Virus record (IMG/VR): IMGVR_UViG_3300044819_000010
Span: 1 to 29,763 of that record
DNA length: 29,763 nt
Direction: 5' to 3' (one strand)
Source of the DNA: a virus
Every line of letters starts with the position of its first letter. Position 1 is the stretch's first letter. Both the position numbers and the translations under genes were made by a program. This document shows positions 1 through 29,763 of the stretch, one piece after another. The notes below the pieces were generated by a model, which did no database searches, was not told the origin of the DNA, and saw nothing but the letters and a program-made list of their open reading frames with translations.

Positions 1-51
1 CTCCAACACGACGCGCACCCTGTCCCCGGTCTTCGGCTGGTACTCAGACAT
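1..51 (-). CDS. Partial small early gene, runs off left edge
   Basis: An ATG at 51-49 opens a frame that stays open to the window edge; 17 residues are visible, beginning MSEYQPKTGDRVRVVLE. The start overlaps the stop of the upstream gene (46-44), as in the rest of this operon. The 'TGDRVRVVLE' segment looks like the first strand of a small SH3/KOW-type beta barrel, but too little is present to assign a function. It shows that the leftward early operon continues beyond the window. Confidence 0.55.
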   Translation of the reverse strand, partial: MSEYQPKTGDRVRVVLE

Positions 52-265
52 CGGTGCCCACTTCCTCTATCTCGTTCCAGTAGCAGCAGATGGTGGCGAA
101 TTCGGGTTGTACGGCGGCTAGTTCGTCCATGGCGACGATGACGTCGCAGTGGGGTCCGCGGGGGGTGTGTCCGACGGTGCCGAGGGCGCCTTGCATGAGG
201 CCGGCGACGGGGCGTGTCAACTGGATGCGGGTGCCTGCCGGGTACTTGGCGTTGGGGTCAGCCAT
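44..265 (-). CDS. Small hypothetical protein, possible SH3-like barrel
   Basis: A 73-aa protein starting at ATG 265, overlapping the end of the HNH gene by 8 bases. It has an 'YPAGTRIQLTRPVAGLMQGALGTVG' type opening, a glycine-turn pattern of alternating short strands seen in small SH3-like phage proteins, and an acidic C-terminus. No catalytic motif is visible. The overlaps on both sides place it in the leftward early operon, so it is probably translationally coupled to its neighbours. Function not recognised. Confidence 0.6.
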   Translation of the reverse strand: MADPNAKYPAGTRIQLTRPVAGLMQGALGTVGHTPRGPHCDVIVAMDELAAVQPEFATICCYWNEIEEVGTDV

Positions 266-713
266 GGTTGAACTCCCAAGGGCCGGCTTCGAGGTGCTGA
301 TCGGCGTGCGGTGCCGCGAGTGCCCATTGGCCGTCTTTGGGGAGCATCCACAGGAGCCGCGCCCCGGGGTAGGAGGACCAGCGTCCGTGGCTGACGTCGA
401 GCAGCACCGGCCACTCGTCGGGGGTGAAGCCAGCTGGGACCATGAGCCCGACGACGGTGGCCCAGGTGGGGTACTTGTGGACGGCCTGGTGGTGATGCCA
501 ACCGCACAGGGTGATCGTGTTCTCGTGGGTGTCTTTCCCGCCGCGGGACTTCAGGAGTCGGTGGTGGATCTCCGCGAACTCCAACGGGATCGGGCCGCAG
601 CCCATCACGCAGGCGCCGTTGTCCCGGGCCCACACTTCGCGGCGGAACGCAGTCCATGCCGTGCGGCGGGCGCGGGTCGTGGTCGAGACGCGGTTGATGC
701 GGGTGCGCTTCAC
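258..713 (-). CDS. HNH endonuclease
   Basis: A 151-aa protein starting at GTG 713, whose start overlaps the stop of the upstream membrane gene (GTGA). It carries a complete HNH nuclease core: a first zinc pair C35/C39, the His pair H50-H51 with 'LLKSRGG' after it, Asn65 in 'THENTITLC', C70, and H73-H75 in 'GWHHHQAVH'. The family makes metal-dependent DNA nicks or breaks. In phages such proteins assist terminase in genome packaging or act as stand-alone homing nucleases. The gene lies at the distal end of the early operon. If the genome is circularly permuted or cos-ended it could lie upstream of the terminase genes, but this is not visible here. The family call is firm; the role is uncertain. 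Confidence 0.88.
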   Translation of the reverse strand: MKRTRINRVSTTTRARRTAWTAFRREVWARDNGACVMGCGPIPLEFAEIHHRLLKSRGGKDTHENTITLCGWHHHQAVHKYPTWATVVGLMVPAGFTPDEWPVLLDVSHGRWSSYPGARLLWMLPKDGQWALAAPHADQHLEAGPWEFNHG

Positions 714-889
714 GAGAGGCTCCAGACGAGCAGCACCGCGCCGCCTGCAACCACGGCCACGGTGCCGAAGACGCAGCCGAAGATGGCCGCAGCGACCTTG
801 AGGCTTTCCACGCGCGCGATCCAGACGAACTGGCCGATGATGGGCGACGCGAGCAGCAGTCCGCCTAGGACGAGCGCGAGCACCTTCAC
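710..889 (-). CDS. Small two-helix membrane protein
   Basis: A 59-aa protein starting at GTG 889, chosen because it overlaps the upstream stop in a GTGA arrangement; a longer frame reaching 943 would run deep into the upstream gene. Two hydrophobic segments are present, about residues 2-22 ('VLALVLGGLLLASPIIG') and 32-55 ('VAAAIFGCVFGTVAVVAGGAVLLVW'). A short loop with an Arg and a Glu separates them. The topology is holin-like, but the position in the early operon argues against a lysis role. Function not recognised. Confidence 0.6.
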   Translation of the reverse strand: MKVLALVLGGLLLASPIIGQFVWIARVESLKVAAAIFGCVFGTVAVVAGGAVLLVWSLS

Positions 890-1158
890 GACGTCACCCA
901 CTCCCGCAGCGGGCGACCCTGAACCGGAGGAACGCCGGTCCACGCCTCGTACTGGGCGCGGGTCATCACTTGCGGGCAGCAGCGGCAGATGACCATGTCA
1001 CCCGGCAACGGCCACCGGTCCACGAGGCCGTGGACGACCTTGTACGGGCCGTGGATGCCTTGTGCTGCAGCGACGTCGGCGTAGTGGTCGACCATGGACT
1101 GTCCGCGTGGCTTCAGGCCGCAGGTGCAGCGGTGCAGGACCGCGATGTGGGATCTCAT
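886..1158 (-). CDS. Small Cys-rich hypothetical protein
   Basis: A 90-aa protein starting at ATG 1158, overlapping the upstream stop by four bases (ATGA). It has a CTC pair near residues 12-14 ('HRCTCGLKPRGQ') and a CRCC cluster near residues 58-61 ('VICRCCPQVM'), which together could form one zinc site. The C-terminus 'AQYEAWTG...REWVTS' resembles the tail of short phage zinc-ribbon proteins. Not recognised further. The overlaps on both ends support translation. Confidence 0.6.
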   Translation of the reverse strand: MRSHIAVLHRCTCGLKPRGQSMVDHYADVAAAQGIHGPYKVVHGLVDRWPLPGDMVICRCCPQVMTRAQYEAWTGVPPVQGRPLREWVTS

Positions 1159-1499
1159 GGCCGGTCCTGGTGTGCTTCGTCCCAGGCCGCTTCCCGCGCA
1201 GCGTCTTCCCGGAGGAACTCCGCCGTGGAGGGCGTGACCTGGTCGAGGTAGTCACCCGACTGGACACGGTTCTCGGCTTCGTCGAGGAACAGTTGCGCCT
1301 GCAAATCCGCCGACAGGGAGCGGGCAGCTTCGCCGTCGAAGTGGACGTACCCTGCCCCGTCCTTGACCTTCAGGGTGAAGTGTCCGTCGTCGCTGCGGGT
1401 GAGGTGGATGGAACTCCGTCCGTGCAGCAGGATCGTCTGCGACACAACCTCAAGCGGCTTCGACGCGGCCGGGACCACCGGGAGCCGTGCCGGGTTCAC
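1155..1499 (-). CDS. Hypothetical early protein
   Basis: A 114-aa soluble protein starting at ATG 1499, coupled by 4-base overlaps to genes on both sides. It has a central stretch of alternating strands (about residues 22-55, including 'SSIHLTRSDDGHFTLKVKDGAGYVHF') followed by an acidic, helical C-terminus that looks suited to protein contacts ('LQAQLFLDEAENRVQSGDYLDQ'). No enzymatic motif, zinc site or HTH is seen. Function not recognised. Confidence 0.6.
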   Translation of the reverse strand: MNPARLPVVPAASKPLEVVSQTILLHGRSSIHLTRSDDGHFTLKVKDGAGYVHFDGEAARSLSADLQAQLFLDEAENRVQSGDYLDQVTPSTAEFLREDAAREAAWDEAHQDRP

Positions 1500-1714
1500 G
1501 ACACGTCCTTGGAGCGGGAGATGAAATTGGTGACGGTGATGTTGCGGGGCTTACGTCCGCGAATGGTCAGCAACTCCATCCAGCAGAGCCAGACGAACAG
1601 CATGATCGCGCGGAGGTATCCGAGGGGCGTGTTGTCGTGAAGAGCCAGTGCGAAGACGACGAAGCCCAGGACGAGGACTAAAACGTCCAGCACGGACCGC
1701 CCGAGCGTCTTCAT
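1496..1714 (-). CDS. Small membrane protein, 72 aa
   Basis: The frame is open to 1828, but ATG 1714 (MKTLGRS...) is chosen. It has a good GGAGA ribosome site 7-8 bases upstream, and the preceding 110 bases encode a different small gene in another frame that overlaps it by ATGA. Two hydrophobic helices lie at about residues 7-24 and 33-50 ('AIMLFVWLCWMELL'), followed by a basic tail (RGRKPR). Role unknown; it is one of several tiny membrane proteins in this operon. Confidence 0.6.
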   Translation of the reverse strand: MKTLGRSVLDVLVLVLGFVVFALALHDNTPLGYLRAIMLFVWLCWMELLTIRGRKPRNITVTNFISRSKDVS

Positions 1715-1818
1715 GCTGCTGTCTCCGGCCAGTCGGCGTGTGACCAGGACGCGGGCTTCGAGCCATGTCCTAGCGGCGGCTCGATGGCCTCGTCCCAGTC
1801 GATGTCGGCGGGGTCCAT
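1711..1818 (-). CDS. Tiny acidic protein, 35 aa
   Basis: ATG 1818 to TGA 1713-1711 encodes a 35-residue acidic, tryptophan-containing peptide (starts MDPADIDWDEAIEPP, ends WPETAA). Its ATG shares a base with the stop of the LAFTG gene upstream (TGATG). Its stop overlaps the ATG of the membrane gene downstream (ATGA), and it contains that gene's GGAGA ribosome site. The double coupling is the main evidence that it is translated. Composition resembles short acidic phage inhibitors or adaptor peptides, but no function can be assigned. Confidence 0.5.
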   Translation of the reverse strand: MDPADIDWDEAIEPPLGHGSKPASWSHADWPETAA

Positions 1819-1979
1819 CAGGCTTCACGCTTCGGGATCAGGTGGAGCAGAACTACGCCGAGGACGATGAGCGTTGCCGCGCCCACGATGTAGGCGGCGA
1901 CGTTCAAGCCGGTGAACGCCAGCCCGCACGTTGTCGCGGCGCCGCCCTTGCAGAGGAGAGCTGTAGGAGGCCGGTACAT
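1818..1979 (-). CDS. 53-aa protein with LPXTG-like (LAFTG) sorting tail
   Basis: ATG 1979 follows a strong purine-rich ribosome site (GGAAAGGGGAAG, about 3 bases from the ATG). The 53-aa product has two cysteines (C10, C18), then LAFTG at residues 20-24. A hydrophobic helix (about 26-47, 'VAAYIVGAATLIVLGVVLL') and a short tail, HLIPKREA, containing the basic residues follow. Motif, helix and charged tail are the three parts of a sortase-type cell-wall sorting signal, with Ala replacing Pro of LPXTG. There is almost nothing N-terminal to the motif to be anchored, so a role as a small membrane protein using this architecture is equally possible. It is the first member of a run of coupled small genes. 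Confidence 0.65.
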   Translation of the reverse strand: MYRPPTALLCKGGAATTCGLAFTGLNVAAYIVGAATLIVLGVVLLHLIPKREA

Positions 1980-2024
1980 GGCTTCCCCTTTCCGTTTGTG
2001 TGGTGGTCGGTGTTAGTGCGCGTC

Positions 2025-2050
2025 CCTGCACCCGGAGTCGCGAGTGCAGG
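2025..2050 (-). terminator. Stem-loop after the HTH gene
   Basis: CCTGCAC (2025-2031) and GTGCAGG (2044-2050) form a 7-bp stem with a 12-base loop, just downstream of the stop of the HTH gene at 2059. There is no U-run, so it may be an mRNA 3' stabiliser or weak attenuator rather than a full terminator. Confidence 0.35.
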
Positions 2051-2058
2051 AACGGCGA

Positions 2059-2265
2059 TCAGGTGCGGCTGGGGGACTCGGAAGGTCCGCTCTCAAGCCA
2101 GTTCGCGAGGTCTGTGACGAGGATCACGGGACGATCGATCGGTGGCGGATAGTGCTGCGGCAGGTACTTACCGTCAATGGCCTTGCGGATCGATGCCACG
2201 GAGAGGCCGGCGGCTGCGGCTGCCTCAGGGATGGAGTACGCCAGTTTCGGCTTCGCGGTGGTCAT
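2059..2265 (-). CDS. Excisionase/Cro-like HTH DNA-binding protein
   Basis: A 68-aa protein with a winged-helix/MerR-type HTH at residues 11-33 ('SIPEAAAAAGLSVASIRKAI'). A wing-like 'DGKYLPQHYPPPIDRPVILVTDLANWLES' follows, as in phage excisionases and helix-turn-helix domains of the AlpA/Xis type. It is the first gene of the leftward early operon, divergent from the repressor-like gene. It starts at ATG 2265, only 6 bases after a -10 box, so the message is predicted leaderless. The position suggests either the lytic regulator (Cro role) or the recombination directionality factor for the integrase; the sequence alone does not decide between these. Confidence 0.75.
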   Translation of the reverse strand: MTTAKPKLAYSIPEAAAAAGLSVASIRKAIDGKYLPQHYPPPIDRPVILVTDLANWLESGPSESPSRT

Positions 2266-2271
2266 GGAGAC

Positions 2272-2301
2272 ACCGTAGGCAAGTCAGAGCAACTCTGTCA
2301 A
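2272..2301 (-). promoter_or_regulatory. Leftward early promoter, leaderless
   Basis: On the minus strand, TTGACA (2301-2296) is a perfect -35. It is followed by an 18-base spacer and TACGGT (2277-2272), which fits the actinobacterial TANNNT -10 pattern. Only 6 bases separate the -10 from the ATG at 2265, so transcription would start at or next to the A of the ATG. An AGAGTTGC operator-like motif sits between -35 and -10, so a bound repressor would block the promoter. Confidence 0.7.
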
Positions 2302-2429
2302 GCAATTGAGCGCAACTCTGCAGGAGAAGTTTCCTGGCCTGCTGATACGCGGCGGCTGGAACTACTTTCCGTGACCTGTACGGGCGTTCAGTGAAAACGC
2401 TCCAACTCGTTGCAACTGCCTGTAGTTGC
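2287..2429. promoter_or_regulatory. Putative repressor operators (GCAACT/AGTTGC sites)
   Basis: Related sites recur between the two divergent regulators: GAGCAACTCTG (2287-2297), GCGCAACTCTGC (2310-2321), CCAACTCG (2402-2409) and the palindrome GCAACT-6 bases-AGTTGC (2412-2429). The first overlaps the leftward promoter spacer. The last overlaps the predicted rightward promoter of the repressor gene. This is the geometry of a lambda-type genetic switch. That these are binding sites is inferred from repetition and position. Confidence 0.6.
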
Positions 2430-2438
2430 TGTCACGCT
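2410..2438 (+). promoter_or_regulatory. Candidate repressor promoter, leaderless
   Basis: TTGCAA (2410-2415), a 17-base spacer and CACGCT (2433-2438) lie upstream of ATG 2445, with 6 bases between -10 and ATG. This mirrors the leftward promoter. The -10 is weak (A at position 2 and T at position 6 only). The operator palindrome at 2412-2429 covers the -35 and spacer, which would give autoregulation. Confidence 0.45.
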
Positions 2439-2444
2439 GTGCTT

Positions 2445-2765
2445 ATGGCTACAGCGGAAGGACCCGGCGCGCTCGACTTCGCGAGTACACTTCGCGCCCG
2501 GATGTCGAACATGGGTCTCACCATCGCCGAGCTCGGACGTCAGGCAGATGTTGCGCCGCGAACCATCCAGGGATGGTTAACAGAGGGCAGGCATCCGCGG
2601 CCACTTGAGTTGACACGCGTGGAAAACATCGTCGGCTCCCTCGTGAGCGTCGCCGGTTTGGAGCCGGAGCGGCCCGCGACTGTGAAGGAAGCGATCCGCC
2701 GGCTGCGCGCGGCTGAGCGGGAGATCGCGTTCGCCCGGGAGATCCTCAACCAGCTCGACGACTAG
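2445..2765 (+). CDS. HTH transcriptional regulator, likely immunity repressor
   Basis: A 106-aa protein. ATG 2445 (MATAEGPG...) is chosen over an upstream ATG at 2391 because the operator palindrome and promoter-like boxes lie between them. The HTH of lambda-repressor/XRE type spans about residues 24-47 ('GLTIAELGRQADVAPRTIQGWLTEG'). The C-terminal half (about 75-106) is a charged helix with regular leucines/isoleucines ('VKEAIRRLRAAEREIAFAREILNQL'), probably a dimerising coiled coil. There is no LexA-like peptidase domain, so it would not self-cleave. Divergence from the Xis/Cro-like gene and convergence with the integrase fit the lysogeny repressor role. Confidence 0.7.
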   Translation: MATAEGPGALDFASTLRARMSNMGLTIAELGRQADVAPRTIQGWLTEGRHPRPLELTRVENIVGSLVSVAGLEPERPATVKEAIRRLRAAEREIAFAREILNQLDD

Positions 2766-2843
2766 TCACTTCGGACTAGATTTCGTCACCCGTTCGGGTC
2801 AATCCGGCGCGTTGCCTCATGTTGCGTACCGCGAGGGTCGAAG

Positions 2844-3026
2844 GTGGTGCCACGAAGTAGTAAAGGCCACCCCTCGGAAGAAGTCCTGATGCGTGTTCTC
2901 ACGGCCGAGATGGACCGCCCCGCAGCACTAGTGGAGCGGAAGACTGAAATGGTGCTGGTGTTCCAGACGGGACTGCTGTCAGCGGAACTGGTTGCCTACC
3001 TCGCGATCCTCCTGGACCGCGTGTAG
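2844..3026 (+). CDS. Small hypothetical protein, tentative
   Basis: The 317 bases between the repressor stop and the integrase stop contain only this frame. It runs from GTG 2844 (60 aa); an ATG at 2889 after GGAAGAAG would give 45 aa. The C-terminal half 'MVLVFQTGLLSAELVAYLAILLDRV' is helical and amphipathic. It would be co-transcribed with the repressor and ends just before a convergent terminator. No family is recognised, and it could be a chance frame. Confidence 0.4.
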   Translation: MVPRSSKGHPSEEVLMRVLTAEMDRPAALVERKTEMVLVFQTGLLSAELVAYLAILLDRV

Positions 3027-3044
3027 ACCGTATGTGATCTGTGT

Positions 3045-3081
3045 GGAGACGCCCCGCGCGTGGTGGCCCGCGGGTGTCCCC
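3045..3081. terminator. Bidirectional terminator between repressor and integrase operons
   Basis: GGAGACGCCCCGCG (from 3045) pairs with CGCGGGTGTCCCC (3069-3081), apart from one bulged base and two wobble or mismatched positions, around a loop of about 10 bases. It lies immediately beyond the integrase stop and 18 bases after the plus-strand small ORF, where two transcripts converge. There is no U-run on either side. Confidence 0.5.
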
Positions 3082-3082
3082 A

Positions 3083-4360
3083 CTAAGTTTCCTCAGTCAT
3101 GCGGGCTGAGTGCTGCTCGATGGCGGCCCTGGCGACCGCTGAGGTGACGTGCTGGTAGCCGCGTGTGGTCGTGGGGTTGGTGTGCCCGACCAGCTGCCCG
3201 ACGACCTTCACGTCAGTGCCGCCCTCGAGGAGCATCGTGACGGCTGTGTGGCGGGCGGCGTAGAGGTCGAGGGGTGGGAGGCCGGCGGACTTGACGAGCG
3301 CCGCCCACGCCTTCCGGTCTTCCTTCGCGTCGAGGGGTCGCCCGTCGTCGCGGGTCCACATGAGGCCGTGCGGGTTCACCCGGTGCGCTTGGCGTTCGAT
3401 CTGGGTCTGGTACAACTCCACCAGCCCCGGAGTCAACGGCGCCGTGCGCTCCCCGGCCTTCGACTTCGGCAGGGTCAGGCAGACCGACCCGTCGATGGGT
3501 TCGCAGAGGAAGCCGCGGGGGATGGCGAGCTCGCGTTGCGGGCAGTCCCCTCCGAAGCGCCGCCCGCACGGCCAACCGGACGCCCCGTTTAATGTTGATT
3601 GCTTTGACCCGCAGCCGTGCCGGTAGGGGATCCGCTGCAACTGCCGGTCAATCCTCACCTCACCTGCGGCGAGGTTGACGCGGTCGATCTGGAGGCCGAG
3701 GACTTCCCCCGGCCGCGGACCCAGGAGGAGCGCGGTGGCCCAGCGTGAGGCGTCGGGGTGGGCTGCGAGGACGGTGAGGAGGGTGCGGGCCTGGTCGATG
3801 GTGTACGCCCCCCGATCCCGCACTGCGCCGGAGCGTGGCTTCTCGACCAACGTGGCGACGTTCCGGGTGACGTGTTCCTCCCGCATCGCATCCGTCAACG
3901 CGCCCTTGAGGACGACGTGGATCTTCGTCACCATCGAAGCCGACAGGGGCTTCTGGGTGTCCGTGCCGCGCTCCAACGTGCGGAGCAACTGTCGGACGTG
4001 CTGCGGGGTCAACTGGTCGAGGCGCTTCTTCCCCAACGCCGGGATCAGGTGCCGTTCGATGATGGACCGGTACGACTGGACCGTCCGGGGTCGGTCGCGT
4101 TCGGCGGCGATGTGGTCGAGCCAGTACGTGAGCCACGCTTCGACGGTCAGCTTCGTCGGCAGGACCCCCCCGGCCGCAGCCACAGCCGCCTTCGCCTTCG
4201 CGAACTTGTCGAGTGCGTCGGCCTGCGACTTCGCCGACACCGTGACCCGTTTGCGTTTCCCGTTCACCCAGCCCACGTCGATGGAGCCCACCCACATGCC
4301 GTCCGAGGCCCGCTTGTAGACCGACCCCTCACCCCGGTGACGGCGAGGCTTCCTCGTCAC
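3083..4360 (-). CDS. int: Tyrosine-family site-specific integrase
   Basis: A 425-aa phage integrase that catalyses attP x attB recombination. In order: a basic N-terminal arm-binding region (about 8-55), a SAM-like core-binding domain (about 68-170) and the catalytic domain (about 185-410). The catalytic residues are R216 in 'GPRPGEVLGL', K301 in 'LPKSKAGERT', the box YAAR-H (Y367, R370, H371), H393 in 'VGHTNP', and the nucleophile Y402 in 'RGYQHV'. The usual first His of the HxxR box is Tyr367. A Cys-rich insertion at about 250-294 (C250, C265, C273, C286, C294) lies between R216 and K301 and could bind zinc. The GTG start at 4360 overlaps the upstream stop (GTGA). It sits about 900 bases from attP with two coupled genes between. 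Confidence 0.93.
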   Translation of the reverse strand: MTRKPRRHRGEGSVYKRASDGMWVGSIDVGWVNGKRKRVTVSAKSQADALDKFAKAKAAVAAAGGVLPTKLTVEAWLTYWLDHIAAERDRPRTVQSYRSIIERHLIPALGKKRLDQLTPQHVRQLLRTLERGTDTQKPLSASMVTKIHVVLKGALTDAMREEHVTRNVATLVEKPRSGAVRDRGAYTIDQARTLLTVLAAHPDASRWATALLLGPRPGEVLGLQIDRVNLAAGEVRIDRQLQRIPYRHGCGSKQSTLNGASGWPCGRRFGGDCPQRELAIPRGFLCEPIDGSVCLTLPKSKAGERTAPLTPGLVELYQTQIERQAHRVNPHGLMWTRDDGRPLDAKEDRKAWAALVKSAGLPPLDLYAARHTAVTMLLEGGTDVKVVGQLVGHTNPTTTRGYQHVTSAVARAAIEQHSARMTEET

Positions 4361-4989
4361 GGCTTGACCTTGGTGTGTCCGGCGGTCAACAGTTTGCGCT
4401 GAGTCTCGACCGCGTAGAACGTGCGTCCCAGCATCACGGCGACGGTCCGAGTGCTCAGGTCTGGGCGCTGGGCGACCTCAAGTTCGGCACCGGTCCACTC
4501 CTGACCGTGGCGGCTGGCATGCCTACGGGTCTCAGTCTGTGCTGCAGCCACAGCCGCGCGCAGGTGGGGCACCAGGCAATCAAGGCACTTCCGGGACCAC
4601 TGATCTGCCGACTTCAGGAAGCGGTCCCCGGCGCGCAACTCGCCGCAGTCCGTGCATGTCTTGGCAACCAAGGCGCGCAGACCAGGCCCATAAGGCTTCT
4701 GACGGGCCGCCTTCTTCGCTGTCGACCGGCAGTCCTTGCAGTCCCCAATCCAACCCCACGCGGCCCGATAGAAATGTTCAGGCCCGAGCAGTCGGTCGCA
4801 GCGAGTGCAGGACTTCACAACCAGTGTCCGATTGCCCATCCGCAGAGAGTTCGGGGTAGACCCAAAGCTCGGCTTGGTGCCATTCGGGTCCCCGGTCCGC
4901 TTCAACCGACGGTAGTGCTTGGTGCATAACCCGGCGGCGTGCCGCCGTCCGCCGCATCCCTGAACGCCGCAGACCTTGTCGTTAGACAT
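4357..4989 (-). CDS. Zinc-finger/HTH protein coupled to integrase
   Basis: A 210-aa protein. Three zinc modules are visible: C7/C12/C22/H25 ('GLCTKHYRRLKRTGDP', a module often found next to phage HNH domains); CxxC-CxxC at C61/C64/C84/C87 ('EHFYR...GDCKDC'); and a second copy at C112/C115/C135/C138 ('DRFLKS...RKCLDC'). The repeated module resembles the zinc site of recombination endonuclease VII-like proteins. The C-terminus, about 163-200, is a SANT/GcrA-like HTH ('EWTGAELEV...TVAVMLGRTFYAVETQR'). No complete HNH active site is seen. It overlaps the integrase start by 4 bases and the upstream gene by 8. It is therefore co-expressed with the integrase and could help it or control its direction, or it could be a homing-type DNA-binding protein. 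Confidence 0.7.
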   Translation of the reverse strand: MSNDKVCGVQGCGGRRHAAGLCTKHYRRLKRTGDPNGTKPSFGSTPNSLRMGNRTLVVKSCTRCDRLLGPEHFYRAAWGWIGDCKDCRSTAKKAARQKPYGPGLRALVAKTCTDCGELRAGDRFLKSADQWSRKCLDCLVPHLRAAVAAAQTETRRHASRHGQEWTGAELEVAQRPDLSTRTVAVMLGRTFYAVETQRKLLTAGHTKVKP

Positions 4990-5197
4990 GACGATGACGG
5001 AACCAGCGGCCGATCGCCATCTGCAGACTGACGCCGAGGTAGATGGGGAGTCCGATGGTGTGCAGCACGATCCAGAGGCCGCGGTCGATGCCCTCCCCGT
5101 CTCGCATGTCCTGATCCCAGGCCATGCGTTCGATGGCCCAGAAGCCTGGGTCGCGGTCGGGGGGGGTGGGTGCGTAGGCGTCGGCTCGCTTGGTCAT
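4982..5197 (-). CDS. Small membrane protein, first gene of integrase operon
   Basis: ATG 5197 is preceded by AGGAGG with good spacing (about 5 bases); an upstream in-frame ATG at 5233 lies inside an integrase arm repeat and lacks a ribosome site. The 71-aa product has a polar N-terminus with 'DRDPGFWAIERMAWDQDMRDGEG' and one hydrophobic helix near residues 40-60 ('GLWIVLHTIGLPIYLGVSLQ'), then a basic end (RWFRHRHV). It overlaps the zinc-finger gene by 8 bases. Function not recognised. Confidence 0.65.
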   Translation of the reverse strand: MTKRADAYAPTPPDRDPGFWAIERMAWDQDMRDGEGIDRGLWIVLHTIGLPIYLGVSLQMAIGRWFRHRHV

Positions 5198-5315
5198 GGC
5201 TTCCTCCTGTGATGTGGGTCTCACTGTAGCCATTCTGTAGCCTACGCGAAATGCTCTAGCGTGTTGTAGCCAGTTTGCGCGAGTGGCCTCTGACCTGCAT
5301 GTTTACCGGTTTCGT

Positions 5316-5387
5316 GCTCTGTCAGTCTAGCAGAGCAACGCACTCGTAATGCGTAGGTCGTGGGTTCGACTCCCACAGGCGGCTCCC
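5316..5387 (+). other. attP core: 3' part of a tRNA-Thr(CGT)
   Basis: The sequence folds as most of a tRNA. The D stem is GCTC/GAGC (5316-5319, 5333-5336). The anticodon stem ACGCA/TGCGT encloses the loop CTCGTAA with anticodon CGT (5345-5347). The T stem is GTGGG/CCCAC with loop TTCGACT. The acceptor 3' strand AGGCGGC and discriminator T are followed by CCC. No matching 5' acceptor strand (GCCGCCT) precedes it, and the D loop lacks the usual GG. It is therefore not a functional tRNA; homology to the host gene probably begins near 5331. Integration would restore the 3' end of a host tRNA-Thr gene. Confidence 0.82.
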
Positions 5388-5407
5388 AAGTTGTTGCAGG
5401 TCAACCC

Positions 5408-5435
5408 TTGTTTCACGTCTCAACCAGCGTACCGT
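5408..5435 (+). promoter_or_regulatory. Candidate promoter for plus-strand moron operon
   Basis: TTGTTT (5408-5413), a 16-base spacer and TACCGT (5430-5435, TANNNT pattern) lie 60 bases before ATG 5496. The two right-arm integrase repeats are in the resulting leader, so expression might change on excision or integrase binding. Promoter strength is not assessable. Confidence 0.35.
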
Positions 5436-5495
5436 CGACTCATCCGCTGTAGCCGAGACTGTAGCCGACAGGCGAACCGAGAGAAGCCGAGACTG

Positions 5496-5993
5496 ATGAC
5501 CGCACCCAGGACTACCGTGACCCTCATGGCCGAGGCCGAGGTCGTAGAGCCCGTCGTCGAACAGGCGCGGTCGTCGAAGCGCGCCGCGCTCATCACCGTC
5601 ACAGTCCTGGCCGTCGTGGTCGCTGTCGTTGTGGCAGTCGTCGTCTCCCACTCCTCGAGCAGCCCGCAGACCAGCACCGTCACCGGCACCCTCTCCCTGA
5701 GCGAACCTGGGGACCTGGGCGTGGACCCGGCCGGGGCGTGTCTCGGACAGGACGGCTTCGCCGACATCAAAGCTGGCGCCCAGGTCGTCGTGACGGACGA
5801 GTCGGGGAAGACGATCGCGGTCGGAGTTCTCGACGGTGACGGCATGCAGGCTGGCGCTGGTCAGCCGTGCGTCTTCACCTTCCACGTCCCGGACGTCCCG
5901 GCAGCGAAGTTCTACGGCGTCGACGTCGCGAACCGTGGGATCGTCCAGGTCGGGCCCGATGAGTTGCAGGGCGTCGCGCTCACCTTGGGCTGA
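5496..5993 (+). CDS. Membrane-anchored protein, possible lysogenic-conversion gene
   Basis: A 165-aa protein from ATG 5496 (a second ATG at 5526 is possible); upstream frame codons lie inside the tRNA core and are not used. A cytoplasmic N-terminus is followed by one strong Ala/Val helix (about residues 29-51). A Ser/Thr linker and an extracytoplasmic domain of about 100 residues with two cysteines (around 'GACLGQDGF' and 'GQPCVFTFHVPDVP') come next. The C-terminal pattern 'TVTGTLSL...GAQVVVTDESGKTIAVG...FYGVDV' resembles a domain recurrent in actinobacterial envelope proteins of unknown function. It lies beside attP on the strand opposite the late genes, so it is probably expressed in the lysogen. 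A surface-modifying or superinfection role is an inference. Confidence 0.7.
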   Translation: MTAPRTTVTLMAEAEVVEPVVEQARSSKRAALITVTVLAVVVAVVVAVVVSHSSSSPQTSTVTGTLSLSEPGDLGVDPAGACLGQDGFADIKAGAQVVVTDESGKTIAVGVLDGDGMQAGAGQPCVFTFHVPDVPAAKFYGVDVANRGIVQVGPDELQGVALTLG

Positions 5994-5994
5994 G

Positions 5995-6000
5995 TACGAT
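5995..6000 (+). promoter_or_regulatory. TANNNT -10 box before a leaderless start
   Basis: TACGAT (5995-6000) lies 7 bases before ATG 6008, the same spacing as at the other leaderless starts in this window. No clear -35 is seen. It overlaps the stop region of the upstream gene. Confidence 0.4.
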
Positions 6001-6007
6001 CGGTGTC

Positions 6008-6343
6008 ATGGTTGGGGAGCGTAGGTCGCGGCTGCTCACCGTCGCTGCAGCCGCGGGGGTAGCGCTGGTTCTAGTGCTCTGTTACGTGCTGATGTGGCCC
6101 GGGCATCCGAGCGCCGCGAAGCTGGACCGGGCGCGGTTGGCGTGTGAACGGGAGTACAGCCAGCGGGCAGGGAAGCCAGTCGTCTACAGCAATGAGTACG
6201 CCTCCGGGAGCCGGAGGGTGCAGCAGGTCGCCTTCACTGCCGCGCTGCCTGACGGGACGACCGCCGACTGGCTCTGCACCGTGGAGTTCACCAGCCACGG
6301 CCCGGCCGTCGACATCGAATCCATGATTACTCTCGACACGTGA
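6008..6343 (+). CDS. Small membrane-anchored hypothetical protein
   Basis: A 111-aa protein with a basic N-terminus (VGERRSR), one hydrophobic segment (about residues 9-30, 'LLTVAAAAGVALVLVLCYVLMW') and an exported domain of about 80 residues. That domain has two cysteines (in 'LACEREYSQ' and 'DWLCTVEF') that could form a disulfide. No lipobox is seen. It is the second gene of the plus-strand operon; its stop overlaps the GTG of the next gene (GTGA). Not recognised. With its neighbours it looks like a moron cluster for lysogen envelope proteins. Confidence 0.65.
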   Translation: MVGERRSRLLTVAAAAGVALVLVLCYVLMWPGHPSAAKLDRARLACEREYSQRAGKPVVYSNEYASGSRRVQQVAFTAALPDGTTADWLCTVEFTSHGPAVDIESMITLDT

Positions 6344-6447
6344 AAGCTCTCGTCGTTGCTGGCGTCATCGCATTGGGCATCGCCGCGGTTGCAAGCGTGC
6401 GCTATCTGCGACGCCTCGATGCCGAAGCCAACGCGCCCCTCGCCTGA
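6340..6447 (+). CDS. 35-aa single-helix membrane peptide
   Basis: GTG 6340, overlapping the upstream stop (GTGA), to TGA 6445-6447. The 35-aa product is a membrane helix (residues 3-20, 'LVVAGVIALGIAAVASV') followed by 'RYLRRLDAEANAPLA'. Coupling to the preceding membrane protein and the terminator 10 bases downstream support it. It could be a subunit or regulator of the upstream protein. Confidence 0.5.
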   Translation: MKALVVAGVIALGIAAVASVRYLRRLDAEANAPLA

Positions 6448-6457
6448 ACGCACGAAA

Positions 6458-6485
6458 GCGCCCCACCTCCGAAGAGGTGGGGCGC
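6458..6485 (-). terminator. Strong intrinsic terminator of the late operon
   Basis: GCGCCCCACCTC (6458-6469) and GAGGTGGGGCGC (6474-6485) form a perfect 12-bp stem. Read on the minus strand the loop is TTCG, the very stable UUCG tetraloop, and the stem is followed by TTTCG. It therefore mainly terminates the leftward late transcript. It also follows the plus-strand operon by 10 bases and may stop that transcript as well. Confidence 0.85.
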
Positions 6486-6528
6486 GAACGTCTGGGCTCA
6501 CGAAGCGCGACGGCTTCATCCTCCAGCG

Positions 6529-6566
6529 CCGGGTGCTACCCGGTTGTTAGGTCGAGGGTGCTACCC
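6529..6566. repeat. Two copies of GGGTGCTACCC
   Basis: The 11-base near-palindrome GGGTGCTACCC occurs at 6531-6541 and 6556-6566, 25 bases apart. The first copy is extended to a 15-base hairpin, CCGGGT-GCT-ACCCGG (6529-6543). Both lie in the 3' untranslated end of the late operon between the last ORF and the terminator. Function unknown. Confidence 0.5.
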
Positions 6567-6600
6567 ACGAGGCGACCAGTCTAAGACTTGGGGCTGACAG

Positions 6601-6687
6601 TTACTTGCGGGGCCAGATGATCGCGAGGCTGCGTTTGGTCCAGCGGACGACGCGGGCGGGGACGGACAGTCCGGCTACGTGGCTCAC
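6601..6687 (-). CDS. 28-aa peptide ending the late operon, tentative
   Basis: GTG 6687 overlaps the stop of the preceding gene (GTGA) and the frame ends at TAA 6603-6601. The 28-aa basic product (starts MSHVAGLSVPARVVRW, ends IIWPRK) has no recognised function. Evidence is only the coupled start and position before the terminator. Confidence 0.35.
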   Translation of the reverse strand: MSHVAGLSVPARVVRWTKRSLAIIWPRK

Positions 6688-6962
6688 GTGCGGGTGTAGA
6701 CGAGGACTAGCGGGGTGTCGGCGAAGTGCCGGCCCCCGGACGTGTCGCACTCGACGTCCACGGCGTACTCTCCACCGTCGGTGCCGCCGAGTAGCCAGAA
6801 CACGACCTTCGACCCAGACACCGCAGCCGCGGGGGTCGTCAACGTGATCCCGGCCGGGACGGTGACTGTGGGGTTGGAGAGGGTTTCCCCGGTGTTGAGG
6901 AGTGCGGCGAAGTCGACGGCGAAGTCAGCCTTGTCGTCGGGGTCCTTCGTCAGGATCGTCAC
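6684..6962 (-). CDS. Small structural/appendage protein
   Basis: A 92-aa protein starting at GTG 6962, overlapping the tail-fibre stop (GTGA); the same frame is open further upstream only as an antisense-like shadow of the fibre repeats. 'TILTKDPDDKADFAVDFAALL' is followed by beta-rich sequence (about 20-92, 'TVTVPAGITLTTPAAAVSGSKVVFWLLGGTDGGEYAVDVECDTSGG'). It looks like a single immunoglobulin-like beta-sandwich of the kind found in phage tail accessory proteins. It is directly coupled to the fibre gene, so it is probably a fibre partner or decoration protein. Confidence 0.65.
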   Translation of the reverse strand: MTILTKDPDDKADFAVDFAALLNTGETLSNPTVTVPAGITLTTPAAAVSGSKVVFWLLGGTDGGEYAVDVECDTSGGRHFADTPLVLVYTRT

Positions 6963-9208
6963 AACGCCTCCGATACGCGGGTAGATGAGGAAGCCAGGAC
7001 TGTCCGCAGTCCACCCGACGCGGTGGCGGTGCGTTTCGGCGGCGGGGGTGAGACGACGGGGATGTTGCTCGACGCGGTCAGAACTCCGACGCCGGACAGC
7101 GCGGCGGCCATGGCGAACCTGGGGACGCCGGCAACGGTGAGGGTTCCGGTGCCGGAGAGTGCCCCGCCGGTGCTGCCCGTCCCGACTGCGGTGAGGGTCC
7201 CGACGCCAGACAGGGACGCGGACACGGTGAGGTGGGGGGTGTTCGTGGCCGTGAGTGTGCCGGAACCCGAGAACGCCGCCGCGCCAGTGAAGCTCGGCGC
7301 CCCGGTCGCGGTGAGCGTGCCCGACCCGGAGAATGATGCGGGGAAGCTGCCGCCGGTCGTGCCCGACGCCGTGAGTGTCCCGGACCCGGATAGCGCGGCC
7401 GTCGTCGACGTCGCGGGTGTGCCAGTCGCGGTGAGTGTGCCGCTGCCGGAGAGTCCCGCCGCGGCCGTCCAATGCGGGGTGCCAGCAGCCGTCAGGGTGC
7501 CGGACCCGGATAGTGCAGCCGTTCCGGCTTCAGCGGGCTTGCCGGTCGCGGTCAGCGTTCCCGAACCGGAGAGGGCTGCGGTGCCTTGGGCACCGGCGAG
7601 AGACCAGGGCTTGTTCGAGAACATCGCGTCGACGCCGAGTGCGAGCATGGCGTCGCGGTCGCTCGTGTTGTTGACGAGGTACACCCACGCCTTCATCCCG
7701 GCCGTGTGGATGCCCGCGATGAGTGATGGGGTGGCGTTGACCGTGGCGAGGGATAGCGCGATGTGCTTGACGCCGGTGGATGCGATCGTGGAGTAGCCGG
7801 TGACTGCGTCGAGGAGGCAGGTTTCCAGGCCGCCGGCAGCGACGGTGGTGGCGTCGGTGGTGTTGTCGGTCTGGACGATCACGGACTTCTGCAGCCCGTA
7901 CAACTTCACCATCGAAACCACGGCAGCAGCCGAGGTGCCGGCGGAGTCCTTGACCTCCGGCATGCCGATGCGCTTGTTGCCCCAGGCTGCGATCCAGTCG
8001 AGGAACTTCGCCATCGGCTGATCGGCGCCGGAGAAGCCCGAGTTGATGTGCAGCGTGACCGTCGAGAGCTGCGTGTCGGTCAGGGACGCGATAGCACCCG
8101 TGGTGATCGGCGACGACGCGGACGCCATCCGGTCGATCGTGGTGTCGTGCGACAGCCACATGGTGCCGTTGGACGACTGCTGCAGATCCATCTCGTGCAG
8201 GAACGTCGTGTACGGGGCCGTCGCGTTGTACGCCGCGATGGTCTCTTCCGGGCCCGGGTCCCCACCACGGTGAGAGGCCCAGACTGTGTTCGACCAGTTG
8301 ATCGTCGACAGCAGGTCGATCGGCGTAGCGCCGGCCGTCAGGGTGCCCGAGCCGGACAGTGCCGCGGTGCCGGCCTCGGCTGGCGTCCCCGCGGCGCTCA
8401 GCGTGCCTGAACCGGACAGCGTCGCCTGTGCGACCGTGGAGCCGGTAGCCGACAGCGTGCCGGAGCCGGAGAGTGCTGCAGTTCCGGGAATCGCAGGAGT
8501 GCCGACCGCGGAGAGGGTGCCGGAGCCGGAGAGGCTGGCCGAGCCGGTGAACCCTGCGGCGGGGAGCCCTGGGAGCAGCGCATAGCGGATCTGGCCCGCG
8601 TTGGTGGAGACAGTCCACGTGTTGTTGCTGTTCGAGGACCCGGCCGTGGTGTCCGAGTTGGCGATGGCGACCGCGCCGGAACCCGCGCCGGAGCCAGTGC
8701 CCAAGGCCGGAATGGCGAGGAGTGTGTAGCCGGTCGGTGCCGTGACCGATGTCGACGGCGTGGAGGACCGCTCGAGGAAGACCGCGATGGCGGTGGTGTT
8801 CTCGCTGGCTGTCGTCGTCGGGTTGTTCGCTGTCGTCGTACCGGATGCGGTGATGTCCGAGACGATGTTCTCGGTGCCATCCGAGGCGACGACGATAACG
8901 CAGGCGTACTTGCGTTGCGGGCTGGCGCCGAAGGTGATGGTGACGGTGGCGCCGATGTCGCCTGATGCGATGGTCTTCTTGTAGACCTGCGAGTGCATCG
9001 AAGCCGACAGGGTGAGCTCGGTGCCGAGCATCGTCCAGCCGGTGAGCCCGGACGTCGGCATCCCAGTGGCCGGGTTGGCTTCGAGGAAGATGTAGGCGGT
9101 GTCGCCGACGATCGCATCCGAAGGGACCACCACCACGGCTGTCGTGGTGTTGCCGGTGGCGTTCTGCTGCGATGCCCCGAAGGTGCGGACGACGAGGGAA
9201 CCGGCCAC
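6959..9208 (-). CDS. Tail fibre with embedded glycerophosphodiester phosphodiesterase domain
   Basis: A 749-aa protein; GTG 9208 follows GGAGG by 6 bases. Residues 1-215 form a beta-rich attachment or adhesin domain. Residues 222-293 hold four copies of a repeat with core LSGSGTL(S/T)A. Residues 307-537 are a GDPD-type TIM-barrel domain with the family signature: H313-R314 ('ASHRGG'), E321/E322 ('PEET'), E339/D341 ('HEMD') and H354 ('LSHD'). From 543 to about 735 there are nine more repeats, then a Pro/Ser tail. The GDPD family hydrolyses glycerophosphodiesters; on a Gram-positive phage tail the natural substrate would be glycerol-phosphate teichoic acid or a similar polymer. The active-site residues are all present, so it is probably an active depolymerase used in host recognition. 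Confidence 0.85.
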   Translation of the reverse strand: MAGSLVVRTFGASQQNATGNTTTAVVVVPSDAIVGDTAYIFLEANPATGMPTSGLTGWTMLGTELTLSASMHSQVYKKTIASGDIGATVTITFGASPQRKYACVIVVASDGTENIVSDITASGTTTANNPTTTASENTTAIAVFLERSSTPSTSVTAPTGYTLLAIPALGTGSGAGSGAVAIANSDTTAGSSNSNNTWTVSTNAGQIRYALLPGLPAAGFTGSASLSGSGTLSAVGTPAIPGTAALSGSGTLSATGSTVAQATLSGSGTLSAAGTPAEAGTAALSGSGTLTAGATPIDLLSTINWSNTVWASHRGGDPGPEETIAAYNATAPYTTFLHEMDLQQSSNGTMWLSHDTTIDRMASASSPITTGAIASLTDTQLSTVTLHINSGFSGADQPMAKFLDWIAAWGNKRIGMPEVKDSAGTSAAAVVSMVKLYGLQKSVIVQTDNTTDATTVAAGGLETCLLDAVTGYSTIASTGVKHIALSLATVNATPSLIAGIHTAGMKAWVYLVNNTSDRDAMLALGVDAMFSNKPWSLAGAQGTAALSGSGTLTATGKPAEAGTAALSGSGTLTAAGTPHWTAAAGLSGSGTLTATGTPATSTTAALSGSGTLTASGTTGGSFPASFSGSGTLTATGAPSFTGAAAFSGSGTLTATNTPHLTVSASLSGVGTLTAVGTGSTGGALSGTGTLTVAGVPRFAMAAALSGVGVLTASSNIPVVSPPPPKRTATASGGLRTVLASSSTRVSEAL
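6995..8545 (-). repeat. Thirteen coding repeats flanking the GDPD domain
   Basis: Units of roughly 14-19 codons with the core LSGSGTL(S/T)A occur four times upstream of the enzyme domain (residues 222-293, bases about 8330-8545) and nine times downstream (residues 543-735, bases about 6995-7582). The copies differ at the DNA level but keep an antisense-visible core close to CCGGAGCCGGA. The last three copies are degenerate (SGVGTL, SGTGTL, SGVGVL). Such arrays usually form extended beta structures and can change copy number by recombination. Confidence 0.75.
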
Positions 9209-9221
9209 CGATTGCCTCCGG

Positions 9222-10073
9222 TTAGGTCGTCATCAGGGACTTGACGGCAGCCATCTCGGCCGCAGTCGTCAACGGGCCCTCAGGCGGGTAGTCGAAGAAA
9301 CACACGTACTTCGCTCCGGACGCGGCGAACATCTGCCCCATGCGGGTGATCCACGTGGCGTGGAGCGTGCCGTCGGGGTCGGAGGTGAGGCGTTGCGCGC
9401 CGAACTCGGGGACGCTGAACGGCTTCCCCTGCGCCTTCGCGAACGTGACGAACTTCGCCCACGCGTTCGTGTAGTCGTAGTAGGTCGTCTTGGCCGGGAA
9501 GTTGATCCCGTCGCAGTCGTCGCCCAGACCGTCACACTTGACCGCGGCGTAGGCGCTGGGATCCAGGCCGGACGTGGGGTCGAACAGCCACGAAGTGAGC
9601 GTGTTCCACACCAGGACACCGGGATTCGCGGCCTTCGCCACGTCGTAGAAGTGGTTCTTCGCCGCGATGCCCTGCGCCAGAGTCACTGAGCCGGCGCGGA
9701 CCTTCGCGTCGAGCTCGTGCATGAACTCGACGACCGTGCCGGCCGGGAGTGGCTTGAGCATCGCCATAATGGCGGCGTCGTAGGTGCCCGCGATCAGGCC
9801 GGCGTAGTCGTTGCCGCACTTCCACGAGCCGTGGTAGATCGAGCCCATGACGTTTGGTGCAGCGGTGCCCCCGAAGAACTGCCGAACCGCCGCAGCCGTG
9901 CCCCACTTCGTCAGGACCGACTGCGCTGCAGCCTTCGACTCGCCCGCGGGAGGAGCCGGGCAGGCCCCGAACAGGGTGTGAGTCGCCGGTGTCGTCCAGG
10001 TGATCGGGACCTTCACCGCAGCTGACGTGTGTCCTTCGGGGTCGGACAGGGTGAGGGTGATCGTTTCGACCAC
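9222..10073 (-). CDS. Glycoside hydrolase-like tail protein
   Basis: A 283-aa protein starting at GTG 10073, four bases after the upstream stop. Residues 1-32 repeat the last part of the upstream protein's beta domain ('LTLSDPEGHTSAAVKVPITWT'). Residues 33-283 look like a clan GH-A TIM barrel related to GH26/GH5. A candidate acid/base E120 lies in 'VVEFMHELDA' after a strand, and a candidate nucleophile E223 lies in 'FSVPEFGAQR'. The intervening 'GVLVWNTLTSW' and terminal 'YVCFFDYPPEG' match barrel strands 6 and 8. It sits among tail-appendage genes and would cleave a host surface glycan. The family assignment comes from motif spacing only, and the substrate is unknown. Confidence 0.65.
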   Translation of the reverse strand: MVETITLTLSDPEGHTSAAVKVPITWTTPATHTLFGACPAPPAGESKAAAQSVLTKWGTAAAVRQFFGGTAAPNVMGSIYHGSWKCGNDYAGLIAGTYDAAIMAMLKPLPAGTVVEFMHELDAKVRAGSVTLAQGIAAKNHFYDVAKAANPGVLVWNTLTSWLFDPTSGLDPSAYAAVKCDGLGDDCDGINFPAKTTYYDYTNAWAKFVTFAKAQGKPFSVPEFGAQRLTSDPDGTLHATWITRMGQMFAASGAKYVCFFDYPPEGPLTTAAEMAAVKSLMTT

Positions 10074-10077
10074 GGGG

Positions 10078-10344
10078 TCAGCCCTGTACGACGACGGTCA
10101 TCCCGGAGACAGTCACAGTCGATGTCCCGTCCGTGACGGCCTTGAGAACTAGCGGGCCGTCGGTCCACTGGAACGGGACAGTGAACGGCTGCGACACATT
10201 GCCCTCAGGGTCCGTCATGGTGAGGGTGACGTTCTCCGTCCTCGCGTCCGGGTCATGCCCCACCACGGTGAGCGTGACCTTGCTGCCCGTCGTGGACTGC
10301 ACAGGCCCGGACGGGGAGACCGAGTCGATAACGGGGGAGGCCAT
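10078..10344 (-). CDS. Small beta-sandwich tail protein
   Basis: An 88-aa protein starting at ATG 10344, whose A is shared with the upstream TGA. It is one cadherin/Ig-like beta domain: 'PVIDSVSPSGPVQSTTGSKVTLTVVGHDPDARTENVTLTMTDPEGN' pattern, with DPDA and DPEG turns. Its second half is similar to the first 32 residues of the downstream glycosidase-like protein. The two genes may derive from one multidomain protein, or the domain was duplicated. Probably a structural or carbohydrate-contact module. Confidence 0.65.
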   Translation of the reverse strand: MASPVIDSVSPSGPVQSTTGSKVTLTVVGHDPDARTENVTLTMTDPEGNVSQPFTVPFQWTDGPLVLKAVTDGTSTVTVSGMTVVVQG

Positions 10345-10691
10345 CAGGACTGCGTGTAGGTAGCGACGACGGTGTACGTGCCCTGGCTTGCGAAAGCCTG
10401 GGAGGTGACGGTGGCGCCGTCGAGGTAGGTGCCGGCCGTGATGGCCGACATCATGTTGATCCCGACGACCGTGGTCGAGGCTGGGACGTCGAACGCGGTC
10501 GGGGAGGCGACGATGACGGACGCCGAAGCTGTCCCCCAGTTCGCCGCCTTCCGGGCGTAGGCCGGGGACCCACCGGAGACCTCGGTACCAGCCGTGCCGG
10601 ACGGGGTCGTGGTAGCTAGCGCGATGTACGTGATCGGCGTCGAGTACGCCGTGGCGAGGGTCGTGCGCTGGGTCGCTGTCTGGATTGCCAT
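10344..10691 (-). CDS. Putative minor tail/appendage protein
   Basis: A 115-aa protein; ATG 10691 follows GGAGG. It is Ala/Thr/Ser-rich and beta-strand-rich with no Cys, opening 'IQTATQRTTLATAYSTPITYIALATTTPSGTAGTEVSGG' style. This resembles small actinophage virion proteins that often sit beside tail-fibre genes. Ends with a one-base overlap onto the next gene. The call rests on composition and location. Confidence 0.6.
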   Translation of the reverse strand: MAIQTATQRTTLATAYSTPITYIALATTTPSGTAGTEVSGGSPAYARKAANWGTASASVIVASPTAFDVPASTTVVGINMMSAITAGTYLDGATVTSQAFASQGTYTVVATYTQS

Positions 10692-10695
10692 CGGT

Positions 10696-10974
10696 TCAGA
10701 CCTCCTGGGCCGGGCGGGTCACGCCGGCATCGGGGTGGTTGAGGTGGGCTGGCAGCGTGTATTCGCCGCCCCATCCGCCGGGACCGGCGTCAGGCTCGTC
10801 AGCGACCTGGACCTTCCAGCCCTTCGCCTCCGCGTCCGCCACGTACACGTCGAGGTGCTCCGGGTGGACGTAATCGACGGCGCCGTGCTCGTGGAACACG
10901 TCCTGGCCGTTGTCGTCAGTGCCGGCGAAGACGACGTTGCGCATCGTCACTCGCCGCTTGGTGATCTCACTCAT
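10696..10974 (-). CDS. Hypothetical protein in tail-appendage cluster
   Basis: A 92-aa soluble protein starting at ATG 10974, three bases after the upstream stop. Short strands at 'TMRNVVFAGTDDNGQDVFHEHGAVDYVHPEHLDVYVADAEAKGWKVQV' alternate with acidic loops. The C-terminus is Gly/Pro-rich ('DAGPGGWGGEYTLPAHLNHP'). No known motif. Placed between putative structural genes, so possibly virion-associated. Confidence 0.55.
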   Translation of the reverse strand: MSEITKRRVTMRNVVFAGTDDNGQDVFHEHGAVDYVHPEHLDVYVADAEAKGWKVQVADEPDAGPGGWGGEYTLPAHLNHPDAGVTRPAQEV

Positions 10975-10977
10975 GGT

Positions 10978-11253
10978 TCAGTTCCCTTCGGGAGTAACGG
11001 ACGTCGCGGTCTGGCCGTCTTCGGCGACAGTCCACGTGCCGCCCTGGTCATCGGTCACGGCATCCAGGACCGTCGCCTGAGGGGTCTTGACCTGCCGCGT
11101 ACCCGTGAACGTGAAGTCCTGCGTAGATCCGTCGACGGTGTCCCGGACAGTCGCAGTGCCGTTGAAAGTCGTGTCCACGTCAGAGCTCGCCTGTCCTGTG
11201 AGGGTGAGGGTGATGCCGTCGAGATTGACGGAGACGTCAGAGAAGTCAGCCAT
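10978..11253 (-). CDS. Small beta-rich structural protein
   Basis: A 91-aa protein from ATG 11253. The frame is open far upstream, but that part is an out-of-frame shadow of the holin and amidase genes. The only rival start, GTG 11361, would translate through the intergenic hairpin. The sequence alternates short strands with Thr/Asp turns ('VSVNLDGITLTLTGQASSDVDTTFNGTATV...FTFTGTRQV'), suggesting a small Ig-like or tail-decoration domain. It is the first gene after the lysis cassette. Confidence 0.6.
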   Translation of the reverse strand: MADFSDVSVNLDGITLTLTGQASSDVDTTFNGTATVRDTVDGSTQDFTFTGTRQVKTPQATVLDAVTDDQGGTWTVAEDGQTATSVTPEGN

Positions 11254-11318
11254 GGTCGTTGATTCGCTCTCATTCAGGTGGAAGTGGATTTCCAGACGGG
11301 GGGACGCCTTAGGGGCGT

Positions 11319-11339
11319 GCCGGCGGTGAAACCACCGGC
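11319..11339 (-). terminator. Stem-loop after the lysis cassette
   Basis: GCCGGCGG (11319-11326) and CCACCGGC (11332-11339) form an 8-bp stem with a 5-base loop. The single imperfect pair is a G-U wobble in the minus-strand transcript. A second small hairpin, ACGCC/GGCGT, lies next to it. There is no U-run, so it may attenuate or protect message between lysis and appendage genes. Confidence 0.4.
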
Positions 11340-11357
11340 AGGGTCGAAAGACACGAC

Positions 11358-11447
11358 TCACCAGTTGATGTGCTGGACGAGAAACACGCAGACCAGCGCC
11401 AACGCTGCACACGTCAAGAGGGCTTGGAGTGTCGGCAGGTAGCGCAT
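11358..11447 (-). CDS. 29-aa single-helix membrane peptide after holin
   Basis: ATG 11447 shares a base with the holin stop (TGATG) and the frame ends at TGA 11360-11358. The product (starts MRYLPTLQALLTCAALAL, ends VQHINW) is one membrane helix with a short basic N-terminus. Tight coupling to the holin suggests a second holin, antiholin or holin-assembly peptide. Confidence 0.5.
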   Translation of the reverse strand: MRYLPTLQALLTCAALALVCVFLVQHINW

Positions 11448-11722
11448 CAGATGGCCGGATCCACTGGCGCCGCGGGCGTGGGGTCCGCGCCGCCGTCGTC
11501 GAAGGACGACACGTCCGGGCCGTTACCTGCCGCGGTGAGCGCGGCGAGGACGTTCTTGATGAGCGACTGTCCTGCAGCGAATCCCGAGGTGACCAGGCCA
11601 GCCTCGAGCGCGTGCCTCGTGGTGGGGTCGAACGCCACGATCGAGGTGGGGACGACGGCCATGAACGTGAACAGGAACGTCGAGACGGCCCGCTCAGTGA
11701 TGTCGAGGATGGGTTTCGCCAC
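11447..11722 (-). CDS. Holin
   Basis: A 91-aa protein, GTG 11722, starting one base after the amidase stop. Two membrane segments, about residues 13-30 ('VSTFLFTFMAVVPTSIVA') and 39-62 ('LEAGLVTSGFAAGQSLIKNVLAAL'), are separated by 'FDPTTRHA'. A polar Pro/Asp-rich C-terminus of about 28 residues follows. This matches the r1t-like/actinophage two-helix holin pattern. Holins open the cytoplasmic membrane at a set time and let the amidase reach the wall. The endolysin-holin order and overlap support the call. Confidence 0.82.
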   Translation of the reverse strand: MAKPILDITERAVSTFLFTFMAVVPTSIVAFDPTTRHALEAGLVTSGFAAGQSLIKNVLAALTAAGNGPDVSSFDDGGADPTPAAPVDPAI

Positions 11723-11723
11723 G

Positions 11724-12521
11724 TCAGTGCTCCTCGTCGGTCGGGAGTGGGGTCGTGTAGCCGGGCGGGAAGCCGCCGGAGTCGATGACGCCGTAGGAGG
11801 AGAGGATCGAGCCGGGGACGACCGGGTAGACCTTCCACGGGATCCCGAGGATCTTGAACGCGTTCTTGACGTGCGTTTCCTCTTCCGGGTTGTGGATCCA
11901 GTGCTTCGTCATGAGGTCGGTGAGGAATGTGCCGGTGCGGGTGGGGTCTTTGATGACGAGCATTCGCTTCACCTTCGGTGTGATGGCGGGTTTGTTCGGC
12001 TTCGGGTGGGCGTAGGACTCGACCAGGGAGAGGAACTGGGCCCACGGGTAGTCCGGTCCGGGGTCGACGTGGTCTGTCTGGTGCCACGCCTCGGAGACGT
12101 CCTTGTGTCCGCAGATCCCTTTGCGGCCGGCGCGGAGGTCGGCGGCGTTGATCTTCCGGATGGGGATGCCGTACTTCAGACACTTTCCGGCGACCAGTTC
12201 GGCGGCGAGGTGGAGCATGGCCTGGTGGTTGGCGTCCTGCCACCGTGACCCGGGCCCGGCTTGCATGTCGCACTGCTCGACGTGGATGGCGCCCTTGTTC
12301 GGCGGGGCACCGTAGGCCACCACCGAGTCGGGGACGGCCTGGACAATCTCGCCGGGGTCGACGATGTACTGCGTCGACGCGTCACGGCTCGAGGTGGCGA
12401 ACATGTGGGCGACCGCCCGAGCCCCACCCTTCACGCAGGGGGAGACGGTGCCGTGCATGACGATCCGCGTGATGGGGAGGTTGTCGGCTGGGCCGTGCTG
12501 ACTCGCGGGGATGTACTTCAT
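11724..12521 (-). CDS. Endolysin, N-acetylmuramoyl-L-alanine amidase
   Basis: A 265-aa protein from ATG 12521. The Amidase_2/PGRP-type catalytic domain spans about residues 15-170. The first zinc ligand is H23 in 'IVMHGTVS'. 'AHMFATSSRDASTQYIVDPGEIVQAVPDSVVAYGA' is the central sheet. H139 in 'GHKDVSE' and D153 in 'HVDPGPDYPW' complete the zinc site. The domain cuts the bond between muramic acid and the stem peptide. Residues about 175-265 form a separate C-terminal region ('ITPKVKRMLVIKDPTRTGTFLTD...') that is probably the wall-binding part. No signal peptide is present, in line with holin-dependent release. Confidence 0.9.
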   Translation of the reverse strand: MKYIPASQHGPADNLPITRIVMHGTVSPCVKGGARAVAHMFATSSRDASTQYIVDPGEIVQAVPDSVVAYGAPPNKGAIHVEQCDMQAGPGSRWQDANHQAMLHLAAELVAGKCLKYGIPIRKINAADLRAGRKGICGHKDVSEAWHQTDHVDPGPDYPWAQFLSLVESYAHPKPNKPAITPKVKRMLVIKDPTRTGTFLTDLMTKHWIHNPEEETHVKNAFKILGIPWKVYPVVPGSILSSYGVIDSGGFPPGYTTPLPTDEEH

Positions 12522-12528
12522 GCGGCTC

Positions 12529-12990
12529 CTAGCAGGTGAACTTCGGTGACTGCACCGGAGGGTGGGTGGTCTCCGCGGACTCGTATGCCTGCGTGGCCTT
12601 CAACAGCTGCACGTAGGTCGCCTGGATCTGGGACTGGTCTTTGGTCGCGAGGGCTTCGACGAACGCGTCCAAGGCCCGGTTCTTGCTGTCGTTCAACGGC
12701 ACCAGGTAGGAGGTGCGGTCAGCGGACGCGGTGGCGTAGGCCCGGATACAGGAGGCTTGCCCGGTCGTGTATCGGATGGTCCAGGCGTTGCCGACCGCGA
12801 GGAGCGCGACGACGGCCAGGACGATGGAGAGGCGTGCGACCCTGCGGCGCATGACTGCGGCGAGGGTGTCGACCTTCTCGCCGAGGTCGTCGATCTTGTC
12901 GCTGAGTAGGTGCGCGGCCTGCACTGCGTCGTCTCGGCCGTTCGCGGCGTCTGCCCTGCCGCTTGCGGCCAGCGATGCTTCGTCAGGCAT
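12529..12990 (-). CDS. Single-pass membrane protein in lysis cassette
   Basis: ATG 12990 (MPDEASL) is chosen for its AGGGGGAAG ribosome site and 8-base overlap with the upstream gene; 153 aa. The cytoplasmic N-terminal half has a heptad-like stretch at about 22-48 ('AHLLSDKIDDLGEKVDTLAAVMRRR'). One membrane helix lies at about 52-70, and an exported domain of 80 residues has helical character and a terminal Cys. Topology and placement beside the amidase suggest a lysis accessory or membrane-linked structural protein. Confidence 0.65.
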   Translation of the reverse strand: MPDEASLAASGRADAANGRDDAVQAAHLLSDKIDDLGEKVDTLAAVMRRRVARLSIVLAVVALLAVGNAWTIRYTTGQASCIRAYATASADRTSYLVPLNDSKNRALDAFVEALATKDQSQIQATYVQLLKATQAYESAETTHPPVQSPKFTC

Positions 12991-13108
12991 TCGCGTCTTC
13001 CCCCTCATGGATGATCTGGTCGAGTCGGTCTGCTGCAACTCGCAAGTCGGTCAGGATGGCGTTGAGCGCGGCCATCACCGCGTCTTGGTCTTTCGCGTTC
13101 CCGCTCAC
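12983..13108 (-). CDS. 41-aa coiled-coil peptide
   Basis: GTG 13108 overlaps the upstream stop (GTGA) and the stop overlaps the next gene by 8 bases. The product is almost entirely one amphipathic helix ('VMAALNAILTDLRVAADRLDQIIHEGE'). It could pair with the coiled-coil segments of the two flanking membrane proteins. Coupling at both ends is the evidence for translation. Confidence 0.5.
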   Translation of the reverse strand: MSGNAKDQDAVMAALNAILTDLRVAADRLDQIIHEGEDANA

Positions 13109-13380
13109 CGCTGCGTCCTACGCAGGGCGACGGCGTCCTGAACGACCGGCGTGGCGTCACGGAGCGTGTCCGTAGCGCGGGTGAGGGCTGGGATGACCTG
13201 TTCGACCATCGCGTCCTGCAACGCCTTGTTCTGCTCCTGCGACTTCTCGAGCTCCACGCCACGCACGAGCTTCCCCGTGACGACCAGCCAGACCACCACT
13301 GAAGGGGTGACGAGAGAGGACACGATCGAAGCGACGGTGGTCGGGTCAAGGTTTGGGAGTTCCTCGGCGCCGGTGAACAC
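13105..13380 (-). CDS. Membrane protein with coiled-coil tail, possible second holin
   Basis: GTG 13380 with GGAGG 9 bases upstream is chosen; the frame extends to 13515 but that part would overlap the plus-strand gene. 91 aa: a short acidic N-terminus ('FTGAEELPNLDP'), one membrane helix at about 17-37 ('IVSSLVTPSVVVWLVVTGKLV') and a long charged coiled coil (about 41-91). One-helix proteins like this in actinophage lysis cassettes have been proposed as second holins. That role is an inference here. Confidence 0.6.
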   Translation of the reverse strand: MFTGAEELPNLDPTTVASIVSSLVTPSVVVWLVVTGKLVRGVELEKSQEQNKALQDAMVEQVIPALTRATDTLRDATPVVQDAVALRRTQR

Positions 13381-13426
13381 GTCACGCGACCTCCGAATAG
13401 TCGATGTATCAAGTGGGGTGCGGGCG

Positions 13427-13432
13427 TACTCT
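13427..13432 (+). promoter_or_regulatory. TANNNT -10 box of the moron gene
   Basis: TACTCT lies 7 bases upstream of ATG 13440, so the transcript would be essentially leaderless. No convincing -35 is present. The location in the 59-base gap between divergent genes supports an independent promoter. Confidence 0.45.
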
Positions 13433-13439
13433 TTGGGGC

Positions 13440-13850
13440 ATGAGCACACCGAGGCATGCGGGCCGAGTGATGGCCGGCGCTGGACTGTTGACTGCCGGCG
13501 CGTTGGCCGGGGCACTCTGGGTCACGCTTGGCGCTGGCCCGTCAAGCACGCCTCCGGCGCCGACGGTGCAGATCCAGCAGGCCGCCGCAACCGCTACCCC
13601 GACCACCACTGTCACCAAGACCGTCACGGTCAAGCCGAAAGCTGCCGCCGTGAAACCGACCGCGTCCAAGAAGGCCGCAGTCGTGAAGACCCAAGCGAAG
13701 GTGAACTCAGTGACTGCTCAGGACCAGCCCGCCGACCCGCCGGCCACCGCGGAACCGTTGAACGGTGGCACCGATCAACTTCCGACCAACGCTCCGACAT
13801 TGGGGCCGCGCCCGGGCAGTACGCCGGACCCCGACTCCACCGACTCGTAG
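13440..13850 (+). CDS. Secreted/anchored low-complexity protein (moron)
   Basis: A 136-aa protein from ATG 13440. The N-terminus has a basic start ('STPRHAGR') and a hydrophobic stretch at about 11-31 ('VMAGAGLLTAGALAGALWVTLGAG'), a signal peptide or anchor. The remaining 100 residues are disordered and Ala/Pro/Thr/Lys-rich, basic in the middle ('VKPKAAAVKPTASKKAAVVK') and acidic at the end ('PDPDSTDS'). It is the only plus-strand gene within the late block, sitting between lysis and tail genes with its own -10 box. This suggests expression from the prophage. Function unknown; a superinfection or envelope role is possible. Confidence 0.6.
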   Translation: MSTPRHAGRVMAGAGLLTAGALAGALWVTLGAGPSSTPPAPTVQIQQAAATATPTTTVTKTVTVKPKAAAVKPTASKKAAVVKTQAKVNSVTAQDQPADPPATAEPLNGGTDQLPTNAPTLGPRPGSTPDPDSTDS

Positions 13851-13853
13851 CAA

Positions 13854-14570
13854 CTACGGGCCGGTGGAGTTAATCCACGTCGACCAGTAGGGGATGGCGC
13901 GGCAGTTCCCAGCGCCTGCAGTTACGCGGGTTTGCAGTGAGACGATCACTGCCGTAGTCGAGGCGACGCCGTGGTTCACGGGTCCAAAGATCGCGTCCTG
14001 AGCGGACGTGCCGATTGAAACGGTTGACCCTACCTGGGAGCCGTTCACCAGGAGGCGGGCTTCTCCGGCGGTCGCGCCGGAGTCACAGATTGCGCGGCAT
14101 GCCATGTAGATCCGCTGGCTGCTGGTTTCGGACGCGCCTTGCGCGATCGTGACGAATGACCCGGTGGTGTTGAACGGCCACAGGGAGATGGTCATTGGGG
14201 CCATGGTGATAGGGATCCAGGGCCACCAGAGGCCCGATCCGTCGCCGTTTGGGTCTGTGACGAGGCATTCGTTGCCGGTGCTGTCGAGGATAGCTAGGCC
14301 TGGGTTGCCGACGCCGAGGATGCCGAAGTCGAACATGACGACGCCAGCTGCGGATGAGAGGGAGAAGCCGCGGTTCCCGAAACTGTCGTGTCCGAGCTGC
14401 CCGACGACGTTCCCCGAGTTGTCGAGGACTGTCAGTTGTCCGCCTGCGCTGATGACTGCGTTGCGGATCGCGGGGGCAGTCCGGATGGCGTTGAGTTGTC
14501 GTTGGTGGCTGTCGAACTTCTTCACGACAGCCTGAACGCCTGGGTGCTTGTACCGGTATGGGCCGCTCAC
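13854..14570 (-). CDS. Minor tail protein
   Basis: A 238-aa protein starting at GTG 14570, overlapping the upstream stop (GTGA). It has a short helical N-terminus ('GVQAVVKKFDSHQRQLNAIRTAPAIRNAVI'), then repeated strands typical of tail-tip or fibre-base proteins ('GGQLTVLDNSGNVVGQLGHDSFGNRGFSLSS'). The C-terminal beta domain (about 120-238) looks like a jelly-roll. The stop is 3 bases from the convergent moron's stop. Probably part of the baseplate or a short fibre. Confidence 0.7.
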   Translation of the reverse strand: MSGPYRYKHPGVQAVVKKFDSHQRQLNAIRTAPAIRNAVISAGGQLTVLDNSGNVVGQLGHDSFGNRGFSLSSAAGVVMFDFGILGVGNPGLAILDSTGNECLVTDPNGDGSGLWWPWIPITMAPMTISLWPFNTTGSFVTIAQGASETSSQRIYMACRAICDSGATAGEARLLVNGSQVGSTVSIGTSAQDAIFGPVNHGVASTTAVIVSLQTRVTAGAGNCRAIPYWSTWINSTGP

Positions 14571-15703
14571 TGGGGGACCGTTGCGAGTTGGATGGTGACG
14601 AGGTTCGAGTCGTCCCCGGACTTCCCGGTGATGCGGGTCCGGTAGGCAACCCCGGCTGGGAAGTAACGGTGTCCGACTGGGATGTAGATGCGCACGTAGT
14701 CACCAACGTTGTATTGGGAGACGTTCGGGTCGCCGTCTCGGTCGACTTTCGGGGTGAGGGTGAGCGCGGGGCGGTTGGAGAACTGCAGCGAGCCGGCCGC
14801 GTAGCCGTTGGCTGTTGCCATGTCGGGGGCGTCTTCGTGGCCGGTGATCTCGGCTTCGAGGAGGGGGTAGCCCTGGGCTTGGAGGGTGGTTTGGAGTTGG
14901 TGGCCGACGATGGTGCCTTCGGCGGTCCCGTTTCCCTTGACCCAGGCTTCGTCGGCGAGGGCTGACCCGTCAGTGTGGACGCTGATGGTGGAGACGAGGC
15001 CGTCGGGGACGGTGGCGTCGAAGATCCAGTCAGCGCCGACCTGTGACAGGTAGGGGTTTTCGTTGGTGCCGACGAGCATCACCCACTGCAGGTACCGCGG
15101 GTCCGTGGCGCGTTGGGGGCGGAATGTGACTTCCGGGCCGTTCTGGATTTGGGTGATGGCTCGGAGCATGTCCCCGACCCAGTCGAGCTCGTATCCAGGG
15201 TAGGTGCCGGTGAACGTCCCTGCCTCGTCGGCGGGGAGGACGATGGGGACGTTGCCGCCTGTGTGGGTTTGTGCCTGCGAGACAAGCCTTTTCGCGATCG
15301 TCCCCAACGACCCATTCGTGACGCTAGTGGTGACTGTTGCCGGGTTGTCTGTGGGCGCGAGGACTGGCATCACCTTGCGGTGGTCGAAGTAGCCCCACAT
15401 GCCGGTCCCGGCGACCGTCAACTGTCCGGTGTCGTCGTCGTAGTCGTGTGTCCACGCTGGGCCGCCGGCGAGGAACGTCTCGTTGCCGGACGCGTCCTGG
15501 TAGGCGACTGCTGCGAAGTTCTTCCCGGGCGACGTGTTCGACACGGGTTCCATCGCGTCAATCACGGAGTCGCCGAGCTGGACGACGATCTGCCACGTGT
15601 CGGCGTCGTCCATGACCGCGGACCAGGTCGAGGAGACGACGGGCAGGCGGGCGTAGATCCGGCCTGTGAGGAGATCCCCGGTGTAGACGTTGTATCCGGT
15701 CAC
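14567..15703 (-). CDS. Baseplate/tail-tip protein (Gp37-like minor tail protein)
   Basis: A 378-aa protein from GTG 15703. The opening 'YNVYTGDLLTGRIYARLPVVSSTWSAVMDDADTW' and the closing 'YNVGDYVRIYIPVGHRYFPAGVAYRTRITGKSGDDSNLVTIQLATVP' match the layout of actinophage tail-associated hub proteins of the ReqiPepy6 Gp37 type. These carry a hub-like core and an OB-fold-like end. It lies two genes downstream of the distal tail protein, where the hub gene is expected. No peptidase or lysozyme motif is seen. Confidence 0.75.
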   Translation of the reverse strand: MTGYNVYTGDLLTGRIYARLPVVSSTWSAVMDDADTWQIVVQLGDSVIDAMEPVSNTSPGKNFAAVAYQDASGNETFLAGGPAWTHDYDDDTGQLTVAGTGMWGYFDHRKVMPVLAPTDNPATVTTSVTNGSLGTIAKRLVSQAQTHTGGNVPIVLPADEAGTFTGTYPGYELDWVGDMLRAITQIQNGPEVTFRPQRATDPRYLQWVMLVGTNENPYLSQVGADWIFDATVPDGLVSTISVHTDGSALADEAWVKGNGTAEGTIVGHQLQTTLQAQGYPLLEAEITGHEDAPDMATANGYAAGSLQFSNRPALTLTPKVDRDGDPNVSQYNVGDYVRIYIPVGHRYFPAGVAYRTRITGKSGDDSNLVTIQLATVPQ

Positions 15704-15706
15704 CGG

Positions 15707-16879
15707 TTAGGCGTCGTCGTCGCGGACGATCGTCAACCAGGCCGCGCCCTGCGTCGTGGACCCGACGGACAGTGAGCCGCCAGAAGACTGTCGGGCGCCG
15801 ATGCAGATGGTGGCTCCGTCGGCTAGGACGATTTCCCAGTCTGCGTCGAGGGTCAGTGCGGCGGAGGCGCTGTTCGCCAGTTCGACGAAGCGGATCTGCG
15901 TGCCAGCGGTGATGACTAGTGAGCCGTTGATCGTCGGGGCGGTCCACAGTTGCAGTGCGATGACGCCGGTGCCGGATGTGCCGAACAGGGTGCCGGCCGC
16001 GATCCGGTAGAGGCCGCCCTTGGTGACGGTGATGAGACCGTTGGAGGCGACGGTGATGCCGGAGGTGTTCCCGTCGTCGCCGGATGTGTCGGCGGTCCAT
16101 CCGCCGAGCGCACCGTTGGTCGCGGTCGACAGGGATGCGAAAGCCAACGCGGTGTTGACCATGATGCGGCGGGGTTTGTGCCCCAACGCGAGGGCCGGTT
16201 CAGGTGAGCTCTCCTGCCGCCACGCCGACCCGCTGTAGCGGAGTTCGGCGTCGGTGTCGAGGCGGTAGCACTGCATCCCCAGGTACGGGGTGAGCGCGGC
16301 CTGCTCCGTACTGTTCCGGACCGGGATCGGCGACCCGTGGGTCGTCGTCCACGGGTGGACCTGTGTGAACGTCAACGCGTTCGTGTTCGTCGCCCCGGCA
16401 GGCATGATGGCCTGCGCCAATGCCATCGCACCGGTCGGGATGGTGGGGACGGTGGGTGACGCGGCTGCGGTGCCTTGGGTTACGCCGATCTGGAAGATGT
16501 TGTCCGAGTCGGAGCCGCCGTCTGCGGCGACGGCGTGGTGTCGTGCCCAGATGACGTCGATGCGGGAGTTCGACCCGGGCGCGGCAGTGGTGGAGACCTT
16601 CAGCAGGCCGTCGTTGACGGCCATGACGACACCCGAAGCGGCAGTGCCGAGGAGGTACAGCATCATCTGGCAGGCCCGCACGCTGTAGGTCATGGGGCCG
16701 GTGTCGGTGTTCCCGGAGACGACGTTGCCTTGGCCGTCGTAGAAGACGCCGTTGCGGACGCCGATGCCGGAGGTTCCGTCGTCGACGCCGATGCCGCCCT
16801 GCGCGAGTCGGGCGTTGAGGGCGGACGTGCCGTTGGAGGAGCCGTCGAGGTTGACCCATGTCCCGCGTTGAGCTGTCAC
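15707..16879 (-). CDS. Minor tail protein with C1q/TNF-like jelly-roll, receptor-binding candidate
   Basis: A 390-aa protein starting at GTG 16879, eight bases after the Dit gene's stop. The N-terminal two-thirds is a baseplate-type region ('VYSVRACQMMLYLLGTAASGVV...' pattern and a conserved 'RIDVIWARH'). The last 120 residues resemble a C1q/TNF-like jelly-roll head: 'GLYRIAAGTLFGTSGTGVIALQLW', then 'IRFVELANSASAALTLDADWEI', and the closing 'GSLSVGSTTQGAAWLTIVRDD'. Such trimeric heads bind host saccharides in many siphophages. Together with the GDPD fibre this suggests two separate host-contact proteins. Confidence 0.72.
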   Translation of the reverse strand: MTAQRGTWVNLDGSSNGTSALNARLAQGGIGVDDGTSGIGVRNGVFYDGQGNVVSGNTDTGPMTYSVRACQMMLYLLGTAASGVVMAVNDGLLKVSTTAAPGSNSRIDVIWARHHAVAADGGSDSDNIFQIGVTQGTAAASPTVPTIPTGAMALAQAIMPAGATNTNALTFTQVHPWTTTHGSPIPVRNSTEQAALTPYLGMQCYRLDTDAELRYSGSAWRQESSPEPALALGHKPRRIMVNTALAFASLSTATNGALGGWTADTSGDDGNTSGITVASNGLITVTKGGLYRIAAGTLFGTSGTGVIALQLWTAPTINGSLVITAGTQIRFVELANSASAALTLDADWEIVLADGATICIGARQSSGGSLSVGSTTQGAAWLTIVRDDDA

Positions 16880-16886
16880 GAGTCTC

Positions 16887-17750
16887 CTACCAGTAGGCCG
16901 GTCGCGTGGACGCGGTCAGGGTTGCGGTCGCTGAGGTTCCGGTGAGACCGGTGAACGAGATGGTTCGTGTGGTGCCGGCCGGGATTTGGAACCACTGCGC
17001 GGTGGTGAGGGAGCCGCGGCGGTTCGCGGTGCCGTTCAAGATCACTGACCCTGCGCCGGTGTCGAAGACGACGGAGGAGCCGGCGGGGAGGTCGTCGGCG
17101 TAGGACAGGACTGACCCGGTGACGGCTTCGAGGATCTGGAACCCGCCAGTCAACGCCGTGCCACCTGCTGCGACGGTGATGAGCAGCGGCGTATCCGCGG
17201 TGCCGCCGTTCGTCAGGGACGCGGACGGGGGGAGGGTGACGGTGCCCCAGGTGAAGACGCCGTTGACGACGGGGAAGGGGATGCCGCCAGAGGTGACACC
17301 GGCCATGTTCAGCGGGCCGACGGTCTGCGTTGGCCCGTACTTCTTCGGGTCGACGGCGATGAACGAGACCTGGAAGTTGAACGCGGCGTCGCCGAGCCAC
17401 TGATAGACCGGCTCAACGCCGATCCGCACAGTCGCAGAGATGTTGTCGACCATGAACGTCCCGGCCGAACCGTCACCCAGCAGCCCCGACAGGACTTGGG
17501 ATTGGGCGACCGCGTCGTTGTACGACGACCCGGAGTAGGTGCCGGACAGTGTGACTGTGCGGACGTCCCGCCACACCTTCGCGTCGAACGAGCCGTGGGC
17601 GAACGTCCTAGGCGTGAACGCCGCCCGAACCGCCGGCCCGTCGAACCAGCCTTGAAGGTTCGTGACCACCCAACCCGTGTAGGTGTCGTCGACGACACCG
17701 AACGTCATCCCGCCGACAGTGATGACCGACGGGGACGTTTGGAAGGTCAC
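16887..17750 (-). CDS. Distal tail protein (Dit)
   Basis: A 287-aa protein; GTG 17750 overlaps the tape-measure stop (GTGA). The siphovirus tail-component pattern is clear: 'VITVGGMTFG', 'WWVTNLQGWFDG' type loop, 'FAHGSFDAKVWRDVRTVTLSGTYSG' and 'VGVEPVYQWLGDAAFNFQVSFIAVDPKKY'. A C-terminal beta-sandwich (about 150-287) follows. Dit forms the hexameric hub joining tail tube to baseplate. Directly after the tape measure is its canonical location. Confidence 0.88.
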   Translation of the reverse strand: MTFQTSPSVITVGGMTFGVVDDTYTGWVVTNLQGWFDGPAVRAAFTPRTFAHGSFDAKVWRDVRTVTLSGTYSGSSYNDAVAQSQVLSGLLGDGSAGTFMVDNISATVRIGVEPVYQWLGDAAFNFQVSFIAVDPKKYGPTQTVGPLNMAGVTSGGIPFPVVNGVFTWGTVTLPPSASLTNGGTADTPLLITVAAGGTALTGGFQILEAVTGSVLSYADDLPAGSSVVFDTGAGSVILNGTANRRGSLTTAQWFQIPAGTTRTISFTGLTGTSATATLTASTRPAYW

Positions 17751-20500
17751 TTCGACAACGCCATGGCGAGCTGCCCGGCCGCGATCTGGCCGACCGCCGT
17801 CTCAGACATCCCGGGCTGCGTCGTGATGTTCTGCGTCACCTGCACCGCGGCCGTACCCGCAGCGGTGCCCTTCGGCCCGTACAGCGCATTGGTTCCACCG
17901 GCCGCGAGATTCACCAGTGCGGTCTGTTGGTTGGCGGAGGTTTGGAGGGTCTGCTGAAGCGACTTCGCCTTGGACTGGGACGCGACGGCCTGCGCGGCCA
18001 GCGCTGGGGCGTTGCTGTCGCCGTTCTGGTAGTCCTCGAGGAGCTGTTCTGCGAGGTACCCGTCACCCTTGGCCCGCAACTTCAGCAGGTTGGAGATGAA
18101 CGCGCCGGTGGTCTTCGTATCCGACGTTGCGGCGTTGGAGAACCGGGTCAGGACGGGCTGCCGGCTAGCGGCGTAGGACTTCTCAGCCGCAGCCAGGTTC
18201 CTCGTCGCCGTCGCTGCGCGCTGCCGGTCAGCTGCCACGCGGGCCTCGTCGGCGTGGACCCGTGCCGGGTCGGGGTGTTTCGCGTTCTGCGCCTTCCGCA
18301 GCGTCGCCTCAGCCCCAGCCAGAGCCGCTGTCGCGTTGGCGAGGGACTGCCGCGCACTGGTGACGTTGGCCTTCGTGGAGAACGTCGTGCCCGAGAAGAG
18401 GCTGGAGATCCCGGACAGGTCGGCGTCCCCGACGATCCCACCGGACGCGTACCCGACCAGACCGCCGCGAGCGTAGGCCGGCGTCGCAGAGTTGATCTTG
18501 TGCAGCAACGCCAGGTTCGCCGCCGTGGCGCGGGCGTTGACAACGAACTCGCCGTTGGACACCATCGCCGGGATCGAGTCAGACGTGCCAGTACCGGGCC
18601 CGGAGATATGACCTCCGCGAGCCGGCGTGACCCTTCCCCCAGGCGTCGTAGGGCTCAGATGGAGGGATGCCTTCAAGTCAGCGATCTGGGAGAGATCACC
18701 CTTGACCCCGGTCAAGACGACCTTGGTGGAGACGACTGGCTTGATGCCGAGAAGTGCCAGCGCGTAGTCGTGCGCCTTGGTCTTGGCGATGCCGAATTTC
18801 TCGGCGATGTGCTCGAGTTGGGTGATCGCAGTGTCTTGGTCGGCCTTGATCTTCGGTGCCTTCGCACCGTCAGCGGCTTCGGCGTCAATCTTCGACCGCA
18901 GTGCGGACGCGACATTCAGTAGCGCGGTGCGGTTGTCGCGGCCCTTTTGCGTGTTCAGGTCGAGCGTCTCGCCGTTGGTCTTCAGCGCCTTGTTGGCGTC
19001 TGAGAGGGACTGGTGGACGTTGATGTTCGCCCCGTACAAGCCCTGCGCAGCGGTGGCGGCCTTGTCGGTGCTGGTGATGAGCGCCTTCATGGCGGTCGTC
19101 TCACCGGTGACTGCGTCCTTCGTGCCGTCGGCGGTCAGGCCGGCGGCGAGGTTCGCGGCCTGTTGGGCTTTCAGTGCCTTCGTCGCCAGGTCGACGTCCT
19201 TCGACAGCGACGCGTACTGGTGCTGCTGAACGGACGTGTTCGACTGCGGTCCGCGGATCTGCGGGTTCGACGACGGTGCGGCTGCGATCTGAGCACGGAG
19301 TGCGGCGAGTTGCTGCTGCGCTGCAGCCAATGCCCCGGGCGACTGGAGCGCGTTGACCCGGTTCTGTTGGTCCGTGCGGTTGTTGGCGCCGATGTCCTGG
19401 GAGACGATGTACCCGCCAGCCAGCGCTGCCGTGATGGCGGCAGCCGGGCCGCCGGCTGCGCCGATGCTGGCGAACTTTCCGACCTTCCCTCCACCGCTGG
19501 CGGCGGCTTCGGATGCGGCGAGTGCGTCGAGCTTCACGCTGGTGGCGCCGGAGACGATGCCGAGGGTCCGCAACGCGGCGGTGAACGCAGTCGTGGCTGT
19601 GGTGGCGAGCTGGACGGTCTTGTAGGCAGCGAAGGCGAGGAACAGGTCTTCGATGACCTGTACGGGGATCGCGCTGATGGCGTCAGAGATGCCCTTGATG
19701 GCACCGAGGACCGTTCCGCCGAGCGGGAGGAGTGCCTGGACGAGGTGCGCGCCGGCCGAGGCGAGGCTGCCGAGGGTGTGTTCGACCTGCGGGAGTGTCT
19801 GCGCGAGATAGGCAGCGAACTTCACGCCGCCTGGGCCGGTAGCCCAGTCGCGGAAGTCGACGGCGAGGGAGTGGATCCCACCGGAGATGTTGTTGATGGT
19901 GGGGTCGAGGTCCCGCATCAACCCGAGCACACCTGCGGTGACGGGGGTCAGGTCTGATCCGAGGGATTTGGCGAGCAGTCCGACTTCGGTGCGGAGTTGC
20001 GGCACTGCGCGGTCGGCAACGGTCGCTGCGTCGGTGAAGCCGTGCAGGATGCCCTTCGCGGCTACCTGCTCGAGCGACGCCAGGTCGCCCTTCAGCGTGC
20101 CGACAACGCCGGTGTAGGCGAGTCCGGTCTGCGTGCCTTCCTTCATGGCGGCCTTGATGCCCTGGAACGCCAACAACCCAGTCGCACCGAGCGCACCCAA
20201 CGCTGCAGTACCCGCAACCGCCACTCCGGCCAGCGGAGCGACCGCCGGCGCCAACCCGACCAGCGTGGTTAGGAGCGCGTGAGAGTTCTTCTCCGTATTC
20301 GCGATCGACCCGTGGTCGTCGACCTTGACGTTGACGGTCCGGTCACGCGTCGCCGCGTCGAGTTCGCCCTTGAGCTTCTTGTCGTCGAGGTCGGCCCGGA
20401 CCTGGACGGAGGTGTTGCGGAGCTCGGCCTTGAGCTTCTCGGAGAAGCCCCTTGTGGAGGGGACGACGTCAACGGAGACCGAACCGACGGAGATGCCCAC
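17747..20500 (-). CDS. Tail tape measure protein
   Basis: A 917-aa protein from GTG 20500, abutting the chaperone stop. It is Ala-rich and largely helical. A hydrophobic region lies at about 74-115 ('LTTLVGLAPAVAPLAGVAVAGTAALGALGATGLLAFQGI'), and long coiled coils lie between 380 and 560 and again near 690-760. A Gly-rich 'GGHISGPGTGTSDSIPAMVSNGEFVVNA' segment is common near the C-terminal part of these proteins. By the usual rule of about 0.15 nm per residue the tail would be near 140 nm. No lysozyme or peptidase motif is seen. Confidence 0.93.
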   Translation of the reverse strand: MGISVGSVSVDVVPSTRGFSEKLKAELRNTSVQVRADLDDKKLKGELDAATRDRTVNVKVDDHGSIANTEKNSHALLTTLVGLAPAVAPLAGVAVAGTAALGALGATGLLAFQGIKAAMKEGTQTGLAYTGVVGTLKGDLASLEQVAAKGILHGFTDAATVADRAVPQLRTEVGLLAKSLGSDLTPVTAGVLGLMRDLDPTINNISGGIHSLAVDFRDWATGPGGVKFAAYLAQTLPQVEHTLGSLASAGAHLVQALLPLGGTVLGAIKGISDAISAIPVQVIEDLFLAFAAYKTVQLATTATTAFTAALRTLGIVSGATSVKLDALAASEAAASGGGKVGKFASIGAAGGPAAAITAALAGGYIVSQDIGANNRTDQQNRVNALQSPGALAAAQQQLAALRAQIAAAPSSNPQIRGPQSNTSVQQHQYASLSKDVDLATKALKAQQAANLAAGLTADGTKDAVTGETTAMKALITSTDKAATAAQGLYGANINVHQSLSDANKALKTNGETLDLNTQKGRDNRTALLNVASALRSKIDAEAADGAKAPKIKADQDTAITQLEHIAEKFGIAKTKAHDYALALLGIKPVVSTKVVLTGVKGDLSQIADLKASLHLSPTTPGGRVTPARGGHISGPGTGTSDSIPAMVSNGEFVVNARATAANLALLHKINSATPAYARGGLVGYASGGIVGDADLSGISSLFSGTTFSTKANVTSARQSLANATAALAGAEATLRKAQNAKHPDPARVHADEARVAADRQRAATATRNLAAAEKSYAASRQPVLTRFSNAATSDTKTTGAFISNLLKLRAKGDGYLAEQLLEDYQNGDSNAPALAAQAVASQSKAKSLQQTLQTSANQQTALVNLAAGGTNALYGPKGTAAGTAAVQVTQNITTQPGMSETAVGQIAAGQLAMALSK

Positions 20501-21189
20501 TTAGCTGTCTCCGTCCGGTAGTGCGCCGTGGCCGGCGCGGAGTTTCATCAGATGCCGGAGCCGGCTAGGTGAGACGGGTTTCGGCTTGTCCTCGCCGGGG
20601 AACCGGATCAGGTCCGGGAACGGCATCGGCTCCTGCCAGTTCACTGTGTGGAACTGCCAGTTCTGGATGTCGAGGAGGTTGGAGATCCGGACGAGAAGTG
20701 ATTTCTCGTCGGACCACCATTCCCGATCCGACAGTGCGGCAACGGTCTTCGAGCCCGGCGGCAACCCCTGCACCAACACCCACAGACGCCGGTACGTCAA
20801 CTGTCCCGACCAGAGGAGGGGGAGTTGGTCTTGCGGGCCGTAGCGGGCGGCTAGGTCGGCCTCTACGGCCTCGTAATGCTCGGCTAGGAGCGTTACGAGG
20901 CCGCAGATTCCCCCTTGTCCTGCCCTGTACGGTCACGCCACGCGGAGAAGAACTCCTCGCACTGCCGCAGGGTCGGATCAATCGACTGCCACACCCGGTA
21001 CGACTCCGGCGCCAACGAGGTCTGCGCCCACAAGTCGTAGTTGTTGTCAGCCATCGCCCGGATCGCGGAGGACCGCCAGTCCATCGGCGGTTTGATCCGC
21101 AACGCCTCACCAGCGAGTTCGACGACGTCGAATCCGTCGTCGTCGGGCTCGTTGGTGGCTTCCGCTTGCCCCCTGGCAGCTCCCGCCAT
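20501..21189 (-). CDS. Tail assembly chaperone GT, -1 frameshift product
   Basis: Ribosomes slipping back one base at the GGGGGAA run (20914-20908) leave the G frame after codon 93 and read on to 20501, giving about 229 aa. The second frame before its first usable start (TTG 20800) encodes 'LLAEHYEAVEADLAARYG' and 'LPLLWSGQLTYRRLWVLVQGLPPGS'. These are the conserved signatures of actinophage chaperone T domains, and they are in phase only through the slip. GT binds tape measure and tube protein during tail assembly. Confidence 0.88.
20893..21189 (-). CDS. Tail assembly chaperone G
   Basis: A 98-aa protein from ATG 21189, sharing a base with the major tail stop (TGATG). It is Asp/Glu-rich at the start ('EPDDDGFDVVELAGEALRIKPPMDW') with a helical C-terminus ('LRQCEEFFSAWRDRTGQDKGESAAS'). 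It is the product of most ribosomes that do not shift, stopping at 20895-20893, 13 bases after the slip site. It lies in the conserved location between the major tail protein and the tape measure. Confidence 0.88.
   Translation of the reverse strand: MAGAARGQAEATNEPDDDGFDVVELAGEALRIKPPMDWRSSAIRAMADNNYDLWAQTSLAPESYRVWQSIDPTLRQCEEFFSAWRDRTGQDKGESAAS
20908..20914 (-). promoter_or_regulatory. Programmed -1 frameshift site GGGGGAA
   Basis: In the G frame the site reads aaG GGG GAA. The GGG tRNA can re-pair perfectly one base back, and the next codon becomes GGA. The G stop follows 13 bases later. Re-reading from base 20911 puts the ribosome exactly in phase with the downstream T frame (20911-20800 is a multiple of three). 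Confidence 0.82.
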
Positions 21190-21767
21190 CAGGAGATGTC
21201 ATCCGCGACGACGTAGAACCACTGCACGACGTTCCCGGCAGCGTTCGGGTACGCGGTGAGGGTGACGCCGTACTTCACGGGCTGCCCGGCCGAGATGGTC
21301 AGGTCGTCCTTGTCGGTGACCTCACAGTTCGGCACGTAGGCGCGGATGTGGTTCGTCCCATCCACCATGTCGAACACGGCGGAGTAAAGCTGCCGGGTGC
21401 CCGTGGAGACGGTGTTGATGGTGAACGCCGACGAGGTCGGGGTGATGGAGTTGATGGCCTTCCGGTTGTAAACCTCGAGCGCGGTCGTCGAGGACTCCAG
21501 GAAGGTGACCTTGAACGTCAGGATCTCCTGCTGGATGATGACCCGGACGGGGACGAGGGTCCCGTAGGCGGGGACCGGGTTCGACGTGACAGCGTCACCG
21601 ACGGTGAGGCCGGTGGTGTCGACGAAGCCGGCGTCCTTGAACGTGTTCAGCGGGCCGGTCGCGTTCGTCGGAGCGGTCGCGGAGGTGGGGCCGAACCAGG
21701 CGAGTGAGAGCCCAGCCGCACCGCCTGCGCCGATACCGGCGAGTACGTTGTTAGCGTCAGTAGCCAT
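21189..21767 (-). CDS. Major tail (tube) protein
   Basis: A 192-aa protein; ATG 21767 follows GGAAGGGGACC. The N-terminus is Ala/Gly-rich ('NVLAGIGAGGAAGLSLAWFGPTSATAPTNATG'). 'FKDAGFVDTTGLT' and 'EILTFKVTFLESSTTALEVYN' then match tube-protein strands, as do 'TRQLYSAVFDMVDGTNHIRAYVPNCEVTDKDD' and the closing 'KYGVTLTAYPNAAGNVVQWFYV'. Polymerises into the tail tube. There is no added Ig-like domain. Position before the chaperone pair is diagnostic. Confidence 0.9.
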   Translation of the reverse strand: MATDANNVLAGIGAGGAAGLSLAWFGPTSATAPTNATGPLNTFKDAGFVDTTGLTVGDAVTSNPVPAYGTLVPVRVIIQQEILTFKVTFLESSTTALEVYNRKAINSITPTSSAFTINTVSTGTRQLYSAVFDMVDGTNHIRAYVPNCEVTDKDDLTISAGQPVKYGVTLTAYPNAAGNVVQWFYVVADDIS

Positions 21768-21794
21768 TACAGGGTCCCCTTCCAGGGCATGACA

Positions 21795-21825
21795 AACGCC
21801 CCCGGCCTTACTTGCTGGGGGCGTT
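21795..21825 (-). terminator. Stem-loop upstream of major tail gene
   Basis: AACGCCCCC (21795-21803) and GGGGGCGTT (21817-21825) form a perfect 9-bp stem with a 13-base loop; on the minus strand it is followed by TGTC. It lies in the 80-base gap between the tail terminator and major tail genes inside the late operon. It is therefore probably a processing, stabilising or attenuation element that sets relative expression. Confidence 0.6.
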
Positions 21826-21847
21826 CAGTGGTTGGTGCGGTTGGGTG

Positions 21848-22231
21848 TTACGGGGCCGAGTGGACGGTCACCCTGTACGTCGCCGTGTACCGGCGAACAT
21901 TCGTGTTGTCGTAAGGCACCCAGACGGGCCCTGACGACGTCTCAACCTTCGCGACGACGCCGCCGCCGAACACGTAGCCGGATAGATGCAGCCGGAAGTC
22001 GGACCTGATCTGATCCGACAACAGCCGCGCCGCGGCACGATCGGCCGCGTACACGTCGACGTCGACGACGGCCTGGTCAAGGGTGAGGATCGTGTCCGCG
22101 CCGGCAATCCGCCGGACGACAGCGACAGGAACGGCTGCGACGAGGTTCGCCGGGACGTCAACGGCAGCCGTGCAGCCCTGGCGGGTGCGAATGTAGGTGG
22201 TGAGCATCAACTCGACGTCGACGAAGGCCAT
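21848..22231 (-). CDS. Tail terminator protein
   Basis: A 127-aa protein from ATG 22231. The opening 'FVDVELMLTTYIRTRQGCTAAVDVPANLVAAVPVAVVRRIAG' matches tail-terminator proteins, as do 'LTLDQAVVDVDVYAADRAAARLLSDQIRSDFR' and the closing 'RRYTATYRVTVHS'. This is the alpha/beta fold that caps the tail tube at the connector. It is the last gene before the major tail protein. Confidence 0.8.
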   Translation of the reverse strand: MAFVDVELMLTTYIRTRQGCTAAVDVPANLVAAVPVAVVRRIAGADTILTLDQAVVDVDVYAADRAAARLLSDQIRSDFRLHLSGYVFGGGVVAKVETSSGPVWVPYDNTNVRRYTATYRVTVHSAP

Positions 22232-22599
22232 CAGTCGCCGGCCGCGTTGAAGAGCGCCTTGCCGAGGGTCCGGTGTCCATCCATGGCGCCGATGGTCACG
22301 GTGTACGTCTTCCCGTCGGCCGTGGTCCGGGTGGTGGTGTATTCGCCGCGCCCGTACTCGACTTCGATCGCTTCTGGGGCAGTGTTTTCGACGCGTCCGT
22401 AGGCCCGGTCAGGCTTCACGCCAGACGAGACACTGAATGCGCCCTTGTAGCGGCCGGGATGCCCGGATGTCGGGTCGACTGGAGCGGATGCTTCCGCGAG
22501 TGCAGCGACCTGCTCTGCCCGGGCGCGCATCTCCGCTTCGATCATCGGTGATTTGAGGAGTTCGCCGATGCCCTCGTAGGAGGCATTGAAGGTGCTCAC
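22231..22599 (-). CDS. Head-tail connector / HK97 gp10-like protein
   Basis: A 122-aa protein; GTG 22599 overlaps the upstream stop (GTGA); the frame is open much further upstream only as a shadow. The N-terminal helices 'LLKSPMIEAEMRARAEQVAALAEASAP' precede 'GRYKGAFSVSSGVKPDRAYGRVENTAPEAIEVEYG' and an 'ALFNAAGD' end, as in gp10-like tail-completion proteins. Its stop overlaps the tail terminator's ATG. Confidence 0.78.
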   Translation of the reverse strand: MSTFNASYEGIGELLKSPMIEAEMRARAEQVAALAEASAPVDPTSGHPGRYKGAFSVSSGVKPDRAYGRVENTAPEAIEVEYGRGEYTTTRTTADGKTYTVTIGAMDGHRTLGKALFNAAGD

Positions 22600-22928
22600 C
22601 CGGTCACGACCTGAAGTTTGACGGCGACGCCGGCCTGCCATCCGGTGAGCGGGTGGCGCCAGTCGGAGGGTTCGCCGTCGACGTCGTAGGTGACGCCACG
22701 CACGATCACCTTGTCGATCGCGGTGATGGCGGTCCCTGTCGGCAAGTAGACGGTGGGTTGAGTGGTGATCGTGTCCCGTGCCTGTGTGAGCTCGGTCGAC
22801 CCGGCAGGCGCGAACGCGCCCGTCACGACAGTGGTTGCGACGGTGCCGTAGGTGTCTGAGCCGTAGGAGTTCTGGCTGATGACGCCTTGTGTGTTGATGG
22901 TGATGGTGTCGCCGAAGGGGAACAGCAT
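22596..22928 (-). CDS. Head closure / connector protein
   Basis: A 110-aa protein; ATG 22928 shares a base with the upstream stop. It is beta-rich: 'FGDTITINTQGVISQNSYGSDTYG', 'AFAPAGSTELTQARDTITTQPTVYLPTGTAITAIDKVIVRGVTYDVDGEPSDW'. The last part is the typical end of small head-closure proteins (SPP1 gp16-like). Forms the ring between adaptor and tail. Confidence 0.78.
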   Translation of the reverse strand: MLFPFGDTITINTQGVISQNSYGSDTYGTVATTVVTGAFAPAGSTELTQARDTITTQPTVYLPTGTAITAIDKVIVRGVTYDVDGEPSDWRHPLTGWQAGVAVKLQVVTG

Positions 22929-23359
22929 CAGGAGTCGGTGTCGAACTGGTCGAAGCCGCCGATGGTGTCGTGGAACGTGCCCGAGTCGGTCTGGATGGAC
23001 CCGTCTTCCCACCAAGGCAGGTTCTGGCCGGCCGTGGTGGGGAGGGTTTCGATGGTGAATCCGCCGCCTCCCCCTGCGAGGCGACGAAGTGCAGCCTTAT
23101 TGGTGCGGGTGAGGTAGATACCACCTGGCGCGGAGCCGACGGAGAACGGGCCGGCGACCTGCGCAGCAACGGATCCGGGGTTGAGGTAGGCCCGCGAGGC
23201 GACGTCGAGGACGACGGGTGTCGCGTTGTCGGGGAGTGGGGTGACGACCGTCTGGCACAACTGCTGCGAGAGCTGCAGGACCAGATAGGCGCGGTCCAAG
23301 TCGATGGAGGCGATGCCGAGGAAGGTGCCGAGGTCGTCGGGCGTGACTTGGAACACCAC
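22928..23359 (-). CDS. Head-tail adaptor protein
   Basis: A 143-aa protein with GTG 23359 after GGAGG. The N-terminal half is helical as in HK97 gp6/SPP1 gp15 adaptors ('PDDLGTFLGIASIDLDRAYLVLQLSQQLCQTVVTPLP', then 'VLDVASRAYLNPG'). A Gly-rich turn and an acidic C-terminus follow. It is the first connector gene after the capsid gene, as expected for the protein that docks on the portal. Confidence 0.8.
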   Translation of the reverse strand: MVFQVTPDDLGTFLGIASIDLDRAYLVLQLSQQLCQTVVTPLPDNATPVVLDVASRAYLNPGSVAAQVAGPFSVGSAPGGIYLTRTNKAALRRLAGGGGGFTIETLPTTAGQNLPWWEDGSIQTDSGTFHDTIGGFDQFDTDS

Positions 23360-23391
23360 GACAACCTCCAGGCGAAGACGAGTGGGCCGGT

Positions 23392-23426
23392 GCTGGCAGC
23401 CCCGCCTTGTGGGCGGGACTGCCAGC
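23392..23426 (-). terminator. Strong stem-loop after major capsid gene
   Basis: GCTGGCAGCCCCGCC (23392-23406) and GGCGGGACTGCCAGC (23412-23426) form a 15-bp stem with a 5-base loop; the single mismatch becomes a G-U pair in the minus-strand RNA. It begins 8 bases beyond the capsid stop. Without a U-run it is best read as a partial terminator or 3' stabiliser that raises capsid message over downstream genes. Confidence 0.7.
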
Positions 23427-23434
23427 GACGCGGA

Positions 23435-24691
23435 TCAGAAAGCGGCCGAGCCCTTGGTGTAGAGCACGAACGCGTCCTTGCTGCCCATCACGAAGCCGTA
23501 GTAGGCCTCCACGAGGAGCAGGGTGAGGTTCTCCTGGAACGCGGAGTGCCAGGTCGACCCGTCGAAGTACGACGCCTCACGGGACACCTGGACGGAGATG
23601 TCCATGCCCACGCCGTAGGCGCACTGCGACCAGTCGCCACCGACGCCGCGGAGACCGGAGTCGACGCCACCGACGCCGGAGGCCACGACGGTGGCCTTCG
23701 ACGCGGCAGCGGTGCCGCCGGTCAGGAGCCGCTGGTCAGCGGTGAAGGGAGCGGACTCCGCGTTGACGTTCGAGGCGATGGCCGGGAACGTGATGGTGTA
23801 CGGGCCGGGAGCAGTGCCGGTGACGGTGACGGCCGAGTAGATGCCGCCCCACGCCTGCACGTGACCCTGGATCGTCGCACCGGAAGCGTTGAACGCCTCC
23901 GTGACCGAGTTGCCGCCCGAGGACAGGACGAACGTGCCGCCGGTCGGGGTGCCGATGATGTTCAGCGTCTGCACCTGGTCGCCTGCACGCCAGTACTTGC
24001 CCGAGACTCCCTTGCCGAACGACACGGGGTAGCCGGCGAGGGTGTTGGCGATGCCGGAGTCGTTCGTCGACGTGGAGTGCGCGTCGTTGAACAGCGGACG
24101 ACCCAGGGTGTCGGTCTGGAGCAGCGCGTCGACCTTGAACCGCGGGTCGGCGGCGATGCCGGTGAAGTCGTAGTTCTTGTCCACGACCTTGCCGGCGCCG
24201 TTGACGATGTCCGCGTACAGGCCACCGTTGGCCTGTGTCGCGGTCCCCAAAGCGACGGAGGTCGTCGCCTGGTTCAACGCGTCCGTGAACGGGCCAGCGC
24301 CACCGGTGCGGGAGTCCAGTCCGTTGATCGCAGCCTGGTCGAACGCACGGGCGATCGCAGTGGGGAGATCCTGCGCGAGCTGGTCATACAGCCCGGCGGG
24401 GTTGGTCATCGCGACCTCGTTGGAGACCGGGACGAGCAGGGCGACCTTCTTGCCGGTCATGATCTTGACGCCGACGCCGACCTGCGAAGCCGGCTTCACG
24501 CCGCCTTCTGTGACCCATCCGGCCTGCGGGATGTCCATGGGGACGGGGATCGCGGTGTTCGCCGAGACGGACAGCGGGACGCGTCGAGCCAGCGACATGA
24601 CGGCCGAGGTCTCGGACGCCTTCGCGAAGATCGGCCCCGTGATGGTGGGGGGCAGCAGGGTGCTGTTGACAGCACTGAGCTGAGTAGCCAT
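23435..24691 (-). CDS. Major capsid protein, HK97 fold
   Basis: A 418-aa protein from ATG 24691. The sequence has the HK97 layout: the N-arm 'STLLPPTITGPIFAKASETSAVMSLARRVPLS'; the E-loop region 'IPVPMDIPQAGWVTEGGVKPAS'; the spine helix and P-domain 'LYDQLAQDLPTAIARAFDQAAINGLD'; and later 'NGAGKVVDKNYDFTGIAADPRFKVDALLQTDTLGRPLF'. An extended insertion at about 230-330 ('TGGTFVLSSGGNSVTEAFNASGA') could be a surface domain. A scaffold gene precedes it and no separate protease is seen. Confidence 0.92.
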   Translation of the reverse strand: MATQLSAVNSTLLPPTITGPIFAKASETSAVMSLARRVPLSVSANTAIPVPMDIPQAGWVTEGGVKPASQVGVGVKIMTGKKVALLVPVSNEVAMTNPAGLYDQLAQDLPTAIARAFDQAAINGLDSRTGGAGPFTDALNQATTSVALGTATQANGGLYADIVNGAGKVVDKNYDFTGIAADPRFKVDALLQTDTLGRPLFNDAHSTSTNDSGIANTLAGYPVSFGKGVSGKYWRAGDQVQTLNIIGTPTGGTFVLSSGGNSVTEAFNASGATIQGHVQAWGGIYSAVTVTGTAPGPYTITFPAIASNVNAESAPFTADQRLLTGGTAAASKATVVASGVGGVDSGLRGVGGDWSQCAYGVGMDISVQVSREASYFDGSTWHSAFQENLTLLLVEAYYGFVMGSKDAFVLYTKGSAAF

Positions 24692-24710
24692 GTCTTACTC
24701 CTTGGGTGCC

Positions 24711-25229
24711 CTACGGGGCGAGTTGTGTGCCCAGGAATGAGGCGAATGCCTCTCTGGGGGTGCTGACAGCCCCGGGCTGCGAACCCTGTGCAGGGTTGGG
24801 CGCTGGGGGGCGGGGTCCTGCTGGCTGCCCTGCGGCTGCGTTCTTCGCGGCGAGCCGTGCGGCCCGCGTCTCGAGTTCCTGCTCAGTGCCGGAGCCGAGG
24901 AAGTCGAAGTCCTCCTCAGCGATGCCGTGCTTGAGGGCGATCCGGAACCGAAGCGCGTCGTTCTTCGCCTCGTCGGCTTCCTGCCTGGCCGCGTTAGCGG
25001 CCTCCTGGAGTCGCTGCTCGTTCGTCTTCGACGCCGCAGCCCACGTCTCGTACTCTTTGAGCTTCGGCGCAGCGGCATCGAGTGCCGCCCTGTTGTCTTT
25101 CGCCCGGGACTCCCACTTGCGGGCCTCGGCCTTCCAGTCGGGCTCCGCGGGGGGATCTGTCGTCGGCGCAGCTGCGGCCGGCGTTGCTGGGGTGGCGGGA
25201 TCCGTTGCGGCAGTGGGGGTTTCGGGCAT
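24711..25229 (-). CDS. Capsid scaffolding protein
   Basis: A 172-aa protein from ATG 25229. The Pro/Ala-rich N-terminus is disordered. A strong coiled coil covers about 32-105 ('WKAEARKWESRAKDNRAALDAAAPKLKEYE', 'RLQEAANAARQEADEAKNDALRFRIALKHGI'). A Pro/Gln-rich linker and a short terminal helix ('PREAFASFLGTQL') that probably binds capsid complete it. This is the standard actinophage scaffold layout directly upstream of the capsid gene. Confidence 0.9.
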   Translation of the reverse strand: MPETPTAATDPATPATPAAAAPTTDPPAEPDWKAEARKWESRAKDNRAALDAAAPKLKEYETWAAASKTNEQRLQEAANAARQEADEAKNDALRFRIALKHGIAEEDFDFLGSGTEQELETRAARLAAKNAAAGQPAGPRPPAPNPAQGSQPGAVSTPREAFASFLGTQLAP

Positions 25230-25270
25230 GACTGAACCTTCCGTGCGGAATGGTTGGCGAGCCGTGCGGC

Positions 25271-25951
25271 TCAGTTAGTGGTGCGGCCCTCGAATGCCTG
25301 TCGCCAGGCGATCCGCTGGTTTCGTGACCCACGTACTCCGTGGGTGGCTTTCGCGTAGTCGGCCTGCCATTGGCGGATCTGCGCGGACGGCTCGTAGGCC
25401 GTGAACACTGGTTCGGCGTGGCACCGGCAGTGATCGTGGGACTTGAAGTCGGCGCTGTCTTCGGACTTGTAGACGGCGCCGCGGGTGGCGAGGAGCGCGC
25501 AGAACGCGCAGCAGCCCGGCTCGGGAACGCGAGCCCAGCCCTTGGCCTTCGCGTCCGCTGCGACGGAGTTGACGATCGTGTCGCGTCCGACGTCGAGGAC
25601 GAGTTTCGTTGTCGCGCCTTCGAGACGCGGGTGAACGTCTACGAGGGAGAGTGGCTGGCCCTTGTTGTCGTGGGTGGCCCAGCCGACTGTCTTGGTGACC
25701 TGCTCGAGCGGCGCTGGATCCGCTACTGCCGCGGAGTGCTTCCCCAGGCCTGCGTCGACTCGTGCGCGCTGGTAGAACCGCCCCGAGAGTGCCCCGGAGA
25801 GGCGCCCGTACTTGGTGGTGATGGCTTGGATGAGCAGCGACAGCCGTGGGTCGTCGGGGCCGCTGATGTGCGGGTAGACGCCGGCCAGGTCTTGCGCTGC
25901 GAGTGCAGCCAGGCCAGCCTGCGTGGCCTGGTGCTGGTTACTGTCCGCCAC
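25271..25951 (-). CDS. MuF-like minor head protein
   Basis: A 226-aa protein from ATG 25951, overlapping the portal gene end by 14 bases. The C-terminal half has the conserved Cys/His cluster of VG15/MuF-type minor head proteins: C147/C148/C151 ('GCCAFCALLATRGAVY') and H172/H174/C175/C177/H178 ('SHDHCRCHAEPVF'), a probable zinc site. The N-terminal half is helical. It is found beside the portal and is thought to be an internal head protein that may be ejected. No extra toxin domain is fused. Confidence 0.82.
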   Translation of the reverse strand: MADSNQHQATQAGLAALAAQDLAGVYPHISGPDDPRLSLLIQAITTKYGRLSGALSGRFYQRARVDAGLGKHSAAVADPAPLEQVTKTVGWATHDNKGQPLSLVDVHPRLEGATTKLVLDVGRDTIVNSVAADAKAKGWARVPEPGCCAFCALLATRGAVYKSEDSADFKSHDHCRCHAEPVFTAYEPSAQIRQWQADYAKATHGVRGSRNQRIAWRQAFEGRTTN

Positions 25952-27461
25952 CTGGCACCGTCGGCGGCTCGGCTGACGGTGCAGGCTTGTTCGTCTTCGC
26001 TGCGGACACGTCTGCGGCGACGGTGAGGTCAGCGCGGGCCTGCTTGACCTGGATGGACGTGGCGAGCTCGGCCAGGTCGGACGCCGTGACGTCCAGTTTG
26101 CGGTCCTGCTCGAGTTGAGCGCGCTGGACGGCGTTGAAACCGGCTTCCTTCAACGTCACGTCGGACGTCGCCGGGATAGCGCCCATCTGGACCATCTTGA
26201 ACAGGAAGTCGCCGGTCGCTGCCGGCGTGCGGGTGGCGGCGTCGATCCAGTCCGTCGTCAGGCCCTTCATCCCGGCCGGGACTGGCGCACCGCCGTTCGC
26301 GACCCGCCAGGCGAGACGCATGACGCGCTCTTGCGGGTCGCTGAACTGGTTCTGCACCTCACGGGCCCGGTTCTCCAACCCGGCATGGGCAACGCGGATC
26401 GCATCCGCCGAGGCCGGGTTGGCCGTGGAGGTGAGGCCGAAGTAGGAGGGCGGGAACTGCGACGCCGCAGCCATCAACTGCGCCTGCTCGTCGATGATCT
26501 TCGTGAACACGGACGGGTCGAACGCCTGGAACTGCCCGACCTGCGGCAGGTTCCCGTCTTCGTCGCGTTGGAACGCCACAAACTTGCTCATGGTCATCTC
26601 GAGCGCGGACTTGGGTGTGCCGTCGGGGTTGACGTAGTCGGATTCGTCGGCGCCGAGGACGTAACGGTGGGGGACGGAGTAGACCTCGCGGGCGATCTCC
26701 ATGCCCAGCAGCGACCGGCAAGCGGAGTCGGTGATGTTCCGGATGGCCGGCGTGATCTCCGAACGCCCTTCGCGGTCCGCGGATCGGGGGCGGTTGGCGA
26801 AGCGGACGACGCACACTTCCCCGAAACCGTGCTCATCCCGGTCGTCGACCGTCCACGCGGAGGATTGGACTTCGCGGGACATGTAGATCGACACGTTGGG
26901 CAGGTAGAGGACTGCCCGCTGGACGCCTTCGGCCTGATACGCCTGATACGCAGCGGTCGTGGTGCGGGTCCGCGGATCCCAAGCCAACGAGAGGTTGAGG
27001 GGCGATTCGACGGTGACGAGGGGATCACCGTTGTCGTCCTGGCCGACGATCTGATAGCCGCGGCCGTAGACGAGTGCGTCGAGGTAGGACAGGGGTGCTT
27101 CGGCGTCGAGGTCGTTGGCTTGCCAGATGTCGGCGAGCTCGGTGTCGACGTCCGTGGAGTCAGGCAGCCGGAAGCCGTCGACGACTGCCCTCTGTACGAG
27201 GGGGTCGATGCAGATCCGCGGCCAGTCCACGACTGTCCGGATCCGCGACAACGCGGCGGGGATGGTGACGCCCAGGTCGTAGAGCCGTTGCGTGCCCTCG
27301 TAGTAGGCGTTCGTCAACTGCATCATCGGCAGCTGGAACTGCAGCCGCGACGACAGCGAGTTGATCGTCGCCGTTTCCTCGTCCGACAGCCCTTGGGGGT
27401 TTGCGGGTGGGAGGAACGCCCCGACCTGGGTGTAGGAGAGACCTGCGGGGGCTACAGCCAC
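25938..27461 (-). CDS. Portal protein, SPP1 gp6-like
   Basis: A 507-aa protein from GTG 27461. Key features: the N-terminal helical clip ('ATINSLSSRLQFQLPMMQLTNAYYEGTQRLYDLGVTIP'); wing segments 'VVDWPRICIDPLVQRAVVDGFRLP'; the 'GRGYQIVGQDDNGDPLVTVESPLNLSLAWDPRT' strand region; and stem/crown helices near 'LMAAASQFPPSYFGLTSTANPASADAIRVAHAGLENRAREVQNQF'. The dodecameric portal is the DNA gate and docking site for terminase. The length is typical of the family. Confidence 0.92.
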   Translation of the reverse strand: MAVAPAGLSYTQVGAFLPPANPQGLSDEETATINSLSSRLQFQLPMMQLTNAYYEGTQRLYDLGVTIPAALSRIRTVVDWPRICIDPLVQRAVVDGFRLPDSTDVDTELADIWQANDLDAEAPLSYLDALVYGRGYQIVGQDDNGDPLVTVESPLNLSLAWDPRTRTTTAAYQAYQAEGVQRAVLYLPNVSIYMSREVQSSAWTVDDRDEHGFGEVCVVRFANRPRSADREGRSEITPAIRNITDSACRSLLGMEIAREVYSVPHRYVLGADESDYVNPDGTPKSALEMTMSKFVAFQRDEDGNLPQVGQFQAFDPSVFTKIIDEQAQLMAAASQFPPSYFGLTSTANPASADAIRVAHAGLENRAREVQNQFSDPQERVMRLAWRVANGGAPVPAGMKGLTTDWIDAATRTPAATGDFLFKMVQMGAIPATSDVTLKEAGFNAVQRAQLEQDRKLDVTASDLAELATSIQVKQARADLTVAADVSAAKTNKPAPSAEPPTVPGGGQ

Positions 27462-27477
27462 GGTCGCCCCTCCCGGG

Positions 27478-29295
27478 TTAGTTGAGTCCTACGACGCGTC
27501 CGCTTCCCGGCGTCCCGGAGCGTTGCGATAGCTGGTAGATGCGGCGAAGGGTGAGGGCGCCGATGAGGCAGACGCCGAGGTCGATCTTGTGCCGCGATTC
27601 GCGGTGTTCCTTGCGGACCGAGATCCCCCACTTACCCGGGGCGCGGCGGCAGTTCACGAGATGCGTGACGAGCCACGACGATTCAGAGAACCGGACCCGG
27701 CCGTCCTCGAAGTCGGTGTGTACCTGCTCGGCGCCCTGCACGAACGTCTGCTGGTTCGACGGGGTGGACATGTCGAACGCCACCGAGTGAGTCTTGGTGC
27801 CGGTGTTCACGGGCCACGCCTTCAAGCGTTTCCCGTACCGGGTGTGCCATTGGTCGACGAGGGGCCACCAGAACCGGTTGTCGCCCTCAGCGTCGTCGTC
27901 TTTGGCGTGCGAGGGGTCGAACCAGAACGCGGCCACCTTGTACCGCTCAAACGCGGCCATCACAGCCAGATCCAGCTCCACGCGGTCAACAACCTCGCCG
28001 GCCTTGGGCTGCAGCACCTTCAACACCTGACACAGCCCGTCAGAGACCCGACAAGCAACCAAGCCGGTGGCGTCGTCAGACTTCGACCCGTCACCGAACA
28101 GCACAACCTTGTCTTCGGGCTGCAACTGCTCGACGACGGAGGCGCGCTTGACTTCATTGGGGTCCAGCCACGCATCTTCAGTGGCGGTGATCTGGTTGTA
28201 CCACTTGCGCCGCGACTCACTCGCCGAGTTAGCGGGGTTCGCGATGGACTGCGTGATCCGCTTCAAGTCGAGCCAGGTCGAGTCCCCGCGGATCGAGTTC
28301 ACAACACCCGGGGCTGCCGCGATGGTGAGCGGCGCTTCCGGTGGGGCTTCGAGGGAGTCGTAAAGCTGCCCGAACTCCGCAGCCTTCGGTGGCTGACAGT
28401 CCAGACACTCAACCCACACGTCCGAATCGGCGTGGACGGTGCAACGGTGCCCAACGGTCTGCTCGTAGGCTTCCCGGGCCTTCTGCCCGACCGAATCCTC
28501 ACCGGGACGGTAGGCGTTGCAGATGTCCAACTGCCTCGCCGCGCCACCCTCAGACTTGGCGGCGTTGCCTTCGATCGCACCGGCCATCTCATGCCCGGAG
28601 TTCGATGAGAGCCAGTTCTGCGGCTCATTCCTGACGATCAGGGTCGGACGCCCGCCCTCAATCGCCAACGGTGACGAGGTGACGGCTTCGGTCTGCGCGG
28701 TGTCGCCCTTGGCCCAGACGTTCAACTTCCCGATCTGCACGCCGTACCTGGCCCGGGTTTCCGGGGGTACGAGGGACGGGAAGAGCTTCATGGTGTTCTT
28801 GGTCTGCTCTTGGGAGACGGCGACGACCTGCACCCAAGAGTTCGCCTGGTCCCGGCCGACCGGAACCTCACCGTTCCAGTGGTCGAAGGCGGCGTCTTCG
28901 GAGCACATGTCGAGCATCGCGATCGTCGCGGCGACGGGGTCTTTCCCCCAGCCCTTCAATCGCTGCAGCACGACCGTCGGATAGGAGAGTCGGCCGTCGT
29001 CGTCGAGTGCGTAGAACCAGAGCAGGAAACGGGCCTGCTCGAGCGTGTACGTCCAGGGCGCGCCGTGCTTGTCCGTCAGGTTCAGGCCAGCCCACGCCAG
29101 GTTCCGCCAGCCCAACGTGCGGGCGGGTAGGACCCAGCCGTTGTCGTACTGCCACGTCGGCCCGATCTTCACCGGCTCCCACGCCAGATCAGTCGGAGGC
29201 GCAGCACGCTCGAGTTCGGCCTCATACCAGCCGACTACCCGGGCGTAGTCGGTGTCCCGATCTGAGACCTGGGATGCGGCCCGGCTACGCGCCAC
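27478..29295 (-). CDS. terL: Terminase large subunit
   Basis: A 605-aa packaging motor ATPase and nuclease. The ATPase has a Walker A-like loop 'QRLKGWGKDP' at about 111-120 (K118), which departs from GxxGxGK(T/S) as in a subset of actinophage terminases. It also has a Walker B-like strand with E224 ('TLIVRNEPQNW'). The RNase-H-like nuclease has D402 ('FGDGSKSDDATG'), D460 ('FWFDPSHAKDDD') and D572 ('HKIDLGV'). Start at ATG 29295, overlapping the small subunit by 11 bases. Ends 16 bases before the portal start. Confidence 0.92.
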   Translation of the reverse strand: MARSRAASQVSDRDTDYARVVGWYEAELERAAPPTDLAWEPVKIGPTWQYDNGWVLPARTLGWRNLAWAGLNLTDKHGAPWTYTLEQARFLLWFYALDDDGRLSYPTVVLQRLKGWGKDPVAATIAMLDMCSEDAAFDHWNGEVPVGRDQANSWVQVVAVSQEQTKNTMKLFPSLVPPETRARYGVQIGKLNVWAKGDTAQTEAVTSSPLAIEGGRPTLIVRNEPQNWLSSNSGHEMAGAIEGNAAKSEGGAARQLDICNAYRPGEDSVGQKAREAYEQTVGHRCTVHADSDVWVECLDCQPPKAAEFGQLYDSLEAPPEAPLTIAAAPGVVNSIRGDSTWLDLKRITQSIANPANSASESRRKWYNQITATEDAWLDPNEVKRASVVEQLQPEDKVVLFGDGSKSDDATGLVACRVSDGLCQVLKVLQPKAGEVVDRVELDLAVMAAFERYKVAAFWFDPSHAKDDDAEGDNRFWWPLVDQWHTRYGKRLKAWPVNTGTKTHSVAFDMSTPSNQQTFVQGAEQVHTDFEDGRVRFSESSWLVTHLVNCRRAPGKWGISVRKEHRESRHKIDLGVCLIGALTLRRIYQLSQRSGTPGSGRVVGLN

Positions 29296-29647
29296 GCGTA
29301 GGCCGTGACTGCCACTTCGACGCAGCCGCAGCCCGATGCTGGTTCGCGGCCGGCGCAGCCTCGTCGTCCGGGAGCTTCAACTGCCGCCAGAGCGCGTTCT
29401 TCGCGGCCCGCTGCGTCCGAATCTCCCCCACGAGCGGATGGATCACTTCCTGACCCATCGAGCCCTTGGTGATCGTCGGCCGCCCGAGCCCATCCCACAC
29501 GTCAGTGAGGGAGTCGATCATGTCCGCGATCCGACAGACATCCTCGAGCGTGTCCAGCTCGTCGAGGCGCAGCTCGTACTTCCCGGTGATCCGAGACCAG
29601 AGCGCTTCGCCCGCAACGTTGAAGGTGGGGATGTCGATGTCAGTCAT
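29285..29647 (-). CDS. terS: Terminase small subunit
   Basis: ATG 29647 is chosen over the upstream ATG 29746 because AGGAG lies 7 bases before it and the extra N-terminus crosses two hairpins. The 120-aa protein has 'FNVAGEALWSRITGKYELRLDELDTLEDVCRIADMIDSLTDVWDG', then a 'GSMGQEVIHPLVGEIRTQRAAKNALWRQLKLP' segment. Both are characteristic of P27-type small terminases that recognise the packaging site. Basic C-terminus. Confidence 0.85.
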   Translation of the reverse strand: MTDIDIPTFNVAGEALWSRITGKYELRLDELDTLEDVCRIADMIDSLTDVWDGLGRPTITKGSMGQEVIHPLVGEIRTQRAAKNALWRQLKLPDDEAAPAANQHRAAAASKWQSRPTRGA

Positions 29648-29653
29648 GGCGGA

Positions 29654-29696
29654 CTCCTGTGCAGGAGCCCCGACGCACCGTGCGGCGCCATCGGGG
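29654..29696 (-). promoter_or_regulatory. Two hairpins covering the terS leader and RBS
   Basis: CTCCTG-TG-CAGGAG (29654-29667) is a 14-base palindrome that contains the AGGAG ribosome site of terS. Directly beside it CCCCGA (29668-29673) pairs with TCGGGG (29691-29696) around an inner CGCAC/GTGCG stem. This leader could regulate terS translation, act as an operator or form part of a packaging-site region. The rest of the sequence to 29763 contains a TTTTTT run on the minus strand (visible as AAAAAA near 29728) and no gene I can support. Confidence 0.5.
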
Positions 29697-29763
29697 TTTG
29701 GATGTTCGTCTAACCGTGCAAGCCAAAAAACGGGATCGAACCGCACGCAGGCTGGCGCGTGCT

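Follow-up and report, generated by a model that had tools for sequence, protein, structure and literature searches.

The fibre gene of an uncultured virus (IMG/VR record IMGVR_UViG_3300044819_000010) raises the question of what an enzyme domain placed between two repeat arrays does there and how the repeats hold it. The window, which is the whole stretch of 29,763 bases that was analyzed, encodes terminase, portal, capsid, tape measure, Dit, minor tail proteins, an amidase endolysin, and an integrase. The 749-residue ORF is real and lies on the minus strand (6959..9208, GTG start at 9208, stop codon at 6961–6959), whereas the corresponding plus-strand frame is full of stops; the preliminary description of this DNA had given no strand. 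We favor, with a little more than even confidence, the reading that the product of this gene is a fibre for receptor binding or wall penetration in a siphovirus of actinobacterial type, in which a solenoid shaft would carry a complete GDPD barrel on a loop, cutting glycerophosphodiester bonds in the host wall.

The enzyme domain (residues 307–537; 7598..8290, minus strand) is identified by profile and PDB sequence matches, alignments, AlphaFold, and Foldseek. Residues 313–534 match the Pfam GDPD family (PF03009) with E = 5e-11 and a score of 43.6 bits (cut-off 23.6), covering profile positions 1–242 of 244. The NCBIfam glycerophosphodiester phosphodiesterase model gives E = 4.8e-13, yet far under that model's equivalog cut-off, and the best PDB sequence match is the GDPD of T. 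tengcongensis (2pz0, E = 1.5e-5, residues 308–537). The signature residues are present as H313-R314-G, E321/E322 (PEET), E339, D341, and H354, and alignment to other GDPDs adds E418 and K420 as the E.K motif, which the preliminary description had not listed. From the alignments, H313 and H354 are the two catalytic histidines and E339, D341, and E418 the E/D/E metal ligands, joined by K420; these residues and R314 are all conserved in alignments with phage GDPDs. An AlphaFold model of the barrel, built with seven sequences, has the TIM-barrel fold with a pLDDT of 80–97 in most blocks. Foldseek relates this model to solved GDPDs (E about 1e-11, TMt up to 0.85), with the staphylococcal phage tail GDPDs of phage K gp155 (9f5m) and the phi812 central spike (9eul) among its top matches. 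A GDPD domain with complete signature residues, as first proposed, is thus borne out, with both the profile match above its cut-off and the predicted barrel in place.

Judged by these conserved residues, the enzyme is probably active as a phosphodiester cutter. It is most improbable that the barrel only binds and does not catalyze, which would make the fibre a plain adhesin. Some lectins are built on enzyme folds, and a related phage GDPD that lacks the E.K motif (L055) indicates that loss does occur, but the window copy keeps all catalytic and metal residues. As an active enzyme, it would use its metal-dependent site to cut glycerophosphodiester bonds, most likely those of a glycerol-phosphate wall or lipoteichoic acid. 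It is unlikely, although less so than loss of catalysis, that a fibre of the same architecture cuts some other phosphodiester, such as a wall polymer of the sugar-phosphate type, a capsule or glycan decorated with glycerophosphate, or the headgroups of deacylated lipids. GDPD family substrates are varied, actinobacterial walls contain many phosphodiester polymers, and the Foldseek matches of the barrel include lysophospholipase-D types (8ghh and 7ymp); the phage-tail GDPDs for which a role is reported or proposed, however, act on teichoic acids.

Earlier work has already reported GDPD domains in phage tails and has either proposed or shown that they act on teichoic acid (PMC10194240, PMC7077315). 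Papers that cite the work on the baseplate glycerophosphodiesterase of Lactobacillus phage Ld17 (Cornelissen 2016) link that enzyme to teichoic acid degradation (PMC10194240, PMC6116005, PMC7077315), and the tail GDPDs of enterococcal phages are a further precedent (PMC10194240, PMC6116005). Like the Ld17 enzyme as presented in those papers, the window GDPD would belong to the tail apparatus of a phage that infects Gram-positive bacteria, and its neighbors place its gene within the tail module. According to the same accounts, the Ld17 enzyme is a biochemically characterized baseplate protein of a lactobacillus phage, whereas the activity of the window enzyme is predicted; the SGSG repeat rod is a feature of the window fibre that the passages on Ld17 in these citing papers do not report. 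The C-terminal domain of phage K gp155 and the knob/petal of the phi812 central spike are likewise phage tail domains with the GDPD fold, but there the fold forms the C terminus of a central-spike type protein, whereas the window GDPD is an insert in a predicted solenoid. In Enterococcus phage 9183/Planchet, Streptomyces phage Yara (gp27), and Erwinia phage Snitter, a large tail or fibre-like protein likewise contains a fused GDPD (PMC10194240), although at or near the C terminus, on other scaffolds, and without SGSG repeats. High-GC phage fibre-like proteins in IMG/VR (L057 and L061, together with L055, L056, and L062) carry GDPDs that are 24–29% identical; where their ends are seen, these proteins have a different N terminus and a C-terminal jelly-roll-like domain in place of the repeats. 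The L055 member (2–1342, plus strand), with its E.K motif missing, is perhaps inactive.

The mount of the window enzyme is an array of 13 repeat units with core spacings of 20 (or 18) residues. Four units precede the enzyme (8315..8542, minus strand; cores at residues 226, 246, 264, and 284) and nine follow it (7061..7582, minus strand; cores at residues 546, 566, 586, 606, 626, 646, 666, 684, and 704). The four and nine copies of LSGSGTL(S/T)A described earlier are correct as counts, but the exact motif occurs in only 8 of the 13 units, the others being close variants; in 2000 shuffles of the protein, the motif occurs 0.10 times on average and at most 2 times. Across phages, the repeat spacing is nearly always 18, 20, 22, or multiples of these, as expected if strand parity has to be kept.

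An AlphaFold model of the right array as a monomer, based on 12 aligned array sequences, has a mean pLDDT of 85.9, a pTM of 0.81, and a strand every ~10 residues, giving a predicted coil of 20 residues with two strands; across five models, pLDDT ranges from 70 to 86. The best PDB neighbor by TM-score in Foldseek is 3jx8 (TMq 0.71, rmsd 3.3, prob 0.80, E = 2.3), and E-values of the PDB matches are poor, the best being 0.84. DUF2807 (PF10988) scores 26.3 bits for the right array alone and 23.4 for the whole protein, against a cut-off of 24.2, and matches 5 of 12 arrays at E ≤ 0.1. Both 3jx8 and 3lyc turn up in PDB sequence searches too, and BFVD contains two uncultured phage proteins with the same fold at 34–36% identity. 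Fold prediction, Foldseek, and sequence matches are each weak alone, but in combination they are best read as pointing to a DUF2807-like solenoid rod, and the repeats probably form such a rod rather than a loose spacer. The earlier picture of a spacer scaffold around the enzyme therefore needs amending: the enzyme does lie within the repeat array, but the prediction is of a folded β-solenoid and not of a flexible spacer. Solved DUF2807/GIN-domain solenoids (3jx8, 3lyc, and 3pet) likewise have an SGSG coil motif and about 20 residues per coil, and 3jx8 resembles the predicted fold at the TM-score given above; the solved solenoids are bacterial surface-type proteins or lipoproteins, however, whereas the window rod is from a phage and has an inserted domain. 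A GDPD on a phage tail is already known, and the mount would be the new element: the literature searched, of which coverage was partial, yielded no account of DUF2807-like phage rods or of this way of mounting an enzyme.

How the enzyme is joined to the rod can be read from the junctions. Coil 4 is LSGSGTLTAGATP, followed by the enzyme, and the array restarts with GTAALSGSGTLTA; the enzyme occupies the loop between coils 4 and 5, and no LSGSGTL core is interrupted. We predict that the catalytically complete barrel projects from this loop on a shaft of 20-residue SGSG coils. Because the termini of a barrel are generally close to each other, the insert could leave the rod continuous; in a joint AlphaFold model of GDPD and arrays, the arrays are of low confidence (about 45–70).

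Recent insertion by way of the repeat DNA was considered and rejected. The longest exact match between the left and right arrays is 14 nt, and synonymous codon agreement between them is near random (41% vs 36% expected), compared with 62% among the left units and 46% among the right ones, so that little DNA homology for recombination exists now. The GC content of the enzyme part (65%) is near that of the window (66%) and gives no sign of recent foreign origin. No relative of the whole 749-residue protein was found in IMG/VR (by peptide patterns) or among GenBank phages. The tail gene at 14567–15703 has no close relatives in IMG/VR and only Arthrobacter phage relatives at 33–34% identity, leaving no sister phage for comparison, and no pair of sister phages differing only in the enzyme was found.

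The place of the fibre in the virion is suggested by its gene neighborhood. The gene lies in the tail/lysis module, with the amidase endolysin on one side and the integrase on the other. The downstream gene (6684..6950, start codon approximate, minus strand) encodes a Gp77-like fibre-tail adaptor (PF23148, E = 1.1e-15). Upstream is a 283-residue gene (9222..10073, minus strand) in which, by eye, a short N-terminal segment is followed by a hydrolase-like barrel domain, and which has no matches in Pfam, PHROG, the PDB, or phage sequences; its first residues resemble, also by eye, those of the 88-residue gene at 10078–10344. The gene at 10344..10691 (minus strand) is weakly Gp80-like (podophage GP4 fibre I; PF23140, E = 2.3e-5, with 25.2 bits slightly below the cut-off of 27) and matches PHROG 240 (phrog_240, E = 3.4e-7). 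Within the fibre itself, the N-terminal domain (residues 1–222; 8543..9208, minus strand) has no phage matches at E ≤ 0.1 and none to the N termini of other repeat fibres; we infer a tail-attachment or structural role for it. The C-terminal tail (residues 717–749; 6962..7060, minus strand) is Pro-rich and then Ser/Thr-rich, with low AlphaFold confidence over the modeled part (to residue 735).

A location after the endolysin and near the integrase is a common site of cargo genes, and the N terminus has no recognized tail domain; the product might then be secreted by the lysogen as a moron rather than built into the virion. We consider this improbable, given that the gene is on the same strand as the fibre-like genes, tightly packed with them, and immediately upstream of the adaptor gene, that no signal peptide is obvious by eye at the N terminus, and that the repeat ORFs of other contigs also occur in records with tail and lysis genes. 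As part of the virion, the fibre would presumably dock onto the tail tip through its N-terminal domain, the rod would hold the barrel out toward the cell wall, and cutting would let the tail reach deeper wall. The host is probably an actinomycete, as the window portal is 63% identical to a portal from a genome in the class that contains Streptomyces and the nearest named relatives of the window's minor tail genes are mostly from Arthrobacter phages (33–34% identity). Regions beside the related portal genes in genomes contain no relative of the fibre or of its neighbors.

Relatives of the predicted rod occur in other environmental phages. About 50 repeat loci, some of them near-duplicates, came from repeat-pattern scans of IMG/VR combined with a profile search of the loci retrieved. 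None of these other loci carries a GDPD, nor does any of 28 records other than the window that the repeat scans retrieved and that were searched over their full length. The preliminary description had proposed looking in related fibres for other enzymes set in this repeat frame, and the comparison did find them. Apiosidase-like domains are present in L007 (E 4e-22) and L009 (E 2.5e-26), and L003 has a metallophosphoesterase (E 6e-11), which is beside the array and not within it. By eye, L010 contains a β-helix-like insert, L020 a β-sandwich-like domain, L011 and L018 an α/β-hydrolase-like domain beside the array rather than within it, and L043 (1–3699, plus strand) a propeller-like segment of about 500 residues between arrays, with a weak BNR match and no Pfam match above cut-off. 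L040 (3–5252, minus strand) and L111 (8831–12655, plus strand) are long rods, both with several inserts, among them two related domains that look barrel-like and match no Pfam family; L040 also has a weak CBM match. Many rods have no cargo (for example L015, L041, L042, L045, and L046). For the many inserts with no Pfam match, the label of enzyme rests on appearance, and PDB sequence searches with L043, L018, and L010 returned nothing firm. Inserts flanked on both sides fall between cores, a descriptive result that is partly built in because detection needs intact cores. The 1597-residue ORF of L103 (5596–10386, plus strand) combines repeats with several non-repeat segments and has no Pfam matches.

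Comparison of related fibres indicates that the presence of cargo differs between them. L010 and L045 have a common N-terminal domain (E about 1e-62) and C-terminal arrays with 80% DNA identity, and between these common ends about 600 extra residues are found in L010 only; L004 has an N-terminal domain like that of L007 and L009, but without the apiosidase. Such presence or absence does not show recent exchange. N-terminal homology across all repeat fibres was not detected, the likeness being limited to L004/L007/L009, L010/L045, and L015/L041. The idea of a swappable cassette thus holds insofar as other domains, or none, are found in the same repeat frame in other phages, but not as swapping through repeat DNA. 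With GDPDs on other scaffolds and rods without a GDPD, enzyme and rod appear, from their sequences, to combine independently.

In genome contigs, 14 single pattern matches were found, none of them a real array of this kind. A longer repeat pattern gave no matches. The repeat profile matched 0 of 395 genomes of the Streptomyces class versus 15 of 18 viral records. We tentatively suggest, at somewhat less than even confidence, that a phage-specific β-solenoid rod, widespread in uncultured actinobacterial-type phages, is a general mount, each rod carrying one or several of a set of unrelated enzymes that degrade wall or glycan; the GDPD fibre would be one case. Enzymes or binding domains of various kinds would sit in its inter-coil loops, and some rods would be bare. 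This architecture would differ from that of C-terminal tailspike and baseplate enzymes; among the phage depolymerases known so far, most form either an entire trimeric tailspike or a C-terminal domain. If the loops of such a rod accommodate globular domains unrelated to one another, phages may be able to change their wall-degrading ability without rebuilding the fibre, and the LSGSGTL coils could serve as a sequence tag when uncultured phages are searched for unknown enzymes.

Fibres that bear an enzyme are not the only proteins with the repeat: in L017 (90–2309, minus strand) and L035 (547–2865, plus strand), repeats precede a common C-terminal domain, alike by eye, that has the look of a tail-protein domain. 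The ORFs at L009:6662–8092 (minus strand) and L044:55–1329 (plus strand) encode major head proteins, and tail-type profiles match a C-terminal stretch of the L044 protein, perhaps a surface decoration domain.
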